64,000 bases of DNA from a virus, in IMG/VR virus record IMGVR_UViG_3300013132_000025, positions 1 to 64,000 of that record; one strand, given 5' to 3'. The notes below the pieces were generated by a model. That model was given only the letters and a program-made list of their open reading frames with translations. It was not told the DNA's origin and searched no databases. Made by a program: the position numbers and the translations under genes. The first letter of the stretch is position 1. Every line of letters starts with the position of its first letter. Of this stretch, positions 1-64,000 are shown in pieces.

Positions 1-38
1 CTAGTAGTAACAACTGTATTTTCAGATAATGAAGTCAT
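1..38 (-). CDS. Tail-fibre-like protein, third tandem paralog (5' end only)
   Basis: Only the first twelve codons are in the window; the gene runs off the left edge. The ATG at 38-36 overlaps the TAA of the next gene upstream (TAATG). The visible start, MTSLSENTVVTT, matches the starts of the two upstream genes (MTSISDTNVV and MTSISDTEVV), so it is very probably a third copy of the same family. No function can be read from so short a piece. Confidence 0.6.
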   Translation of the reverse strand, partial: MTSLSENTVVTT

Positions 39-1024
39 TATGCGCTCACTCTTATTGGGGTAAAACGAAGGTGTCTTTGTCCAAAGTTTGCAGTTCCCGT
101 TCCATTTCTTGCGTACAGAACTCTTAATGGATTCGTAGTAGTTAGTGTTAATGCGCGGCTAGTAAAAGAAGTTTGAACGTCAGCGGTCGTTGCATCAATT
201 TGAAAAAGAGCATTAGCAACATCTAATGGCGCTCCAGTTGACTGTGTAACAATTGTGGTAGAATATCCACCATTTGTTTCTTGGGAAATATATGAAAGAT
301 CTACCATATATTGTCCCGCGAGAGGAACTGAAAGCGACGGCCCAGAAGTTGCTAGATTGGTATAATTTGGGTAATTTGTTGTTGTTCCTTCCCAAGCAGC
401 AATAAAACTATATAAAGGTTGACCCCCAATAAACTCCCACTTATGGGTTGAAGAAGAACCAGCCCTATATCTAAAGTTCCATACAATTCCATTAGTATTA
501 TCGGCCAAGTATCTAACCTCTTGCCCATCTATAGCATTAGAAGGAAGGGATGTTACTAGGGGCGCATTGGGTGTTTGTACTATTAGTTGAGAGGCTTGGA
601 TGATTTTAGATACACGAAGATACATACCATGAGCATCTCCTGCTAACCCCAAAGTTCCACTTGCTAAATTTTTAGAACCCATAACTGTTATTGTATGAAC
701 CCCAGCAGCCGGTTCCCATCTTCTTTGTATATAAAAGGGGGTTCTAAATACTCCATTAGATGGAGTTGCAAAAAAACCGTTATTTTCTTGAGCAGCCCCG
801 TCTAAACTAAAACCTATCAATCCTTGAACAGTTGCAGTATCGGAATAACAAGTTGGAGAAAAATACTCTATTAATAAAGGACTTCCATCTGATACAATTG
901 TTATAGTTGGCATAATTGCAGCAGAAGATGTTGTTAAATTATAACTAGTTGTGCTTCTAGAGAAGCCCAACTCAACTAACCCACCCGGAGCATTAACAAC
1001 ATTAGTATCTGATATAGAGGTCAT
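38..1024 (-). CDS. Tail fibre / receptor-binding-like protein, tandem paralog
   Basis: A 328-aa protein with no transmembrane segment, rich in Thr, Ser and Gly as phage fibre proteins are. The N-terminal ~150 residues match the neighbouring 338-aa gene (shared NAPGGLVELG near residue 11). Residues 157-201 carry a module with LPSNAIDGQEV and KWEFIGG that recurs in at least five other tail proteins here. The C-terminal half after that module resembles the end of the 353-aa protein at 33997-35058. It lies four bases after its upstream neighbour and was probably made by gene duplication. A role in host recognition is inferred from family style and position; no specific ligand domain is recognised. 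Confidence 0.7.
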   Translation of the reverse strand: MTSISDTNVVNAPGGLVELGFSRSTTSYNLTTSSAAIMPTITIVSDGSPLLIEYFSPTCYSDTATVQGLIGFSLDGAAQENNGFFATPSNGVFRTPFYIQRRWEPAAGVHTITVMGSKNLASGTLGLAGDAHGMYLRVSKIIQASQLIVQTPNAPLVTSLPSNAIDGQEVRYLADNTNGIVWNFRYRAGSSSTHKWEFIGGQPLYSFIAAWEGTTTNYPNYTNLATSGPSLSVPLAGQYMVDLSYISQETNGGYSTTIVTQSTGAPLDVANALFQIDATTADVQTSFTSRALTLTTTNPLRVLYARNGTGTANFGQRHLRFTPIRVSA

Positions 1025-1027
1025 GAT

Positions 1028-2044
1028 TTAAGCCATTTCATAAGTGATGTTCCATGTAAAATAGTCGCCATTGCCCCAAGTGAAGGGATTAGTCTGATTC
1101 ACTCCACCAAAGTTTCCAGACTCTGTGTGAATAATATAAAATTGTCCAGCGCTCCACGGCGCACAACTTCCCGTCCACGCTCTCGTTCCCCCATCAATCA
1201 TTAATACAGAACCAACAATTAAACTATTGTAAGCGTTTGTTGGAAGATTAACCACAAAGTATCCACTTGCTGAAGTAGTAGATCCCCACTGTAGTTGACC
1301 TATATAATTTATAGTTTTTCCATAAACACGATATCTACTTTGTAAAGTTCCGTTTCCAAGAGTAATATTTGCAATTCCGGGGCTAAATGATTGCCACTCT
1401 GCGCCTCTAGAATCTCCCATCATATACCAAGCAGAGCCATTCCATTTATATCTTTGATAGCCCGCATAGGGAGAGGTAACGTAAAGGTCAACTTCTTGAC
1501 CCGTAACGAGGTTGCCTGCGGGCAAAGAAGTAACAATGGGCGCATTAGATTGAGTTACTAATAATTGAGAGGCTTGGAGGATTTTGCTTACGCGGAGGAA
1601 GGCGGGGGCGGAACCAGTTGTACCGCTTCCGGCCTCAATGCGTCCAGTATTTGTAGATGGGGACGTATTGGTGACGTACGCCTTGACGCTGTATGTGTGC
1701 GAGCCAGCAGAGGGAGACAAGCGCGCCATAAGATGAACTGGCTTGTTGTCGAAGTTTGCTACGCCGTTGTACTGGCGACCCCAACTTCTGATCTTTTCAG
1801 ACGAATCCTCAAATAGAGAGATGTTGAGTTCATAGTTTGCCGCATTGTACGGGCGTGCTTCGGGAGTAAAAAACTCCACCATGATCGGGCTTCCGTCGCA
1901 CACAACTGTAAGTGGCGCGATAACTTCTACGCCGGTTCCAGCGACACCATTATTTATTGCAACGCCCGACGTAATCTGCGAGTACCCCAACTCAACCAAC
2001 CCACCCGGCGCATTAACTACTTCTGTATCTGATATAGAGGTCAT
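1028..2044 (-). CDS. Tail fibre / receptor-binding-like protein, tandem paralog
   Basis: A 338-aa paralog of the adjacent 38-1024 product. The N-terminus begins MTSISDTEVVNAPGGLVELG, then comes a beta-rich region containing RVSKILQASQLLV (RVSKIIQASQLIV in the neighbour), then the recurring LPAGNLVTGQEV module with a KWNGSAWYMMG end. The C-terminal ~120 residues differ entirely from the paralog, a conserved shaft with an exchanged tip. It is separated by four bases from both neighbours and belongs to the minus-strand fibre operon. Receptor binding is inferred. Confidence 0.7.
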   Translation of the reverse strand: MTSISDTEVVNAPGGLVELGYSQITSGVAINNGVAGTGVEVIAPLTVVCDGSPIMVEFFTPEARPYNAANYELNISLFEDSSEKIRSWGRQYNGVANFDNKPVHLMARLSPSAGSHTYSVKAYVTNTSPSTNTGRIEAGSGTTGSAPAFLRVSKILQASQLLVTQSNAPIVTSLPAGNLVTGQEVDLYVTSPYAGYQRYKWNGSAWYMMGDSRGAEWQSFSPGIANITLGNGTLQSRYRVYGKTINYIGQLQWGSTTSASGYFVVNLPTNAYNSLIVGSVLMIDGGTRAWTGSCAPWSAGQFYIIHTESGNFGGVNQTNPFTWGNGDYFTWNITYEMA

Positions 2045-2048
2045 TATA

Positions 2049-3146
2049 TTATCCCATCAAATTTCCAGTAAAGAAACAATGGTAACTATGCATTGTACCT
2101 CCTGTTATCCAAATTTCAATATAATCTCCAGCGTTAAGAGGAATAATGCCACTTGCAGTATTGGCAATATATTGAGTTCCAGAATAGCCTCGCGGGAACG
2201 ATCCGGTTGACATAGTAGAACCATTTTTTCTAAAATCTGCATAAAAAGCAGACGGTGCAGAATTAAGAAGCGAATAGTGAAAATAATATGAGCCAGTGAT
2301 CGGTGCTGTGAATCTATTATTTGCCGCACTCCAGCAATTTCCGTCATTCACAGAAACAAAATTGAATGTTGCTTTATTTGTTGCAGATACTGTTGAACCG
2401 ACTTCATTTGCAACAAAAAATCTTGGTTGAGTAGACCCGCCCGCGCCAAATATTGTCCATTGGGTTCCGTCCCATCTTTTATTCCTAATAACAGAATTTT
2501 CATAATGATAAACTTCTTCACCAATTTGAGGATTAGAAGGAAGTTGAGTGACAACAGGTGGAGAGTTTTGATAAAACCAACCGCCTCTAGGAAGATCGGC
2601 CACAGCCTTAATAATATAATTAACTACTAGATAGGGGGGCGCGTCTGTTGGCGAGTTTGACGAAGATGCATTTTCAGGATTAACTTTGATTCCTGTTGTG
2701 TTTCCTTGCGTATCACTATAACCAGCGCCTGAATTTAATTGTAATCTATAAACCGTACTAGTGTCTGTTCCTTGACCGCTAGCAGCAACATTTGTTCTTT
2801 GAATGCTGTGCCCGTGACTAGGATCATAAACAGTATGTTGGTGCTTGGGTCTTCTATTATCAAGAGAGGCACCTTCATTTTGTCCTAAAGATGCAACATC
2901 AGCATGAGTGCCTTTTCCAAATGGCATTCTTCCTCTAAGATCGGGTATGTTAAACGTAGCAGAACCATCGCCCGAACCATATGTTGTGCTTAACGCCGAA
3001 AATAATTCAGGATATTGAATTCTAGATATAGCAGAGCCATCGCAGAATAACCAACCGGCAGGGGCATTTACTCCTGCAAAGGCTTCTATGACACCCACAG
3101 GGGTAGTTTGGACTACATTGTTTGCTAATGCTGATAAATTACCCAT
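2049..3146 (-). CDS. Phage tail collar-domain fibre with C1q-like C-terminus
   Basis: 365 aa. Residues ~15-75 match the phage Tail_Collar (microcystin-dependent-protein-like) family: PVGVIEAFAG, APAGWLFCDGSAISR, YPELFSAL, FNIPDLRGRMPFG. A His-rich stretch (KHQHTVYDPSHGHS) follows, as is usual in collar fibres. The recurring GQEV-type module (LPSNPQIGEEV ... KRWDGTQWTIFG) comes next. The last ~120 residues (FTAPITGSYYFHYS ... GDYIEIWITGG) look like a C1q/TNF-like trimeric jelly-roll. The start has GGAG six bases upstream and overlaps the previous stop (TAATG). Probable short tail fibre. Confidence 0.8.
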   Translation of the reverse strand: MGNLSALANNVVQTTPVGVIEAFAGVNAPAGWLFCDGSAISRIQYPELFSALSTTYGSGDGSATFNIPDLRGRMPFGKGTHADVASLGQNEGASLDNRRPKHQHTVYDPSHGHSIQRTNVAASGQGTDTSTVYRLQLNSGAGYSDTQGNTTGIKVNPENASSSNSPTDAPPYLVVNYIIKAVADLPRGGWFYQNSPPVVTQLPSNPQIGEEVYHYENSVIRNKRWDGTQWTIFGAGGSTQPRFFVANEVGSTVSATNKATFNFVSVNDGNCWSAANNRFTAPITGSYYFHYSLLNSAPSAFYADFRKNGSTMSTGSFPRGYSGTQYIANTASGIIPLNAGDYIEIWITGGTMHSYHCFFTGNLMG

Positions 3147-4270
3147 TATTGCTCCGCATAAAAAGAAACTCCGTCAAGCCCTACCCAAGTATTTCCTGTT
3201 CTGCTTGGATAAACGTTTCCTGAAGAATCTATATCAATTCTTGAAACAGTCCACGGTTCTCCAGATGTTGCTGGAAATAATTTTCTTGATGCGGGTCTAT
3301 ACCCCGCTGGCAAAACAAAGGAAATATCATTTGTTTTAGATCCTCCGTTTAACAAACCTTTAAGTATAACCAAACCATCTGGACTTTTTAAATATCCGGC
3401 AGTATCATAACTTGCCCCATAGTTACTCCATCCATTAATTAGTGCTGGGGCAATCCAAGAAGGTTTGGTAACTGCTCCCGTATCATACCAAGTACCTCCG
3501 CTATATCTTTTAGCAGTTTGATATATCGTTCCTGCAACAGTTTGTTGTAAATAAACTTCTTGCCCCTCGTATGGATTACTAGGAAGAGAAGTAACTAAAT
3601 CAGGACTAGAACTATTATACCAACCGCCGCGAGGCAATTCACTAACTGCTTTAATTATGTAGTTAAGGATCATTGTGGGTTGGGTATTGTTGTGGGCACC
3701 CCCACCGCCCGTGTTTTGATTAGTTGCAGTTCGACTATCTGCATAAACGATACGAGAGGCGTCAGAACCGTCGCCGCCACCACCACCATTGTCTACAATA
3801 TTATAATAAACTCCATCAGCGGCATTATTTAATGTAATAAATCTATCACCGGCAAAGGAATTCACTCGCATTTGGTGAATGTGAGCGTCTTGGGTGTGAG
3901 TGTGGCTTGGCATCTGGGATGTTGATAAAGTATTACTTTCAACACCACCATTATTGCCCAAAGCAGTTCCCGAGGCCCCAAAATAAGTGGAAGTTAATCT
4001 ATTAGTCGGCCCATTATTCATATTATTAACACCATCTCTACCGGCGATAGTGCGACCTCTTAAGTCAGGAAGAGTAAAAGTAGTAAACCCATCTCCTGAA
4101 CCATAGGTAGTTCCAATAACACTAAAGAGTTCGGGATATAATGCTCTTGATACTTGTGAGCCATCGCAAATGAGCCAACCATTGGGCGCGTTTGATCCTG
4201 CAAAAGCCTCTATGACTCCTACAGGTTGTGGTTGAACTGCAATGTTTGCGACTTTAGATAATACTGCCAT
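3146..4270 (-). CDS. Phage tail collar-domain fibre
   Basis: 374 aa. The N-terminal Tail_Collar domain reads PVGVIEAFAGSNAPNGWLIC, then YPELFSVIGTTYGSGDG and LPDLRGRTIAGRDG. A His-containing metal-binding-like segment (MPSHTHTQDAHIHQM) and a Gly-rich stretch follow. The shared LPSNPYEGQEV module sits at roughly residue 230. The C-terminal ~110 residues form a beta-rich tip (KSPDGLVILKGLLNGG) like that of many phage fibre heads. It is translationally coupled through TAATG overlaps on both sides and is a paralog of the flanking collar proteins with a different tip. Confidence 0.8.
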   Translation of the reverse strand: MAVLSKVANIAVQPQPVGVIEAFAGSNAPNGWLICDGSQVSRALYPELFSVIGTTYGSGDGFTTFTLPDLRGRTIAGRDGVNNMNNGPTNRLTSTYFGASGTALGNNGGVESNTLSTSQMPSHTHTQDAHIHQMRVNSFAGDRFITLNNAADGVYYNIVDNGGGGGDGSDASRIVYADSRTATNQNTGGGGAHNNTQPTMILNYIIKAVSELPRGGWYNSSSPDLVTSLPSNPYEGQEVYLQQTVAGTIYQTAKRYSGGTWYDTGAVTKPSWIAPALINGWSNYGASYDTAGYLKSPDGLVILKGLLNGGSKTNDISFVLPAGYRPASRKLFPATSGEPWTVSRIDIDSSGNVYPSRTGNTWVGLDGVSFYAEQ

Positions 4271-4602
4271 TATTCACTCTTTGGATATTTTTTTTTAATT
4301 TGAGATATTTTAGAAATCCAATTTTCAGTTCCATTAATTGAATCCCAATAAATCATATCTAACTGTTCTACTATTTCAGGATATTCTTTTTTTCTATTTA
4401 ATGAATAAGAAAAGTTATCCCAGTCTTTTTGCATCTCATCTATTTTATCTTGCACTTCTTTATCAGTAGGCTTTTCTTGGTGTTCGTCAGCCCAATTAAT
4501 TTTCCAATTATTTTTTGCATCATATTCAACTGACCACAAAGAATCTGGTTTTAAAATATGAAGTGCGTTTTCTACACATGGGAATTTATTATTATCAATC
4601 AT
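4270..4602 (-). CDS. Small tail-fibre-associated protein, probable fibre assembly chaperone
   Basis: A 110-aa Trp- and Lys-rich protein encoded between two collar fibres. Its C-terminal half (RKKEYPEIVEQLDMIYWDSI ... KKKYPKSE) matches a short segment common in phage proteins beside tail fibres, often annotated XkdW-like or tail-fibre chaperone; the pattern is a PTDKEVQDKIDE helix followed by EYP..EQLDMIY. The start has GGAG nine bases upstream and overlaps the previous gene by four bases (ATGA). Function is inferred from family resemblance and position. Confidence 0.55.
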   Translation of the reverse strand: MIDNNKFPCVENALHILKPDSLWSVEYDAKNNWKINWADEHQEKPTDKEVQDKIDEMQKDWDNFSYSLNRKKEYPEIVEQLDMIYWDSINGTENWISKISQIKKKYPKSE

Positions 4603-5867
4603 TGAGCAATCTCCATCGCAATTCCGTATGAAACCATAGATTCATACGCATCTTGTGTTGCTCCGTTTAAGGTTCTGTTTACCGCAAGAGTAAAGTTGCC
4701 TCCACTGCTAGATCTGATTGCTGGAGCGTATGTTCTAGCGTTTGTTGACCCCAAAGAACTATCTACATAAGTTAACTTCCAATTACTTGGTGTAGAATCT
4801 TCATTCTGATCATAAAAACCACTCATCATTCCAGACCATCTAGAGTTTCCAAGAACAGTATTATATCCATCTGAAACTAATGATCCATCTTTGTGAATTA
4901 GAAATACATTATCTTGATGCAATTCTCCATTGATAGTCCACTCGCAAATAATTCTAGAGTTACTAAATCTTGGAGTAATTGTTAAATTTAAACCAGTTAT
5001 TGTGTTTCCGTTTCCAGTATTTGAAGAAGCAAACGTTGTTCTGGTGTCCATTCTAGTAACTACTGTTTGAATAACAGAACCCGTAGGTTGTGCGACTCCA
5101 GAAACTTGCTGCCAGTTTGAACCACTATACCAGTAATAGACTAAAGCAGTTCCTCCAGTAGATAATAAAGCAGTTTCTCCATATGCTGGATTTAATGGAA
5201 GTTGAGTAACGACAGGTGGACTAGAATTGTTATACCAACCGCCCCTAGCAATATCTGCTACTGCTTTAATTATGTAGTTAACAATAAGAGTAGGTTGGGT
5301 ATTGTTGTGGGCACCATTACCACCTGTGTTTTGATTAGTTGCCGTAACTCCCATAGCCGTTAAATTTTGACCCCCATATACGCCAGCCCAAACCCCAGAA
5401 GGGGAGAACGTAAATGTTGCTCCACCTGAAAGACCTCCAAAGTTTGCACCCCAACTGTGTCCTCCGGGAGATTCTACAGAGTGTGAGTGAGCATTTTGAG
5501 TGTGAGTGTGAGATGCTAATTGTGCTTCTGTTAATTGATGGCTTTCAGACCCACCGGAAGCCCCAAGATTGGTTGCAGTTCCTCCAAAATAAGAACTTGT
5601 TAGCCTGTTAGCCGCAGTACCACCCATATTATCTTTACCCGCAGGAACCCGGCCTCTTAAGTCTGGAAGATTAAAAGTCGTTGCTCCGTTCCCGGAACCA
5701 TACGAAGTTCCTATGGTGCTAAATAAGTCAGAATAATCTCCACGGCTAACCGCACTGCCATCACAGAGTAGCCAGCCAGTAGGGGCGTTTGCTCCAGCAA
5801 ATGCTTGTATAGAACCGACAGGTAAACCGGGGGTGGCTACATTAGCAACAGTGGAAAGAACCGCCAA
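4599..5867 (-). CDS. Phage tail collar-domain fibre (TTG start)
   Basis: 422 aa. The start is TTG at 5867, backed by a GGAGAG site ten bases upstream and by alignment of the encoded MAVLSTVANVA with the ATG-started paralog MAVLSKVANIA at 4270. The Tail_Collar domain contains PVGSIQAFAGANAPTGWLLC and LPDLRGRVPAGKDN; a His-rich segment (SHTHTQNAHSHS) and Gly-rich region follow. A diverged copy of the shared module (LPLNPAYGE) lies near residue 230. The C-terminal ~170 residues are beta-rich and unique to this copy. Probable adhesin with an exchangeable tip. Confidence 0.78.
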   Translation of the reverse strand: MAVLSTVANVATPGLPVGSIQAFAGANAPTGWLLCDGSAVSRGDYSDLFSTIGTSYGSGNGATTFNLPDLRGRVPAGKDNMGGTAANRLTSSYFGGTATNLGASGGSESHQLTEAQLASHTHTQNAHSHSVESPGGHSWGANFGGLSGGATFTFSPSGVWAGVYGGQNLTAMGVTATNQNTGGNGAHNNTQPTLIVNYIIKAVADIARGGWYNNSSPPVVTQLPLNPAYGETALLSTGGTALVYYWYSGSNWQQVSGVAQPTGSVIQTVVTRMDTRTTFASSNTGNGNTITGLNLTITPRFSNSRIICEWTINGELHQDNVFLIHKDGSLVSDGYNTVLGNSRWSGMMSGFYDQNEDSTPSNWKLTYVDSSLGSTNARTYAPAIRSSSGGNFTLAVNRTLNGATQDAYESMVSYGIAMEIAQ

Positions 5868-5869
5868 TT

Positions 5870-6652
5870 TTAATCACTCTCCGTAAAGAAGGCAACGCTC
5901 TGAGTGCCGCTTTGAGCCACACCATGAATTGCCGCTTGTGGAGCGCGATCAATAACAGCAGTCTGTCCGGGGGCTAACCTTAGTCCCGAACCAGATGCAA
6001 CACCAGATGCTCCAAGCCAAATATAATCTGTTCCTAGATTGGTAAGAACAGCGGTTCTTCTCGTTGAAGATGCTGCAATAATTTGAGCAGATGATGAAAC
6101 AGCAGCGGAGCCGTGAGCAATAGCAGAACCGCGCTCAATTGTATTTGCTGTTCCTGCAACCGATACTGTACCTTGTGTATAAAGGGCACTTGCAGAACCG
6201 TTGGTAACTGTAGTTGTACCTGCAACATAAGCGGGGGCAGAGGCTGGAATAGTTACCGTACCAGCAACATAACCGGGAGCAGATGCGGGGATAGTTGCAG
6301 TAGTTGTTCCTTGAACAAAGAGTGCGCCAGCGGCTGCATTGGTCGCAGTAGTAGTGCCTTGAACAAACAACGCACCGGCAGCAACATTAGTAGCAGTAAC
6401 AGTTCCACCAACAAACCAGTTACCTGATTGAATAGCAGTTACGGGCCAAGTACCAGAACCAACATTAGCAGTAACAGTCCATGAGCCACCTTGATTGACA
6501 GTACCACCGATATTCCAGTTGCCTGATTGGATGGCATTTACATTCCATGTGGCATTTTGAGATACAGTACCAATAATTGCTGCGGTGCCCGAAGGAGTAG
6601 ATGTAACAGTTCCTTGAACCTTAACGGTATTTACTACAATTGGAGCGCCCAT
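5870..6652 (-). CDS. Repetitive Ala/Thr-rich tail fibre-like protein
   Basis: 260 aa built from short repeats: GTVNQGG/IQSGNW units in the N-terminal third, then GALFVQGTTTATN and IPASAP.YVAGT units in the middle, visible also as DNA repeats around 6230-6540. The C-terminal ~65 residues (RRTAVLTNLGTDYIWLGASG ... SVAFFTESD) form a separate beta-sandwich-like cap found on other phage structural proteins. The ATG overlaps the preceding TAA. Probably a thin fibre or baseplate decoration; the repeats suggest length variation by slippage. Confidence 0.6.
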   Translation of the reverse strand: MGAPIVVNTVKVQGTVTSTPSGTAAIIGTVSQNATWNVNAIQSGNWNIGGTVNQGGSWTVTANVGSGTWPVTAIQSGNWFVGGTVTATNVAAGALFVQGTTTATNAAAGALFVQGTTTATIPASAPGYVAGTVTIPASAPAYVAGTTTVTNGSASALYTQGTVSVAGTANTIERGSAIAHGSAAVSSSAQIIAASSTRRTAVLTNLGTDYIWLGASGVASGSGLRLAPGQTAVIDRAPQAAIHGVAQSGTQSVAFFTESD

Positions 6653-7005
6653 TACGCTGTAATCCTATTCACGAATCCACCTACATTTACAACCGAGCCA
6701 ACGTCGGCATATGCTTTAACAACAAGTCCGTTTTGTAATAAGAATGAAGGGATAATTTCGATAAGACCTACGTTTGCAGGAAGAACAAATTTAACTTCAT
6801 TGTTTGCGCCAGTTCCACCATACTCAACAGTAAGAGTTGCGTCGGTGCTGTGATAATTAGTTGCAAAGATATGGAGTTCATCAATATTGGCGGTGCCAGA
6901 AACGGCAGTGTGGATAGTATTGGCTCCTGCCGTAGAAGTGCCAGTTACTTGAATGAATCGGCCATTAGTAGAGCCGGATAGTAATAGTTTGCTAATAGAT
7001 GCCAT
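6652..7005 (-). CDS. Small structural protein of the tail-fibre cluster
   Basis: A 117-aa, beta-rich, Gly/Thr/Val-rich protein without Cys or a membrane segment. It starts MASISKLLLSGSTNGRF and contains an alternating hydrophobic pattern typical of phage beta-sandwich proteins. The gene is joined to both neighbours by TAATG overlaps, so it is made with the fibre proteins. No catalytic motif is visible and no family could be named with confidence; it may be a fibre adaptor or decoration protein. Confidence 0.5.
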   Translation of the reverse strand: MASISKLLLSGSTNGRFIQVTGTSTAGANTIHTAVSGTANIDELHIFATNYHSTDATLTVEYGGTGANNEVKFVLPANVGLIEIIPSFLLQNGLVVKAYADVGSVVNVGGFVNRITA

Positions 7006-7547
7006 TATCCAAATACCTCTTTGTTAAGTTTGACTGCTAGGGCCAAATCGTCCCCTCCTACATTAAGGTTCGTTCCAACAACAAAGGCTCCATCTGTAGT
7101 TAATGAAGCAGAACCCGAACGATATAAATTAGTATCTTCTTGTGCGGAACCTGAACCCCACTCAACAGTTCCTCCAGCATCAATGCTTAGACGAGGTTGA
7201 GTATCTCCATCATCTCTAATCTGAAAGTTTTCGTCATCGGGGCTATCACCTTGAAGAAGTGATTGCTGCGGGTGATTGACATAATAGCGAGAAGTTGCAA
7301 CTCCATATTGTGAAGAAATTGTTATGTCATATAAACCAATTTCCAACCAACCAGTGAACGAGCCATCGGCCCCCGAGATAAGAGGTTGCGATACTGTCCC
7401 TGCCCCAGTCTCTCCTGAGTAAACGGTAGCAATAGTTGTTCCGGGAGAAACTGTAATATCGGCTGTGGCACCGGAGATTGCATTACCATTAAGGTCTTGG
7501 ACCTTGCGAGTAATTGGAGTGCGAAGAATTAAGGGATTGGTTGACAT
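7005..7547 (-). CDS. Tail fibre-like protein with WGSG repeat module
   Basis: 180 aa. The N-terminal ~95 residues resemble an Ig-like or carboxypeptidase-regulatory-like beta domain (VQDLNGNAISGATADITVSP ... IGLYDITIS). Residues ~125-165 carry a module with EWGSGSAQEDTNLYRSG and LTTDGAF that appears twice more in the protein at 59185-59979. The ATG overlaps the upstream stop closely and the gene lies inside the fibre operon. Likely a fibre or baseplate-attached protein; the function is inferred from company and composition. Confidence 0.55.
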   Translation of the reverse strand: MSTNPLILRTPITRKVQDLNGNAISGATADITVSPGTTIATVYSGETGAGTVSQPLISGADGSFTGWLEIGLYDITISSQYGVATSRYYVNHPQQSLLQGDSPDDENFQIRDDGDTQPRLSIDAGGTVEWGSGSAQEDTNLYRSGSASLTTDGAFVVGTNLNVGGDDLALAVKLNKEVFG

Positions 7548-7551
7548 TTAT

Positions 7552-7947
7552 TTACTTTCTATAGTAAGCATAAATTGCATCATTTGCGCCGGGGGCAACA
7601 GTCATTGTAACTACGGTGCCGCTTAATGTATAATCTCCAGCAGATCCCGGAGACATAAACAAACCTCCAACATAAAGTTGGAGACTGGCAGAAGGTGTTG
7701 GGGTGCCAGCAAGAGTAAATGTTACATTATTGCTGTTTTTTGTTCCTACTGGAATTTCCGAATCAACAAAAGTAACAAAATTTGGAATTGCAGTTGGAAC
7801 ATAAGCCGTTCCATTAAAAATTAATGCTTGTCCATTTGTTGCAGAACCTGCTGAAAGAATAGATACTGGAAGACCAGCGGTACCGATATCTGCGCTACCA
7901 ATGTTTAGTGGACCCAATCTACTCTTTGGTACTTTAGAATAACTCAT
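7552..7947 (-). CDS. Tail fibre-associated beta protein
   Basis: 131 aa. The C-terminal ~80 residues (SNNVTFTLAGTPTPSASLQL ... YTLSGTVVTMTVAPGANDAI) match a widespread small beta domain in phage tail proteins that ends in Y-Y-R. The N-terminus has a Gly/Ala-rich segment (GSATNGQALIFNGTAYVP) found in fibre shafts. The start has GGAG nine bases upstream, and the gene overlaps the 3' end of the upstream gene by 14 bases. Structural role inferred. Confidence 0.55.
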   Translation of the reverse strand: MSYSKVPKSRLGPLNIGSADIGTAGLPVSILSAGSATNGQALIFNGTAYVPTAIPNFVTFVDSEIPVGTKNSNNVTFTLAGTPTPSASLQLYVGGLFMSPGSAGDYTLSGTVVTMTVAPGANDAIYAYYRK

Positions 7948-9415
7948 TTACTTTTCTCCATTGTTTAGCAATTGTCATTTGATTTGCTGGCGCTTTAACT
8001 GGTTGTTGAACTACTTGCTTAGGCTTTTTTATTTTTTTCTCCCATTTAGTCTCCCAGTATGGCTTAAATCCAATTGGTTTGAGAGAATCGTGAAGTTGAT
8101 GAGTTCCGGGTCCAGTTCTCACGTTGTCCCAAACTCCCCATTGAAACGCGCCTAAAGGCATATTTTCATATTCTGGGTATTGAGATTTAACTTCTTTTAA
8201 TTGACTTTCATATTGATCGTATTGTTTATTTGTACTAGGAACAAAATCGGGCTTTCCTAAAAAATTCATCATGTGACGATCTACGGTTGCCAATTCAGAA
8301 CTCTTTGGAGCAAGTAATAGCCACGCAAAAGAAGCAACTTTATTATTAACACCGCTAATTTTAAGGTTTCTTAATCCCTCTCTCCAAAAATGTCCAGTAC
8401 CACCAGTTTTTTTAAAATCTTCTCGGGCTAACTCTGTTAAACGTTCGGCTATAGAACCTAGATTAGCAATGGAGTCTAAGTGTCTATAAATATACCCCGG
8501 ATACTTTTGCCAGTACAATTCTTCTTTTTCTGGCATATCGTATCCTTCATCGTCAAACAACATGCCTTGTTCTTCTTTCATGCCAAATGGGTGTTTGCGA
8601 TGATAAATATCTCTTTGTTTATTCCATTCCTCTCTCGTTATGCCGAGGTGTTGCAAATAAACATTTACATCGCTTTGATATGAAGGAATGTCTGCAATGT
8701 CTTGATAATGAATAGCATTATGTGAAAGATCTTTCATAGGAGAAAGAATGCCAACTCTAAGAGCATTAATTACAGCCTTTTTTTGATCTTCAGAAGATAA
8801 GTTTAAAAATGAGATATCTTGCGCTTCAAGAAGTTTTGCATGAGGCCCTTGCCCACCTTCCCAATCTAATGGATCATTTGGATTTTGTCCTTGCAAAACC
8901 ATAGATTCTGAAAGTTTATTCCATTTACCTAAAAACTTCTTTACTGGACTAACATCAACAATCTCACCCATAATTTCTTTTTCCGGTTCTTCAAGAGGCT
9001 TTTGAGGATTCTTAAGATTTCTTGGTTTTGTTTGAATAAAAGGGTGTTTTTCTGGGTCTCTAACCACCCTTTGAAAATCTTTTGTAAATCCTTGGGCTTT
9101 TATTAGATGAGGCTGTGAAGGAGCAGTTTCGTGGATAGGAAACATAACTATTGTGTCTATTTCATCTGAATATAAAACTTCTCCAATTTTACCTTTAGGA
9201 ATTCGAACAGTTTCATTCATTTCAGAACCCGGGGGGCCGCTTTTCCCGGGAGTTTTATTTTTTACTTGCTGTTTATATTCTAAATTAGCAGATTCTTCCG
9301 GTATTTCGTATTCTTCTCTAGTTGGAATTTTTAAGAGTTCGGGCAAGTATGGCTGAACAACGCCAAAAACATCCGTCTTAGTCTTAACAATATCACCGTT
9401 TTTAAATGCACTCAT
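7934..9415 (-). CDS. Large protein of unknown function; weak HhH-GPD-like segment
   Basis: 493 aa, charged and soluble. I do not recognise the family with certainty. Residues ~345-390 read ISGVNNKVASFAWLLLAP followed by TVDRHMMNFLG. This is reminiscent of the helix-hairpin-helix plus catalytic-Asp arrangement of HhH-GPD DNA glycosylases (G-x-G-x-K-x-A ... V-D-x-H), but the glycine hairpin is imperfect. The N-terminal ~100 residues contain a beta-rich segment (VRIPKGKIGEVLY). GKWNKLSES near residue 165 and KQWRKVNELF at the C-terminus resemble the boundary motif of the polyvalent protein at the right edge. It is the first gene after the 9443-9471 terminator. Confidence 0.5.
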   Translation of the reverse strand: MSAFKNGDIVKTKTDVFGVVQPYLPELLKIPTREEYEIPEESANLEYKQQVKNKTPGKSGPPGSEMNETVRIPKGKIGEVLYSDEIDTIVMFPIHETAPSQPHLIKAQGFTKDFQRVVRDPEKHPFIQTKPRNLKNPQKPLEEPEKEIMGEIVDVSPVKKFLGKWNKLSESMVLQGQNPNDPLDWEGGQGPHAKLLEAQDISFLNLSSEDQKKAVINALRVGILSPMKDLSHNAIHYQDIADIPSYQSDVNVYLQHLGITREEWNKQRDIYHRKHPFGMKEEQGMLFDDEGYDMPEKEELYWQKYPGYIYRHLDSIANLGSIAERLTELAREDFKKTGGTGHFWREGLRNLKISGVNNKVASFAWLLLAPKSSELATVDRHMMNFLGKPDFVPSTNKQYDQYESQLKEVKSQYPEYENMPLGAFQWGVWDNVRTGPGTHQLHDSLKPIGFKPYWETKWEKKIKKPKQVVQQPVKAPANQMTIAKQWRKVNELF

Positions 9416-9442
9416 CTCTTATATTAAGGCAAAGTGTCCCAA

Positions 9443-9471
9443 CAAAAATGAGGCCCCCGAAGAGACCTCAT
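9443..9471 (-). terminator. Rho-independent terminator, UUCG tetraloop
   Basis: On the minus strand ATGAGGTCTC pairs with GGGGCCTCAT (two T-G wobbles) around a TTCG loop and is followed by five T residues. It lies between the holin-like gene and the 493-aa gene and ends the 15346-to-9496 transcription unit. Confidence 0.85.
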
Positions 9472-9495
9472 CTGTCCTGCTTATTTATTTTTTGA

Positions 9496-9864
9496 CTACT
9501 TATTGGGAGAAAGTGGAGGAGTTACGTTTGTGTCTGAAATTACAGGATCATCCTCGTATGTAACAACACTATCTCCAACATCTGCGGTAACTGCTGCCGG
9601 ATTGGCGTAAGCAATGTTGCTTACAAGATTAACCTTCTGCTTGGCGAAGAATACGCGAGAGGCACCAACAATTGCCTGAGCAAGAGCAGAAACGATACCT
9701 GCGGCTGTCGCTAGCCAAAAACCGTATTTGTCTGAAACTGAAGCGGGCAGGCTACCTGTTAAGGTAGTCAAAAATGCTGCAATTGCAAACAATCCAGAAG
9801 TTACAGCGGTTACGATTCCAGTAATTGTTACTGGACCCCAACCAACGTTTACATCTGTGTTCAT
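9496..9864 (-). CDS. Holin-like membrane protein
   Basis: 122 aa with two hydrophobic segments: roughly residues 14-40 (ITGIVTAVTSGLFAIAAFL) and 48-72 (FWLATAAGIVSALAQAIV). A polar, acidic C-terminal tail of about 45 residues follows. Size, two-span topology and position directly downstream of a CHAP endolysin support a holin that permeabilises the inner membrane for lysis. It has a clear GGAG ribosome site before ATG and is the last gene before the terminator at 9443-9471. Another small membrane role cannot be excluded. Confidence 0.65.
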   Translation of the reverse strand: MNTDVNVGWGPVTITGIVTAVTSGLFAIAAFLTTLTGSLPASVSDKYGFWLATAAGIVSALAQAIVGASRVFFAKQKVNLVSNIAYANPAAVTADVGDSVVTYEDDPVISDTNVTPPLSPNK

Positions 9865-9882
9865 TAAATCTCCTAGTTAATA

Positions 9883-10638
9883 TTAACTTGCTTTCTTGCG
9901 GAAACGGCGTAAACCGTGTCCAAGTCGCTTTTCAAGTGACTTTTGTGCGGCGTTTCTAATGTCAACTGTATCAAATGCGCCATAATACTTCAAGTTGCCG
10001 ATGAGGATAAAGTAACGCTTATTCTTACCCTCACCACGGCTTACAGGCCTAGGCCTTAGTTGACGGTACTCAGGATTATTCTTAAGTAGTTCAAGAGTCT
10101 TATCTCTTGCAGCCTTACTTTTCCAACGAGCAACTTTTCCATTAACTGTTAAAAGTTGAGGACGAGCCTGAGTATCTTCAAGCCAGTATTCCCACTTGGG
10201 AGGAGGCGGCAATAGTTTAATTGAGGGAGGGATAATAATAGTTGCCCCGGCAATCGGACGACGGCCAGTTGCTACCATGTTGTCTTTATTTCCTTCAATT
10301 GTTGAAACAGTTCCGTCATTATTGTGCTTAGTAATGATGGCAACATGAACTCCACAGTTCACCCAAAGGGCACCGGGAGGAATTGTACTTCTTCCATCCC
10401 ACTTATATTTCTTACCATTTACACAAATCTGCGAAGTAGCAGGATGATTAATACCACTATCATCTACATCTGCTTCCGCATACATTGCATCAGAATACAT
10501 TCCACACCAAGGTTCACCCTTTAAACCCCACCGAGCCTCCCAACGATCAATATCGGAGCCGCGATTAGAGCCTAGAGGTTGTTCTTTTACACCAAGGTAT
10601 TCAAACGCTTTCTTAACTACTTTTTCACCATTTGTCAT
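9883..10638 (-). CDS. CHAP-domain endolysin
   Basis: 251 aa. The N-terminal CHAP amidase/endopeptidase domain spans ~1-125 with candidate catalytic residues Cys45 (GEPWCGMYS), His98 (CGVHVAI) and Glu115 (STIEGN). There is no signal peptide, consistent with holin-dependent release. The C-terminal ~110 residues (VARWKSKAARDKTLELLKNN ... LGHGLRRFRKKAS) are very basic and may bind the cell wall. Flanked by holin-like genes on both sides, it forms a lysis cassette. CHAP enzymes cleave peptidoglycan amide bonds; the exact bond is not readable from sequence. Confidence 0.8.
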   Translation of the reverse strand: MTNGEKVVKKAFEYLGVKEQPLGSNRGSDIDRWEARWGLKGEPWCGMYSDAMYAEADVDDSGINHPATSQICVNGKKYKWDGRSTIPPGALWVNCGVHVAIITKHNNDGTVSTIEGNKDNMVATGRRPIAGATIIIPPSIKLLPPPPKWEYWLEDTQARPQLLTVNGKVARWKSKAARDKTLELLKNNPEYRQLRPRPVSRGEGKNKRYFILIGNLKYYGAFDTVDIRNAAQKSLEKRLGHGLRRFRKKAS

Positions 10639-10649
10639 ATATTTTTCCT

Positions 10650-11009
10650 TTACAAAATATTGGGCAACATAGCGCCAATAAATGCACCAACTAATGGGCC
10701 TATAATAGCAGCAGTAATTGCCATTGTCAAATTGCGTGTATGCCGTTTATCTTCTTTACTTTCAACCAGTTCCCGATCCATGCTCTTTTCTGTTTGAGAC
10801 AGTTGGAACTTTAATTGATCTATCTGTAATGTTTGAATTTCGTTTTTTAAACTTTCCACTTGAATTCCCAACTGGCTAAACTTCTCGTCTATAGACTTGG
10901 ACAAATCACCAAACGCATCCCGACTTTCCTGCCTAAAGTCTTCAAATTCTCTATAGTTAACAAAATTTGAATCTTCAGGAGAAATTGTTATAGGGAAACT
11001 GCTTGACAT
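10650..11009 (-). CDS. Coiled-coil protein with C-terminal membrane anchor, second holin-like gene
   Basis: 119 aa. Residues ~20-85 are strongly heptad-like and charged (FEDFRQESRDAFGDLSKSID onward), predicting a coiled coil. A single hydrophobic C-terminal segment follows (TMAITAAIIGPLVGAFIGAM). This is the architecture of hemolysin XhlA-type and similar lysis accessory proteins. It lies 11 bases upstream of the endolysin. A membrane-tethered lysis regulator or holin partner is the best reading; a structural role is possible. Confidence 0.55.
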   Translation of the reverse strand: MSSSFPITISPEDSNFVNYREFEDFRQESRDAFGDLSKSIDEKFSQLGIQVESLKNEIQTLQIDQLKFQLSQTEKSMDRELVESKEDKRHTRNLTMAITAAIIGPLVGAFIGAMLPNIL

Positions 11010-11010
11010 T

Positions 11011-11568
11011 TTAAATCCTTTTCCACTTTGTTGTTCTTATCCCCGGCTGCGGGGTAGTATATTGTTCCATTCCCGGCAAAGTTAATTGAGTTCCCGGTTC
11101 TTCTGGAATGGTAACTTCAGGAACTTGTTGCTGCATAACTTCGTAGTTAGGCATAGGTGCTGGGGGCATTTGCCTTCTCTGCTTAAACAGAGTCATTTGT
11201 GGATCTGAGGTTAAAGGTTGTCCCCAAGATTGCCACATCGCGGCAACAATGTGTGAACAAGGACGACCTTCAAACTTCTTCCATTGCCTTGTTCTTTGCC
11301 ACGCATACTTTCCCCAGTCACAGCCACATTCCCAATTTGTTATCTTATTGTTGTCTGGATTTTCACGATAGATAACCACATCGTACAATCCATTATCTCC
11401 TTGAACTTGACCTTGGACAATCTTAACTTCATTGACATTAAGCAAAACCTGACCGTTATCTTTAATACGTTTTGCTTTATTTCTAACATCAACCCAAGCC
11501 GCTTCCTTTACTAAGGCAACGGCCTCTTTAACTGTTTTTGCTTTCTTAACAACATCTAACTCAGACAT
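11011..11568 (-). CDS. SWIM zinc-finger protein
   Basis: 185 aa. Residues ~75-115 contain CGCDWGKYAWQR followed by RPCSHIVAAMW, the CxC...CxH pattern of SWIM zinc-binding domains, known to mediate DNA or protein contacts. The N-terminus (DVVKKAKTVKEAVALVKEAA) is helical and the C-terminus is Pro/Gln-rich, ending TTKWKRI. Stop and start codons overlap those of the CCA-adding-type gene upstream (TAATG), implying coupled synthesis. The partner is unknown; SWIM domains alone do not define activity. Confidence 0.65.
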   Translation of the reverse strand: MSELDVVKKAKTVKEAVALVKEAAWVDVRNKAKRIKDNGQVLLNVNEVKIVQGQVQGDNGLYDVVIYRENPDNNKITNWECGCDWGKYAWQRTRQWKKFEGRPCSHIVAAMWQSWGQPLTSDPQMTLFKQRRQMPPAPMPNYEVMQQQVPEVTIPEEPGTQLTLPGMEQYTTPQPGIRTTKWKRI

Positions 11569-13478
11569 TAATAACTCATTGCGTTTACGTTGTAATTTTC
11601 CTGCAAATGCTCAGGATTTGGATCGTCATCATCACGATCTATAGGATATTCATGAGCAATATCCGGTTGTGTATTAATTACTCTGCCGGAACTAAAGTCA
11701 TAAAAGGCTATTTGTTGTTCTTGTTGGGCCAGTCGTAAGGCGTTTATTTCTTCTGGGACAATTCTTATTAGGTCTAGATAAACTAAGCCTTTCCCACCTT
11801 TTGTGTCATTCCAAGATCCGATTTTTACATCAGGATTGTGAGATAAGAACTTAGCGTGTTCATTTTTAAATCTTTTCACATCTTCTGCATCAAAATGATT
11901 AATATCAATAGCAGTTCCGTGATCGTTAAGGCCGACCCCAAATCCTTCTCCTTCGTACCCTGAGAAGTCTGAGTTCCAAGTAAAGCCTTGTCCTTCTTCA
12001 AATGTTTTGCTTATACCTTTGTGAAAATTAGGATGAACGTTTGCGGCAAATTTCATTTTTGATGATACCTTAGAGGGGTATAGAGTTTTTACAATATTTA
12101 ACAATTCTTGACGATTGTTTAGGGAAGGATGCTCAATGACCAAATCCATTATTTTTTTAATTATTTGCCCAACTTGTGGGCCTGATGAGATCCCCAATAA
12201 CTTAATAATATCATTACCGTTAATTGCAAGGTCTTTAGGAGAAAAAACTGCTTGCGATGCGGCTTCATTATTAATAAGACTTCTCATCTTATCAGTCATC
12301 ATCCGGGTAGCATTTTCATTACCTTTGCCCATATGATCTGCTTCTCGGAGGTTAAGTAGGTCGTGGGCTGTTTCTGGCGATCCTGAGTTATTAAGAAACT
12401 TTCTTGCGCCTTTTGGAGAATTAAAAGAAGGAAACATATGATTGTTAATTAAGTGTTTAATTCTACCAATTCGGTTTGCGGGATAGCGAAGCCTTGACAA
12501 TATTCCTTCAGCCATTTCTGCGCCAACTTCGTCGTGATTAGCACCTTGTCCTTGCTCTCCTTTATAGAAATGACCCACCCCGTTTTCATCTTCCCACATG
12601 GATGAGGGCTTACCAATATCGTGCAATAATGCTGCCATACGAACATCGGTGTCACTTGTCAATCCCGAAACATTTTTTAATACATTCATAATGTGTGTGC
12701 CTAAATCATGCTTATGATAAAAGTTTTTTTGATCAAACCCAAATGTGGAGTGAACTTCGGGAAGAAAATGATCTAACACTCCAGTTTCTTGACCAAGTTT
12801 AATTGCCTCAGATGGATAATTGCCTGACAAAATCTTTTCTAATTCTTGTCCAACGGTTTCCATTGGTGTCTTTTTGAGATGTGGGGCGTGCAATCTCATT
12901 TGTTCTTTTGTTTCTTCATCTGGTTGAAGTCCGTGTTTGCTTAAGGCGGTTAAGGCTCTCATTGTGCGAGAAGAATCATCACGAAAAGAATTTGAGTGAA
13001 CCGTTTTTAGAACACCATTTTCAATATCTTTTAATCCGTCAAATGGATCAACGACTTGTCCGGTTTTAGCATTTACAGCAATTGCGTTTGCAGTAAAATC
13101 TCTTCTTTCTAAATCTTTTTCTACAGGAATAGAAGAGTCAGATTTAATCTGCCAATCTTTATTTCCTTCTCCAGTTTTTACTTCAATACGAGGAAGAGCA
13201 ATCTCTACTTCGCTTCCCCCATAATTAAAACGATATACTGGGAATTGCTTTCCGGTCAAAGATAATTTTCCTTTAGGAACGCTTTTTAAGACTGATTCAA
13301 TTGTATCTCCGTTGACCTTAGCCATAATGTCAATATCTTTAGGCTTTTTGCCAAGGACAACATCTCTTGGCGCTCCACCGACAACATAAACTTCTCCAAA
13401 AGGGGAGAGGCTGTCAACTGCCATCTTTGCAGCGGGGTCATCATTTACAAGTCTTAAAATTGTTTCCGATAAATTCAT
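11568..13478 (-). CDS. CCA-adding enzyme-like nucleotidyltransferase with HD domain and C-terminal extension
   Basis: 636 aa, longer than ordinary bacterial CCA enzymes. The N-terminal pol-beta-type head has VVGGAPRDVVLG and the catalytic pair in DIDIMA (Asp48, Asp50), then RRDFTANAIA, DPFDGLKDIENG and SSRTMRALTALSKHG, all classic class II tRNA nucleotidyltransferase motifs. An HD phosphohydrolase domain follows (HDLGTHIMN, LLHDIGKP, NHDEVGAEMAEG). From ~residue 460 comes an extra domain starting near SKMKFAANVHPNFHKG. Class II enzymes add CCA to tRNA 3' ends. None of the phage tRNAs here encodes CCA, so this role fits. The extra domain and late-type position are odd. Confidence 0.8.
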   Translation of the reverse strand: MNLSETILRLVNDDPAAKMAVDSLSPFGEVYVVGGAPRDVVLGKKPKDIDIMAKVNGDTIESVLKSVPKGKLSLTGKQFPVYRFNYGGSEVEIALPRIEVKTGEGNKDWQIKSDSSIPVEKDLERRDFTANAIAVNAKTGQVVDPFDGLKDIENGVLKTVHSNSFRDDSSRTMRALTALSKHGLQPDEETKEQMRLHAPHLKKTPMETVGQELEKILSGNYPSEAIKLGQETGVLDHFLPEVHSTFGFDQKNFYHKHDLGTHIMNVLKNVSGLTSDTDVRMAALLHDIGKPSSMWEDENGVGHFYKGEQGQGANHDEVGAEMAEGILSRLRYPANRIGRIKHLINNHMFPSFNSPKGARKFLNNSGSPETAHDLLNLREADHMGKGNENATRMMTDKMRSLINNEAASQAVFSPKDLAINGNDIIKLLGISSGPQVGQIIKKIMDLVIEHPSLNNRQELLNIVKTLYPSKVSSKMKFAANVHPNFHKGISKTFEEGQGFTWNSDFSGYEGEGFGVGLNDHGTAIDINHFDAEDVKRFKNEHAKFLSHNPDVKIGSWNDTKGGKGLVYLDLIRIVPEEINALRLAQQEQQIAFYDFSSGRVINTQPDIAHEYPIDRDDDDPNPEHLQENYNVNAMSY

Positions 13479-14171
13479 TTACGCAATCCTCTGGCCAATA
13501 TTTCTCAATCTGTCAAATGTTCCATTATTGTCAAGAAATTTATAAATAATATTTCCTTCACTATAGTCGCCATAAATGATTTGATCTTCTTTTCTTCTCT
13601 GATGTGCAATTTTGTACATCGCTTTAGCATCATCATATTTATTGGCATCTATTAATGAATTAATCTTGTCTGAAAACTGAATCCCTGTTGCAATCCAATC
13701 TGGCTTTTCTTCAGTTATATCAACTGATTTTGAGCGATCTGGTTTAACAACCCAATCATCTTTTTGAAAGTCCCAAGCAGCCCTCATTCCGAGGGAAAAG
13801 AGGTCGTAAATATCTATTCCATAAGGCTGTACAAAATGTTGATACCTATGAAGTGTTCTGGGGAAGAATTCTCCATCTAAAGAATTAACCACAATTGAAA
13901 TAAGATCTGCACGATCTTCTTCACTAAAGTCATCAAGGTTACAAACAATAGATACATCAACATCTGATGTTTCAGAATATTGATATGTGCAGAGCGAACC
14001 AGTCAGAAAATAATCAAAGGCATGTTTGTTAAACCCGTACTGACGAAAGACTTCATTTACATGATCTAAATGATAATCAAATAGTTCTTTTTTAGGAGTC
14101 ATCCCGTTGAACACATCTTGATCAAGTGTGGCATGAATTGGATCTAATATGTTGGCTTCTTTAGTTTTCAT
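13479..14171 (-). CDS. Pol-beta-type nucleotidyltransferase
   Basis: 230 aa. Residues ~45-75 read FDYFLTGSLCTYQYS then SDVDVSIVCN: the GS motif followed by D-x-D of the minimal nucleotidyltransferase fold (as in antibiotic-adenylyl or MNT-like enzymes). A conserved-looking RTLHRYQHFVQPYGIDIYDL segment could supply the third carboxylate. The remainder is helical. It is coupled end-to-start with the CCA-type gene downstream and the 311-aa gene upstream. Substrate unknown: tRNA, protein or small molecule are all possible. Confidence 0.65.
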   Translation of the reverse strand: MKTKEANILDPIHATLDQDVFNGMTPKKELFDYHLDHVNEVFRQYGFNKHAFDYFLTGSLCTYQYSETSDVDVSIVCNLDDFSEEDRADLISIVVNSLDGEFFPRTLHRYQHFVQPYGIDIYDLFSLGMRAAWDFQKDDWVVKPDRSKSVDITEEKPDWIATGIQFSDKINSLIDANKYDDAKAMYKIAHQRRKEDQIIYGDYSEGNIIYKFLDNNGTFDRLRNIGQRIA

Positions 14172-15107
14172 TTAAAAAATATCTTTCGGGTCTGGAGATT
14201 CTTCATATTTTTGTTGCCAGTCAACTCCATGAACTCGTCTTTCAGGAAGGCGAGATTGGTGATACGGATCTGGATGGAAATTACTAAAATCAAAAGGCAT
14301 GTTTTCAATTAGCGGAATAGCACCTTTTGCAGATTTACTAAAACTTCCAATCGCGTGAGGGAGCATATATGCGTCTACCGCATTGTCATCATATCTCATA
14401 GTAAGCCCAATTGTTGCTGGAGAATAATTATCCCACAAACTTGTGTGAGAGAGTTTGTCAGCAATTGCTTTCTTTGAAGATTTTGCGCCGTATCCAGTAA
14501 CTATATATTTGTATGGTCTCAAGTTATGACCAGATGACGCTTTAATTTCGGCAGCAAAAGGTTCCTTGCCGTTACCAACATCATAATTGAATAAAGCATC
14601 TACGGGATGTTGGTCTGCCTCAACATCATGTTCATCATCAGAAAGCATCTGTAGCCCCGGAATGCGCCCGTGCCTTATAATCATTTCACCCAGACGACCA
14701 ACAAGGCGATTTCTTATCTTCATAGTGTCAGGATCTTCATCAGGGTGGATGTGACCCGGAGAGTTCATATATTGACCAAATTCTGGGTACTCATCAAAAT
14801 CTAGTCTTTCCAGTTTCTTTTTGGGAACAATAATTTTGCTTGCGGCAGTTACAAGTTTATCTGCAACATGAATATCTGAAGCAGAGATAACTTTATCTGG
14901 ATAAGATGCATTCCACAGTCTCGTAAAGTAATCAAGATTTGCCGGGGCAGTGACATTATCTTGGTGCAGCACAACTTTCCAGCCATCATCTGTTTGATGG
15001 AGTTCTCCAGAGATGTACTCGCCCTCTGGATCGGCAGTATTATAATTATCCGTTACAAGGATCAGGTCGTTCTTGATATCCCACAATATTTGCTTCATGG
15101 CCTTCAT
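14172..15107 (-). CDS. Unknown protein with possible PD-(D/E)xK nuclease core
   Basis: 311 aa. The segment HPVDALFNYDVGNGKEPF followed by AAEIKASSG (residues ~175-200) resembles a PD-(D/E)xK core: Asp, then E-x-K ending a beta strand, preceded by a helix with a Glu (RLGEMIIRHG). The N-terminal ~60 residues look beta-rich and the C-terminus is Pro/His-rich. No named family is certain. It lies in the same operon as two nucleotidyltransferases and starts at an ATG overlapping the previous TAA. A nuclease assignment is inference only. Confidence 0.45.
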   Translation of the reverse strand: MKAMKQILWDIKNDLILVTDNYNTADPEGEYISGELHQTDDGWKVVLHQDNVTAPANLDYFTRLWNASYPDKVISASDIHVADKLVTAASKIIVPKKKLERLDFDEYPEFGQYMNSPGHIHPDEDPDTMKIRNRLVGRLGEMIIRHGRIPGLQMLSDDEHDVEADQHPVDALFNYDVGNGKEPFAAEIKASSGHNLRPYKYIVTGYGAKSSKKAIADKLSHTSLWDNYSPATIGLTMRYDDNAVDAYMLPHAIGSFSKSAKGAIPLIENMPFDFSNFHPDPYHQSRLPERRVHGVDWQQKYEESPDPKDIF

Positions 15108-15346
15108 TATCTTATATCCAACAAACTTTCATAATATCCGGTAAAAAACGCGAGCGCAAAGTAATACATCTCTTTTCGTTCGATTTGGTTTTCAATTGCT
15201 GAGTCCCAAAACTTTTCCATCGCATCTCCAAAAGAATGATCTATCTTTTTAAAATAGTCTCTCTTTTTCTTATGCCCTAGTCCGTCAATTATCTTATCAA
15301 CTGACCTAAGCCATGCCGCTCCGATTATGGTGTCCATATTATACAT
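15107..15346 (-). CDS. Small protein of unknown function, first gene of leftward operon
   Basis: 79 aa, helical, charged and with several aromatic residues (YFKKIDHSFGDAMEKFWDSA). No membrane segment or metal motif is visible. It has a good GGGGGTGAT ribosome site before ATG, and its stop overlaps the next start (TAATG). As the first leftward gene after the divergent region at 15347-15440 it probably carries the operon's leader. Function not recognised. Confidence 0.6.
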   Translation of the reverse strand: MYNMDTIIGAAWLRSVDKIIDGLGHKKKRDYFKKIDHSFGDAMEKFWDSAIENQIERKEMYYFALAFFTGYYESLLDIR

Positions 15347-15440
15347 GGAATCACCCCCAAAAGGCTTAAATAGGTGCTACACTACAAGTTAAGGAGTAGT
15401 AATTATAGGTTACTTAGTGAATACAGAAAGGATATAACTG
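15347..15440. promoter_or_regulatory. Divergent intergenic control region
   Basis: This 94-base gap separates leftward late-type genes from the rightward dUTPase/NrdJ/tRNA island. A TATAAT sequence on the minus strand (15407-15402) is placed to start leftward transcription about 50 bases before the 15346 start. For the rightward direction, TGCTACACT at 15376-15383 is a possible extended -10 but has no good -35. CACTACAAGTTAA and its imperfect inverse TTACTTAGTG (15380-15420) flank the centre and could be an operator. Confidence 0.45.
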
Positions 15441-15875
15441 TTGGTAGAACTACCTATAGAACTTACTAAAGATGTAAGCCTAATGCTTGAAAAAGCACAT
15501 GATGGAGATGCTGGTTTTGATCTTCTAGCATCAGAAGAAGTCAACTTAGTTCCCGGAGAAGTTAGTGTTGTTTCTACAGGAATGGCAATGGCAATTCCAG
15601 ATGGATATTGTGGATTAGTCTTGCCAAGATCTTCTATGGGGAAGCATGGAATTATTATTCCTAATTCTCCCGGACTGATTGATTCTGGTTATCGTGGTGA
15701 AGTTAAAGTTCTGCTCTTGAATCTGACGAAGGAAAACTATAGAGTCTATATAGACAACAAGATCGCCCAACTCGTAATCGTCAAGTACGAAAATGTAAAT
15801 GCGATAGAAGTTCCTAAATTGCCACAGTCTCATGACGGAAGAGGTGTCAGCGGGTTCGGATCTTCTGGAAAATAA
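15441..15875 (+). CDS. dut: dUTP diphosphatase (dUTPase)
   Basis: 144 aa, normal length for the trimeric dUTPase family. All five motifs are present in order: DAGFDLLA (1), PRSSMG (2), GLIDSGYRGEV (3), IAQLVI (4) and RGVSGFGSSG (5). It hydrolyses dUTP to dUMP and pyrophosphate, keeping uracil out of DNA and feeding dTMP synthesis. The TTG start at 15441 is supported by AAAGGA nine bases upstream and by the close fit to family length. It heads the rightward nucleotide-metabolism and tRNA island, before nrdJ. Confidence 0.92.
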   Translation: MVELPIELTKDVSLMLEKAHDGDAGFDLLASEEVNLVPGEVSVVSTGMAMAIPDGYCGLVLPRSSMGKHGIIIPNSPGLIDSGYRGEVKVLLLNLTKENYRVYIDNKIAQLVIVKYENVNAIEVPKLPQSHDGRGVSGFGSSGK

Positions 15876-15942
15876 GATCTTAAAACAAGCAACTTACAAG
15901 ACATTAAATATTACTTTCGTCTGATTTGTAAAAGGAGTTAGA

Positions 15943-17754
15943 ATGGTAGAGATGCAGAGTAAAGAAAAGTTTGAGCCGTCAGGATTGGGCGAGATTATCT
16001 TTAGAGAAAGATACGCTCGCAATGAGGAAGAGAGTTGGGAAGAGGCCTGTGAAAGAGTTGCGCGTCATATTGCCGACGCAGAGACTAATGGAAAGGTCAA
16101 TAAATATGCAGAGAAGTTTTACGAAGAACTTGTCAGTAACAGGTTCATGCCCGGAGGGCGTATCTGGTATGGTGCCGGTCGTCCCAAGGGTCAATTGCTT
16201 AATTGTTTTGTTATTCCAGTAGACGATTCCCGAGAAGGTTGGGGAAAGATGCTTTACGACACTACAGTTATTTCTGGACTCGGTGGCGGCATTGGTGCTA
16301 ATTATTCTAAGCCCCGCCCCCGTGGTTTTGCTATCAAGGGAACTGGTGGAGTTTCAACTGGCGCTGTTTCTGCTATGAAGATGCAGGATGGTATTGCTAA
16401 TGAACTTCGTCAGGGTGGTGGCCGTCGTGCTGCTCTTATGCAGTGTCTAAATATTAACCACCCCGACCTTGAAGAGTTTCTTCATGTTAAATTGGATCGC
16501 AAGGAACTTGAGAACGCAAACATTTCTGTTGTTCTTAATATGCCGACAGAAGAGTTTGTAAGACTAGTGCAAGAAGATGGCGATATTGAACTAGAGTTTA
16601 ATGGGCTTCCCACAGGTGAGGTACTTAAGGCCAAAGGGGTTTGGGAAACTCTTGTAACAAATGCGTGGAATTCTGGAGAGCCGGGTGTGCTTAATGGGCA
16701 CCTTGCCAACAAAATGAACAACATTTATTATTATGAGGAACTTATCTCAACCAACCCTTGTGGAGAAATTTGGCTTGGGGCATATGATTGTTGTGATCTT
16801 GGCGCTCTTGTCCTTCCTCGTTTTGTAAAGGATGGAGAATTTGATTGGGATCAGTTTGATGCATCAATTCGTCTTGCTGTTCGTTTTCTAGATAACGTTC
16901 TTGACGTTAATTATTTTCCACTTTCAGAAATTCAAGAGAAGTGCCATTTAAATCGTCGTCTTGGCGCTGGTGTCATGGGTCTTCACACGATGCTTCTTAA
17001 GTTGGGTCTTCGTTATGATTCAGATGAAGGTTTTGCTTTTGTAGATAAGTTGTTTGAGTTTTACAAAAATGCTGCTTATGATGCTTCTTGCACGCTTGCC
17101 GCAGAAAAGGGGCCGTTCCCCGGATTTGATCGTGAAAAATATTTGCAGGGAGGTTTTGCAAAAACTCTTAAGCGTGGCATCCGTAACAAGATTAAGGCTC
17201 ATGGTCTTCGCAATTGTGCCCTCATGACAATTGCCCCTACGGGCACGACTTCAATGGTATCTGGCGTGACTAGCGGTATTGAACCTCTATTTGCTCCAGT
17301 GTATTGGCGTCGTTATCGTATTAGTGATGATAAGGGCCGCGATCAAAAGAAGCAAGAACTTGTTATTACAGATGAATACAAAGAATTTGGAGAGATTGCT
17401 GTAGGAGCCTACGACATTCCAGTTAAGGCTCATTTTGAAATGCAAAAGACTGTGCAAAAGCACATTGATAATGCTGTATCAAAGACTATTAATCTTCCAA
17501 AGGACTATCCGCTGGATAACCTTAGCGACATTTGGCTAGAATATCTAGACTCATGTAAAGGAAGTACAATTTATCGTCAAGGTTCTCGCGGAGAGGAACC
17601 TCTGGAACACATTCCAGTCGCTGAGGCTAAGAAAATTATTAAGGAGCAGGGAGTTGTTATTGAAGGTTCAAACTTTGCCGAACTCAATTCTCTTGAGTGT
17701 GTTGGTGGAGTTTGCGACATTCCCACAAGTGAGGAAATTTTAGTCAAAGCATAG
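15943..17754 (+). CDS. nrdJ: Class II (adenosylcobalamin-dependent) ribonucleotide reductase
   Basis: 603 aa. The motif STNPCGEIWLGAYDCCDLGA (active-site Cys region), the nucleotide-binding ISGLGGGIGANYS, the barrel motif IAPTGTTSMVSGVTSGIEPL and the C-terminal CVGGVC redox pair define a NrdJ-type reductase. No NrdB gene is adjacent. It converts ribonucleotides to deoxyribonucleotides using B12 and works without oxygen. AAGGAG lies eight bases before ATG. The stop codon is directly followed by a TTGACA promoter for the tRNA array. The compact form lacks a long ATP-cone. Confidence 0.93.
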   Translation: MVEMQSKEKFEPSGLGEIIFRERYARNEEESWEEACERVARHIADAETNGKVNKYAEKFYEELVSNRFMPGGRIWYGAGRPKGQLLNCFVIPVDDSREGWGKMLYDTTVISGLGGGIGANYSKPRPRGFAIKGTGGVSTGAVSAMKMQDGIANELRQGGGRRAALMQCLNINHPDLEEFLHVKLDRKELENANISVVLNMPTEEFVRLVQEDGDIELEFNGLPTGEVLKAKGVWETLVTNAWNSGEPGVLNGHLANKMNNIYYYEELISTNPCGEIWLGAYDCCDLGALVLPRFVKDGEFDWDQFDASIRLAVRFLDNVLDVNYFPLSEIQEKCHLNRRLGAGVMGLHTMLLKLGLRYDSDEGFAFVDKLFEFYKNAAYDASCTLAAEKGPFPGFDREKYLQGGFAKTLKRGIRNKIKAHGLRNCALMTIAPTGTTSMVSGVTSGIEPLFAPVYWRRYRISDDKGRDQKKQELVITDEYKEFGEIAVGAYDIPVKAHFEMQKTVQKHIDNAVSKTINLPKDYPLDNLSDIWLEYLDSCKGSTIYRQGSRGEEPLEHIPVAEAKKIIKEQGVVIEGSNFAELNSLECVGGVCDIPTSEEILVKA

Positions 17755-17783
17755 TTGACAATTCTATCTACTGTTGATAGATT
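17755..17783 (+). promoter_or_regulatory. Sigma70-type promoter of the tRNA island
   Basis: A perfect -35 TTGACA (17755-17760) and TAGATT (-10, 17778-17783) with 17-base spacing begin immediately after the nrdJ stop. The predicted start site, ~17790, is just before the hairpin and tRNA-Asn. Confidence 0.65.
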
Positions 17784-17789
17784 GAAAGT

Positions 17790-17831
17790 ATGGGGCCGGG
17801 GGTTTGATTGTCTCCTTTACCTCGGCCCCAT
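17790..17831 (+). other. Nine-base-pair hairpin in the leader before tRNA-Asn
   Basis: ATGGGGCCG (17790-17798) pairs perfectly with CGGCCCCAT (17823-17831) around a 24-base loop. No T-tract follows, so it is not a normal terminator. It begins at the expected transcription start and ends five bases before tRNA-Asn. It may cap or protect the 5' end or guide tRNA processing. Confidence 0.6.
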
Positions 17832-17835
17832 TCCT

Positions 17836-17907
17836 TCGGGAGTAGTTCAGAGGTAGAACGAATGGCTGTTAACCATTATGTCGCAGGTTCGATCCCTGCC
17901 TCCCGAG
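17836..17907 (+). tRNA. tRNA-Asn(GTT)
   Basis: Full cloverleaf: acceptor TCGGGAG/CTCCCGA, D-stem GTTC/GAAC, anticodon stem AATGG/CCATT with loop CTGTTAA, and T-arm GCAGG-TTCGATC-CCTGC. G discriminator; CCA is not encoded. Confidence 0.93.
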
Positions 17908-17910
17908 TAA

Positions 17911-17981
17911 GCGGCTATAGTTTAGCGGTAGAACACTGGCCTTCCAAGCCATTAGCGCGGGTTCGATTCCCGCTAGCCGCT
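17911..17981 (+). tRNA. tRNA-Gly(TCC)
   Basis: Acceptor GCGGCTA/TAGCCGC, anticodon loop CTTCCAA, T-arm GCGGG-TTCGATT-CCCGC and discriminator T. It reads GGA (and possibly GGG). CCA is not encoded. It starts three bases after tRNA-Asn, so the two are probably cut from one precursor. Confidence 0.92.
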
Positions 17982-18010
17982 TAAAATAAAAACAAAGATT
18001 GGAGTATATT

Positions 18011-18190
18011 ATGATTAATGAACGCAAAAAGAACACAGATCTTCACAAGGGTAATCCAGAAATACTTCACCCAAACAAGTCCGAACAAGACAGAATGCCT
18101 TCAGCAGAAAGGCCTAGAGTTAAGAAAGCCCAGCAATGGGCAGACAATATGCAAAAGGAGAGACCTAGCGGCATAGGCTTAAACGGTTAG
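18011..18190 (+). CDS. Small hydrophilic protein between tRNA genes
   Basis: 59 aa (MINERKKNTDLHKGNPEILH onward), highly charged and probably partly disordered, with no hydrophobic segment. I chose ATG 18011 because GGAG lies seven bases upstream; an upstream TTG (17999) would overlap that site. It lies between tRNA-Gly and tRNA-Arg on the same transcript. No family recognised. Confidence 0.55.
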   Translation: MINERKKNTDLHKGNPEILHPNKSEQDRMPSAERPRVKKAQQWADNMQKERPSGIGLNG

Positions 18191-18200
18191 TCTTATGCTT

Positions 18201-18273
<73 letters not shown>

Positions 18274-18276
18274 TTT

Positions 18277-18349
18277 GGGCGAGTAACTCAGCGGTTAGAG
18301 TGCCTGCTTTACACGCAGGAGGTCGGGGGTTCAAATCCCTCCTTGCCCA
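18277..18349 (+). tRNA. tRNA-Val(TAC)
   Basis: Acceptor GGGCGAG/CTTGCCC with one G-T pair, D-stem ACTC/GAGT, anticodon stem CCTGC/GCAGG with loop TTTACAC, T-arm GGGGG-TTCAAAT-CCCTC and discriminator A. It reads GTA. CCA is not encoded. Confidence 0.92.
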
Positions 18350-18355
18350 TCAGAA

Positions 18356-18439
18356 CGGAGCGTGGTGGAATTGGTAGACACAGCAGACTCAAAATCTGCC
18401 GGGGGTAACTCCGTGGGGGTTCAAATCCCTCCGCTCCGA
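18356..18439 (+). tRNA. tRNA-Leu(CAA)
   Basis: A class II tRNA with a long variable arm (CGGGGGTAACTCCG region). Acceptor CGGAGCG/CGCTCCG, anticodon stem GCAGA/TCTGC with loop CTCAAAA, T-arm GGGGG-TTCAAAT-CCCTC. It reads TTG. CCA is not encoded. The anticodon class is a known substrate class of TrmL-type methyltransferases. Confidence 0.92.
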
Positions 18440-18440
18440 C

Positions 18441-18512
18441 TGGCCTATCGTTCAATGGTAAGGACGCGATTCTTATAAAGTCGTAATTCGGGTTCGATTC
18501 CCGGTGGGCCTA
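18441..18512 (+). tRNA. tRNA-Ile(TAT)
   Basis: D-stem GTTC/GGAC, anticodon stem CGATT/AGTCG with loop CTTATAA, T-arm TCGGG-TTCGATT-CCCGG. With U8 in its usual place the acceptor is TGGCCTA/TGGGCCT, giving an unpaired U1-U72. A shifted reading (GGCCTAT/GTGGGCC) pairs fully but loses U8. It reads ATA directly, whereas most bacteria use a lysidine-modified CAU tRNA. Confidence 0.82.
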
Positions 18513-18612
18513 TTTTCATATCATAGATGGTTAGAAAGGGAAGACACAAGAAGTAAATCGGTAGTTATCAGATATGAAAACGTAACCACTCGTTTTAAAG
18601 TTAAAAAACGAG
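18513..18612 (+). other. Structured noncoding leader before the Rpf-like gene
   Basis: TTTTCATATC (18513-18522) is a perfect 10-base inverted repeat of GATATGAAAA (18571-18580). A second hairpin follows: CTCGTTTT (18589-18596) with AAAACGAG (18605-18612). Neither is followed by a T-tract. The first arm begins directly at the tRNA-Ile 3' end. It may be a processing or regulatory leader; no known riboswitch is recognised. Confidence 0.5.
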
Positions 18613-18650
18613 CAGATAAGTTCTAACCTAACCCACAACAAAAGGTATTT

Positions 18651-19169
18651 ATGTTTAAGTATATTACAATTGCAGCAGTGGCAATAGCCACGGCTATTGG
18701 AGTTTCCGGTTCGCTTCAAGCAGCAACCCAAGTAGCCGGTGGAGCGGGCGTGCAGGCAAAACATGAGAGAACTTACAAAAAGAAAGTTCCTTGCTATCAT
18801 CATGAAGGAAACGACAAGAAGAAATGTCTGACAGAATATAAAAAGCATCGTCAGCGCGATCTTGTTAAGTTTCCTCCTAATCCAACTCGGGAAGATGTGG
18901 CAAAACGAGTCCCTGATTGGCAAGGCTTTGTAAGATTAGGCAGATGTGAACAACCGGGTCATTCTAAGTACGGTGACGGTGTTAATTGGTCACATTCTGG
19001 GCCAACATGGGGCGGTGGTTTGGGCATTTATAAATCCACTTGGTTTATGGCAAATTCCCCATACAAACTCTGGTCTGGAGATAAGTGGGAAACAATTTTA
19101 GTTGCAGACGCGATTCGTGATCAAGTCGGTATTACGGCTTGGGGCGCACACGCATGTTTCTATGGCTAG
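18651..19169 (+). CDS. Secreted Rpf/transglycosylase-like protein
   Basis: 172 aa. A signal peptide is visible at residues 1-24 (MFKYITIAAVAIATAIGVSG, likely cleavage after LQA). The C-terminal ~85 residues carry DWQGFVRLGRCEQPG and GGGLGIYKSTWF, resembling resuscitation-promoting-factor/transglycosylase domains of Actinobacteria, with a candidate catalytic Glu in RCEQPG; the Cys in RCEQ and the one near the C-terminus could form a disulfide. Such enzymes cleave peptidoglycan glycan strands outside the membrane. A basic linker (~40-80) connects signal and domain. It sits among tRNA genes, not with lysis genes, so a role in waking or reshaping host wall is possible. Confidence 0.7.
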   Translation: MFKYITIAAVAIATAIGVSGSLQAATQVAGGAGVQAKHERTYKKKVPCYHHEGNDKKKCLTEYKKHRQRDLVKFPPNPTREDVAKRVPDWQGFVRLGRCEQPGHSKYGDGVNWSHSGPTWGGGLGIYKSTWFMANSPYKLWSGDKWETILVADAIRDQVGITAWGAHACFYG

Positions 19170-19173
19170 GAAG

Positions 19174-19203
19174 TTAGCATGGTCTGAGGCTGTCTGGTAT
19201 ACT
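19174..19203 (+). promoter_or_regulatory. Candidate extended -10 promoter before tRNA-Leu(TAA)
   Basis: TTAGCA (-35-like, 19174-19179), 18-base spacer, then TATACT (19198-19203) preceded by TG at 19195-19196. It would start transcription just before tRNA-Leu at 19215. Sequence match only. Confidence 0.45.
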
Positions 19204-19214
19204 TTTAAGACAGC

Positions 19215-19296
19215 GGGGATGTGGCGGAATTGGCAGACGCAGAGGACTTAAAATCCTTGGCCTTCGGGCTTGTGGGTTCGACTCCCACCTTCCCTA
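19215..19296 (+). tRNA. tRNA-Leu(TAA)
   Basis: A class II tRNA with variable arm TGGCCTTCGGGCTT. Anticodon stem GAGGA/TCCTT with loop CTTAAAA and T-arm GTGGG-TTCGACT-CCCAC. Acceptor GGGGATG/CTTCCCT has G1-U72 and a T6-T67 mismatch. It reads TTA. CCA is not encoded. Confidence 0.9.
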
Positions 19297-19358
19297 TAGT
19301 TTAAATAGTGCAAATTTATTAGAATTTGCGGGGCATTAAAGTGCAAAGGATTGGACAA

Positions 19359-19565
19359 ATGGTTGAAAATACCGTGAGTGAAGATCAAAATCAAAGTCAG
19401 TTCGATAATCCATTAGATGAATACGAACGGGCAAAATCAGACTATCTATATGCTAGCAGGCATTATCCAAATTACTACGCAGTAAGTAGTTATATTGAGG
19501 CCGAAGAACGTGCTTGGGAAAGATTTGAAAGAGCATATCGCGCCCTACAAAAACTTGACGATTAG
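19359..19565 (+). CDS. Small acidic/aromatic protein, unknown
   Basis: 68 aa from ATG 19359, chosen because AAGGA lies about nine bases upstream; GTG 19341 or TTG 19326 would extend it. The sequence is helical with many Tyr, Glu and Arg residues (YIEAEERAWERFERAYRALQ) and suggests a short coiled or helical hairpin. No membrane segment or metal motif. It lies between tRNA-Leu and tRNA-Glu. Not recognised. Confidence 0.5.
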   Translation: MVENTVSEDQNQSQFDNPLDEYERAKSDYLYASRHYPNYYAVSSYIEAEERAWERFERAYRALQKLDD

Positions 19566-19599
19566 CCGCCTGATTGATAGTCTACAAATATAAGCGCTC

Positions 19600-19671
19600 G
19601 GGGCGTTCGTTTAGTGGTTAGGACACCGGGCTTTCATCCCGGCAACGCGGGTTCGATTCCCGCACGCCCTA
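19600..19671 (+). tRNA. tRNA-Glu(TTC)
   Basis: Acceptor GGGGCGT/ACGCCCT with G1-U72, D-stem GTTT/GGAC, anticodon stem CCGGG/CCCGG with loop CTTTCAT, and T-arm GCGGG-TTCGATT-CCCGC. It reads GAA/GAG. CCA is not encoded. Confidence 0.92.
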
Positions 19672-19694
19672 CTAATAAAACAACAAGGAAAAAT

Positions 19695-19865
19695 ATGGCA
19701 CGCGCAAAACATCGCTGGAAGCACGCTCATAATCAGATGATTGCTCTAGTTAATAGAGTAGAGAGGCAACGCAAGCATCAGGAAATGCTTGAAGAGCATC
19801 GTAACATTAAGAAATCTGGACTTCGTGCGGAGGCAAAGTCTATCGAACCAGATCCCCAAGATTAG
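19695..19865 (+). CDS. Small basic protein, unknown
   Basis: 56 aa (MARAKHRWKHAHNQMIALVN onward), very rich in Arg, Lys and His, predicted helical. ATG 19695 has AAGGA about six bases upstream; the longer frame would start inside tRNA-Glu. Its charge would suit nucleic-acid binding, but no motif proves it. It lies between tRNA-Glu and tRNA-Gln. Confidence 0.5.
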   Translation: MARAKHRWKHAHNQMIALVNRVERQRKHQEMLEEHRNIKKSGLRAEAKSIEPDPQD

Positions 19866-19871
19866 ATTTAT

Positions 19872-19942
19872 TCCGGGGTCATCTAAAGGTAGGATAGGAG
19901 ACTTTGAATCTCTTCATGGTGGTTCGAATCCACCCCCCGGAT
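19872..19942 (+). tRNA. tRNA-Gln(TTG)
   Basis: Acceptor TCCGGGG/CCCCGGA, D-stem ATCT/GGAT, anticodon stem GGAGA/TCTCT with loop CTTTGAA, and T-arm GGTGG-TTCGAAT-CCACC. It reads CAA. CCA is not encoded. Confidence 0.92.
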
Positions 19943-19949
19943 CTATATC

Positions 19950-20183
19950 ATGAATATACTTTGGCTGTCTTGGATATTAGCAATACTTAGTTTGATTGGC
20001 ATGTGGAATGTCGGAAAGTACCGTCTTTGGGCTTGGATTTATCTTGGCGTGCTAGAGATTCTTTGGACATTCTATGGTATATTAACTGAGCAGTATGGTT
20101 TTCTTCTACTCACCGTAGGATATATAACGATCTATACGATCAATTACAAGCGTTGGAAGCAAAACCAAAAAGAAGTGCTATAA
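19950..20183 (+). CDS. Small integral membrane protein
   Basis: 77 aa with about three hydrophobic spans: residues ~2-19 (NILWLSWILAILSLIGMW), ~28-46 (WAWIYLGVLEILWTFYGIL) and ~50-66 (GFLLLTVGYITIYTI), with a basic C-terminal tail. ATG 19950 is eight bases after tRNA-Gln and lacks a clear Shine-Dalgarno site apart from GGA in the tRNA end. Small multi-span proteins of this kind occur in many phages. Transport, anti-holin or exclusion roles cannot be told apart. Confidence 0.6.
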   Translation: MNILWLSWILAILSLIGMWNVGKYRLWAWIYLGVLEILWTFYGILTEQYGFLLLTVGYITIYTINYKRWKQNQKEVL

Positions 20184-20192
20184 TAACCTTAC

Positions 20193-20264
20193 GGCTCTAT
20201 GGCGTAACGGCAGCGTAGGGGACTTTTAATCCTTCAGGTCTAGGTTCGAATCCTAGTGGAGCCA
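20193..20264 (+). tRNA. tRNA-Lys(TTT)
   Basis: Acceptor GGCTCTA/TGGAGCC with wobble pairing, D-arm GCGTAACGGCAGCGT, anticodon stem GGGGA/TCCTT with loop CTTTTAA, T-arm CTAGG-TTCGAAT-CCTAG and discriminator A. It reads AAA/AAG. CCA is not encoded. Confidence 0.9.
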
Positions 20265-20295
20265 TGTTCTGTAAACTAATAAAGGAGGCTGTGCT

Positions 20296-20823
20296 TTGAA
20301 TGCGGCTCTTGATAATCGTAATGTAGTTGATCATTACAAGTATTGGAACGAAGATGCAATCCGGGCATCGCTTGATACTAAGCGTTTTCCCTTTATCGTG
20401 GTGTGTGAAAATTTTGATAAAGACTTTAATATTTCAACTGTGGTTCGTAACTGCAATGCTTTTACGGGCAAAGAGATGTGGATCGTTGGGAACAAGCGTT
20501 GGGACCGGCGAGGGGCCGTAGGAACCCACAATTATGAACACATTAAGCACGCAGCAACTGTTGGTGAAGTGGTGCTTAAGTATTTAGATTATAAAGTAGT
20601 CGTTTGTGAGGCTTATCCAGAGGCTAAGGATATCCGCGACTACGATTGGCCTTTGAAGACTATTCTTGTCTTTGGTCAAGAGAGCATCCGGGTAACTGAC
20701 GAAACTCTTGCAATTGCTGATGATGTTGTGTATATTCCTCAGTATGGAAGTACGCGCTCTCTTAATGTTGGGTGCGCTTCTGCAATTGCAATGTATTCTT
20801 ATATTCAGCAGCATGGAGGTTAA
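20296..20823 (+). CDS. SpoU/TrmH-family RNA 2'-O-methyltransferase
   Basis: 175 aa, the size of minimal SPOUT enzymes without an N-terminal extension. The three SpoU motifs are present: NISTVVRNCNAFTG (motif 1 with Asn and Arg), ILVFGQES (motif 2) and SLNVGCASAIAMY (motif 3, knotted SAM-binding end). The segment WDRRGAVGTHNYEH is reminiscent of actinobacterial TrmH-like proteins. It methylates ribose 2'-OH in tRNA or rRNA using SAM. TTG 20296 has a perfect AAAGGAGG site seven bases upstream. The location in a tRNA cluster points to phage tRNAs as substrate, possibly the two tRNA-Leu as for TrmL (inference). Confidence 0.85.
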   Translation: MNAALDNRNVVDHYKYWNEDAIRASLDTKRFPFIVVCENFDKDFNISTVVRNCNAFTGKEMWIVGNKRWDRRGAVGTHNYEHIKHAATVGEVVLKYLDYKVVVCEAYPEAKDIRDYDWPLKTILVFGQESIRVTDETLAIADDVVYIPQYGSTRSLNVGCASAIAMYSYIQQHGG

Positions 20824-20825
20824 TG

Positions 20826-21044
20826 ATGGATCGTATTGATGATATTCGTGCCAACTTAAACGAGTGGAGCGATCTTGGCATCGTGGAGCAAATGCGTCAT
20901 GGCGATGATTACGCCGATGGCTTTGCAGACGACATTGCATACCTGCTGGCGGAGGTTGAGCGGCTGCAAAAAGTAGAAAAGCATAGAGAAGAGTTGAGCA
21001 TCAAGTTGCGTGATAATCTCAATAATAGGAATTATGATGGCTAA
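20826..21044 (+). CDS. Small acidic protein, unknown
   Basis: 72 aa (MDRIDDIRANLNEWSDLGIV onward), acidic N-terminus and a helical, basic C-terminal part. Of two adjacent ATGs the second, 20826, is better spaced from GGAGGT at 20815-20820. It overlaps the next gene's start by a few bases, so translation is coupled between the methyltransferase and deaminase genes. It resembles small helical phage proteins without assigned role. Confidence 0.55.
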   Translation: MDRIDDIRANLNEWSDLGIVEQMRHGDDYADGFADDIAYLLAEVERLQKVEKHREELSIKLRDNLNNRNYDG

Positions 21045-21465
21045 TAAGATTGAAGAATTTTTAGCCGTAACTGAAAATATGGCAGAACGTTCTACCCTTA
21101 AGCGTTTTCAAGTTGGTGCCCTTATCCACAAGGATGGAGAGATTAATACCGGCTGGGCGCATATGTCTGACCTTAAGTTGGAGAAGTATATTTCTATTCA
21201 TGCAGAGATGCACGCTCTTTGGCGCTCTAACCCCAAGGCTCTAGAGAACGCCGATTGCTATATTGTTACTCTTTCTGCTAAGAGTAAGAACCGAACTAGC
21301 GGTAAGCCTTGTGAGACTTGCATGGCGCATCTTTATGATGCTGGCATCCGTAAGGTCTACTATTCGGTTAGTAATGATGAGTACGGAGTTATTGATTTTA
21401 GGAATGGTTTTCCTGAGATTGAAATGATTAAGACTCGCACTCCTAATGATTGGTCAAATAACTAA
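21037..21465 (+). CDS. Cytidine/deoxycytidylate deaminase-family protein
   Basis: 142 aa. The zinc-binding deaminase signature is complete: SIHAEMHAL (His and catalytic Glu) and KPCETCMAHL (two Cys ligands). The family deaminates cytosine nucleosides, nucleotides or related bases; dCMP deamination to dUMP would fit with the phage dUTPase and NrdJ. The substrate cannot be fixed from sequence. Start 21037 is chosen over 21034 by distance from AGGA (21027-21030). The stop overlaps the glf start (TAATG). Confidence 0.82.
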   Translation: MANKIEEFLAVTENMAERSTLKRFQVGALIHKDGEINTGWAHMSDLKLEKYISIHAEMHALWRSNPKALENADCYIVTLSAKSKNRTSGKPCETCMAHLYDAGIRKVYYSVSNDEYGVIDFRNGFPEIEMIKTRTPNDWSNN

Positions 21466-22550
21466 TGTATGATTACCTTATTGTAGGCGCAGGATTGTTT
21501 GGAGCAACCTTTGGGCGCTTAATGACAGACGCCGGTAAGAGTTGTATGATTATTGACAAACGCAACCATGTAGGTGGAAATGTTTATACTGAAAATTCTG
21601 ATGGGATTCATGTTCATAAGTATGGTCCTCATATCTTTCATACGTCCAACGATGAAATTTGGAACTTTGTAAATAAGTTTACTGAGTTCAATAATTACAT
21701 CCATCGTGTAAAAGCATATAACAACCATAAGTTCTATACGCTTCCTTTTAACCTTAAAACTTTTAACGAGATTATGGGTACGCAAAGTCCCGTACTTCTA
21801 GAAAAGTTTCTTAATGAAAGAGAACGGGACGAAACAAATCTAGAAACTTGTGCAATTTCTCTCGTTGGAGAAGAAGTGTATAAAACTTTGATTAAGGGAT
21901 ATACTGAAAAGCAATGGGGCAGGCAAGCAACACAACTTCCTGCTTCTATTATTAAAAGAATTCCTGTACGTCTTACGTTTGAAGATAATTACTTTAACGA
22001 TAAGTATCAGGGTATTCCAGTAAACGGATATACAAAAATGATTGAAAAAATAATTGAGGGAATTCCTATTCTACTTAATCAAAACTTTACTCATGATATG
22101 AAAGACATTGCGAACAAAATTGTGTACACAGGACCGATTGATCAGTTCTTTAATTACGCCCTTGGTCGTTTAGAGTATCGTTCATTAGAGTTTGTTGAAG
22201 AAGAATATGAATATGATTACTATCAAGGATGCGCTCAAATCAATTACACAAATAAAGAGATTCCTTTTACAAGGATAATAGAACATAAGCATTTTTACCC
22301 TAGCCTTAAAGTAGGCAAAACAATCGTTACTAGAGAGTTTCCTGTGGCATCTGGCGATCCATACTATCCAATAGCAGATGATAAGAACAACAAACTTTTT
22401 CTTGAATATAAGGATATGGCCAGTCAAAAAAGACCGGAGGTTATCTTTGCTGGCAGGCTAGGTAATTATAAGTATTATGATATGCACCAAGTTATTGGTC
22501 AGGCAATGAAGTATGCTAAACTAGAAAAAGAAAAGAGTGCGAACAGTTAA
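21465..22550 (+). CDS. glf: UDP-galactopyranose mutase
   Basis: 361 aa, normal length. The N-terminal FAD-binding motif is YLIVGAGLFGATFGRLM, followed by NHVGGNVYTE and the substrate-loop signature HKYGPHIFHTSNDEIW. GYTEKQWG and the C-terminal FAGRLGNYKYYDMHQVIG complete the Glf pattern. The flavoenzyme interconverts UDP-galactopyranose and UDP-galactofuranose in the cytoplasm. The product feeds galactofuranosyltransferases; three glycosyltransferases occur elsewhere in this window. Translation is coupled to the deaminase gene by a one-base stop/start overlap. Confidence 0.92.
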   Translation: MYDYLIVGAGLFGATFGRLMTDAGKSCMIIDKRNHVGGNVYTENSDGIHVHKYGPHIFHTSNDEIWNFVNKFTEFNNYIHRVKAYNNHKFYTLPFNLKTFNEIMGTQSPVLLEKFLNERERDETNLETCAISLVGEEVYKTLIKGYTEKQWGRQATQLPASIIKRIPVRLTFEDNYFNDKYQGIPVNGYTKMIEKIIEGIPILLNQNFTHDMKDIANKIVYTGPIDQFFNYALGRLEYRSLEFVEEEYEYDYYQGCAQINYTNKEIPFTRIIEHKHFYPSLKVGKTIVTREFPVASGDPYYPIADDKNNKLFLEYKDMASQKRPEVIFAGRLGNYKYYDMHQVIGQAMKYAKLEKEKSANS

Positions 22551-22563
22551 AGAGTGGTAACTT

Positions 22564-22846
22564 GGGGATGAATTAGTTTCGACCTATAGAGAAGCCAAGT
22601 CAATCAGCGGTTAGTCACCTTATAACTCCTGCTTGGATAAGCAAATAAATATAAATGGCAACTTAAACGAAGTCATTGTCCCAGACACTTTCCCCGCCTC
22701 ATGGATAGAGGAATTTGCTGGGGTAGCCGCCTAATCTACCACTATTAGGCACTGTAGTTAAAACTGTAGTACAATGTAGTATATAGGCTGTATAAGTTGA
22801 TTTGATAGAACTATATGGGACACCGGGGCAGAGCCGGTCATCTCCA
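22564..22846 (+). ncRNA. ssrA: tmRNA (ssrA)
   Basis: The 5' end GGGGATG (22564-22570) pairs with CATCTCC (22839-22845), discriminator A. AGTTTCGACC is the usual 5' tmRNA signature. Helix 2 forms between CCTATA (22583-22588) and TATGGG (22814-22819). The T-arm ACCGG/CCGGT (22822-22838) has a seven-base loop GGCAGAG instead of the normal TTCRANT. The tag frame ends in GCC GCC TAA, with its stop inside a hairpin GCCTAAT/ATTAGGC (22729-22750), as in known tmRNAs. The RNA releases stalled ribosomes and tags the product for proteolysis. No SmpB gene is in the window. Confidence 0.85.
22657..22734 (+). other. Predicted tmRNA proteolysis-tag reading frame
   Basis: The frame starting GGC AAC TTA AAC GAA reads 25 codons and ends ...EEFAGVAA before TAA. 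VAA is close to the common LAA degradation end. The exact resume codon is uncertain because the frame is open upstream of 22657. Confidence 0.5.
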
Positions 22847-22851
22847 TACAA

Positions 22852-22926
22852 CGCGGGGTAGGGCAGTCAGGTCAGCCCGTCGGCTTCATGCGTCGAAGGT
22901 CGCAGGTTCGAATCCTGCCCCCGCTA
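22852..22926 (+). tRNA. Initiator-like tRNA-fMet(CAT)
   Basis: Acceptor CGCGGGG/CCCCGCT leaves C1-U72 unpaired, the hallmark of bacterial initiators. The D-stem GGGC/GCCC gives a purine-11/pyrimidine-24 pair, also initiator-type. The anticodon arm is TCGGC/GTCGA with loop TTCATGC, and the T-arm is GCAGG-TTCGAAT-CCTGC. The usual three consecutive G-C pairs in the anticodon stem are replaced by G-C, G-U, C-G, and residue 37 is G. It starts six bases after tmRNA. CCA is not encoded. Confidence 0.82.
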
Positions 22927-22956
22927 TTAATGATTATTAACTTAAATAAAATTGAG

Positions 22957-22986
22957 AAGACCCGCCAAAAGCGGGTCTTTCTTTTT
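22957..22986 (+). terminator. Rho-independent terminator ending the tRNA/tmRNA unit
   Basis: AAGACCCGC (22957-22965) pairs with GCGGGTCTT (22971-22979), loop CAAAA, followed by a T-rich tail (TTTCTTTTT). It lies 30 bases after tRNA-fMet. Confidence 0.93.
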
Positions 22987-23027
22987 GAGTTAGTAACGAC
23001 AGTTGCAAAGGGGGTGATTGTATAAAC

Positions 23028-23120
23028 ATGATTGGACAGTTTATTATTATTTATAGTGCGGCTTTACTTGACTTGTTCTATGGTGCTGTTGCTATAATAG
23101 ATAGAGACAAGGAGATATAA
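23028..23120 (+). CDS. Possible 30-residue hydrophobic peptide
   Basis: ATG 23028 opens a 30-codon frame (MIGQFIIIYSAALLDLFYGA onward) that looks like one transmembrane helix with a charged end (DRDKEI). GGGGGTG lies upstream and the stop abuts the next ATG exactly, as in an operon. However, a strong promoter lies inside this frame, which weakens the case. Confidence 0.35.
   Translation: MIGQFIIIYSAALLDLFYGAVAIIDRDKEI
23069..23099 (+). promoter_or_regulatory. Extended -10 promoter for the 23121 gene
   Basis: TTGACT (23069-23074), 19-base spacer, and TGC-TATAAT (23091-23099): an extended consensus -10. Expected start ~23106, 15 bases before the ATG and just before AAGGAG. Confidence 0.7.
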
Positions 23121-23369
23121 ATGGAAGTTTGGATTAGGGATAGTGAAAGCGTGGCTCTTCTATACAGAGTCCACGAAGAAGAGCGCACAATGTTTAAAGA
23201 GTTTGCATTTGATTTCTATCAGCACTCACCACTTGGATGGGTAAAAATTGGAAAGACTTATAACTCTTCATCTAAAAAGATTGCCATCGAAAAACTCGTT
23301 AGGATGAATTATCGAAAGGATCCAAAACAGAAGGATCTATATCCAGTTGGGGATCTTCTAACGCTGTAA
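23121..23369 (+). CDS. Small protein, unknown
   Basis: 82 aa (MEVWIRDSESVALLYRVHEE onward), mixed alpha/beta, aromatic and basic toward the C-terminus. ATG follows AAGGAG and the strong promoter at 23069-23099, so it is probably expressed alone and early or constitutively. Its last 71 bases overlap, on the opposite strand, the end of the 156-aa gene. No known family is recognised. Confidence 0.65.
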   Translation: MEVWIRDSESVALLYRVHEEERTMFKEFAFDFYQHSPLGWVKIGKTYNSSSKKIAIEKLVRMNYRKDPKQKDLYPVGDLLTL

Positions 23370-23769
23370 GTAGTTCATACATACCTTCAGATTCGTCATC
23401 TACCTCTCTCATTATGGCTAAAATATTCTCTAACGAATAATCTATTTGATCATATGAGGGATTGCCAATAGATAAATGCATAATCTTTTCGCACCATTCT
23501 ATTGCCTCTTTGACATGATAACGATCTGATAATTCTTTTTTTATACAATGGGGTGGACGGATTCCAATAAAGAATGCATGAGTACCTTCTTGTTCTGCAA
23601 GAAAGCCTTCAAGCATATCGGTTCGCATTTCTTGAGATTTTTCTGTTGCAAAAGAAGAAACAAGAACCTCTCCCTTGGCCTTTGACTCAATAAGAAAGAT
23701 TCCCGCTTTATCTTTTATATTTAATATATGTTCTTCTATTTCTTGAAAAGAACCGTATTGAATAATCAT
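23299..23769 (-). CDS. Protein of unknown function at the convergent boundary
   Basis: 156 aa, soluble and acidic, ending DPSVLDPFDNSS. A VLVSSFATEKSQEMRTDMLE helix region and HAFFIGIRPPHC are visible, but no recognised catalytic motif. The start has no Shine-Dalgarno site; instead TATAAT lies six bases before the ATG (23781-23776), so a leaderless transcript is possible. It is the last gene of the minus-strand structural operon, 15 bases after the propeller gene, and converges on the 23121 gene. Confidence 0.55.
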   Translation of the reverse strand: MIIQYGSFQEIEEHILNIKDKAGIFLIESKAKGEVLVSSFATEKSQEMRTDMLEGFLAEQEGTHAFFIGIRPPHCIKKELSDRYHVKEAIEWCEKIMHLSIGNPSYDQIDYSLENILAIMREVDDESEGMYELLTALEDPQLDIDPSVLDPFDNSS

Positions 23770-23784
23770 ATATATATTATATCA

Positions 23785-24693
23785 TTAAATATAAGTTGAA
23801 GTATATATTTGACCACCATACGCAGTTGCTACGAGTTTACTTCCATCTGCTGAGAAGGCTACTGAATACCAACTCCTATTAGATTGTCTAGCAGTCCAAT
23901 TAACTCCTGAGTCTGTTGAAGTATATATTTGACCGTTAAGCACAGTTGCTACGAGTTTAGTTCCATCTGCTGAGGAGGCTACTGAATACCAATTCCTAAC
24001 AGATTCTCTAGCAGTCCAATTAACTCCTGAGTCTGTTGAAGTATAAATTTGACCGTTAAACACAACTGCTACAAGTTTAGTTCCATCTGAAGATGAGGCA
24101 ACTAAACGCCAATTCCTAACAGATTCTCTAGCAGTCCAGTTAACTCCTGAATCTGTTGAAGTGTAGATTTGCCCATATCCGGCAGTTGCTACAAGTTTAG
24201 TTCCATCTGAAGATGATGCAACTGAACGCCAATCCCTATTAGATTCTCTTGCAGTCCAATTAACTCCTGAGTCTGTTGAAGTATAAATTTGACCGTTAAA
24301 CACAACTGCTACGAGTTTAGTTCCATCTGCTGAGGAGGCTACTGAATGCCAACTCCTATTAGATTGTCTAGCAGTCCAATTAACTCCTGAGTCTGTTGAA
24401 GTATAAATTTGACCGTTAAACACAACTGCTACGAGTTTAGTTCCATCTGCTGAGGAGGCTACTGAATACCAATCTCTATTAGATTCTCTAGCATTCCAAC
24501 TTACTCCTGAGTCTGTTGAAGTATATATTTGACCGCCGTACACAACTGCTACAAGTTTAGTTCCATCTGAAGATGAGGCTACTGATAGCCAACTCCTATT
24601 AGATTCTCTAGCAGTCCAATCTCTTCCCACAATTCCCGCACTAATTCTTTTTAATTTATGAGCGTTACATATATTGCCAATAGAAAGTGCCAT
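23785..24693 (-). CDS. Seven-blade propeller tail fibre (Asp-box/BNR repeats)
   Basis: 302 aa from ATG 24693, preferred to ATG 24720 because GGGAGA lies ten bases upstream and the ATG overlaps the previous TAA. After a ~30-residue N-terminus come seven 40-residue repeats, each with WTARESNR, SVASSSDGTKLVA and GQIYTSTDSGVNW. S-x-D-x-G-x-x-W is the Asp-box of BNR/sialidase-type beta-propellers, and seven units would close one propeller. Catalytic sialidase residues are not seen. The propeller probably binds a sugar or surface receptor at the tail tip. Confidence 0.78.
   Translation of the reverse strand: MALSIGNICNAHKLKRISAGIVGRDWTARESNRSWLSVASSSDGTKLVAVVYGGQIYTSTDSGVSWNARESNRDWYSVASSADGTKLVAVVFNGQIYTSTDSGVNWTARQSNRSWHSVASSADGTKLVAVVFNGQIYTSTDSGVNWTARESNRDWRSVASSSDGTKLVATAGYGQIYTSTDSGVNWTARESVRNWRLVASSSDGTKLVAVVFNGQIYTSTDSGVNWTARESVRNWYSVASSADGTKLVATVLNGQIYTSTDSGVNWTARQSNRSWYSVAFSADGSKLVATAYGGQIYTSTYI
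23791..24630 (-). repeat. Seven tandem 120-bp coding repeats
   Basis: The sequence GTTGAAGTATA recurs with exactly 120-base spacing (near 23795, 23915, 24035, 24155, 24275, 24395, 24515), and the intervening sequence is nearly identical between several units. Each unit encodes one propeller blade. Confidence 0.92.
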
Positions 24694-25193
24694 TAGTATA
24701 AGTCTCCCATAAGTAACCATTCATCTGTATTTATCTTAATAATAGAAGCCGCTGAATATTGAGTTCTTAAAATAGCAGAAGGGGTTGATCTTAAAGTAAC
24801 TCCAGCGGTTCCTATAACAGTAACAGTTCCTGTTCCTAGTTGAGCCAAATCTACTTTTTGTCCAATTGCAAATGCCTGAGAAGAATTGACGGGAATTTGC
24901 ACAGTTCCAGAAGCAGTTCCAGCACACATTAGCAGTTTACCATTATCTGTTGTAACTAAAGTATAAACAGAACCAGCGGTAGCCGCGCTAGTAATTGCCG
25001 TCCCAATCGGCTGATTTACAATATTTATTACTGACCCTTGAGTTGCTGTTAAATTAACTGCGGTTCCGACGGTTCCTGCCAAAGCAGTTCCGTAATTTTT
25101 TAAATAATCAAGGTTATCTCTAACCTGCGTATTCCACATTGTCGTAGTTAATGTCCCTCCGGTTACGGCAGTGGATGGTGTTGTATATGGCAT
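24693..25193 (-). CDS. Tail protein with conserved adhesin-type C-terminus
   Basis: 166 aa. The N-terminal ~35 residues (MPYTTPSTAVTGGTLTTTMW ... VRDNLDYLKNYG) match a segment common at the start of phage tail-fibre proteins. The C-terminal ~60 residues (AGVTLRSTPSAILRTQYSAA ... DEWLLMGDLY) are a beta-rich end found in many phage fibre and baseplate proteins. It is encoded with one-base overlap to the propeller gene, suggesting it is the fibre's attachment or neighbour subunit. Confidence 0.6.
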   Translation of the reverse strand: MPYTTPSTAVTGGTLTTTMWNTQVRDNLDYLKNYGTALAGTVGTAVNLTATQGSVINIVNQPIGTAITSAATAGSVYTLVTTDNGKLLMCAGTASGTVQIPVNSSQAFAIGQKVDLAQLGTGTVTVIGTAGVTLRSTPSAILRTQYSAASIIKINTDEWLLMGDLY

Positions 25194-25198
25194 TTTAT

Positions 25199-28100
25199 TT
25201 ATACTCCAAATCTAGATATATTAAATTGTGAAAAATCAAATTGCAATGTTGCAGAAGTCGGCGTAATTACTCGCCCTAGTGTTGCATACTTAGGTATTAA
25301 TTCATAACTCGCAATCCAAGCATCTTTAGTGTATGCTTTAGCCCTTACTTTTAACTTATTGTACTCAGATCTTGCGGCATTGTAGTGTTGTTTTACGGTT
25401 GATGAATCAATAACTTTATTGTAAGATATGATTGCATTTAACCACATAAACGGTGTTTCTACATCTAACTTCTTTACTGCTGTATTTAAGATGGGTAGTT
25501 GAGCGGTGCTGACAGAAACCGGACCATTAATTCTAAACGGACCTGTAAATATTGGCATTGAGCCAACTAAAGAAGCAGCAGAAGATCCAATTAATTCTCC
25601 ATCAAAATATATCTTGATGGAATTATTATCGTAAGTAAATCCTGCCTGATGCCACTGATTATCTTTCCACGTTGGAACATCAAACTCTAAAACAGTGCCA
25701 TCTATTGTTAATCCAATAGATGTGTTGCCACTGCCTGAATTAAGTTTGCCCAGCCCATCAAAAGACCAATACGGAGCAGTATATGGAAAAGTTACGTCGC
25801 CATGTTTGCCAAGATTGCAATTTTCTTCATCTTGATTAGAATAAAACCAAGTAAAGTAACTAATAATAGAATTTTCAAAGCCTGTTACTGAAGGAATTTC
25901 AATATAACTTCCATCGTATAAACAAGCAAAATAATCTCTACTTAAAGAGTTAATACAATTTGGTATATAATATTGCACTCCTGTTTGATAAGTATCAACA
26001 GTTTGAGGCATAAAGACTGGATAAGCAAATTTAGCAGAAGTTGTTCCAGAAGCCTGTAAAAAGGCTGGATTAAAATCAAATGGATATTGATTTGTCATTT
26101 TGACTGTAAGATTTGTTGTTCCAACCATTTGATATTGAATATCAATCCAATCGTCAAATGTTTGAAGAATAACAGGCTCTTCTTTAATAACAAGAGAATA
26201 AAAATTGTCAGATGGAAAATTAACATTTTTATAAGGATTAGAAAGCGCAGTTAAGAACGGAAGATATGTTTCTCCATCATTATTAGAAACTTCCCATTCG
26301 ACAGATTCTGTAGTTAGACTAGGATTTTCAATCCAATAACTTCCGCTACTTGATACGTTACCAAAGTGACCGAACTCAAAAAGCAATTCATCGCTATATA
26401 GGATGTTTGAGATAAGAGGTATTTCTACTTCGTTCCATTTATCTGGCACTAAACCTTTTAATTCTTGAATAAAAGCAATTCTTCTGCGATTTTTATCCCA
26501 GAAAATTACTTTGAATTTACCATTCATTAGTTTATCTTCAAAGCGCAATTTGACCTTAAATATGCATTTTGAAAAATTAGGAATTGTAATAATGTCTTGA
26601 TATTGAAGAGATGCTATATATGCATTTGGGCTTTTAGTTACTTTAATAGACTCTGTTTCATAAATAATTCTGTTGTCATCTGTAATAACAACGTCTGTAT
26701 CTAAATTGCCAACCTCATTTATACCAATTCTAAAATTATCTGTAGTTCGAACTTTTTCAAACCCCTCTTGTCCTCTGAAAAAAAGTTCAGTATCGGAAAT
26801 TGCTGTTGGGAATAGTGTCGCCGCCTCAACGGGAAGATTAGATTCAAAAGTTTTTGATTCGTACTCGGCTAAAACAACATCTTGCGAATATAAATAATCT
26901 AAATAAAACTGTCCCGAAGCCGGTTTAAATTCATATCCCGCATACCCCTCTCCTGCATCAAACCCGGCTGTTGCTGTTTGTCCTTTAAGCCATGTATCTG
27001 CAATTTCTATTTTTCCAGTTTCAACAACAAGATTTTCAATAAAATGCTCTTTGCCATTAAATACTTTTGCGTCATAAAAAGCATCTTTACAATTTACAAT
27101 AACATAAAAATCATTATCTAATGTCGTACTTGTAGAAACTGATGTAATTAACGTCGGCCCTTCATAAAAAGAAATAACAGTTTTTGCATCATCAATTTGC
27201 ACTTTTGTTTTTAAATATTTATCAGGGTAACTAGCACGATCTGGGTGAACCCGGGTATACATAGAAAATTCATGAGGAGTTGCTGTTCCGGGGAGTACTG
27301 TCCCAGCATTTAATTTTGCAATATATTTAAAGTTTTTTACAAAAAGCCCGTCTTGAACAATCGCGGGCAAGTCTGGTTGAGCCGTTCCCGGCCACCTTTC
27401 CATTGTAAGATAACCTCGTTTTGTGTCTACATTGGCTTTATAATGGTCATAAGAATTGGTAAGAATTTTCATTGGACCAGTTTTAAACGTATATTCATTG
27501 CCAACCATCGGGGCGCTTAAATCTACTTTTATTGCTCTCACATTTGCAAGGTCTACTGTACCCGGCCCAACCGAACCATTAGTTAAAACATTTCTATTTA
27601 TTTTCCAAACGACACTACCTGCGGAAGAAAGATCATTTATCAAAACAGCAGTCCCCGCATTAAAAGGAATAGAAACAGTATTTTCATCATCATAATTTAA
27701 TGAAGAAGAAAAAGAAACAGTTCCTGCTGCTACTGCCGTCCCGGGCCAGTCCCAAATAGGCATCTGTATGTAATAATCTTCAACTCCATTAAGAAAGTCT
27801 GTCAAAAGATTATCTTCAAAAGTAGACCTTAAACTATATGCGGGAGTATTAGGAGGAGCAGAAGTCCCGGGAGCATCAACCGTCCCAATTGTTATATACA
27901 AACCGTTATTATAATAACCATCTGCATTTTCAGAAAGGGGGCTTCCAACACTTTCTAATTTACCAATTCCAATTTGAGTCAATAGATTTAATTCATCTTG
28001 AATAAAAGCATTGGGGTATGGAGTGCCCGGATTTAACGATGGGTTACTTGTGCCCGAAAGAAAAGTTTGCGTAACTCCGGGCGCACCAACCCAGCCTTCA

Positions 28101-28279
28101 CTGACAGTGGTGTTAACATAAGCAGTTCCGCCAACCCCAAAAGTTGAAGTATACGCTGTCCCGTGATACAATAGGTCTCGCTCATTGATTATTTCAGGCT
28201 CTGTCTCTGGGCCAAAGCACCGAAGGGTATAAGACGGATCTGTAAAGGCGCTTCCATTAGATAAACGGATATAAGGCAT
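25199..28279 (-). CDS. Large tail/baseplate protein with LamG-like lectin domain
   Basis: 1026 aa. Most of the protein is beta-rich. Near residues ~800-960 a concanavalin A/LamG-like domain is visible: YWSFDGLGKLNSGSGNTS, DNQWHQAGFTYDNNSIKIYF and DGELIGSS. The W-H-x-x-x-F-T-Y-D...I-Y-F-D-G pattern is typical. The N-terminal half has repeated ITI/VTGTA beta segments and may attach to the baseplate. One-base overlap with the gene upstream. Likely a side fibre or tailspike binding cell-wall carbohydrate; ligand unknown. Confidence 0.65.
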   Translation of the reverse strand: MPYIRLSNGSAFTDPSYTLRCFGPETEPEIINERDLLYHGTAYTSTFGVGGTAYVNTTVSEGWVGAPGVTQTFLSGTSNPSLNPGTPYPNAFIQDELNLLTQIGIGKLESVGSPLSENADGYYNNGLYITIGTVDAPGTSAPPNTPAYSLRSTFEDNLLTDFLNGVEDYYIQMPIWDWPGTAVAAGTVSFSSSLNYDDENTVSIPFNAGTAVLINDLSSAGSVVWKINRNVLTNGSVGPGTVDLANVRAIKVDLSAPMVGNEYTFKTGPMKILTNSYDHYKANVDTKRGYLTMERWPGTAQPDLPAIVQDGLFVKNFKYIAKLNAGTVLPGTATPHEFSMYTRVHPDRASYPDKYLKTKVQIDDAKTVISFYEGPTLITSVSTSTTLDNDFYVIVNCKDAFYDAKVFNGKEHFIENLVVETGKIEIADTWLKGQTATAGFDAGEGYAGYEFKPASGQFYLDYLYSQDVVLAEYESKTFESNLPVEAATLFPTAISDTELFFRGQEGFEKVRTTDNFRIGINEVGNLDTDVVITDDNRIIYETESIKVTKSPNAYIASLQYQDIITIPNFSKCIFKVKLRFEDKLMNGKFKVIFWDKNRRRIAFIQELKGLVPDKWNEVEIPLISNILYSDELLFEFGHFGNVSSSGSYWIENPSLTTESVEWEVSNNDGETYLPFLTALSNPYKNVNFPSDNFYSLVIKEEPVILQTFDDWIDIQYQMVGTTNLTVKMTNQYPFDFNPAFLQASGTTSAKFAYPVFMPQTVDTYQTGVQYYIPNCINSLSRDYFACLYDGSYIEIPSVTGFENSIISYFTWFYSNQDEENCNLGKHGDVTFPYTAPYWSFDGLGKLNSGSGNTSIGLTIDGTVLEFDVPTWKDNQWHQAGFTYDNNSIKIYFDGELIGSSAASLVGSMPIFTGPFRINGPVSVSTAQLPILNTAVKKLDVETPFMWLNAIISYNKVIDSSTVKQHYNAARSEYNKLKVRAKAYTKDAWIASYELIPKYATLGRVITPTSATLQFDFSQFNISRFGV

Positions 28280-31035
28280 TAGAAGGCAACTCCATTAAAA
28301 CTTTCCGCTCCATATTCTACAATATTTCTTGAGCCGATTACAAACTGTTGTTCGGGAGAAATCGTCCATCTCCAGTCTTTTTCAAAAAAAGTGTTTGTCT
28401 GAATAGTAGAGTCATCAACAAGACTCTCTCTATAATTAAAAGCATCGCTACGAGCAGTTTTGTCTTTTTTGTAAAACTTTACTTCACGAATTGCTACATA
28501 ATAACCTATGTTAGCAGATCTAGGTGATTTAATTACCTTATAAGCGTGGCGACATTTTCTCATAAACCACATATCGGGCCAATTTTTTTCTTCTACTATT
28601 CTTGTTCTATCTGACTTTGTAGAAACCGTGATAAGCGGTTTTGCAACAATTGGATTTTCTGGAATCCAATTCACAGAGTCTTCTACTGTAATTGAATATC
28701 TATACTTATTATCAACTAGTTTTGGCTTTACTGTATTTAAAAGATTTTGCTGGTATAAATTAGAAGAAAGATTTGGGTATAGAATTATTTCATTATCTAA
28801 AATTGGAGTAGTGCTTTTTTCTGTTTCGGGGTTTTTCCATACCTGATATTCTGACAAAACAGAACTCTTACGATTTGTTTGAACAAAATCAATAATGCTT
28901 TTGGGAGTTTCATCTTTTAATTTATCCATTTTTGGACCGATTAGGCCAAGGCTAGATGCGTTAAACGAAACACGATTGTAAATAGAAGGGTCTTGGAGGG
29001 GATCATTTATCGCCCCGGATGGGTTTGAGTAAATATATCCCTCCACCCAACTTGGAAAAGTCCGATAGGTAACGTCAAGTTGAATTGGCAAACTTAAAGA
29101 ATTGTAAGGAGTAACTGCCAACTTTGTGAATTCAAGTTTTATATATTTTGCATAAATTGTTTCAACAAGTTTAAAATTTCCACGTTTTAATAAATAATGA
29201 CGAGGCACTGGAGTCCAAAGTTTATTGTCCAAATTGTCAGAATTTGTATCGTCGTTACTGTAATAAACATGCATTAAACATTCTGGGGTAAGGGGGTCTA
29301 AATAAAGTTCATCAATAAAAGAAGGATCAGATCCTGTTCTTACGTCAAAATATAAACTTTCTACAGCGAAGCGAGATGGGTTAACTTGACTTTGCCAGTA
29401 AGTATTTTCATTTTCATCAAATGCTTTTGAAGAGTCGTAGGTTTTAGCCTCTGTGACATACGCATTGCCAAGAATGTCTACCCCGCTATTTGGAACAAAA
29501 TCATCTATTGATGCAATAACTTGAGCGAGTTTTAAGTTTCTTACTTCAACAGACCACGGGAATGGATCGGAATTAAAAAACGGAAATGGATCTGTTCTTC
29601 TAGAAAAGACAATTTGAATATCTTTTGCATTAATAGTATCAAAATATAAAACAATATTTTGCCAACTATAGTCTCCAGAACCGTTATAGAATATTCTAGT
29701 TTCATTATTCATATCAGTTCTGTAGTTAATGAGTTCCCAATCTTGTGTTGTCTCATCATAATAAAATATATCTATATCTAAAGGTTTTTGACAAAGTTCA
29801 AATTGGATCATATTCAGCGGTCTTACTTTACCCAGATCAACTGTTAAAGTTTCTTGAGCGGCAGGAAGGCGCTCTTGAGATGCCCAAAATAATTTTGTGG
29901 GTTTATTTAGGCTAAAGTTTTCATCAGCAAAATATCCAACTGGGTAATGCTCATTGATTACAAAAGAATCCTTGCCGGGATTTTTAAGAGTCCAAGGGCT
30001 GTTAAATTTATATATATCTGGATTGTCAGAAAGGGCTTGATCTGCTGAATACGGATATGTGTTTGTTCCTCGCTTTAAGTGAGTAAATAGATTTTGTTGA
30101 TCTGTAGAAAAGTTTCCTAAATGAAATGTGCTTGCTTCAATTGAATTGACAGTTAAATAAATAACTGATTCAGCACGATTTGAGTAAGCCTGAGTCGGGG
30201 CTTCTACAGATTCTCCGCTTACAATCCAATTGTTTTTATTTGTGTAAGAATAGTCAATAAGACTATTACCAGTAACATATCTTTGTATATAAAAATTGTA
30301 ACTAGAGGCAGTTCCGCTATTGATTGGAACCTCAGTCAAAGCATTAGAAGAAACTTCTATACTGTAAATTCCATTTGCCGGTTTAATTCTTCTAACAACT
30401 TCGGTAATCCTTCTACGTTCTTGCGGAGTAATAGATGCAATTTGGGGTCTAATAACAAATTCTTGAGAAGAGTTTAAGAAACCATAGTCAGGAATACCAA
30501 TTGGCTGATCTGAGTTAATATCATCTAGATATTTCCACCTTTCAAAAACCTCACACTCATAGCCTGTTGCGGCTCGTCCCAATAATTTAAGGCCTTCTTC
30601 TGTATTCCCTAAATTTGAACCACGCATAAAATCTTGCGCTCTGGCTTTGAACCAAGCATCTTTTCTTTTAATCTCAGCCCACTGATCTTGTGTGAGCATC
30701 TGATTGTATGGATCGTAATTATAAATTTCATCACTCAATCTTGTCAATTGAATGGTATTTGAAAAAAGAACATCTAAATCATTAAAATCTGTTGAAGATA
30801 ATGACTGATAAAGTTTTGGTGCTAGTAAGGCTTTTTTAATTGAGTTTACGCCAGCATCGCCCAAAATTGAATACAGAAATTTATAGATAAGACTGTCTGA
30901 ATTTAGATTATAAACCTCTTCTGGAAAGAAGTCTTTTAACCTCTCCATAAAATCTACAGGCGGATTTAATCCTTCAACTATTTCTCTTTTTTCTATTAAT
31001 TGACCATTATTTAACAGAGTAAAGATATTAGCCAT
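28279..31035 (-). CDS. Large baseplate-periphery protein with discoidin-like domains
   Basis: 918 aa. The N-terminal ~190 residues (FMERLKDFFPEEVYNLNSDS, SIKKALLAPKLYQSLSSTDF) are helical and conserved-looking, as expected for a baseplate attachment part. Two F5/8-type C (discoidin-like) patterns follow: TLTVDLGKVRPLNMIQFELC near residue 400 and KAFDENENTYWQSQ near residue 545. Directly downstream of the J-like wedge gene, it could be the gp7-type or tail protein I-type wedge partner with sugar-binding extensions (inference). Confidence 0.6.
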   Translation of the reverse strand: MANIFTLLNNGQLIEKREIVEGLNPPVDFMERLKDFFPEEVYNLNSDSLIYKFLYSILGDAGVNSIKKALLAPKLYQSLSSTDFNDLDVLFSNTIQLTRLSDEIYNYDPYNQMLTQDQWAEIKRKDAWFKARAQDFMRGSNLGNTEEGLKLLGRAATGYECEVFERWKYLDDINSDQPIGIPDYGFLNSSQEFVIRPQIASITPQERRRITEVVRRIKPANGIYSIEVSSNALTEVPINSGTASSYNFYIQRYVTGNSLIDYSYTNKNNWIVSGESVEAPTQAYSNRAESVIYLTVNSIEASTFHLGNFSTDQQNLFTHLKRGTNTYPYSADQALSDNPDIYKFNSPWTLKNPGKDSFVINEHYPVGYFADENFSLNKPTKLFWASQERLPAAQETLTVDLGKVRPLNMIQFELCQKPLDIDIFYYDETTQDWELINYRTDMNNETRIFYNGSGDYSWQNIVLYFDTINAKDIQIVFSRRTDPFPFFNSDPFPWSVEVRNLKLAQVIASIDDFVPNSGVDILGNAYVTEAKTYDSSKAFDENENTYWQSQVNPSRFAVESLYFDVRTGSDPSFIDELYLDPLTPECLMHVYYSNDDTNSDNLDNKLWTPVPRHYLLKRGNFKLVETIYAKYIKLEFTKLAVTPYNSLSLPIQLDVTYRTFPSWVEGYIYSNPSGAINDPLQDPSIYNRVSFNASSLGLIGPKMDKLKDETPKSIIDFVQTNRKSSVLSEYQVWKNPETEKSTTPILDNEIILYPNLSSNLYQQNLLNTVKPKLVDNKYRYSITVEDSVNWIPENPIVAKPLITVSTKSDRTRIVEEKNWPDMWFMRKCRHAYKVIKSPRSANIGYYVAIREVKFYKKDKTARSDAFNYRESLVDDSTIQTNTFFEKDWRWTISPEQQFVIGSRNIVEYGAESFNGVAF

Positions 31036-33444
31036 TTAAACTATCCAATTATTTTGGGTCTTTTGAATCGGCGCAACAGGAGCGCTTGTTCCGTTAGTGT
31101 CTGGACCTAATGAATAGAACGCCGGAAGATCAATATCTTCTAGCAAAAAGTCTTCTTCATAAATTGATATGTTTGTTCCGTTGGTGGTCACTTCTTCTAA
31201 GCCGTAATGCACAGCATCGTCAGCACTTGTTGCAAAGCGAACATTATCTACTCCCGGAGTTTGATAAACAATTTGTAGAATGTCATTTAATTGTATAACC
31301 GCTCCAAAAAGTTGATTATTAAAATATGTCTCTAAATTGTTAGCAATATTTGTATTTACTGAATTAACAACAAATCCATTACTATAGATAACAACAAGGT
31401 TTGCAATAAAGTAGCGGAACCTTGCTGTGTGAACAAGAACATCTTGCCCAATCTGCCTGTGACTATCCATAATCTTATTTGTAATAAATGGAAGTTTGTC
31501 AAAAGTATATTCAATCGAAAATACACTCTGATTAATTTCGTTTGCCATCGTAGAGGTGATTTCAACTCCGTCACGACAACGTGCGCTATCTCTTAGATCT
31601 GTAATATCCTTAAGAAGCCAATAGTCGGTTCCTAGTGTATAATCTTGTCCATTTATATTTAAAATAGAAGGAATAGTTCTTACCGGCGTCCACACGAGAT
31701 TTATAAAATAGTTTGCCGTCCCCGGATGTGTTGTCGTATTGTCTCTATAAAAATTCTGATAGTGGTACTTATCATAAATATCATTCTTGATAAGATTACC
31801 CGGCCCTGCGGTAACGTCTTCAGCAGATTCTGTATTTTGTCCTGAAATGAAAACATCAATCTTGTTTAGATTTGAATAGTTATTAACAGTATCAATAATA
31901 TTTCTGCTCCACTTTGAAAGATATTCATACTCTAAGAATACAACAGAGCCGTCTGTTAGATCGTCAGTCGGAGGTTCTCCGACAGCAACGGATGAATTGT
32001 CATAAAAAGCAGTAATGTGTGCGATTGCAGTTCCACTAGAACTTGCGCTTCCAATTGAAGAAGTCCCAGAAGCATTTATATAAGTAATTGAAGAAGAACC
32101 AATCGCATACACGGTTCCAGAAGAGGGGGAAACGGTTGTGGCGGTTCCGACAGTAACAGTTCCCACAGAGATAGTCCCACCAACTTCAATCCCAGTAAGA
32201 GTTGCGCTACCAGAACCAAGATAAAGAGTTGTTGTACCCCCGGCTGCTCTGGCAAAAGAAGTTACTGCAAAGGTGCCGTGGGTAGCAATTGTTCCAACTT
32301 TTTCCCAAATGGGATTAGAAACTCCAAGATCTTTTCTATAAATATTTTTGGAAGTGACCGAACCACCCGCCAAAGATGTTCCAGAACTGTTATAGATATG
32401 AGTAACCGTTCCAACCTCATTGGAAAAAGTAACTTCGTTACTTGAAGGGCTAATTCCACTTTGCCCACCGGGCGTATAATTGTAACTATATGCATATTGA
32501 TAATTTCCAATTAAGAAATCTTCGTCAAGAGAAGTGCCCGCAACTGGAGTTCCTGTTGGAGCAGGATTTCTCAAATTTTCTGCATAAATCTGAGGAACTG
32601 GAGGGTCTGTCGCAGAGATAACATAAGTGTAATCTATATCTGGGGTATAAAAACGAGAAACATCGTTGCCCTCGGTGCTTAAATAATAGTTGAAATCATA
32701 AACATACTTTGAATTCGGATTAAAACTTGAAGCACTTCCTTGAGCATCAAGGGTCGTATATTCATTAAATTTACTTACGGGGCCAATAATGGTTGCTCTA
32801 TTAGTATATTGATTAGCAATTGCTAGGGCTAAGAATTGGTCGTCAGTTCCCGCAATGTTGCGAAAAATATTGTTTTTAAATCTAACCTTTAATTCATCAT
32901 CAGTTTCTTGGTTTGTTCCACCAGTCGTAGAGGTATAATTATTTACAATAGCAACATCGGAAACTTTGGTAATGATTCGATTAATCTTATTGGCTGTTAC
33001 ATTGCCAACTTCGCCAGCAGCGGTCGCTTCAATTGGCACTTCTGCATAAGTACCGTTTTCAGGTATGACTCCATCGGCCACAGTTATGAATAGAATTTGA
33101 GAAGAAACGGCAGAGGCGGTAGTGCTTATCTGAGTACCTGATGGGATAAAAATAGCAGTAGGAGATGGGGTTTTTCTACTAAAGGTAACAAATCCAGAAG
33201 CGCGACGGGCTGTTTGCCTTGCAAAGCCAAAGAGTTGAACAAAGTCATCAAGATCTTGACCAAATTTAGTATCTAAGTCTAATTGATATCTTTGAATAAA
33301 CTGGTCAAACTGAATATCTGCCAAAGATTGAGAGACAACATCAATAATTTTTCTTTCAGGGGTTCCTACTTCTAACGAGATTTCTGGATCTAAAACGTAT
33401 AGTTGGTCTCTTATTCTCTTACTAATCTCTTCTTGCGTAAACAT
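31036..33444 (-). CDS. Baseplate J-like wedge protein
   Basis: 802 aa. Residues ~1-290 are typical of the Baseplate_J/T4 gp6-like family: TFSRKTPSPTAIFIPSGTQI, VPIEATAAGEVGNVTANKIN and TGGTNQETDDELKVRFKNNI. The C-terminal ~150 residues (RYFIANLVVIYSNGFVVNSV ... LNDILQIVYQTPGVDNVRFA) also match. A Thr/Ser/Gly-rich insert (~380-490) with Ig-like repeats interrupts the core. The protein forms the baseplate wedge ring. It is adjacent to the gp25-like gene, the usual partner. Confidence 0.85.
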   Translation of the reverse strand: MFTQEEISKRIRDQLYVLDPEISLEVGTPERKIIDVVSQSLADIQFDQFIQRYQLDLDTKFGQDLDDFVQLFGFARQTARRASGFVTFSRKTPSPTAIFIPSGTQISTTASAVSSQILFITVADGVIPENGTYAEVPIEATAAGEVGNVTANKINRIITKVSDVAIVNNYTSTTGGTNQETDDELKVRFKNNIFRNIAGTDDQFLALAIANQYTNRATIIGPVSKFNEYTTLDAQGSASSFNPNSKYVYDFNYYLSTEGNDVSRFYTPDIDYTYVISATDPPVPQIYAENLRNPAPTGTPVAGTSLDEDFLIGNYQYAYSYNYTPGGQSGISPSSNEVTFSNEVGTVTHIYNSSGTSLAGGSVTSKNIYRKDLGVSNPIWEKVGTIATHGTFAVTSFARAAGGTTTLYLGSGSATLTGIEVGGTISVGTVTVGTATTVSPSSGTVYAIGSSSITYINASGTSSIGSASSSGTAIAHITAFYDNSSVAVGEPPTDDLTDGSVVFLEYEYLSKWSRNIIDTVNNYSNLNKIDVFISGQNTESAEDVTAGPGNLIKNDIYDKYHYQNFYRDNTTTHPGTANYFINLVWTPVRTIPSILNINGQDYTLGTDYWLLKDITDLRDSARCRDGVEITSTMANEINQSVFSIEYTFDKLPFITNKIMDSHRQIGQDVLVHTARFRYFIANLVVIYSNGFVVNSVNTNIANNLETYFNNQLFGAVIQLNDILQIVYQTPGVDNVRFATSADDAVHYGLEEVTTNGTNISIYEEDFLLEDIDLPAFYSLGPDTNGTSAPVAPIQKTQNNWIV

Positions 33445-33451
33445 ATATTAA

Positions 33452-33943
33452 TTATCCCCCATAAGTTTGTGCAGTAGATGGTGTTTGAACGGGAATGTCG
33501 AATTGAAAAGCATCTCCACTAACCATTTCTAAATCAACCCTTACATATAGTGTGTCGTAATCTCGTTGATAATATATATTAAAATTTTCTATTATCTCGT
33601 CATCTGAAAAAGTATATAACCCATTATACTTTTGCAATTCAACTCGCAAACGTGACATTTGCTTTACTTGATACTCATTGATAATTCTTGATATTTCAGA
33701 AACTACCATTTGAGAATAGTCGTCTTCAAAGATATTTAAACGACCATTAGCATAGATAGAAGTTCCTTCCTCTCCAATATCAATAAAAGAACCTAATTCT
33801 GGGTTAAGGGGGTCCGTACCATATGGCTCTCTTATCCAACATATTAAGTCTTGGACCGTTTTAGATGGGCCTTGGACTGTTTCTATACTATTTCCGGGGC
33901 CTTTAACGATATCCCCATTAAAAAGCCTTAAACTCCAAGTCAT
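33452..33943 (-). CDS. gp25-like baseplate wedge protein
   Basis: 163 aa, the usual size for gp25/W-type wedge proteins. The sequence has KTVQDLICWIREPYGTDPLN and SFIDIGEEGTS, then an arrangement with SEISRIINEYQVKQMSRLRV, matching the family's helical core with R-I-I-N-E-Y-Q. The protein nucleates the sheath ring and binds the J-like wedge protein encoded next. Start ATG 33943; no overlap with the upstream gene. Confidence 0.8.
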   Translation of the reverse strand: MTWSLRLFNGDIVKGPGNSIETVQGPSKTVQDLICWIREPYGTDPLNPELGSFIDIGEEGTSIYANGRLNIFEDDYSQMVVSEISRIINEYQVKQMSRLRVELQKYNGLYTFSDDEIIENFNIYYQRDYDTLYVRVDLEMVSGDAFQFDIPVQTPSTAQTYGG

Positions 33944-33996
33944 ATTTAAAATAAACCTCTCTAATTAGGTGACGCTATCTGCAACATTACTGCCCT

Positions 33997-35058
33997 TTAA
34001 GCCCCGTTGTATGGCAAAATAGTAATCGGTTCTGGATCATCATTAACATCTGCCTGCACTCGGATGGGAATAATCTTCATCCACATAAACTTCAAACTCA
34101 AACTACCCGAGGCTAAAGCGTTAATTTTAAAACCTTCTCTTAAAATATCATTCTTTTGAAGAGTAATAATGTCGCTTGTTAACTTGTAACTTGTCGCAAC
34201 AGTTAGTGAAGTATTTGCATCATGCACATAACCAGAAAGAGTATATCCGGGAGTACCCCCATTTAATGAAAGACCAAGACTGAAAGAAGCATTGTTGTGA
34301 GTGGATGTAACTTCTGCTCCTCCAGATATGATGTACTCTCCAGTGTAAGGAATTGTAAGAGCGGGTATGGACGGAGATTGTGTATTATACCAAACCCCTA
34401 CTACACTACCACTAACAGTCGCGGTAGAAAAACTCATGTATTCTGGGCCGCCAACAAAATCCCACTTATAAGAAGAATTAGAACTGGTTCTATATCTAAA
34501 TCCCCAAACAATATCATCTTGAGATATTAATACTTTTTCTTCTTGCCCATTTACCACATTTCTTGTTGGTAGATATGTTTTAAGTGGCGTAATTAGTCGG
34601 CTAGATATATTTACAGTTCCTGCATTTATTTGATCCAGAGTTGCTGAACCATAGAGTGCGCTCCCGGGAAAGGTTGCCGTGCCTAGTTCTGCAAAACTAT
34701 TTTTTGCCTTGTTAAAATCACAAATAAGTTCTTGTTCTGGGTTAAGAAACAATCTAGAAGGAGCATTAACTCTCACATCTCCTCCAATTAAATCACCAAC
34801 AGGTAATGTTTCGCTATCTTCTTCAAATCTAGAATGAGTTACCCAGTTATTATCTAACTTGGTTACAAGCCAATGTTCTCCAATTTTTGGCACTTGTACA
34901 TAAGAGGGTTGAAAAAAAGCAAAAGTAACTTGGATTTGTTGATTTGCGGAATCTCTTCCTTCAATATATCCACTTACAGGATCACACTGAGTAATTCTTA
35001 TCTTTTTATATGAATACGCTTGATTCATCAAACGATATTCAGGAGTATTTCCCATCAT
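33997..35058 (-). CDS. Baseplate protein with OB-like N-terminus and shared fibre module
   Basis: 353 aa. Residues ~15-90 (YKKIRITQCDPVSGYIEGRD, VQVPKIGEHWLVTKLDNNWV) resemble an OB-fold baseplate (gpV/gp5-like) domain. Residues ~170-215 hold the recurring module (TRNVVNGQEEKVLI ... WGFRYRTSSNSSYKWDFVGG), closest to the copy in the 38-1024 fibre. The C-terminal part (SPSIPALTIPYTGEYIISGG) also matches that fibre. It starts inside the preceding gene's last codons (4-base overlap). Possible central-spike or adaptor subunit that received a fibre domain. Confidence 0.6.
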   Translation of the reverse strand: MMGNTPEYRLMNQAYSYKKIRITQCDPVSGYIEGRDSANQQIQVTFAFFQPSYVQVPKIGEHWLVTKLDNNWVTHSRFEEDSETLPVGDLIGGDVRVNAPSRLFLNPEQELICDFNKAKNSFAELGTATFPGSALYGSATLDQINAGTVNISSRLITPLKTYLPTRNVVNGQEEKVLISQDDIVWGFRYRTSSNSSYKWDFVGGPEYMSFSTATVSGSVVGVWYNTQSPSIPALTIPYTGEYIISGGAEVTSTHNNASFSLGLSLNGGTPGYTLSGYVHDANTSLTVATSYKLTSDIITLQKNDILREGFKINALASGSLSLKFMWMKIIPIRVQADVNDDPEPITILPYNGA

Positions 35059-35900
35059 TCTCCAAATATCCTTCCAAATGTAACCGTCTTACCTAAAACT
35101 TCATCTTCTGTATTCTTAAGATTATAGGTGTGTTTCTTTCCATACACACCACGCCCGCCTTGACCAGAGATGCCAAAAGAAATGCCACCAGAACTGTTTA
35201 CAGTTACTTCCTTATCTGGCCCAGTGTTGCCTTCTATTGTTGTAAAAAGACCGATTTTCCCTCGGTTTTCCCAAGGCTTAATTAACCATTTAGAGAAAAA
35301 GCCAACATGATCATTTTCGTAATCTTCAGTCTCTAAACCAAAAACAACAAGGTCTCCTGCTTGAACTTGCTTTACAGAAATTTCTTTTAGTTGTCTCTTA
35401 CCAATTAATCCACGTTCTCCCCAAGTTAATGCTAAAGCCAAGCCGTTTGTGTTTTTAATATCTTTAAATCCTGCTTGATAATAACACCATGCTGTAAACG
35501 ATGCACACCAAGCGGCATTGTAAGCGCCAGTAATTTCTTGATAGGGAGGAATTCCGGCATTAGGACTGCTACTGATATGTGGGCCAGCACTATTACCTTC
35601 AGTTGCTCTAATTTCTTTTTTGAATTCACAATAAGCAAATTCATAAGCGCGACGACGAACTAAAATGTTTGGCCTGTATTTATTACTTTCATAAAACGTT
35701 TTTCTTGGGTTTCTTTTTGTAAAATCAAACGGACTATTTTTTATTTCTAAAGAAAATACTTCAAATATATCTTTACTTTTGGGAGTTGCACAGACAGCAG
35801 GAAAGCCGGTAAAAGATTTAATAGTCGTAGGGAGAACTTTTCCATAGAAGGGATCAAACAATTGTTTTTTATTTAAAGGGCTAATGATATTACGGGGCAT
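35055..35900 (-). CDS. Tail-associated CHAP-type peptidoglycan hydrolase
   Basis: 281 aa. The C-terminal ~160 residues form a CHAP/NlpC-like domain with candidate catalytic Cys132 (AAWCASFTAWC), His198 (ENDHVGFF) and Glu223 (TTIEGNTG), plus AGDLVVFG before His. The N-terminal ~110 residues are basic and may dock to the baseplate. It is encoded between hub and OB-like protein, so it probably helps the tail penetrate the host wall during infection and is distinct from the endolysin at 9883-10638. Confidence 0.72.
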   Translation of the reverse strand: MPRNIISPLNKKQLFDPFYGKVLPTTIKSFTGFPAVCATPKSKDIFEVFSLEIKNSPFDFTKRNPRKTFYESNKYRPNILVRRRAYEFAYCEFKKEIRATEGNSAGPHISSSPNAGIPPYQEITGAYNAAWCASFTAWCYYQAGFKDIKNTNGLALALTWGERGLIGKRQLKEISVKQVQAGDLVVFGLETEDYENDHVGFFSKWLIKPWENRGKIGLFTTIEGNTGPDKEVTVNSSGGISFGISGQGGRGVYGKKHTYNLKNTEDEVLGKTVTFGRIFGE

Positions 35901-35902
35901 TT

Positions 35903-38900
35903 TTAATCATCTCCATCTTGGGCATCAGCAGGCTCATATGAAGTTCCTGATTGTCCCGAACCAGTTCCGGGTCTTGCTGCTCCAGCACTATTGCCAGTAC
36001 GAGAACGAGTCTTTGGAGGTATTTTAACTCTAACTCTTTTTCTTTTAGATTCACCATCTGATGCTTGATCTGGAGCAGCGACGAGAGCCATAGCCCACTG
36101 ATTACCTTTATTAGTTGTACCGGGAGCCATCAAGAGCGCTTCTGTATAAAATCCATTTTGATAACTAAACGAATGAGTGACTTCTTTTACATAAAAAGTT
36201 ACAGACGTTTTTGGGTAGTTTGCAATTTGAGGATTTACATCTAATTCAACAATCATACCGGGAAATAATTCCGGCATAAAGGTCAGTTCTACTCTTGTAA
36301 TAAATTGCTCTGCCCATTTTTGAATGAAGGTGTGATAAGCATAAAAGAATTCAAATATTGGATGACGAATAGTAGGAATCTTTTCTAGATATGGTCTAGC
36401 ACCATATCTTTCTAAGAATTTATATGCAGATCCTTGTCCTTCAAGAATTGATCCTCTCGGCCTCTTTTTTGCACTTTTTATTTGATCAGCACTTAATTGA
36501 GAAGTATCTTCTAACGTTTCTATATCTTCTTTAGTCAAATCTTCATTTTCGAATGGTCTTAAAAATGAATCTAGTATGTAAGGTCTTTCGATTGTCACCA
36601 CTCCCGAACCAAGGAGTTTTTCATACCACTCTAAGCGTATATTTGATGCATCAGATTGGTTTAAGCCAAACGGGTTTCCCAAGACATAAACATGAGTTAC
36701 AAGTTGGCGATCTGAAAGGCTTATTGTGCAACTTTTAATTTCAGTTGTGTTTACTCTTAGCCAAGGATTCTTTTGACTTAAGTTAAAGTAATCGGGGTAC
36801 CACGCCATAAAGTCTCCATTAGGCAAAGATGCAAAAGTTCTCATTGATGCTTTACAAATCTCTCCAACTGATTCAAAAAGTTTTACATCATTTTCAAGAG
36901 CGCGGTCTCCCGTAAGGAGAATTGATTCAAGAAGACTCCCGGGAAAGTTGAATGCAACATTAAATGCAACAGTTTTTGCTAGAAGGAAACTGTTTACGGA
37001 CCCAGTACCACCCTCGCCAGAACCAGAACTGCTGCCACCAGAAGGAGGGTTTGTTGTTGTGCCAATTTTGTTATGCTCACATAACTTATAACGATCACTC
37101 TCTATAAATCTTTTAACAGTGCTGTACTGTGGCCCACGACGCTCTCCATAGTTTGCAGATGTATCGGGCCTAGTACATTCTGCTACTTGGCCGTCTGCCG
37201 AAACTACAATACAAACGTGGCCACCTCCCGCACCAGTGTTTGACACAAAAAGATGACCCGGCTTGTAGGCTGTTTTGTCTGCAATGATAGTTGAATTTGA
37301 TTCAAGATTTCCAGTTAGTTGATTTTCGTTTTTTGAAATAAGTCCTGCGCTTCTCATCGCCGCCCCGATAAAACTAGAACAATCAAAACAACGCGATTGC
37401 TCTCTTGTTTTTGCCATAACTTCTTCTATCGTTGCTTTATCATTACGACTTGGAATATTTGCTGGACCTCCAATGCCCATACTATAACCAAGATCCCAAT
37501 TACCTTCAGTATCGTTGTGGTCAACCGCTAGCCTGATTGCTGCAATAACTTTAGATGCAGGAGTATCATCACCGAGATTTATTTGCCCCGATCCTCCAGC
37601 GCCTTCTGTTCCCGAAGCAATTGACTCTTGCAAATTTTTTGCTTTGACTTTATCTTGATATTTAATAACTGTAGTTAAGAAACTATTTGCCATTTTAGTT
37701 ATATCATACTGAAGTCTCGTTCCGTCAGAAGGAAGTTCTGTGATCAGTGCGGCAGAAGAATTTGTATAATAAAACCCATAGTAGTTTCTCATACCTTTGC
37801 GAGCGCCATCTCTTGCTCCCGTTACAGATTTGCCACTTATGTTTGAAGCAACTTCTCCAAATATGTTTGCAAGTTGTGCTGAATTTTTATGCAAACCATT
37901 ATCTTCACTAATTATGTTTCTTCCGCCTTCTCCAGATTCGGGCAAAGTCCATCCAGTACCGCCGTCTGAATATTGATTAGGCCCCGGCAATCCGGGATCT
38001 TTAGAAAGATTACCTTGACGAGAATCTTTGCTTGGATATGCCATTCCAATTTTATTATCATTATATGTAGCGGCATCGTGATGTATTGATATATATACAT
38101 CTCCTGCCCATCCTTGAGGGCGAGAAGTGTAAGCAAAATTTATATTAATTTTATCTTTTGTTACTTGAGGAAGTGCATTGTAAAGTCTTTCAATTTCTTT
38201 AACAACGGCTATATTTGCATCTCTTTCAACAACGGCTTTTCCATTACTACGGCGATAAGTTGTGCCATCGCCCGCTTGATTTTGATAACCCGGTTGTCTT
38301 GGATCAGAATGCCCTGCTTCAATATATACGGAAAGTGAGGTATTAGACCCTCCGGTATTAGAAGAAGGATTGTTGGCGTTAGGAGTGTTTGGATTAGTTT
38401 GTGGTTCACTAGCAGACCCAATTCCTTGACCTGTAATAGAATATGGTTTTGTTGGGTCTACAGGATTTGCACTATTTGCCATTTGCTTCCAAAATGAAAT
38501 TACATTATTCTTATGTTCTTGATTATTTTGCGTCCAGTTAACTATCCAGCCATCAACAGTTTGATTAGGATCTCCATTTAAATAATAATTGTTTGGCTTT
38601 GGTTGTCTAATTTCTTGAGCAGAGGCTTTAATTGAAGCAACTCTAGAAGGAAATGCTCTATTCTCCTTACCCAAACCAAACATATTATAGTATCCTCCTT
38701 TTTCGGGAGCCTGCCCTTGACCATTGGTTCCATAGTGAGTTTCTGCCGCCGCAACTGCTGCTAAAAATCTTGGGTCAATATTATAATTTTCTCCATATTT
38801 AACAAAATCTTCTCCAGTCACATCGGTTTGGTAATATTGATTTTTTTTAATATTTTGATTAATAATTGAAACTATTTGACTTCGATTTGTTAATTTAGCA

Positions 38901-39688
38901 GAACTTGCAGATGGACTTTCGTTTCCTCCGCCGCCACCTCCATCGCCGCCACCAGAAGAGCCACCCGCAGTTAAAAATGTTTTTAGCCAATCTTGAGCAA
39001 GGTTATATCTGTCTTGCCAATCATTATTTACTTGGAATAATAGTGCTGCTCTTTGCATCCACGCCTCTGGCAGTGGTTCGATCCAAACATTGTCTGGATT
39101 CCATCCACCCACATCAACTAATAAAAAGTTAAGCATTGCAGCAAATCCGGTATCTTGAATGCTTGTATTAGATCCAACTTGTTGAGTTCCATTTGCTGAG
39201 GGTGTTGTTGCTAGATCTATTGGGGATAAAGCGTTGGGGTCGAAAAAAGAAATTCCACCCTCAGATAATTTTGGAACAAAACCATATTTTTGCAAAGTTT
39301 CGTAAACTTTAGGTAAACCGGGATCCCAGTAGGTGAATTCTAATCTTTTTAGAGTGCAACTTGCTTCAATTGTAAACGGTTCTGGCATTGCCTGAAAAAC
39401 AGGAACAAGATCTAAATAACCTGAAAAAATTAAAATAGGCTTTGTTTTTTTTAGGTAAACGACAATCCTATCCATTGGCCTAAGAAGTTGACTAAGAAGC
39501 ATCTCGTTTTCTTTATTTTTTCTACTCTGAACAAGAAAACTTGCCGTAGAAACTGCTTCTGTTCTTCTTGTGATATTGCCTTCAATAATATCGTTAGATA
39601 TATCAATTGGAGTATCTGAATCTCCCGGAAGAATATAGACTTGTACTTCTGGAGAATAAACAATTCTATTAAAATTAATCTGAGACAT
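35903..39688 (-). CDS. Baseplate hub protein with three inserted cell-wall hydrolase domains
   Basis: 1261 aa. Residues 1-240 (IEGNITRRTEAVSTASFLVQ, PMDRIVVYLKKTKPILIFSG) and 898-1240 (FLLAKTVAFNVAFNFPGSLL onward) look like the two halves of a gp27/gpD-like hub. Between them, joined by Gly/Ser-rich linkers, lie: a glucosaminidase-like domain (~270-405; NIDPRFLAAVAAAETHYG, candidate catalytic Glu316); an Amidase_3-like domain (~453-680; His460 in EAGHSDP, Glu489, HHDA near 537, Glu651 in ITELPSDGT); and an NlpC/P60 domain (~710-880; Cys770 in CFDCSSF, His824 in GGGHVCIV). The protein would sit at the tail tip and cut glycan, amide and peptide bonds. Confidence 0.8.
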   Translation of the reverse strand: MSQINFNRIVYSPEVQVYILPGDSDTPIDISNDIIEGNITRRTEAVSTASFLVQSRKNKENEMLLSQLLRPMDRIVVYLKKTKPILIFSGYLDLVPVFQAMPEPFTIEASCTLKRLEFTYWDPGLPKVYETLQKYGFVPKLSEGGISFFDPNALSPIDLATTPSANGTQQVGSNTSIQDTGFAAMLNFLLVDVGGWNPDNVWIEPLPEAWMQRAALLFQVNNDWQDRYNLAQDWLKTFLTAGGSSGGGDGGGGGGNESPSASSAKLTNRSQIVSIINQNIKKNQYYQTDVTGEDFVKYGENYNIDPRFLAAVAAAETHYGTNGQGQAPEKGGYYNMFGLGKENRAFPSRVASIKASAQEIRQPKPNNYYLNGDPNQTVDGWIVNWTQNNQEHKNNVISFWKQMANSANPVDPTKPYSITGQGIGSASEPQTNPNTPNANNPSSNTGGSNTSLSVYIEAGHSDPRQPGYQNQAGDGTTYRRSNGKAVVERDANIAVVKEIERLYNALPQVTKDKININFAYTSRPQGWAGDVYISIHHDAATYNDNKIGMAYPSKDSRQGNLSKDPGLPGPNQYSDGGTGWTLPESGEGGRNIISEDNGLHKNSAQLANIFGEVASNISGKSVTGARDGARKGMRNYYGFYYTNSSAALITELPSDGTRLQYDITKMANSFLTTVIKYQDKVKAKNLQESIASGTEGAGGSGQINLGDDTPASKVIAAIRLAVDHNDTEGNWDLGYSMGIGGPANIPSRNDKATIEEVMAKTREQSRCFDCSSFIGAAMRSAGLISKNENQLTGNLESNSTIIADKTAYKPGHLFVSNTGAGGGHVCIVVSADGQVAECTRPDTSANYGERRGPQYSTVKRFIESDRYKLCEHNKIGTTTNPPSGGSSSGSGEGGTGSVNSFLLAKTVAFNVAFNFPGSLLESILLTGDRALENDVKLFESVGEICKASMRTFASLPNGDFMAWYPDYFNLSQKNPWLRVNTTEIKSCTISLSDRQLVTHVYVLGNPFGLNQSDASNIRLEWYEKLLGSGVVTIERPYILDSFLRPFENEDLTKEDIETLEDTSQLSADQIKSAKKRPRGSILEGQGSAYKFLERYGARPYLEKIPTIRHPIFEFFYAYHTFIQKWAEQFITRVELTFMPELFPGMIVELDVNPQIANYPKTSVTFYVKEVTHSFSYQNGFYTEALLMAPGTTNKGNQWAMALVAAPDQASDGESKRKRVRVKIPPKTRSRTGNSAGAARPGTGSGQSGTSYEPADAQDGDD

Positions 39689-40587
39689 TAAAACAATCTC
39701 CCAATGGAATTAGATATATCTTTTCCAAGGTCATTGATCCCCTTATTGCCGCCTTCAAATATTGCGCCGATCACGCTGGCAACGCTTCCAGAGCCTTTGA
39801 TTGCATTTTGTGCATTATTATATAAACTTCTATTAAATCCGCCAACTTCACTTTTGGGATTTTTAACTGCAATTTCATCAATTAATTGACCAACAATATA
39901 ATCTTTTTTATAATCATTGAACTTTTGCACCCAATATTTATCAGTATCAAAATTATATATAATTGTTTGTGCAGTTGTCCCAAACTTTTGCACATTATCA
40001 TTTAAATCTTTAAAGATTGTAAAATCAAAATTAAATTTAGGAGCAACTGGGACTCCTTTGTTTTGAGCATTAAATCCCCCCTGAAAAGATTCAATCACTC
40101 CCAAATAATCAATTTTAGCCGCTGGAATGTAAAGTCTAAATACATTTTCAGCATTTTGACTTGAGGCAATTTGCCCCTCTCTAATAAAGTCTGCTAAATC
40201 ATCATATTCATTTTCATCACGGCAAACTCCTTGCACATTTGCTGGAGTTAATTTGAATGAGTGGGTATAAGTTCTTGTATAATATTTAGAAACAGCAGAT
40301 GGGCCTATTGCAGAATATCCATATTTTGCTTCAGTAATCCATATATCAAAGCGACTATATTTAGTAATATTTCTTTTTGTATTTAATTTTTCTTCTTGGA
40401 AATAACCTTTATTTGTATTATCTAATAAAGTTCTTTGACTAGATACATCTGCTCCGCTATCTAGTGGGATTTTAATTTTTGCAAGGAAAGCATGAATTGT
40501 GTTACCTTTTTGAATTAGGTCAGAATTATTAGGAGGAGTCTTAAAACGATGCCTTGTTGGGGAAAAAGTTTCTCTTTCGTAAGCCAT
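39688..40587 (-). CDS. Tail/baseplate structural protein
   Basis: 299 aa from ATG 40587 (MAYERETFSPTRHRFKTPPN); AGGA lies seven bases upstream, and the longer frame would begin inside the preceding gene. The sequence is soluble, with YTHSFKLTPANVQGVCRDEN and a FNAQNKGVPVAPKFNFDFTI beta segment. It is encoded between the hub and another baseplate protein, directly coupled to the hub gene by a TAATG overlap. Position suggests a tail-tube initiator or hub partner; the family is not named with confidence. Confidence 0.55.
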   Translation of the reverse strand: MAYERETFSPTRHRFKTPPNNSDLIQKGNTIHAFLAKIKIPLDSGADVSSQRTLLDNTNKGYFQEEKLNTKRNITKYSRFDIWITEAKYGYSAIGPSAVSKYYTRTYTHSFKLTPANVQGVCRDENEYDDLADFIREGQIASSQNAENVFRLYIPAAKIDYLGVIESFQGGFNAQNKGVPVAPKFNFDFTIFKDLNDNVQKFGTTAQTIIYNFDTDKYWVQKFNDYKKDYIVGQLIDEIAVKNPKSEVGGFNRSLYNNAQNAIKGSGSVASVIGAIFEGGNKGINDLGKDISNSIGRLF

Positions 40588-40594
40588 TTTGTTC

Positions 40595-41680
40595 CTATCC
40601 TCCCGTTCCAACAGTGTCAGCATTTGGGGGAGCAGGTACTCCAGAGCCTCTTGGTCCAGAGTGTGGTGTATACGGTCCTACTTGATAACTAAATCCTCTT
40701 GTTATCAATGTTTCAAGTTCTTTTTCGCTAAAATTTCCACCGATAAAATCTGAATATTTAGTTGCAACATCTTTTGCTGCTTGAGTTCTTGTTTCCTTAT
40801 TACTATATACTGGCTCAGACCATTCAATAAATTCAGAAAATCCAACACCATCTTTAAATCTTCCCAAAGCCTTTTTTGCTGTTGTGGTAACTTCTTGTTC
40901 AAAAGTATTTTGAAGATCTTCAATATAATCACATTTTAATTCCCATTGGGGCATTAACTCATCGTTTGCAAATCTTACTTGGGGAAAATCTAACGGACGG
41001 ATTCTCCAATGCCAATTAAGGTGAGGATAATGAAATACCATATTATTTTTATCAAAATTACCGGCTTGTGTAACGTAATAAAAATAACTTTTAAACCATT
41101 CGGCAAATTGAACCATTCCGCTTCTCATTGGTCCATCAACAAACTTTTTATAACCTTGGTTTTCGCTAAGGGAATACGCTATTTGTCCAACTCCAACTTC
41201 ATCTGGAAAATCTTCATAACGAGAAGCATATTGCTTATTAAAACCCCACATACCTTCTGCACCAAAAAATCCTCTTATAGTTAAATCTTCAATTGAAACG
41301 CCAAGTATTTGAATTACTTGACCTCCATATGTATCAATAACATTAGTTCTTAAACTATATTTCCAACTAACGTCATTCGGAGAAAGATATAGGGTAATCT
41401 TTTCTGGAAAACTTCCTTCAGAGATACTTGCTACTCCCGGAGCGCTAAAAGAACAAGTATTTTTTATACTTCTAACGCCGCCTCGAAAATAAGTTTTTTT
41501 ACCACCGTCATCTTTAGAGGCATCTCCAGTTTTTGAATTTACATCATCATCAGCCTGTTGAAGATAATCATTGTATTCGGCAGCATCTGGAAAATTAGAA
41601 CGCAAACGATCAAATCTTTTTACATATCTTTCCTGTATAGTATTTTCACCGGGTTTAGATATGGGTCTTATCTCAGGCAT
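40595..41680 (-). CDS. Tail/baseplate structural protein
   Basis: 361 aa. A central region (FPEKITLYLSPNDVSWKYSL ... VIQILGVSIEDLTIRGFFGA) resembles the LysM-less tail proteins that follow tape measure genes in myophages. Aromatic-rich segments (FAEWFKSYFYYVTQAG, FHYPHLNWHWRIRPLDFPQV) recall tube-like folds. The C-terminus is Pro/Gly-rich. It starts at an ATG overlapping the tape-measure stop and ends eight bases before the next gene. Probable baseplate-tube junction protein (inference). Confidence 0.55.
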   Translation of the reverse strand: MPEIRPISKPGENTIQERYVKRFDRLRSNFPDAAEYNDYLQQADDDVNSKTGDASKDDGGKKTYFRGGVRSIKNTCSFSAPGVASISEGSFPEKITLYLSPNDVSWKYSLRTNVIDTYGGQVIQILGVSIEDLTIRGFFGAEGMWGFNKQYASRYEDFPDEVGVGQIAYSLSENQGYKKFVDGPMRSGMVQFAEWFKSYFYYVTQAGNFDKNNMVFHYPHLNWHWRIRPLDFPQVRFANDELMPQWELKCDYIEDLQNTFEQEVTTTAKKALGRFKDGVGFSEFIEWSEPVYSNKETRTQAAKDVATKYSDFIGGNFSEKELETLITRGFSYQVGPYTPHSGPRGSGVPAPPNADTVGTGG

Positions 41681-43977
41681 TATGGACCCCCGGGATTGGG
41701 AGTTGCTCTATTTTCTGGTCCGGGAGGAGCAACCATAACAAATTTACCTTGAGATGAGTTAGCGGCTTTGTTAAAGACATTAAACCATTTTTTAGCATCA
41801 TCGCTAAGACCAATCTTAATTTCGCCTTCTTTTTGAACTTTATTTTCCATTGCAGAAAGAACTTCTCTTTTAAACCCTTTAGAATCAAGTTTGTTTTCAT
41901 CAACTTTCTTTTGAATAAGTTTTCTCTGCTGTTCTGTAATCGCGCCACCCTCTTTATAACTAGACAACGCTCTAGTAAATTCTCCTTTAAGGGAATCAAG
42001 AACTCCTTTTGGAATATTTCCTTTAGTAGAATCCCACGTTACTCCCGGGCCTTCAAAAGAAATTCCATAACTTTCATTAAGAGTTTTCCATGCCTTCTTT
42101 GCTGCGCTCTCATTAGAACTTCCGGCTGTCATCAAAAGACTTGCTGCTCTTTCTGCATCAGTACCTTGTGCGGCTTCAATTGCTTTTGCTAAAGCCTCTT
42201 TATCTCCACTCATACGAGCATCATAAATATCTTTTACTTTTTCTTCAAAATCAGGGCCTTTTCCACCAATATCTATGTTTTCAAAATTAAGGCCACTGCG
42301 TTCTCTAAACATAGGAATCCCGGGGATTCCTCCTTCTGAAAGGCCTTCAAACCCAAAGTCTGTTGCGCCCTCTTGAGAAAGTTCTCTAAATCTTTTAAAT
42401 GCTTTCTTTCCAAGACCGCTTCTTGCTGCACGCTCTCCTCGTCTTCCTGTTCCCTGATAATATGCTTCATATCCTTTTCCAACTGCATCAATTTCTTTTC
42501 TTACTTTTGCTTGTGCCAAAACTTTAGGTGCTTGGTTGTACATCTCTCTAATAGCAGGAAGAGGTTTGTTCATCATTCCTGCAACTAGCATTAATGCTCT
42601 ATCCTTGTTTCCACCCGTTCTTTGGGCGATATCATCAACGGTTTTAACAAGCATCTTGATTCTTTCAGTCTCTACTTCGTCTGCCTTTTCCCCGCCTCCC
42701 ATAGCATAAGGCATATCTAGAGCAAGCGCAAGCATATCGTCGGAATTTCTAAACTGAGCGCCGGGACCGCCGCCCATAATTCCAGCCGCAAACAATCCTG
42801 ACATATCTGAAGAATTCAAAACTCCCTGAATCATAGATGCGTCTATGCCAGTAAAACTAGAGGCTATTTGCCCAGCCCTCATGCCAGAAGTCCCTACGGC
42901 TCCTCCTTGAAAAGTTGCAAAAGCCGCTTGACTTGTCTCTCTTGAATAATCTTGAACACTTTTACCAGCCATTCTAGCAGCAGGACCAAATTCTTTAATT
43001 AAATCTGCACTATCTTTTACGTCTGCCTTTAATTGCTTTACTGAAAGACTTAACATATCAATCGCACCGCTTATATCAATTGCAGTAGTATTAACAATAT
43101 CAGTTACGGCTTCTTCGACAGAAACTCTTTCTCCAAGATTTCTGAAGCCTGCTTGACTAACGCCTTGATTAATTTCTAAAGCCCTTTCGTAAGAAAGCAT
43201 ATCGAAAGGATTTAACGATCTTGTAAAAGCACGGTATCTAGTTTTAAATCCTTCTGACTGAGCAGGACTCATGCTGCTTCCAAAAAGTCCCCCTCCAAGC
43301 ATATTTGGATTTGTGCCTCCACTTAATATCATCGAAGGAAATGCCATCCTTCCTGAAACTAATGACCCAAAGGAAGATCCGCTTTGAGAAAATGATTCAT
43401 ATCCCGGGCCTTGATAACCCGCTAACATTCCCAATTCAGTAGGTTGAGTTACATATGGCTCAACTATCCTTTGGGCACCAGCATAGAAATTTTTTCCAAT
43501 GTTTTGGGGTAGGAAATTGGACGCAAGCGCTAGTGTTGAAGTGATACCTCCCCGCAAAATCATTGATCTTGCTAAGAAGTCATAAAATGGATTATCTTCG
43601 CTTCCTGAAAATATAGAATCAGATCTACCCTCTTTTGATACCCCCAATCCGGTTAATGCTTTGTTAAATATGCCAGAAGATTTTCCTCCAATTTGCCCCG
43701 GTTGTGGGGTTTGAGCATTCATATTAGAAGAGGGTCTTCCACCCCCGCCGCCAAGTCCACCACTTAAGTTTTGAATTGCCTGAGTAAGACTTTGGATTTT
43801 TTCCGTATTCTCTATCAGCGCAGCCTTATGTTGCTCAAGAACAGATGTAAAGTTTTGTTGAGATGCGCCTAAGCCAGTTTTTTCTTCATTAACTTTTCTA
43901 AATGCGCCCGTAAAAGTGTCCATTAAGACACCTTCCATATCTCTCCAATTAGTTACCTTTACATCTTGAGAAGCCAT
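41680..43977 (-). CDS. Tape measure protein
   Basis: 765 aa. The N-terminal ~75 residues are helical with heptads (FTSVLEQHKAALIENTEKIQ), followed by a Gly-rich linker and long helical tracts; a hydrophobic stretch lies near residues 135-160 (SMILRGGITSTLALASNFLP). It sits directly after the frameshifted tail chaperone pair, the standard place for tape measure genes in tailed phages. The protein would set tail length and may exit into the host on infection. A GGAG site precedes the ATG. No lysozyme-type domain is seen. Confidence 0.78.
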   Translation of the reverse strand: MASQDVKVTNWRDMEGVLMDTFTGAFRKVNEEKTGLGASQQNFTSVLEQHKAALIENTEKIQSLTQAIQNLSGGLGGGGGRPSSNMNAQTPQPGQIGGKSSGIFNKALTGLGVSKEGRSDSIFSGSEDNPFYDFLARSMILRGGITSTLALASNFLPQNIGKNFYAGAQRIVEPYVTQPTELGMLAGYQGPGYESFSQSGSSFGSLVSGRMAFPSMILSGGTNPNMLGGGLFGSSMSPAQSEGFKTRYRAFTRSLNPFDMLSYERALEINQGVSQAGFRNLGERVSVEEAVTDIVNTTAIDISGAIDMLSLSVKQLKADVKDSADLIKEFGPAARMAGKSVQDYSRETSQAAFATFQGGAVGTSGMRAGQIASSFTGIDASMIQGVLNSSDMSGLFAAGIMGGGPGAQFRNSDDMLALALDMPYAMGGGEKADEVETERIKMLVKTVDDIAQRTGGNKDRALMLVAGMMNKPLPAIREMYNQAPKVLAQAKVRKEIDAVGKGYEAYYQGTGRRGERAARSGLGKKAFKRFRELSQEGATDFGFEGLSEGGIPGIPMFRERSGLNFENIDIGGKGPDFEEKVKDIYDARMSGDKEALAKAIEAAQGTDAERAASLLMTAGSSNESAAKKAWKTLNESYGISFEGPGVTWDSTKGNIPKGVLDSLKGEFTRALSSYKEGGAITEQQRKLIQKKVDENKLDSKGFKREVLSAMENKVQKEGEIKIGLSDDAKKWFNVFNKAANSSQGKFVMVAPPGPENRATPNPGGP

Positions 43978-43979
43978 GA

Positions 43980-44318
43980 TTAATTCTCCAACTCATCGGT
44001 TGACATTATATGAAGACCACTTAAGAAATCAGTAATTGACTGGAATTCTTCTGGAGAAGTTGGTACAATCTGCTCATACCCGTCCAAAGAATCTTCTTTA
44101 TTTAGATCATATATTTCTTGATATAAAGTTGGAAACGCTTGAACCATTGACTGCTTGAATTGCTCATTCTTGTTTTCATATTCATCTTCAATTTCCCAAA
44201 TAAGAAGAGCCGAGTTCATTTGATATGTCAGTTGGTTTAAGTGTTTTGAATTTCTGATAAGTCCTGCTCTATCAAGGGATCTGAGGAAGAATTTGAATTC
44301 CTCAGATCCGTCATTGAT
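43980..44318 (-). CDS. Tail assembly chaperone, -1 frameshift extension (T-like part)
   Basis: 112 codons in the -1 frame relative to the 162-aa chaperone, open from the slippery site to TAA at 43980. It begins INDGSEEFKFFLRSLDRAGL and continues through an internal ATG at 44219. That ATG has no Shine-Dalgarno site, and the reading frame upstream of it keeps protein-like character, so the extension is most likely made only by frameshifting (predicted fusion: 136 plus 112 residues). In lambda-type systems the extended product binds tape measure protein while the tube assembles. Confidence 0.75.
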   Translation of the reverse strand: MNDGSEEFKFFLRSLDRAGLIRNSKHLNQLTYQMNSALLIWEIEDEYENKNEQFKQSMVQAFPTLYQEIYDLNKEDSLDGYEQIVPTSPEEFQSITDFLSGLHIMSTDELEN

Positions 44319-44725
44319 AAATTTTGGCTTTCCTCTATCGTCAGATAGACTTCATTTAATAAATCAAGATACTGCGCGTTAATAATTTCGATTACTGGCC
44401 AGTGCCAGTTTTTTCTAATATAATTAAACCTGTCTCTAATTGACTGAAGAACCGCATCGTCGTCAAATCTTGGCATAAAAGGCTTTTCGTTGATAGATAC
44501 AATTGATGCGGCTGCAATGGCTACGGCAACTGCCTTTTCTTCTGTAATTGTATCTTTATATTCTTTTACAAGTTGACCGACTGCAAGTTCTTCGTCAATT
44601 CTAAGAGTTTTAATTTCAAATTGATGACCTGACCATTCAAAAACTTTATTTAAATGACCGATATGTACAATCTGAACAAACCTATCCAAACTTTCTTTTG
44701 ATAAAAAATCCTGACTTGATTCCAA
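44237..44725 (-). CDS. Tail assembly chaperone (G-like part)
   Basis: 162 aa from TTG 44725, with AGGAG six bases upstream. Compact helical protein (GHQFEIKTLRIDEELAVGQL, RFNYIRKNWHWPVIEIINAQ). It lies between tail tube and tape measure, the conserved position of chaperone genes. Codons 134-136 read CAA AAT TTA, which includes the heptamer A AAT TTA; ribosomes slipping by -1 there enter the downstream frame. Normal termination gives 162 aa. Function inferred from synteny and the slippery site. Confidence 0.75.
   Translation of the reverse strand: MESSQDFLSKESLDRFVQIVHIGHLNKVFEWSGHQFEIKTLRIDEELAVGQLVKEYKDTITEEKAVAVAIAAASIVSINEKPFMPRFDDDAVLQSIRDRFNYIRKNWHWPVIEIINAQYLDLLNEVYLTIEESQNLSMTDLRNSNSSSDPLIEQDLSEIQNT
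44318..44324 (-). other. Programmed -1 frameshift site A_AAT_TTA
   Basis: In the chaperone's zero frame the codons are CAA-AAT-TTA (44326-44318). The heptamer fits X_XXY_YYZ exactly, allowing re-pairing with AAA and TTT. The -1 frame then stays open for 112 codons. Confidence 0.75.
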
Positions 44726-44738
44726 TTCATTCTCCTAA

Positions 44739-45344
44739 TTATAGACCCCAAGGGGCATCTTTGACAGATCCAATACTATCAAATAGATCTGGATCATCTG
44801 CTGGGGTAACTGGGGCGGTGCTTGTGTTAATAAGTTTTGTATACCATACTGAGACTTGAAGAGGGTTGATTGTTGAATCAACTCTTGTTGTTTCATCTTC
44901 TCTTACGTCCACAATTCTTGCACCTAAGAATTCTTTTGTTCTAAATCCAGCATTTGGATTTGGATCACGAATCACTCTAACAAGTTTAATTTGACTTCCA
45001 TCATCTCCTGTTGCTGATGGATTTGTCATCATCCAGTTAAATAAGTCTGCTAGATCGTTAATCTTTGTATTTCCAAACGCAAGGCCTAACTGATCGTAGA
45101 TTGTTTTATCAAAACTTTCCATAATTGTCAAAGTAATTTCTCCGTGAGAAATTGCTCTAGGAACAATAACTTCAGTTGGCCTCAGATAATTCAAAGGATG
45201 AACTTCGACAGCAGGCGCAATTGGTTGGGGAGACCTGTGAGCAACTTCTTGACATAGAATAAATGTACTTTGCTTACTAGCCGATCCGATAAAGGCCCAA
45301 GCCGTAAATGCGGAACCTGTCTGTCTTACTCTGTTAATAGCCAT
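44739..45344 (-). CDS. Tail tube protein
   Basis: 201 aa. Beta-rich protein immediately downstream of the sheath gene, the standard place for the tube subunit. Residues YLRPTEVIVPRAISHGEITL and TIMESFDKTIYDQLGLAFGN, followed by KEFLGARIVDVRE, fit the strand-helix-strand pattern of tube proteins that share the T4 gp19 fold. No Cys-rich or membrane feature. Subunits would stack as hexameric rings inside the sheath. Confidence 0.75.
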   Translation of the reverse strand: MAINRVRQTGSAFTAWAFIGSASKQSTFILCQEVAHRSPQPIAPAVEVHPLNYLRPTEVIVPRAISHGEITLTIMESFDKTIYDQLGLAFGNTKINDLADLFNWMMTNPSATGDDGSQIKLVRVIRDPNPNAGFRTKEFLGARIVDVREDETTRVDSTINPLQVSVWYTKLINTSTAPVTPADDPDLFDSIGSVKDAPWGL

Positions 45345-45360
45345 TTTATATTCTTACTCC

Positions 45361-47196
45361 TTATAAGATTAGGTTAATTCCGCCACCAGAAGCGGTGTTG
45401 GTTGCGCCAGTAAGACTAATTCCAAATGTAATCTGGACATAGTGTACTGTGTAAACTGGCTTGTATTGCCAACGAACTTCGACTACAGTAGGATCACTTG
45501 CAGAAATCCTTGCTGCTAATCCATTGTAAGCGGTTAGTTGTCCCAAGTTGACTAGACTTCTAAGAACCTGATCAACAATTGAAGCAACTTTACCGGGAGC
45601 CGCAGCATCTGCAAAGATTTGTCCAATTACGGAATCATCAAGTGCTGTTGTTACTCTTTTAATCATATTATTTCTTTGAAGAGCAACTGGAAATTCTCTT
45701 TTATTAATGTCGCTTGGAGTAGTTGTGATTTCGTGACGTACTCTAATAGATCCTGTGCTTGAAATCTGTTCAACTACTAGAAGGCCAGAGGCGGCATCAG
45801 TATTCTTGTCTAGAGTCGTTCTTTCATCTTTAACAACAGAAAGTCCTGCTACTTGTTTTCTAGTCAGAGAGGTCGCAACATCTCTTCCTGCGTGCATTCC
45901 CGCGAGGGCTGCTGCAACAAATTGACCGCCAATATTAGTATTGACGCTAAGAAAACTGTTGTAATAAGAAAATACTGCTGGGGATAAGAGACAGATATCT
46001 CCTGCTGTATCTGAATCTCCTCCCAAAGTTAACGCTTGGGATCTTAGACTTTCTTTTGAAACCGCAGTAGAAGAGCCGTCCATGCCGAGAATTGAAGTCT
46101 TAAAGATATTTCTTAACTTCATTTTGACAATGTGCGCCTGAACAAGACTAAATACATTTGTTTCTCCAGTAAGAGGAACAATTAGTTGACCGTCTTCATC
46201 ATCTTCTAGTTTTAAAAGCGCATTTTCATAATCCGAAGTTGTAGCGCTTGGAGGAACTGCAACGGCAACTAGAGAAGATGCTCCATTTAAGATAGACAAT
46301 TTAGCAGCAAACGACAACTCAGAATCAATATTTCCGGTTGCGTCAAAAGCATCTCCATATTTATCCACTACATCGTTAAAATCTGAAAAAATAGTTGGTT
46401 TCCAATAGTCTACATCAGCATAGTCGTATTGAACAGTAACCGTGTCTCCACTATCAATTCCGGGGACTGGGGTTGGATACCCAGTAGGATCAATAGTATT
46501 GTCTGTATAAGTTGTCGCGGTTCCATTATTGATTGTTGGGATATTAGCCGCAGTTCCGGGAAGTTTATAGAACGGACCCCAACTTGGGTTTAGATTTGTT
46601 CCTAAGTTTTCTGAACGATATACATTTCTTCCAATAACTGTAACAGAGGCATTAGCGGTTCCAATGCTTGAAATTGTAACAGTATCCACAGGGTCATCTA
46701 GAGTCACCGTTCCTGTAACGCCACCGATTCCGCTTTCATAAGAGGTTGTCCCTCCCCCGCTGTTAATATCAAGAACATAAGAAACAGCGTATTGATATTG
46801 ACCGGCAGGAACTACGGTTCCTACGGCTGTTGCTGGGGTTGCGGTTGGAGTGCCGGGGTACGGTACTGCGCGAATCGTTGTTGTTTCATCACCAGTGGCG
46901 GTTCCCGCTGTCTGATTGATGATAAAATTACCCGGTCCAATTACTTCGTAAGAAACTGGCTTTGTAACAGTAAAAGACAAATTTGGGGTTGTTGCTGTTC
47001 CGATAACAATACCCTTTTTGCCCAGCGTTACGGTTGCAGTTCCGTCTAAAACAACATTTTCACTATAAGTTTGATAACCTCTAGATTCTCCAATTAAAAC
47101 CGGAACAACTTGAGATGGAACATTGCCCGGAGTTAATGGTGAAGGCTGAAGTTCTCTTACCGGAAGAACTCCGGGTGGTACATATGCCATTGCCAT
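45361..47196 (-). CDS. Contractile tail sheath protein
   Basis: 611 aa. N-terminal YVPPGVLPVRELQPSPLTPG is a typical sheath start. The C-terminal ~200 residues are conserved-like: GGQFVAAALAGMHAGRDVAT, LTRKQVAGLSVVKDERTTLD, then RVRHEITT and VEVRWQYKPVYTVHYVQITF. A beta-rich insertion of ~170 residues with Ig-like repeats (SIGTANASVTVIGRNVYRS) lies in the N-terminal half. Contraction of the sheath drives the tube through the envelope. This gene establishes the myovirus morphology. Confidence 0.92.
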   Translation of the reverse strand: MAMAYVPPGVLPVRELQPSPLTPGNVPSQVVPVLIGESRGYQTYSENVVLDGTATVTLGKKGIVIGTATTPNLSFTVTKPVSYEVIGPGNFIINQTAGTATGDETTTIRAVPYPGTPTATPATAVGTVVPAGQYQYAVSYVLDINSGGGTTSYESGIGGVTGTVTLDDPVDTVTISSIGTANASVTVIGRNVYRSENLGTNLNPSWGPFYKLPGTAANIPTINNGTATTYTDNTIDPTGYPTPVPGIDSGDTVTVQYDYADVDYWKPTIFSDFNDVVDKYGDAFDATGNIDSELSFAAKLSILNGASSLVAVAVPPSATTSDYENALLKLEDDEDGQLIVPLTGETNVFSLVQAHIVKMKLRNIFKTSILGMDGSSTAVSKESLRSQALTLGGDSDTAGDICLLSPAVFSYYNSFLSVNTNIGGQFVAAALAGMHAGRDVATSLTRKQVAGLSVVKDERTTLDKNTDAASGLLVVEQISSTGSIRVRHEITTTPSDINKREFPVALQRNNMIKRVTTALDDSVIGQIFADAAAPGKVASIVDQVLRSLVNLGQLTAYNGLAARISASDPTVVEVRWQYKPVYTVHYVQITFGISLTGATNTASGGGINLIL

Positions 47197-47276
47197 TAGA
47201 AAACCATCCTTTTCGCTTGCTGCTTAATTAAATGTCTACCTATTAAGATTTAAGAAAACGAATACTTTATAGGAAA

Positions 47277-47939
47277 TTATTCAATCTCTTTACCCAGTTT
47301 CAAAGAAATGTCTTGGAATGGGCCTCCAACATAGGTTGTATCAATCTGAATACCCTCAACAAATTGCTGGTAAATAGAGCCAGAATCGAAGGTTCCAATA
47401 CATCCAAAATTATACCCAACTGTGTAAATTCTTTGGTCTGTAAGACCCCAAGACGCTCCACTCATAGTCTGTTCAGCAACAGGTTCTAGGCTTCCAATTG
47501 ATAATTGAACATCCACCCTTGCTTCGCTTTCAATAAGTCTTCTGAACGGAACATTCATAACGCGACCAAACGACAGCATATTAACTACGCTGTCTGAAAT
47601 AAAATCTCTATCCATAGACGTTAGGGCAAAGATTTCCAAGGTAATAACTCCCTCAAAATACCATTTTTGTGCAATATTATCATCATCATAATAATCTATG
47701 TGACCAATTCCAGCACTTTTAAGACTTCTTTCTTGAAACCCAACAATTAATGATGGATATTGCTCCGGTCTTTGAGGATATTCAATAGTAATATGTGATT
47801 TTGTTAACAATTCTGAAGATTTATAGCCGGGGAAATATGTTTCTTGATTATTAAAAACGGCTTGGAACGCTGTAACTACTGAGCGTTTTACTTCCATCTT
47901 GTAGTTAATAGGCGCTCTTAACATGCTTGTATTAGACAT
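47277..47939 (-). CDS. Probable tail terminator / head-tail completion protein
   Basis: 220 aa from ATG 47939; a GTG at 47957 would add six residues. Mixed alpha/beta with KRSVVTAFQAVFNNQETYFP at the N-terminus and YFEGVITLEIFALTSMDRDF in the middle, then SIGSLEPVAEQTMSG. Placed between connector genes and the sheath gene, the usual site of the tail terminator that caps tube and sheath. The start overlaps the end of the preceding gene by eight bases. Name is by synteny. Confidence 0.5.
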   Translation of the reverse strand: MSNTSMLRAPINYKMEVKRSVVTAFQAVFNNQETYFPGYKSSELLTKSHITIEYPQRPEQYPSLIVGFQERSLKSAGIGHIDYYDDDNIAQKWYFEGVITLEIFALTSMDRDFISDSVVNMLSFGRVMNVPFRRLIESEARVDVQLSIGSLEPVAEQTMSGASWGLTDQRIYTVGYNFGCIGTFDSGSIYQQFVEGIQIDTTYVGGPFQDISLKLGKEIE

Positions 47940-48606
47940 AACCCCAACCATCTTCACCGCTATAATCGGCTAATGTTGTACCACTATTGATTTCAATTTC
48001 ATAAGTTGGATCAGATCTGGGGATTCTAACCGCTTCGAAATTTTGAGAAACAACAATATCTGTATTTTCTATATAATTTGTTTCTGAATTCATATATCCA
48101 CGATTTAATTCTGCTCTTAAAGGTACTGGAAAGACTTTTTGGACTCTATACCTATCTCCAGTACCTGTAATTGTAATAGGGCCTGTTGGGTTTGGCATAT
48201 CAATTCTTACTGTAATTATTAAATCACCATCTTGAATGAAAGGCATCCAAGGGGCGACTCCTGATGTGACAAATATCTTAAAATAACCAGTTCTATTTGG
48301 GCTGTCGTCATCAATCATCATATTACCATCCCCAAGAGTGAGATAAGTAAAATAACCATCACTCCAACCGGCACTAAATCCAAGGTTGCTACCGACTGTT
48401 GAACTTTGTTCATAAACATCATCAAATGTCTCGTCCCATTCAGTACGGCCAACAGCAACATCATCTGTGTTGTAAATACGCTTAATTACAACAGGATTTC
48501 CATATCTAAACATATAATCAAATACAGATTGACGAACATTTTTAACTTCGGCTGGAGTAGAATTGTCATCATATCCATATTTGAACATCATGTTTTCAAT
48601 AGCCAT
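47932..48606 (-). CDS. Head-tail connector-region protein
   Basis: 224 aa from ATG 48606 (MAIENMMFKYGYDDNSTPAE), with AAGG eight bases upstream; the longer frame up to 48849 would run antiparallel inside the upstream gene and is rejected. The sequence is soluble, with YFTYLTLGDGNMMIDDDSPN and a RIPRSDPTYEIEINSG end. It lies between a probable adaptor and the tail terminator. Likely a neck protein; family not recognised. Confidence 0.5.
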   Translation of the reverse strand: MAIENMMFKYGYDDNSTPAEVKNVRQSVFDYMFRYGNPVVIKRIYNTDDVAVGRTEWDETFDDVYEQSSTVGSNLGFSAGWSDGYFTYLTLGDGNMMIDDDSPNRTGYFKIFVTSGVAPWMPFIQDGDLIITVRIDMPNPTGPITITGTGDRYRVQKVFPVPLRAELNRGYMNSETNYIENTDIVVSQNFEAVRIPRSDPTYEIEINSGTTLADYSGEDGWGYV

Positions 48607-48616
48607 GCTAATAACC

Positions 48617-49216
48617 TTATCTGTAACCCATAAAGCGTGGGTAACGGACGCGCATTGGGATTGGGATAAGGCGACCCTGCTTGCTGTCCACAAGACCGCG
48701 AGCCTTCCCAAGTTGCAGGTAAGAACGCTTGAATACACGAAGAGCATTTTTAAACTGTTCTTCTTCTGTGGTATAGATTTCTTTCCATCTGTTTTGATAT
48801 GTAGTTCTGTCAAGAAGGGTAATATTTCCCGATCCTGTTGGAAGAGCAACTTCTACATAAGAACGAATAAGGTGATGAATAATCTCTAATGTCATTGCTT
48901 GACCCATCAAGGTGTGATGATCTTTCCATGGGAAGTCCGTCAATGTAAAGGTGGGGCTTGAGGGGTTTGGAAAGGTATAGTTAATTCTTTCTAGAGCAAA
49001 AGGGAAAAGCAAAGATGATTTTTCTTGACTAAAATTCTTGCGAGAAATATCATAAAGATATGGACCTCCGGGAACAGAATCAAATCCATCTTCTACTTTT
49101 AACCATGCTAAATCTAAAGAAAATTGTTGTTCTGGAGTTAACTCCCCACTAGGAATAGTTGGATAAGTTGACTGCAAACTAGCGCCCGTTGAGGCAGTTG
49201 GTATGGTTAATGCCAT
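48617..49216 (-). CDS. Head-tail adaptor-region protein
   Basis: 199 aa, largely helical with a Pro-rich N-terminus (TYPTIPSGELTPEQQFSLDL) and a conserved-looking helical part (QAMTLEIIHHLIRSYVEVAL, RTTYQNRWKEIYTTEEEQFK). The basic C-terminus ends RYPRFMGYR. It follows the decoration proteins and a terminator (49258-49286) in transcription order and precedes neck genes, the expected place of an adaptor or stopper. Assignment by position only. Confidence 0.5.
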   Translation of the reverse strand: MALTIPTASTGASLQSTYPTIPSGELTPEQQFSLDLAWLKVEDGFDSVPGGPYLYDISRKNFSQEKSSLLFPFALERINYTFPNPSSPTFTLTDFPWKDHHTLMGQAMTLEIIHHLIRSYVEVALPTGSGNITLLDRTTYQNRWKEIYTTEEEQFKNALRVFKRSYLQLGKARGLVDSKQGRLIPIPMRVRYPRFMGYR

Positions 49217-49257
49217 ATCTTTTCCTTTCCATAAATTAAGTTAAAGAAAAAAGACAT

Positions 49258-49286
49258 AAAAAAGGCCCAGCCGTTAGGACTGGACC
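49258..49286 (-). terminator. Rho-independent terminator after decoration-like genes
   Basis: On the minus strand GGTCCAG pairs with CTGGGCC (nine-base loop), followed by a run of T residues. It separates the 49314-50405 pair from the connector genes. Confidence 0.8.
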
Positions 49287-49313
49287 CCTTTTATTTACTT
49301 TATTTAATTTTTA

Positions 49314-49844
49314 TTAAATCTGGTCTGATCTAATAATAATTGAAGCATTACTTACAGTACCAGAAACTGCTGCAACTTCTACTCTAAGATATCCACCCTT
49401 AGCCCAAGTGGTGTTTGTTACACCATTGCTTGAGTCTGCAAAAGAACCAGTTCCGATAGTGGGACGGTCAGCAGTTACAGTTCCAAAGATAGAAGTACCT
49501 GCGGCATTTGGTCCTTGAGCGGCAGTACAGTATTTAACATCAAATTGTACAGTTCCGCCGTTTGCACCAACAGCAGCGTCTACGCCCTTGATTACAAGAT
49601 CGCGGGGAGAGCGTACTACCAATCCTGAAGCAGTACCTGAAGTTGACAGGTTGCCTTGGACGGCTAAATTAAAGTAATTATCAGATGCAGTAATATAACG
49701 ACCTTCACCGTATGTTCTTAAACAACGCAAGGTTTTCTGATTGTCTAGATTAACAGTAGCAATATTATCATACTTCAATTTTTGAGTTTCATCAACTCTA
49801 AAAGGCCTTCTTGATAAACCTCTAAGTCTTACATAGGTAGCCAT
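49314..49844 (-). CDS. Decoration-like structural protein, paralog 2
   Basis: 176 aa, beta-rich, no membrane segment. It is a clear paralog of the adjacent 183-aa protein: both contain TSGTASGLV.R.PR, GTVTA.RPTIGT and SQF/SFA patterns at the same positions. The ATG has a strong GGAGG site. The pair forms a separate transcription unit closed by the 49258-49286 terminator, suggesting high expression. Capsid decoration or head fibre is the likely role, inferred from copy number, size and place beside capsid genes. Confidence 0.55.
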   Translation of the reverse strand: MATYVRLRGLSRRPFRVDETQKLKYDNIATVNLDNQKTLRCLRTYGEGRYITASDNYFNLAVQGNLSTSGTASGLVVRSPRDLVIKGVDAAVGANGGTVQFDVKYCTAAQGPNAAGTSIFGTVTADRPTIGTGSFADSSNGVTNTTWAKGGYLRVEVAAVSGTVSNASIIIRSDQI

Positions 49845-49853
49845 GATAGCCTC

Positions 49854-50405
49854 CTAGTATCCGAAGAGTTGTACAGTTAGATTCTCGCCAGCGACTGAAG
49901 AACCAACTTGAGCAACTTCTATTCTTAGATAATCTCCAGCGGCGAAGTCTTGATTTACGGGGACTCCTGCTGTACCATTAAGAGTAGAAGCAAACTGACT
50001 TGTGCCGATTGTGGGGCGACGAGCAGTTACGGTTCCATATACGGAGGCACCGGCTGCTGTTGGTGCAGAGGTTCCGGCTACCTTTTTAACATCAACAATA
50101 AGGGTTGCGCCTGTGGGGGCAACTCCAACTTGAGCAACTACGCCGGTTAATTTACCTGCGCGTGGGGCACGCCATACTAATCCCGAGGCGGTTCCTGAAG
50201 TTGCTACAGTACCAGAGACTTGAAGCACTGGATAAAGATCTGGAAGAACAACAAATCTTGCTCTTTCATTCTGTAGCGCTCTACGAGTCTGACCATTATC
50301 TAAGTCAAGAGTAGCAACGGCGCTACCTGATACGGTTGTGGTTGAGGCTGAACCGGCACCAAATGGTACACGGGCAATACCTTTTACATTTACTTCTTGT
50401 GCCAT
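49854..50405 (-). CDS. Decoration-like structural protein, paralog 1
   Basis: 183 aa, beta-rich and Ala/Gly/Thr/Val-rich. Shares the core with its downstream paralog (ATSGTASGLVWRAPRAGKL, VYGTVTARRPTIGTSQFAST). The N-terminus (VNVKGIARVPFGAGSAS) resembles the paralog's RLRGLSRRPF start. AGGAG lies eleven bases before the ATG and a possible promoter (TTTACC-18-TAGAAT, 50488-50459) lies about 50 bases upstream. Likely made in large amounts; a capsid or tail decoration role is inferred. Confidence 0.55.
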   Translation of the reverse strand: MAQEVNVKGIARVPFGAGSASTTTVSGSAVATLDLDNGQTRRALQNERARFVVLPDLYPVLQVSGTVATSGTASGLVWRAPRAGKLTGVVAQVGVAPTGATLIVDVKKVAGTSAPTAAGASVYGTVTARRPTIGTSQFASTLNGTAGVPVNQDFAAGDYLRIEVAQVGSSVAGENLTVQLFGY

Positions 50406-50458
50406 TCTGGGTCACTCCTTTTCTGAATGTACAAAGGGGACGCAGACCTTATAGGCCC

Positions 50459-50488
50459 ATTCTATCCTTGCTTATAGGGGAAGGTAAA
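50459..50488 (-). promoter_or_regulatory. Candidate promoter for the decoration-like pair
   Basis: TTTACC (50488-50483), 18-base spacer and TAGAAT (50464-50459) on the minus strand match four and five of six consensus bases. The expected start is about 45 bases before the 50405 ATG. Sequence match only. Confidence 0.35.
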
Positions 50489-50505
50489 TCGTCTATTATT
50501 TAATG

Positions 50506-51201
50506 CTAAGACAATTCGCCTTTTACAGTCTCAATTTGAGCAGGCACATTGAACTTTTCTGCTGCTTGTTTCATTAAATTAAGGCGATAATCAACATCGT
50601 GGTGTTGGCCGTGACCATGAAACGCCATAATTACTGGTTCTGGCGAATCATTTACTTGCCACGTTGAATTCCACCTATCGTCAGCAATTTGAAACATACT
50701 CATCCATTTAAATTCTCTAAGGAGACCATTAACAACATCTTGTTCATACCACGGAGGCCCAGAGAACCTGCGATTCCAAACTTCGTGAATAAATTCTTTT
50801 GTTCTATCCGTACATCTCAAAAGAATAACACCCATATTAAAATGCGCCCCCAATTGTGGGTGCCCGGGAACTCCCGGATGAAGAACAAGGCCGAGGTCTT
50901 TATTTTCTTCTAGGCCGCTTCTGAGGTCTGTAGAAAAGTCTACAATAACACAATCATGATCAACCCAGAAGATATATTCATATTTTTCTTCACCTAAAAG
51001 ATCCATCATAAGTTTAATTCTATCCCACGCCGGATTATAGTTTGGATCATCAGTCTCAATAACAACATCACGATTTGCCCAATAATCCATGCCCCACCTA
51101 TCGGCATAGGCTTGGTGAATAGGCTCTAGCCAATCTAGGGCCTTCACCATCTCTGCCTTCCAGTTAATACAAGATTGAAGAATTACAGCATTATTAGCCA
51201 T
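50506..51201 (-). CDS. Glycosyltransferase (GT-A-like, DxD motif)
   Basis: 231 aa. YEYIFWVDHDCVIVDFSTDL gives a D-H-D metal/UDP-sugar site after a hydrophobic strand, and HFNMGVILLRCTD, PPWYEQDVVNGLL and FHGHGQHHD match GT34/GT8-like galactosyl/glycosyltransferase patterns. The N-terminus starts SCINWKAEMVKALDW. It lies between capsid-region genes and overlaps the GT4 gene by eight bases, so the two are coexpressed. Acceptor unknown; virion proteins or DNA are possible. Confidence 0.72.
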   Translation of the reverse strand: MANNAVILQSCINWKAEMVKALDWLEPIHQAYADRWGMDYWANRDVVIETDDPNYNPAWDRIKLMMDLLGEEKYEYIFWVDHDCVIVDFSTDLRSGLEENKDLGLVLHPGVPGHPQLGAHFNMGVILLRCTDRTKEFIHEVWNRRFSGPPWYEQDVVNGLLREFKWMSMFQIADDRWNSTWQVNDSPEPVIMAFHGHGQHHDVDYRLNLMKQAAEKFNVPAQIETVKGELS

Positions 51202-52450
51202 TTTTCTTCGCCTTTCTTTCCTGACGACGCCTCTGCGCTCTGTTTGGGTTCGCAGGACTTTTAGAAATGGGCGTTGAGGTCTTTTCCTGCTCTTTCTTAA
51301 ATACTTCTAATTTATCCTCAATTACCTTTAAGGTAGGAACCCAATATTTATTTGTAATCAAATCAGCATCATATTGGAGCGCTCCCTCGCGTGCTGTTTC
51401 GCGTAACTTCATGCGATCTTCGTTGGCCATATCATATGCCTGCTCCAACTTATCAAGAATAGCATCAACTGAGGGAATATATTGCGTTGCTGCTAGTTGA
51501 GTGATATAAGGAATGGCCTCTGTGCGCCTATCTAGGCTCCATCCTGCCAAGACTAATTCCTCCATAGCGGTCCAACCACCAGCGATTACGGGAGTACCGC
51601 AAGCCTGAGCCTCTATGATTGGAATTCCAAATCCTTCACCCATCGTAGCCGACATTAGAACATCGCTTGCATTATAAACATCAACAAGGAATTCTGGTGG
51701 ATAACCTGCAATATATTGGAATTGCTCAGGAACCACTACGGCATCTTGCAATCCTAGCATTTGAACAAGATCCCAAAGATTATACCCACCAACTTCAGGA
51801 GTCATGAGAGTATGCAAGTATAACTTTGAATCAGGATGCTTCTTGTAAAACTCTGCAAAAGCCTGCAACTGTTGTGGCCACGCCTTGCGGGGTGGAATAC
51901 CCTTATTCATTGCTACAATAGATGCAATAAAACAATCTTGCGGAAGGCCGATTTGTTTGCGAGCAATCTCTCGCATTTTTGGTTTAAAGAGGTTTGTATC
52001 TACCCCATGAGGTACATATTCTACCTCTAAACCGCGATCCTTTGCTTCACGAACCCCAGACTCAGAGTACGCAATAGCAACCATTGCACGCTTTAGACGA
52101 TCATAAACGCCCTCTGGCATGGGTTCGTGGTCTACAGGATACCACGGGACAAATGGGATACCTTCCATATGTGGACCATCAAGGTTCATAACCCATGTGT
52201 CATACAGAGTAAGAAGAATGTCTGCTTTCCACGCTTTTGCATAAAAGCCCATAATATCTTGCCCGTGAGGATCAAATGCTCCAGAAAAGACGGGGACTCC
52301 CTGCCAATCAAGTCGGCCACCTTGGAGTCCCCAAAAAGCAGTTATAGACATTTCGTGCCCGAGTTCCCTGATCCTAGGAACAAACAGGGCAGTCTGATTT
52401 GAATAGCCTGACGGCCCCCAAGGGGCATTACTAAACCAATTAATTCTCAT
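51194..52450 (-). CDS. Glycosyltransferase family 4-like (GT-B)
   Basis: 418 aa. N-terminal MRINWFSNAPWGPSGYSNQT resembles the glycine-rich acceptor loop of GT-B enzymes. YVPHGVDTNLFKP in the middle and the C-terminal EGFGIPIIEAQACGTPVIAG (E-x7-E) are diagnostic of GT4/GT1-type transferases. The last ~30 residues are basic (RAQRRRQERKAKKNG). It transfers a nucleotide-activated sugar to an unidentified acceptor. Encoded with a second glycosyltransferase between capsid and decoration genes, which suggests glycosylation of a capsid component. Confidence 0.85.
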   Translation of the reverse strand: MRINWFSNAPWGPSGYSNQTALFVPRIRELGHEMSITAFWGLQGGRLDWQGVPVFSGAFDPHGQDIMGFYAKAWKADILLTLYDTWVMNLDGPHMEGIPFVPWYPVDHEPMPEGVYDRLKRAMVAIAYSESGVREAKDRGLEVEYVPHGVDTNLFKPKMREIARKQIGLPQDCFIASIVAMNKGIPPRKAWPQQLQAFAEFYKKHPDSKLYLHTLMTPEVGGYNLWDLVQMLGLQDAVVVPEQFQYIAGYPPEFLVDVYNASDVLMSATMGEGFGIPIIEAQACGTPVIAGGWTAMEELVLAGWSLDRRTEAIPYITQLAATQYIPSVDAILDKLEQAYDMANEDRMKLRETAREGALQYDADLITNKYWVPTLKVIEDKLEVFKKEQEKTSTPISKSPANPNRAQRRRQERKAKKNG

Positions 52451-52472
52451 GTTTCTCCTGACTTAAACTAAA

Positions 52473-52760
52473 TTAAATAACTAGTTCTGCAACAGTGTAT
52501 GGTGCTGAGTTTGTCGCAGTCTTAACATACATAGGTCCGGTGTATCCCCAGATTTCCACAGTAGTCGTTCCTCCCGCAACATACAATGCGCTTCCACCAG
52601 CGACTTGTGCTGATGAAAAACCATAATATAGACCGGCTGTGCCCGTTTGGATATAAAGGTGTTGTCTATCCTTCTCAGCATCAACAGCAAGACTTGTTGC
52701 TGTTCCGGCAGTTCCTAATGTAACTGTACCAGATCTAGTTCTATTAATGTGTGAACTCAT
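52473..52760 (-). CDS. Small structural protein of the head region
   Basis: 95 aa, beta-rich, Thr/Gly/Ala-rich (MSSHINRTRSGTVTLGTAGT onward) with a YIQTGTAGLYYGFSSAQVAG segment. No membrane segment or catalytic motif. It is encoded two bases after the 148-aa protein and before the glycosyltransferases. General composition resembles small head-decoration or tail proteins of phages. Function not certain. Confidence 0.5.
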   Translation of the reverse strand: MSSHINRTRSGTVTLGTAGTATSLAVDAEKDRQHLYIQTGTAGLYYGFSSAQVAGGSALYVAGGTTTVEIWGYTGPMYVKTATNSAPYTVAELVI

Positions 52761-52761
52761 A

Positions 52762-53208
52762 TTAAATTCCCAGTTCGGCGCTTACTTCTTCAGAATTTCC
52801 TTCAATTCGAAGTTCTGAGAGAGTCTTGCCATCTCCGGCGTCGGGGCGGCTTCCCGTAACTCTCTCTGACCCAGCAAATCCAGCAGTGTCAATCGGAACG
52901 CGAATAGCATCCTGCTCAATTTCCATCTCAACGGGGAGTTTCTTTTCCTCGCCCTTGCTGTCAACATGAAAAATTTCCCGTTGCTTTGCCTGCTTAACTG
53001 GCTCATGCCACTTAGCAGTAATTCTTTCTTGATACTGTGGCTTTGTGATTTCCTCAACTAATAGCCCAACTGAAGGAGCAAACTTTGCGCTTTGAAACTG
53101 CTCCTCTGAAATCTCAGCAACATCTCGGTCTCCACGGGGACCAAGATTAACATCTGCAATTCTTACTGCATTTGGTGTGAGATTTCTAATGTATCTTACC
53201 TTTGCCAT
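52762..53208 (-). CDS. Head-region protein, unknown
   Basis: 148 aa. The N-terminal ~50 residues (VRYIRNLTPNAVRIADVNLG, VAEISEEQFQSAKFAPSVG) form a beta-rich domain similar to small phage head proteins; the C-terminal half is acidic and probably disordered (GSRPDAGDGKTLSELRIEGN). AGGAG precedes the ATG. It is the first gene after the terminator at 53240-53274. No specific family. Confidence 0.5.
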   Translation of the reverse strand: MAKVRYIRNLTPNAVRIADVNLGPRGDRDVAEISEEQFQSAKFAPSVGLLVEEITKPQYQERITAKWHEPVKQAKQREIFHVDSKGEEKKLPVEMEIEQDAIRVPIDTAGFAGSERVTGSRPDAGDGKTLSELRIEGNSEEVSAELGI

Positions 53209-53239
53209 ATTTTCTTTCTCCTTAGCCTTACTTTAAAGT

Positions 53240-53274
53240 AAAATAGGGGGGATGATAAACTACCATCCCCCCTA
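53240..53274 (-). terminator. Rho-independent terminator after the major capsid gene
   Basis: TAGGGGGGATG and CATCCCCCCTA (53244-53254 / 53264-53274) form a perfect 11-bp stem with a nine-base loop, followed on the minus strand by TTTTA. It lies 42 bases after the capsid protein stop. Confidence 0.88.
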
Positions 53275-53316
53275 CTGTATCAGACTTCTAAAATATTATC
53301 AAGCAATTTACTGAGA

Positions 53317-54282
53317 TTAAGCCTTGACAATCTTGGCAAGACCTCTGGGGTTGAGGATAAGCATTCCGATCAACTCATCCATTACCCAACCACGGTAGAA
53401 CTGCTCAACTTGGTTGTTCTCTTCTACGTCAAGTGAGTACATGACGGGCATGACACCCAAGAAATTGGGGTCTGGGACTAGGTATACATGACCGGGTGAA
53501 ATCATGATTGACTTCTGAATGGTGAACTCACCAAATTCAGTAATCATTCCACCACCGAATACGGTGTCCTTGAACTGCCAACCAGTTACGTTAATGTCCC
53601 ATGAGTAGAGGTCACGAACGTCAGCGGGATTCATAAGAATACGCTTGGTTTCGATTTGACGCTGCTCTAGGTTAGCAACTAGGTCGTAGAAGTCAACAAC
53701 TTCAAGAGGATTACCTGCACCAATTGACTTGGTGGTTGAACCAGTTCCGCCTGCACCAGCATAGCGGTTTGGTTCCTTGGCAGCCCAGTCAGTTACGGCG
53801 GTGTCAAGTAGAGTCAGGAGGCGTGAGTCCTCTTGACGCTGAATGGCTTGACGACACTCATCTTGGGCGTACTCAATAGCGTTTACACGCAAGTAGTATA
53901 GATCTTCCTTGCGAACGCGGGGGAACGCGGCGACCCTGAAGAGTCGTGGGTAGACCTGCTTACCTTCGAAGGGAGTGATCTTGATTTCTGAGTCAGTCTG
54001 GTTAAGAACGTAAGCCTGTCCAAAGTCATCAAGAACGTCGTAAGGCAAGAGTGGACCCTTTTCCAAGGTGTCTTCTACAAGCACGTTACGGACGATACCT
54101 TCGTAACGAAGACGAATCTGAATTGGACCAATCATGGCAACACCCAGACGCTTCATAGCGTTGGACTTGTCTGAAAGAATGGTCTGTAGTTTAGCCTTCT
54201 TTTGTTCATTTGTTAGTTTTGGCATACCAGCAAGTTTTTGAACGTAGTCATTGCTGTTAATTGCCTGTCTTGCTTCATCCAT
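53317..54282 (-). CDS. Major capsid protein (HK97-like)
   Basis: 321 aa from ATG 54282, chosen because AAGGAG lies nine bases upstream (a GTG at 54303 or ATG at 54288 would be too close). The sequence is typical of myophage major capsid proteins: IGPIQIRLRYEGIVRNVLVE, RVNAIEYAQDECRQAIQRQE, RILMNPADVRDLYSWDINVT and GHVYLVPDPNFLGVMPVMYS. It is followed by a strong terminator and preceded by a small head protein and the protease region. It would form the icosahedral shell; T number not deducible. Confidence 0.82.
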   Translation of the reverse strand: MDEARQAINSNDYVQKLAGMPKLTNEQKKAKLQTILSDKSNAMKRLGVAMIGPIQIRLRYEGIVRNVLVEDTLEKGPLLPYDVLDDFGQAYVLNQTDSEIKITPFEGKQVYPRLFRVAAFPRVRKEDLYYLRVNAIEYAQDECRQAIQRQEDSRLLTLLDTAVTDWAAKEPNRYAGAGGTGSTTKSIGAGNPLEVVDFYDLVANLEQRQIETKRILMNPADVRDLYSWDINVTGWQFKDTVFGGGMITEFGEFTIQKSIMISPGHVYLVPDPNFLGVMPVMYSLDVEENNQVEQFYRGWVMDELIGMLILNPRGLAKIVKA

Positions 54283-54295
54283 TATCATACTCTCC

Positions 54296-54844
54296 TTAGA
54301 CACTCAACAGTTCGATTACGATCTTGCTAGCACTTACATAGTCAATAAGTCTTGCAACGGCTACGCCAGAATCTACGGCTGAGTCGTTGAGCAGACCGTT
54401 AGCGTCAGCATATAGTTTACGATTTGCATCAGTGTCCTCGTCTGCTGAGGTAATGTTTGAGTTGAAAGCGGGTGAAAGAACTTCAAAGACGGCTGCTGGC
54501 CCACGCCATACACCGACTTCAGTAAAGTCACCAACTTCATCAAAATCACCACCGATGAAGTTACCAAATAACCCGAATGGGGAAAGGGACGTTCCACCGA
54601 CACTTACACACACTACTTCGCCAGCGGGGGCGAGAGCGGCGACCATACCGGGGAAGATAGGTCCGTTTCCAGCAGTTCCGGGAGCAGTTCCTGAACCTTT
54701 TGCAAAGGTTCCGGTGCTAGTACCAGCAGTACCGTAAGTGTTTGCAGATAGGACGGCGGCGTAAGGATACGCTTGAGTCTGAGCATACAAAGCACGGAGG
54801 GTACGTTGCTGATTTGCTGCTGAAATATTTTGAATTCGAAGCAT
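54296..54844 (-). CDS. Head decoration/stabilisation-like protein
   Basis: 182 aa. Gly/Thr/Ala-rich N-terminal half (YGTAGTSTGTFAKGSGTAPG) and a compact C-terminal part (LIDYVSASKIVIELLSV). It lies directly upstream of the major capsid gene in the same transcript, the usual place for a small decoration or stabilising head protein. GGAGG precedes the ATG. Its stop lies just before the capsid start, so the two are coexpressed. The family is not certain. Confidence 0.5.
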   Translation of the reverse strand: MLRIQNISAANQQRTLRALYAQTQAYPYAAVLSANTYGTAGTSTGTFAKGSGTAPGTAGNGPIFPGMVAALAPAGEVVCVSVGGTSLSPFGLFGNFIGGDFDEVGDFTEVGVWRGPAAVFEVLSPAFNSNITSADEDTDANRKLYADANGLLNDSAVDSGVAVARLIDYVSASKIVIELLSV

Positions 54845-54878
54845 TTAAATCTTCCTCCTAAAAACCTTTTGAATTAAA

Positions 54879-54896
54879 ATTCTCACAAATTGAGAA
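54879..54896 (-). terminator. Weak hairpin terminator before the capsid unit
   Basis: TTCTCA/TGAGAA (54880-54885 / 54891-54896) forms a six-bp stem with a short loop, followed on the minus strand by TTTTAATTC. It could attenuate readthrough from the protease gene into the head genes. Confidence 0.4.
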
Positions 54897-54914
54897 CTGG
54901 TTACTACTTAAAAA

Positions 54915-57389
54915 TTAGTTAAAGATCGCGTCGTCTGGAACGACACCAGCGTTTGAAGATGCTGAAGATTCCTTAACACCCTTGAAGGATGGGAAACCAG
55001 CCAACTTCTTAGCAGGAGCCTCTTTCTTTCCAAGTCCAGCCTCTTTAATCTTTACTAAAGTCTCGTACTTGGCCTCAACAATTGAGGGTTCTTCGTTTTC
55101 TAACTCAGCGACTCTTGCATACTTCATTTCCGCCTCGTTAAGACCTAATTCAACTTCTAGGTCTGCGAGTTTAATTGCAGAAAGCACCGCAGATTCGCGG
55201 CCCTTACCCGGCAATTGTGCGTGATGTTCTGAAATACCCTTAGTACCACCCTCGTCTGAGAACTGAGGCTTTTCAACCTCTTTCTTGACTGGAGCATATT
55301 GCTCAGGCATGGTCTCTGGGTTGTGATTCTTAATATCTTTTGTATTACCCTCGTCGGCGTACTGTGGTTGTTCAACTTCCTTCTTTACACTCTGGTACTG
55401 TTCAGCCTGTGTTCCGGGCTGGTGTTCAGCAATGTCAGAAGACTCGTTGTTTTTGTCACCCTTAAATTGTGGGGTGCTTTCTCCACCGTTCGGTTGAGTA
55501 AGTCCGGGTAATTCACCAAGAGCAACCTTGGTAGCACTTTCTACTGGCTTAGTCTGGTCAGAAATTACCTTTTCGCCCTTTGGACGATCTGACGCAGGCT
55601 TACCGTCGTCTACCAGCGGAGTTGCACTTGAAGAAGCGCTTGATTCCTTTTCAGGAACAGTCCAACCAAGTTCGGCTAGATATTCATCGCCGGGGACTTC
55701 TTCAACATCTGCCGCAAGTGTTATATTTGCTTGTTTAGTATTCATCGTACTATTAACACTCCGTATTTCATTCTTTGATAGTGTTTTTTTCAATCTATCA
55801 ATAAGGCTTTTGGTATCAGACCTGAACTCTTCTTTGTTTTGTTCTTTCTTACGATCAAACGCCTTAGCCTTTGATAAATCTGGATCTGCTAATGGTGCGG
55901 GAGGTTCCTGATATCCACACTTTTCACATCTACCAGACTCATCATCTAAACCACATTCCCCGGCAAGCCCGTTTGGACAAGGTTTATCACCTTTCAATGT
56001 ATCAATCTTGCTAGGTGCAGTAATAGACTCCCCATATTTTTCTGTATTCATACTCGAACTTCTTTCACATGGAGATTTATCAAAATTATCCTCTAAACTT
56101 TGTGTTTCGGTATTCGCTGCTTTTAAGTTATCAGTTCCATTAACGGCAGTTTCTATACCATCTTCGTAGGCTTTCATATATTTATGCATATTTGCATTAT
56201 AAGGCTCTACTCCTAAATATTCTGCCATCTTAACAGAATCAAATTCAGGCACTTCTACGGGGCTATAGTGATAAGATTCTCCAGCATGGAAAGCCCTTTT
56301 AATCAAATCATTTTCTACATATCCAACCTTAGCGATCTTTGCTTGGATACCAACTTGATTTAACCACTCTTTATCTTGTCCGGTAATATTACTAGTGGGA
56401 AGCAATGAGGTCGCCTCCACTTCGGTTTGACCACCATCGTCCCATTGTACCTTGTAAGTTTTAAAAGAATCCCCATATTCGTCAGAATTAAGTTCTTCAA
56501 CATATTTAACAACGCCTTCTTTGCCAGATTCGGCTTCTTTAACTTTTTCTCCAACAGAAAAATCTGTCGTTTCCACCGCAGCGTGCTTAACCACAGGTTC
56601 TGTGAATAAAGCGGTCACATCTGCGGGATCAAATACAGCCGAAATCTCAAAAAAGTTGACATTATAGCAATCTTCATAGGCTAACTTGTCAATGCTTCCA
56701 GTTTTAAACGTTGTTCCTTTTTTCTTTATGTGGCTACAATAATCTTCTACCGTAGCCGCCTTGTGATTACAGATAGAACAAAGAGTATGTTCAACATTAC
56801 ATCCCATAGAAACTGCGTTTACTTTTCCATCAAACAGGGCTTTGGCTAGTTTGGGAAAAGATTTTCCATCAATTTCAAGTAATAATTCAATCCATGTTTC
56901 TGGTTTGTGATTATTTGGGGCACTTGACCAATATGAATCCGAGGCCAGTCTTTGAGGATTTTCAATATGAAGCATTGCATCAACAACAACACCTCTTGCT
57001 CTTTGCGGATCTGAATTATTGTGATCAATAAAAACAGGCCTTCCCACAAAGGTTCTGAACCCGTAATCGCCTTTAGACTTAATTTCAGCACTATCGCCAG
57101 TAAAGGTTAACTTACTTATTCCGCCAGTCTCTGAAGTCTTGGCTAGTTTTGAAACAACTTCTCTGAAATCTGTCTCATCCATTCCAGCAAGTTCGTTGAC
57201 AGGCCAACCATCAAAATTCTTATTGACCCGAGAAGAAATAGCACGAACTTTTACATAAATATACCCATCTCCAGTGCGGTAAGTGTTTTTTGGAATGTGA
57301 TCAAAAGAAGATAGTTTTGCACCACCTTCAATTTTCTCATCGGCACTTTTTACTTCAATTACTTCACAATTGGTATATTTAGTTAGCAT
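54915..57389 (-). CDS. Prohead protease with zinc-ribbon inserts and scaffold-like C-terminus
   Basis: 824 aa. The N-terminal ~260 residues (GRPVFIDHNNSDPQRARGVV with a candidate His; VNAVSMGCNVEHTLCSIC with a candidate Ser) fit a prohead serine protease of the myophage type. A Cys/His cluster (SICNHKA...YCSH) lies just after. A later CPNGLAGECGLDD...RCEKCG looks like a second zinc ribbon. A KOW-like beta segment (KEGVVKYVEELNSD) lies near residue 300. The C-terminus is acidic and repetitive (EQYQSVKKEVEQPQYADEG, EQYAPVKKEVEKPQFSDEG), resembling a scaffold. The protease would mature the capsid. Confidence 0.68.
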   Translation of the reverse strand: MLTKYTNCEVIEVKSADEKIEGGAKLSSFDHIPKNTYRTGDGYIYVKVRAISSRVNKNFDGWPVNELAGMDETDFREVVSKLAKTSETGGISKLTFTGDSAEIKSKGDYGFRTFVGRPVFIDHNNSDPQRARGVVVDAMLHIENPQRLASDSYWSSAPNNHKPETWIELLLEIDGKSFPKLAKALFDGKVNAVSMGCNVEHTLCSICNHKAATVEDYCSHIKKKGTTFKTGSIDKLAYEDCYNVNFFEISAVFDPADVTALFTEPVVKHAAVETTDFSVGEKVKEAESGKEGVVKYVEELNSDEYGDSFKTYKVQWDDGGQTEVEATSLLPTSNITGQDKEWLNQVGIQAKIAKVGYVENDLIKRAFHAGESYHYSPVEVPEFDSVKMAEYLGVEPYNANMHKYMKAYEDGIETAVNGTDNLKAANTETQSLEDNFDKSPCERSSSMNTEKYGESITAPSKIDTLKGDKPCPNGLAGECGLDDESGRCEKCGYQEPPAPLADPDLSKAKAFDRKKEQNKEEFRSDTKSLIDRLKKTLSKNEIRSVNSTMNTKQANITLAADVEEVPGDEYLAELGWTVPEKESSASSSATPLVDDGKPASDRPKGEKVISDQTKPVESATKVALGELPGLTQPNGGESTPQFKGDKNNESSDIAEHQPGTQAEQYQSVKKEVEQPQYADEGNTKDIKNHNPETMPEQYAPVKKEVEKPQFSDEGGTKGISEHHAQLPGKGRESAVLSAIKLADLEVELGLNEAEMKYARVAELENEEPSIVEAKYETLVKIKEAGLGKKEAPAKKLAGFPSFKGVKESSASSNAGVVPDDAIFN

Positions 57390-57397
57390 TAATTACC

Positions 57398-57655
57398 TCA
57401 AATCGCCGTTCCTGATTGAACTTCAATCTTTTCGTTTTGATAACGATAAAGTGCTGTTCCGTTTGAATGTTCAAATAACTGAGAAAAAGTATCCTGAGTT
57501 TGATAAGAAAGTTGTTTAATTAAAGCAATTGCAGCACGCTCTTGCTTTTCGGGAAGATGCATTCCTTCTATTACAGAACACATTTTGCCTCTCAAACTAT
57601 TCATTTCTCTTATTGCGAATTCAGACGCAGGAACCCAGTCGTTTCTTTGAATCAT
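57398..57655 (-). CDS. Small protein upstream of the protease gene
   Basis: 85 aa, helical, with charged and polar residues (NDWVPASEFAIREMNSLRGK, QERAAIALIKQLSYQTQDTF). It lies between the acidic protein and the protease gene and nearly abuts both. A Shine-Dalgarno site is not obvious. A role as a head-assembly accessory is inferred from place only. Confidence 0.5.
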   Translation of the reverse strand: MIQRNDWVPASEFAIREMNSLRGKMCSVIEGMHLPEKQERAAIALIKQLSYQTQDTFSQLFEHSNGTALYRYQNEKIEVQSGTAI

Positions 57656-57656
57656 A

Positions 57657-58250
57657 TTACTTTTTTAGTTTTGCAACGAAACTGTCTTTGGTTTCTGATA
57701 CGCTTGCAATCTTGTAACCTTCAAAAGAGGCGTCAAATGAAATAAGTTCTTCAACTTCAGCAGTAGCAGAGGCTAGAGTTAAGCCATCTTCTTTTTCTCT
57801 TTCAAGATCCATTTCTTCACCCTCATCGCCCTCTTCGTCCTCTGGGCCAAAATCGGGGCGAACCTCGTCTTCATTTCCTTCAGATTCTTTGATTTGAGCA
57901 ACAAGGTCTTCAACCTTGTCTAGAGCGTCTTGAAGTTGTCCCATAAGTCTTTCTTGCTTACCCTCTTCTGCTTCATACGCAGTGTCAGGCTCGTCATCTG
58001 CTCCGGGAGAAAAAATTTCATCCGGTGCCGTTTCGTCCATTCCCATTTCATCCATTGCCATTTCTTTAGCAGGGATTTCATCTTGAACATTCTGATTTTG
58101 GTATGCTTCTCTTTGAATAAAAGCAATCCAACCAGTGTTTGATTCTTTTAGACCGCGCACCTCATATTCTGGGTAGGCTTGGCGGAAAGTGTTTAGCGCT
58201 TCATCATATGAGGCTTCTCCCTCAATGCGAGCAATTGCGGTTTTATACAT
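57657..58250 (-). CDS. Acidic scaffold-like protein
   Basis: 197 aa, strongly acidic (EEGDEGEEMDLEREKEDG) with a helical coiled segment (KQERLMGQLQDALDKVEDLV). AGGAG precedes the ATG. Its position between fibre genes and the protease, its acidic coiled-coil nature and lack of enzymatic motifs suit a scaffolding or head-assembly role. It could equally be a small virion core protein. No family named. Confidence 0.5.
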   Translation of the reverse strand: MYKTAIARIEGEASYDEALNTFRQAYPEYEVRGLKESNTGWIAFIQREAYQNQNVQDEIPAKEMAMDEMGMDETAPDEIFSPGADDEPDTAYEAEEGKQERLMGQLQDALDKVEDLVAQIKESEGNEDEVRPDFGPEDEEGDEGEEMDLEREKEDGLTLASATAEVEELISFDASFEGYKIASVSETKDSFVAKLKK

Positions 58251-58307
58251 AAAAACTCCTTGTTCTATCTGTAACCATTTATTATTTAATAGGAAAGATT
58301 TAAAACC

Positions 58308-58445
58308 CTAGGGTTTCTTCGGCTTTTCCTTTTTTAATTCTTGATTTTCTTCTTCTAACTTTTGAATATAACTTTCTAAATTTAGAATAGATAATTGTAA
58401 CTGTCCAATCAAAACTGCTATTTTTTCCAGACTTAGGTGTTCCAT
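58308..58445 (-). CDS. Short coiled-coil protein (45 aa)
   Basis: A 45-codon frame (MEHLSLEKIAVLIGQLQLSI onward) with heptad-spaced Leu/Ile and a Lys/Glu-rich tail, predicting one amphipathic coiled coil. AAGG lies seven bases before the ATG. Its stop codon lies inside a perfect 14-base palindrome (AAACCCTAGGGTTT, 58303-58316). It would be coexpressed with the collar fibre gene upstream. Function unknown. Confidence 0.55.
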   Translation of the reverse strand: MEHLSLEKIAVLIGQLQLSILNLESYIQKLEEENQELKKEKPKKP

Positions 58446-58454
58446 TTACTAACC

Positions 58455-59183
58455 TTATGTTTTGATTATATATTGTAACGTCATGTACGGAGGATTGTTA
58501 GAACCAGTTTGCCCCGTTCCAGCGGCTCCAGTATCGTTAGTTGAAGGAGCGCCCGTGTTGGCAGAAGAGGGGGTTCCCGTACTACCTACAGAAGCCCCAC
58601 CTGTTGATCCGTTTAGATTTGGAATATAAATAGGATGATAATGATTAAATGCAGCGTGCGTACTGAGAGATTTAACTAAGTAAAAATTTTTAGGGGCATT
58701 TTGGGCACCCACATCTTCTACCGCCTGTCTTGCTGCTTCAGGATTTGTGTAAACCCCGCCACCGGAAGTGTTTATAACCGTTCCACTTACAGTAACTCCG
58801 TGAGTGTGTTCCATTCCGTGGGTGTGATTTTGCATTGAATGGGTGTGATTCCCCATATTGTGAGTGTGAGAGGGACCAGAGTGAGTGTGATCAAAACTTC
58901 CCCCGGTTACACCAACGGCAGTTCCAGATGCTGTTGTGCCAAATCCAAGGATCATTCTTCTTCTCAGGTCGGGGACACCGAATGCAGATCCCGAACCACC
59001 ATAAGTTGTTCCAATTGCGGCAAAAAGATTTGGATAAGTTGCAGTTCCATAACTTTCTCCATTACAGAAAAGCCATCCTGTTGGGGGAGTTGTTGCGGTT
59101 CCACCATAGGGCATTATAATTCCAGACGGCAGGTAGAAAGATTCTCTCGGTTCGTCTGATAGAATATCACCAAAATCTGCCAT
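58455..59183 (-). CDS. Phage tail collar-domain fibre with His-rich region
   Basis: 242 aa. The collar domain reads PPTGWLFCNGESYGTATYPN and GVPDLRRRMILGFG. A central segment is very His-rich (SFDHTHSGPSHTHNMGNHTH and onward), as in other metal-binding collar fibres. The C-terminal ~80 residues end TGSNNPPYMTLQYIIKT, the family's typical PPY...QYIIK end. AGGAG precedes ATG. It is paralogous to the collar fibres at the left end of the window but lies in the head region. Confidence 0.78.
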   Translation of the reverse strand: MADFGDILSDEPRESFYLPSGIIMPYGGTATTPPTGWLFCNGESYGTATYPNLFAAIGTTYGGSGSAFGVPDLRRRMILGFGTTASGTAVGVTGGSFDHTHSGPSHTHNMGNHTHSMQNHTHGMEHTHGVTVSGTVINTSGGGVYTNPEAARQAVEDVGAQNAPKNFYLVKSLSTHAAFNHYHPIYIPNLNGSTGGASVGSTGTPSSANTGAPSTNDTGAAGTGQTGSNNPPYMTLQYIIKT

Positions 59184-59184
59184 A

Positions 59185-59979
59185 TTATGCTCCTAAGATT
59201 CCATTATTTTTAAGATCATTGATCAAATTGCCAAGAACATCTGCGACTTCATAAAGCGAAACCGACTCAGCATCGTAAGTTTTTACACCCGGAGTTACGT
59301 TAGACACATTCCATCCAGTTGATGATGGAGAACCTAGAGATACAGATCCTGAAATAACAACATTTGCATCAATTGTCAACTCTGCGCTTCCAGATCTAAA
59401 TATAGAAGCATCTTCAATAGCGGTTCCGCTGCCCCAGCCAAGATATCCCTCAGAAGTTACAAGGAAAGTTGGGACAGTACCGGCAGAACTTGTAACTGTT
59501 AACGCCGTGCCTCCTGCGTTTCTGTTAATAGAAAAAAGACCATTTGTATCAAGTTTATTTGTCGCAGAGTTTGTTGCAATTAAATTAACCGTTCCGCTTA
59601 AAAATTGAACGCTGCCGCTTGCAACTCTAAAAGCACTATCTGTGGCAAGCATCGAAGTTCCGGCTCGGTAAAGATTTGTATCTGGAGCAGCGCTTCCGCT
59701 TCCCCAACTTGCGGTTCCTCCCGCAACAACTCTAAACCTATCTTGAGTATCTGCGGTTCCAAACCTTACAGTCAAAACAGAATCTGAAGCATTTACTGTT
59801 CCTAAAAAGCGAACTTGTTCTGCTTCATCTCCAGAAGCCCCCCAACTTTTCTTTAAAAGTTCAGAATCAATAATATCCCAGTTGGTGTATAACTGAGTGT
59901 GATTATAAAGATCTGATCCGTCTTGCCACGCATACAGATTTAATTGTGGCGTAAATTCAGCAACTCCAGCGGTGCCCAT
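59185..59979 (-). CDS. Tail fibre-like protein with WGSG repeats
   Basis: 264 aa. Two copies of a module with WGSGSAAPDTNLYRAG (or WGSGTAIEDASIFRSG) and a following L.TD.AF or LTIDANV strand appear near residues 90 and 180; the same module occurs in the 7005-7547 protein. The N-terminus (YAWQDGSDLYNHTQLYTNWD) resembles starts of phage fibre/baseplate proteins. It is coupled to the collar gene downstream (stop and start almost adjoining). Probable fibre shaft; ligand unknown. Confidence 0.6.
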   Translation of the reverse strand: MGTAGVAEFTPQLNLYAWQDGSDLYNHTQLYTNWDIIDSELLKKSWGASGDEAEQVRFLGTVNASDSVLTVRFGTADTQDRFRVVAGGTASWGSGSAAPDTNLYRAGTSMLATDSAFRVASGSVQFLSGTVNLIATNSATNKLDTNGLFSINRNAGGTALTVTSSAGTVPTFLVTSEGYLGWGSGTAIEDASIFRSGSAELTIDANVVISGSVSLGSPSSTGWNVSNVTPGVKTYDAESVSLYEVADVLGNLINDLKNNGILGA

Positions 59980-60018
59980 TCAAATCTCCTCAGAGTGTTG
60001 TTCTTTTATTAAATACCG

Positions 60019-60423
60019 CTAAACCCATTTTTCATGATTATCTTTTATAACATAACCATTTTGTTCATACTTGTCATGTATTTTCTTGCAAATTCTTTCT
60101 GCTGAATCGCTTGCCAAGACAAAGGGTGTCCCAAAGAAGTAGTGACTGTTCTGGAATTCCTTACAACTTACTTCGGCTAGCCATTCTTCAGACACCATGC
60201 TGAATTTATCTACTATCTCGTTCTGGAAAAATTCTTTGATATCTTCATCTTTAAAGAATTGTAAGATATAATGATCATCATTATGATCAGATACTGCAAT
60301 GACCCCAACGGCAACTAAATGATCCTCCTGAGTGGGATACCTTGCATAGATTGTTGAGTAAGTATATCTTTTGTCAATGTCAACTGGGGGAAAATAACAA
60401 AAGAACTCCTCACTCGCAGACAT
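60019..60423 (-). CDS. Protein of unknown function
   Basis: 134 aa, mixed alpha/beta and soluble (MSASEEFFCYFPPVDIDKRY onward). Contains a DHLVAVGVIAVSDHNDDHYI beta segment and acidic helices. The gene is immediately downstream of a GT2-type glycosyltransferase gene with a one-base gap, suggesting a linked role, but no family or motif is recognised. Confidence 0.5.
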   Translation of the reverse strand: MSASEEFFCYFPPVDIDKRYTYSTIYARYPTQEDHLVAVGVIAVSDHNDDHYILQFFKDEDIKEFFQNEIVDKFSMVSEEWLAEVSCKEFQNSHYFFGTPFVLASDSAERICKKIHDKYEQNGYVIKDNHEKWV

Positions 60424-60424
60424 T

Positions 60425-61195
60425 TTATAGCCAATCTTCTTCTACATATTCTCTCATTAGGCGCTCCTCCCAATTTTCTCCCAGTTCTTCAGAAAGAGCC
60501 TTTTGCATTGAATGTCTTGCCAGACGAGTTCTTTCTGCGGGATCTGCTTCAGGAGCGCGGCCCAATTCAAACATATTGTTATTGTGCCGATGCATTTCTA
60601 AACCTTCGTGAATGTAAATACCACGACCATCTCTGCGGGCTTGCCATGAATAATATAGATCAGTTCCATGTATGTGGAGGCGAGGATCTAGCCAATCAAC
60701 TGAGTCAAACCAGTCTGCTCTAAACAGGGCGCATGAGTGTTCCATCATCCATGTACGTCTTGGAGCATCAGCGCCTCGGCTGCGAAGATGTTGCCAAAAG
60801 CCAATTGATTCTTCATCGTGGGCTGCTTGTATTATAACGGCATTTTCATCTTCTTGCAAGTAGTTGTATAAAGGAAGAAGAGGATCTGTTCCATCATTCA
60901 TAAGTTGCCCAGTTGTGGTCATTATAAAGTAGGCAAAATACTTTTCATCATTAAGGGCTTCTAATGATTTAACATATGCCAAGCCCATTCGATATCCGTG
61001 AGTGGCCCTAAGATTATAATCTAAATAAACCATGTGGATATCTTCATCATCGGGAACAAACATCCACTCTTCGTCTGAGCCATTTTCAACAACGACGATA
61101 TCCATGGGGACTTCTGAGGTGTTCAACACCCGGATATTATGCTCAATAATTTCTGGCATATTATAATTCAACATAACTACTGCAATTTTTTGCAA
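60425..61195 (-). CDS. Glycosyltransferase family 2-like
   Basis: 256 aa from TTG 61195 with AGGAG six bases upstream. The N-terminal strand KIAVVMLNYNMPEIIEHNIR and VVVENGSDEEWM match GT2 starts (N-Y-N, V-E-N-G-S). YLDYNLRATHGYRMGLAYVK and LFRADWFDSVDWLD, then HGTDLYYSWQARR (candidate acid/metal residues), fit the GT-A fold. It would transfer a sugar from a nucleotide donor. It is separated from the 51194/50506 glycosyltransferases but belongs to the same minus-strand region. Confidence 0.78.
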   Translation of the reverse strand: MQKIAVVMLNYNMPEIIEHNIRVLNTSEVPMDIVVVENGSDEEWMFVPDDEDIHMVYLDYNLRATHGYRMGLAYVKSLEALNDEKYFAYFIMTTTGQLMNDGTDPLLPLYNYLQEDENAVIIQAAHDEESIGFWQHLRSRGADAPRRTWMMEHSCALFRADWFDSVDWLDPRLHIHGTDLYYSWQARRDGRGIYIHEGLEMHRHNNNMFELGRAPEADPAERTRLARHSMQKALSEELGENWEERLMREYVEEDWL

Positions 61196-61231
61196 TTTAA
61201 ACTCCTAACTTTGTTTTATTTTATCAAATTT

Positions 61232-64000
61232 TTATGTTCCCCAAATGCTGTGAATTCTATTATATAAACTCATGAATTCATCTAGCATTTCTGGCGGAAC
61301 TTTTTCTGCATTTGCAATAATAGAACTTAGTAAATACTCTTCAACCCTAAGATTTTCATCTTCAATACCCGTTTCTGCATTTTGTATAGTTATGTCTATA
61401 TCGTTCATTACTTCTTCTAACCATTCAGGATTGTAATGTATTGCATCAGCGGGAACTCCACCATTTACAGCAACCGAGCCTATTAAATTTTTACTTGCCT
61501 TGACATTTTTAGGAGTATCTAAATGAGAATGTTCGTGCATCCAATCTCCAAGCGTACTGCCTTGATGTTGTTCTTGTTCAAAAGGTGGACTTTTAATATT
61601 TTTAAAATCTATTAAGTGAGAATAATTATTGTTATACCCATAAACTGGAAATAAATCTTCATCCGGGGCTAGCGTAGAGGGATCTACTTTAGACATATCA
61701 ACTCTTAACGCAGGTTTTCTTGATTTTGAATAAAAATCTTTTTTTCCTATATAAACATGATCTGGCCTTGATGTAAGCCAGTCATCGTACTCTGCAATCC
61801 CCGTTTGTTCCTTTGGTAAAATTCCATTCTTAAATATAGAATCTATGACGGGGATATGTTCTATCCACCCATCCTTACTTCTTGCTGCCGAAACGTCATG
61901 ATACATATATGGGTCTTCAGCAAACAATTCTTTTGCTTGTTGTTCATTTAATACAGATCTTTTCTTAAAGTTGCGTACTTTGTGTGTTTTTAGCGGTCCA
62001 TATTTACGAACAGACTTCTGATGATCTTTTAGAGATGTTTGAAATTTGGGATGAACTTTTCTTTTATTCTTGTTTGCAATCTTCCATTTAGATTGTCTTT
62101 CCCATTCATTCCATCGAAACGGTTGCTTACCTTTAGCCGCAAACCATTTGTCCCAATATTTTCTATATTCGGGTTTAGGTAAATCATTATGTCTTCCTAA
62201 TATTGGACTATCAAAGCCTGTTGCGCCTCCAGAATCATAGGTTGCGTGAGGTAAGTTTTCGGGGTCTCTCAAAGAATAAATTGCCTTATCATCTCTTCTT
62301 ATTTCTTTATCAAAATAATCTTCCCACGGGAAATCGTGGTGTCTTTCAATTGAAAAGTTTGGGTCTATACTAGCAGCAACATCGCAATATGGTGGTGGCC
62401 ACTCTCCTTCTGGAGTCATACAATTGCTCATCAAAGTTCCCTCTCTATGAGCATCACCTATTGTATTTAATTTGCGAATAGTCCACCCATCGTCAAATGT
62501 GTGAACAATATCCGAAGTATCTGTATAATTTTCATCTAAATCTTTAGCATCTTGCAAAAGACGAGTTTTTGTTTTTCTTGCAATCTTCCATTTTCCAATT
62601 TTACTTAACTCAAAATCTTCTTTATTGCTTGGTAATGCTGGATTTGCATTTCCCTCTGCATCAGAAAAGAGATAAATGCCATTGAGGGGATACCCAGACC
62701 GATCAGCGGCTTCTTGCCAATAATCTCGGTAATGTTCGTGTGGGTGCTGGAAATCTTCTACTCCACCAGCAGTTTCTGTGTAGCCAAATCTTTCATACTC
62801 GCTTGGAGTTGAAAGGTGCAACAATTCATTAGTTTCTGGATTATAAAGACCGCGCCAACCTTGAGATGGCTCAAATATTTTATATAAACTTTTTGGAGTT
62901 TCCATTTCTCCGTGGTAAGTTGTCCATTTCGGGCCGACAACCATATCGCCCTCTGGGGTTATCCCTGCGGCATGAAAACCTTCCACCCAATGAGAACGCT
63001 TCTTCCATTTAGATTCTTTTGTTTCCCACCCATTGTAAAACGCATTGTCTTCGAAACCCTTTACTTTTTCTTTAACAGGAATTCCTATCATATGAGGAGG
63101 AAAATGTGGTGGAATATAAAGATTTCCTAAAGCATCTGTTTGATTTCCTTGCCAATATGCAGGCAGTTCTTTAAAGTGTGTTTTGCCGTAGCCGCGAATA
63201 CCTCTAGCGGGAATCCATTCCATTCCTAATTTTTTTGCAACTTGAACTCTATGATTTCCTTCTGCAATATAGGCCGTATTAGTATCTTTATTAAATTCAA
63301 CAATAATTGGTTCTAGAAATCCATGTTCGGAGATATGTTTTGTAAGATTATTAATATTTTCTCTTTCATAATCTTCTTTGCCTCTTTCAAAGTCCAACAT
63401 TTGCATTGCAACATCTACAGGAATTTCTTCAACAGCCTTTGTTTCAAAGTATCGGGAGGGTTCTGTGTTTTCTAAATCCCAAAGGCCTATTGCAATTTTT
63501 TTCCACTTAGATTCTTTATATCCAACAGGTTGAATAATTAAATCGTATGGGTGTTTGCCATGATCAAAGTGAAAGGACCAACGCTTTTTCTCTTTATATA
63601 ATTTAAGATCTTCTAAAGCGTGCCCATCTTGTTCTTTTGCTTCTGAATCAATCTTTTTATTGTCGTGGGGATTCTTTTTATTTATATATCCATTTTTAAG
63701 TTGCTTTAGCCATTTGACGGTTTGCTTTTTAACTTCTTCCCACGTTCCTGTTGTAATAATATCGTGGCCCAACTCTCCATCAAGGACGGCTTCCCATGCA
63801 TCTTTTTTAGATACTTTCCATTTAGATTCTTTAAATGAAGCCCATTGATCCCAAGGATGGTTAATGCCGTATTGATCAAAAAAAACTTTCCAATATGGGA
63901 CGTATTCATCTTTTATATCAGAATTGTGTCTTCCTAAAGGTGGATTTTCTGGATTTTCTGGATCATACCGATATTCATCATCTTGCCAATCGGCATTATA
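61232..64000 (-). CDS. Polyvalent multidomain protein (5' part beyond window): ParB-like, PcfJ-like and ART-like segments
   Basis: 922 residues are visible and the frame is open to base 64000, so the start lies outside the window; TTG 63772 is an internal codon. A ParB-like segment is clear: LTKHISEHGFLEPIIVEF, AYIAEGNHRVQVAKKLG. A PcfJ-like segment has REGTLMSNCMTPEG and IYSLRDPENLPHATYD. The C-terminal ~250 residues (PVIDSIFKNGILPKEQTG, RPDHVYIG, ALRVDMSKVDPS, SVAVNGGVPADAIHY) resemble ADP-ribosyltransferase-like folds. ESKWK or close variants recur near residues 58, 163, 329, 469 and 637, at segment boundaries. Possibly a virion-packaged effector array (inference). Confidence 0.65.
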   Translation of the reverse strand, partial: YNADWQDDEYRYDPENPENPPLGRHNSDIKDEYVPYWKVFFDQYGINHPWDQWASFKESKWKVSKKDAWEAVLDGELGHDIITTGTWEEVKKQTVKWLKQLKNGYINKKNPHDNKKIDSEAKEQDGHALEDLKLYKEKKRWSFHFDHGKHPYDLIIQPVGYKESKWKKIAIGLWDLENTEPSRYFETKAVEEIPVDVAMQMLDFERGKEDYERENINNLTKHISEHGFLEPIIVEFNKDTNTAYIAEGNHRVQVAKKLGMEWIPARGIRGYGKTHFKELPAYWQGNQTDALGNLYIPPHFPPHMIGIPVKEKVKGFEDNAFYNGWETKESKWKKRSHWVEGFHAAGITPEGDMVVGPKWTTYHGEMETPKSLYKIFEPSQGWRGLYNPETNELLHLSTPSEYERFGYTETAGGVEDFQHPHEHYRDYWQEAADRSGYPLNGIYLFSDAEGNANPALPSNKEDFELSKIGKWKIARKTKTRLLQDAKDLDENYTDTSDIVHTFDDGWTIRKLNTIGDAHREGTLMSNCMTPEGEWPPPYCDVAASIDPNFSIERHHDFPWEDYFDKEIRRDDKAIYSLRDPENLPHATYDSGGATGFDSPILGRHNDLPKPEYRKYWDKWFAAKGKQPFRWNEWERQSKWKIANKNKRKVHPKFQTSLKDHQKSVRKYGPLKTHKVRNFKKRSVLNEQQAKELFAEDPYMYHDVSAARSKDGWIEHIPVIDSIFKNGILPKEQTGIAEYDDWLTSRPDHVYIGKKDFYSKSRKPALRVDMSKVDPSTLAPDEDLFPVYGYNNNYSHLIDFKNIKSPPFEQEQHQGSTLGDWMHEHSHLDTPKNVKASKNLIGSVAVNGGVPADAIHYNPEWLEEVMNDIDITIQNAETGIEDENLRVEEYLLSSIIANAEKVPPEMLDEFMSLYNRIHSIWGT

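What the first reader, a model, noticed from the sequence alone, without database searches (positions are those of the whole stretch)
22564..22846. Phage tmRNA with a non-consensus T-loop
The tRNA-like domain is otherwise well formed: a seven-bp acceptor, the 5' signature, helix 2, and a five-bp T-stem with a seven-base loop. The loop is GGCAGAG rather than TTCRANT, although every tRNA around it keeps the standard loop. The T-loop normally stacks with the D-loop and carries modified U54/U55, so this tmRNA may depend on altered SmpB contacts or lack those modifications. It could also be an inactive decoy.
Basis: partly seen in the sequence, partly recalled or inferred. Interest (0 to 1): 0.8.

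Follow-up and report, generated by a model that had tools for sequence, protein, structure and literature searches.

The report
Phage tmRNA with alternative elbow
A virus of bacteria carries its own ribosome-rescue RNA in which the usual 'elbow' contact of the tRNA-like part has been swapped for a different, matched set of bases; the same swap recurs in other phages and in some bacteria, so the RNA is very probably working rather than broken.

Summary
A full-length one-piece tmRNA lies at 22564-22846 (+). Rfam RF00023 aligns all 374 model positions (E 2.6e-10), but at 32.6 bits, below its cut-off, and ARAGORN misses it. The T-loop is GGCAGAG.

It is neither an error nor a decoy. Six IMG/VR contigs carry the same T-arm and a seventh relative carries GGCAGTA. 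Across the three distinct sequences, six helix pairs change on both sides with pairing kept, and the 25-codon tag frame is conserved.

Among 121 distinct tRNA-like domains with fully paired acceptor and T-stems, A18 always goes with G55 (72) and G18 with U55 (48, plus one C55). Independently, U54 always goes with A58 (71) and G54 with G58 (50). One looser domain breaks the first rule.

G54/G58 loops occur in two-piece alphaproteobacterial tmRNAs, one-piece tmRNAs of one Actinomycetota order, and one-piece phage tmRNAs, which ARAGORN misses.

Most likely this is a working tmRNA with a compensated, U54/U55-free elbow. The loop variant was known from Caulobacter and Reclinomonas mitochondria. The one-piece phage class and double covariation appear undescribed in the papers I could search.

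The parts
22564..22846 (+). one-piece tmRNA gene (ssrA), 283 nt to the discriminator base
   Evidence: RF00023 1-374, E 2.6e-10; homologues L007-L012, L126
22564..22570 (+). acceptor stem 5' strand GGGGATG, with G3 of the G3.U70 alanine identity pair
   Evidence: sequence; 7/7 pairs invariant in 3 distinct sequences
22575..22576 (+). D-loop A18-G19 equivalents (AG; consensus tmRNA GG)
   Evidence: A18 goes with G55 in 72 of 72 distinct domains, G18 with U55 in 48 of 49, the other C55
22577..22583 (+). conserved TTTCGAC of the 5' tRNA-like segment
   Evidence: sequence; cmscan alignment
22585..22608 (+). helix 2, 5' strands (TATAG, CAAGTCAAT, CAGC)
   Evidence: two two-sided changes in H2c; pairs with 22787-22815
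22657..22734 (+). tag reading frame, resume codon GGC: GNLNEVIVPDTFPASWIEEFAGVAA, stop TAA
   Evidence: conserved frame: L008 differs by one residue (I/V); L126 has an in-frame 3-nt deletion and ends GVVA
22722..22750 (+). pseudoknot over the stop codon: GGTAG 22722-22726 / CTACC 22736-22740 and GCCTAAT 22729-22735 / ATTAGGC 22744-22750
   Evidence: second helix has two two-sided changes in 3 sequences; one terminal pair of the first helix is broken in the relatives
22787..22815 (+). helix 2, 3' strands
22822..22838 (+). T-arm: stem ACCGG/CCGGT, loop GGCAGAG (22827-22833) = G54 G55 C56 A57 G58 A59 G60
   Evidence: exact T-arm in 6 other contigs; stem has two two-sided changes in L126
22839..22846 (+). 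acceptor stem 3' strand CATCTCC plus discriminator A; CCA not encoded (followed by TACAA)
   Evidence: sequence
22852..22926 (+). tRNA (CAT anticodon) 5 nt downstream, probably in the same transcript
   Evidence: ARAGORN and RF00005
22956..22980 (+). terminator-like hairpin with T-tract after the tmRNA/tRNA pair
   Evidence: 2 found against 0.6 expected; consensus match only
21465..22550 (+). upstream gene, UDP-galactopyranose mutase-like, ends 13 nt before the tmRNA
   Evidence: Pfam GLF 4.3e-74; 70% aa identity to the L007-group homologue
11568..13478 (-). phage CCA-adding enzyme (tRNA nucleotidyltransferase), which could supply the missing CCA
   Evidence: phrog_2244 3.3e-66, Pfam PolyA_pol 3.5e-25

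Best explanation
This is a functional one-piece phage tmRNA that uses an alternative tRNA elbow. The three base changes in the T-loop (U54 to G, U55 to G, A58 to G) are compensated. G54 and G58 replace the U54.A58 pair that closes the T-loop. G55 meets A18 in the D-loop instead of U55 meeting G18. The C56-G19 contact is kept. The tRNA-like domain can therefore still fold into the elbow needed for SmpB, EF-Tu and AlaRS, but it cannot carry m5U54 or pseudouridine-55. The rest follows the normal scheme: processing from an operon transcript that also holds a tRNA, CCA addition (the phage has its own CCA-adding enzyme), charging with alanine (G3.U70, A73), then tagging of stalled proteins with AGNLNEVIVPDTFPASWIEEFAGVAA using host SmpB. 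Shown here: presence, conservation, helix-preserving changes, tag-frame conservation and the 18/55 and 54/58 covariations. Inferred: the geometry of the new pairs, charging, host SmpB use and tagging.
For: RF00023 full-length hit. Same T-arm in six other contigs. Six helix pairs with changes on both sides and 41 of 42 examined pairs intact in three distinct sequences; tag frame conserved, with a 3-nt in-frame indel and two alternative stops, TAA/TAG. The tmRNA differs from L008 at roughly a tenth of positions, while the protein just upstream is only 70% identical. Without exception in 121 distinct tRNA-like domains, A18 goes with G55 (72), G18 with U55 (48) or C55 (1), U54 with A58 (71), G54 with G58 (50). 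Reverse test: fetched by a GGCRG T-loop, all 36 genomic loci whose D-loop was found have A18, 31 two-piece in Pseudomonadota and 5 one-piece in one Actinomycetota order. T-loop anatomy, including a purine-purine A54-A58 precedent: PMC7912444. D-/T-loop contact needed for SmpB binding: PMC3968760.
Against: Only three distinct close sequences were available. Domains in the survey are related to each other, so the Fisher p-values (about 1e-34) overstate the strength. L095 is an exception under looser pairing (A18 with TTCGACT, acceptor 6/7). Fold energy is not exceptional (z -1.06). The Rfam score is below the gathering cut-off. No expression, charging or structure data.
Confidence: 0.82

Rival explanations
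1. The tmRNA is a decayed gene or an inhibitory decoy that titrates SmpB or AlaRS, as reported for the tag-less tmRNA-like RNA of mycobacteriophage DS6A.
For: The T-loop departs from the common consensus; phage decoys of this kind exist (PMC4131195; PMC11915505). L126 has a degron-poor tag end (GVVA).
Against: The tag frame, stop codon and stop-codon pseudoknot are conserved with compensatory changes. The RNA is better conserved than the neighbouring gene. The D-loop partner has changed in step. A decoy would need no tag frame.
Confidence: 0.06
2. Origin: the phage took an alphaproteobacterial two-piece tmRNA and re-joined it into one piece (re-permutation), keeping the alphaproteobacterial elbow and an EEFA-VAA-like tag end.
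For: Alphaproteobacterial two-piece tmRNAs in the sample nearly all have A18 with GGCRG. L034, L036 and L077 are two-piece, with the identical 5' 20-mer GGGGATGAATTAGTTTCGAC and the identical loop GGCAGAG. Re-permutation has a precedent in the Jakoba libera mitochondrion (PMC11915505).
Against: An Actinomycetota order has one-piece GGCAGTA tmRNAs, and the phage's virion proteins are nearest to those of actinobacteriophages, so no re-joining is needed. The shared part is short and constrained, so convergence is possible.
Confidence: 0.25
3. Sequencing or assembly error in the T-loop.
For: None beyond the unusual loop.
Against: The same loop in six other contigs from other samples, with ~10% divergence elsewhere in the RNA; the coupled D-loop change; matching two-piece genes.
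Confidence: 0.01
4. The tmRNA is functional but phage-specific in purpose: its long, variable tag ends (VAA, VVA, or ALV in the Mycobacterium phage Teardrop) alter the fate of tagged proteins rather than simply copying host quality control.
For: Tags of 24-25 residues; the C-terminal residues differ between close relatives (GVAA and GVVA), and the Teardrop tmRNA encodes a 25-residue tag ending AALV.
Against: Most of the tag is conserved but nothing about proteolysis was testable; two of the three distinct sequences end VAA.
Confidence: 0.25

Closest known systems
Standard one-piece tmRNA, Rfam RF00023
   Same: Gene order, acceptor with G3.U70, TTCGAC segment, helix 2, tag frame, pseudoknot at the stop, T-arm
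   Different: A18 in the D-loop; GGCAGAG T-loop; short (283 nt); no encoded CCA; scores 32.6 bits against a cut-off of 47
Permuted two-piece alphaproteobacterial tmRNA (Caulobacter type, Rfam RF01849)
   Same: A18 with GGCRG loop; L034/L036/L077 share the exact 5' 20-mer and loop GGCAGAG; published notice that Caulobacter has G in place of U342 (PMC1168896)
   Different: Gene is not permuted and there is no intervening segment; single RNA
Reclinomonas americana mitochondrial tmRNA (RF02544)
   Same: GG replaces U341-U342 of the T-loop (PMC1168896)
   Different: Mitochondrial, two-part, no tag frame
One-piece tmRNA of an unnamed Actinomycetota order (L413, L444-L447)
   Same: One-piece, A18, GGCAGTA loop; L413 lacks encoded CCA as well
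   Different: About 340 nt to the T-arm against 258; loop end TA instead of AG; different tag (ADSHEFALAA in L413)
tmRNA of Mycobacterium phage Teardrop (Bxz1-like, cluster C; L378)
   Same: One-piece tmRNA in a myovirus with related tail sheath; 25-residue tag
   Different: G18 and TTCGAGT T-loop, i.e. the normal elbow
Two-piece tmRNA of methylophage Melnitz and other marine phages
   Same: Phage-encoded tmRNA with alphaproteobacterial affinity (PMC9004378)
   Different: Two-piece; ARAGORN-detectable

Membership tests
tmRNA (ssrA), standard form | tRNA-like domain: 7-bp acceptor, TTCGAC, T-stem with 7-nt loop | tested here: met
   acceptor 7/7, T-stem 5/5
tmRNA (ssrA), standard form | score above the RF00023 gathering cut-off (47 bits) | tested here: not met
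   32.6 bits, E 2.6e-10, full length; a detection threshold rather than a structural feature
tmRNA (ssrA), standard form | alanine identity G3.U70 and discriminator A | tested here: met
   sequence; invariant in relatives
tmRNA (ssrA), standard form | tag reading frame with stop, ending in a ClpXP-type C-terminus | tested here: met
   GNLNEVIVPDTFPASWIEEFAGVAA*, conserved in L008; L126 ends GVVA
tmRNA (ssrA), standard form | helix 2 and pseudoknots | tested here: met
   helix 2 and one pseudoknot over the stop with two-sided changes; pseudoknot 1 not worked out
tmRNA (ssrA), standard form | consensus T-loop TTCRANN and D-loop GG | tested here: not met
   GGCAGAG and AG; both replaced together as in alphaproteobacteria and an Actinomycetota order
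tmRNA (ssrA), standard form | charging with alanine, SmpB binding, tagging activity | not testable with these tools
   needs experiments
Permuted (two-piece) tmRNA | T-arm segment encoded upstream of the acceptor 5' segment, with intervening sequence | tested here: not met
   5' segment precedes the T-arm by 258 nt
Tag-less tmRNA decoy (DS6A type) | no tag reading frame | tested here: not met
   25-codon frame conserved

The most novel reading that the evidence does not exclude
tmRNA evolution has a second, self-contained elbow. A18.G55 plus G54.G58 is a fully compensated substitute for G18.U55 plus U54.A58, reached through an A18.G55/U54.A58 intermediate seen in Bacillota and some phages. It needs no uridine modification, and it supports one-piece trans-translation in phages and in an Actinomycetota order as well as two-piece trans-translation in alphaproteobacteria. 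One-piece members have been overlooked because ARAGORN does not call them.
Probability: 0.6. Interest if true: 0.6.

Novelty: new variant of a known kind. Interest (0 to 1): 0.5.

Why it matters
The T-loop/D-loop contact is among the most conserved tertiary contacts in biology. A natural double switch with intermediates, running through 121 distinct tRNA-like domains without exception, makes the long-standing question of which part of the elbow is sequence and which is geometry (and whether m5U54 and pseudouridine-55 are needed) directly testable in tmRNA. In practice it shows that ARAGORN-based annotation overlooks a class of one-piece tmRNAs: it missed all eight loci tested with a GGCRG loop, and the window.

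Tried and rejected
Sequence error (rejected by L007-L012). Decoy or decay (rejected by tag and helix conservation). A shifted 3' end with a standard loop (not found by cmscan). A phage-encoded SmpB as partner (none in the 129.6-kb record; the record may be incomplete). More close relatives: the AGTTTCGACCTATAG scan gave only five chance matches beyond the known set, and the mutase search gave only the same group plus three contigs without a tmRNA at that place. First idea that the loop is purely alphaproteobacterial: weakened by the Actinomycetota hits. Single-sequence folding: not informative (z -1.06). My first D-loop script for the genomic loci had a wrong offset and returned nothing; corrected. 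Papers by Keiler 2000 and Sharkady 2004 on two-piece tmRNA are not held, so a prior report of the 18/55 covariation cannot be excluded.

Full report
WHAT IS THERE. At 22564-22846 (+), between a UDP-galactopyranose mutase gene that ends 13 nt upstream and a tRNA with CAT anticodon that starts 5 nt downstream, lies a complete one-piece tmRNA. Rfam RF00023 aligns over its full length at 32.6 bits, E 2.6e-10; ARAGORN does not call it. CCA is not encoded. By inspection of the bases that follow each called tRNA, none of the 11 tRNAs of the window encodes it either, and the phage carries a CCA-adding enzyme. A terminator-like hairpin follows the tRNA.

IS IT REAL AND KEPT. An exact search for the T-arm finds six other viral contigs, identical to each other at this locus. 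A seventh, L126, carries the same kind of gene with loop GGCAGTA. The alignment of the three distinct sequences keeps 41 of 42 examined pairs. Six pairs change on both sides with pairing kept: two in the T-stem, two in helix 2, two in the pseudoknot helix that covers the stop codon. The tag frame is GNLNEVIVPDTFPASWIEEFAGVAA in the window, with one I/V change in L008 and an in-frame 3-nt deletion in L126. Against L008 the RNA is conserved at about nine positions in ten, while the mutase next to it is 70% identical as protein. This excludes error and argues strongly against decay or a tag-less decoy.

THE LOOP IS ONE HALF OF A COUPLED CHANGE. The D-loop of this RNA reads AG where the consensus reads GG. 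I scanned viral contigs with two 5'-segment patterns differing only at that base and looked for the T-arm without any condition on its loop. With A, 31 permuted and 20 standard genes had a loop with G at position 55, two had an unlikely loop (TCTATTG), one had TTCGACT and five had no T-arm found; with G, U55 prevailed. The same A pattern in GTDB genomes found two-piece genes with GGCRG loops in alphaproteobacteria and Rickettsiales, and one-piece genes with TGCRA loops in Bacillota. In the reverse direction, a GGCRG T-arm pattern matched 119 of 399 Pseudomonadota genomes, 2 of 297 Actinomycetota (one a chance match) and 0 of 300 Bacillota. In a further draw from the order of the Actinomycetota hit, 5 of 61 genomes, the first hit included, had it. 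All 36 of these loci whose 5' segment could be found have A at position 18: 31 two-piece, 5 one-piece.

COUNTS. Over all loci held, requiring full acceptor and T-stem pairing, 121 distinct tRNA-like domains remain. Position 18 against 55: A/G 72, G/U 48, G/C 1, no others. Position 54 against 58: U/A 71, G/G 50, no others. G54/G58 occurs only together with A18/G55. The domains are related to each other and were fetched by patterns, so the Fisher p-values near 1e-34 are not to be taken at face value. But the association holds in permuted and standard genes, in at least three bacterial phyla and in phages. One domain (L095) breaks the 18/55 rule under looser pairing.

MECHANISM. [quoted passage not shown] eukaryotic initiator tRNA has a purine-purine A54-A58 pair (PMC7912444). 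In tmRNA the contact of the two loops is required for SmpB binding, and m5U and pseudouridine are normally present in the T-loop (PMC3968760). The covariations say that the two contacts are re-paired, not lost: G54 with G58, A18 with G55, C56-G19 unchanged. The exact geometry is inference. The RNA should be charged with alanine (G3.U70, discriminator A), bind host SmpB (none in the phage record), and tag stalled proteins.

WHERE IT COMES FROM. Tail sheath and baseplate proteins are nearest, at about 33-36% identity, to those of Mycobacterium cluster C, Rhodococcus and Gordonia phages, so an actinobacterial host is likely but not shown. The tmRNA of the cluster C phage Teardrop has the normal elbow. 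The same GGCAG loop in one-piece chromosomal tmRNAs of an Actinomycetota order gives a simple source. The identical 5' 20-mer and loop in two-piece phage genes L034, L036 and L077 leaves open a re-joined alphaproteobacterial tmRNA, as reported for Jakoba libera mitochondria (PMC11915505). I could not decide between them.

WHAT WAS KNOWN. Burks et al. 2005 (PMC1168896) noted G for U342 in Caulobacter and GG for U341-U342 in Reclinomonas mitochondria. The D-loop partner and the exception-free double covariation do not appear in the papers I could search, but key older papers are not held. ARAGORN missed all eight loci tested with a one-piece GGCRG tmRNA, as well as the window, while it found a one-piece TGCGA tmRNA (L093), the TTCGA one (L095) and four of the five two-piece GGCRG genes tested.

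VERDICT. This is a new variant within tmRNA: a phage one-piece tmRNA with a compensated alternative elbow.

Noticed in passing
L095:4158-4489: One-piece tmRNA with A18 but a TTCGACT loop and one acceptor mismatch, while close relatives (L092, L108, L112) have GGCAGTA; perhaps its 3' end was replaced by recombination, since tmRNA 3' ends are integration sites.
   Followed up: no
window 20296-20823 (+): SpoU-family methylase gene among the phage tRNA genes (Pfam 4.6e-24); possibly a tRNA methylase such as the G18 or position-34 enzymes.
   Followed up: no
window 22852-22926 (+): tRNA with CAT anticodon has a C1.U72 mismatch at the top of the acceptor stem, also in the L007 relative; initiator-like at that one position but without the usual G-C run in the anticodon stem.
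   Followed up: no
window 17835-22926: None of the 11 tRNAs encodes CCA, and the phage brings its own CCA-adding enzyme (11568-13478, -).
   Followed up: partly
window 23785-24720 (-): Protein of near-identical repeats with BNR/Asp-box signatures just after the tRNA region.
   Followed up: no
L413, L444-L447: One-piece chromosomal tmRNAs with A18 and GGCAGTA loop in an unnamed Actinomycetota order (5 of 61 genomes sampled).
   Followed up: partly
L034:6570 region (reverse strand): Two-piece phage tmRNA with an unusually long tag ending QRQSLAV, next to a tRNA cluster; ARAGORN misses it although it finds other two-piece GGCRG genes.
   Followed up: no
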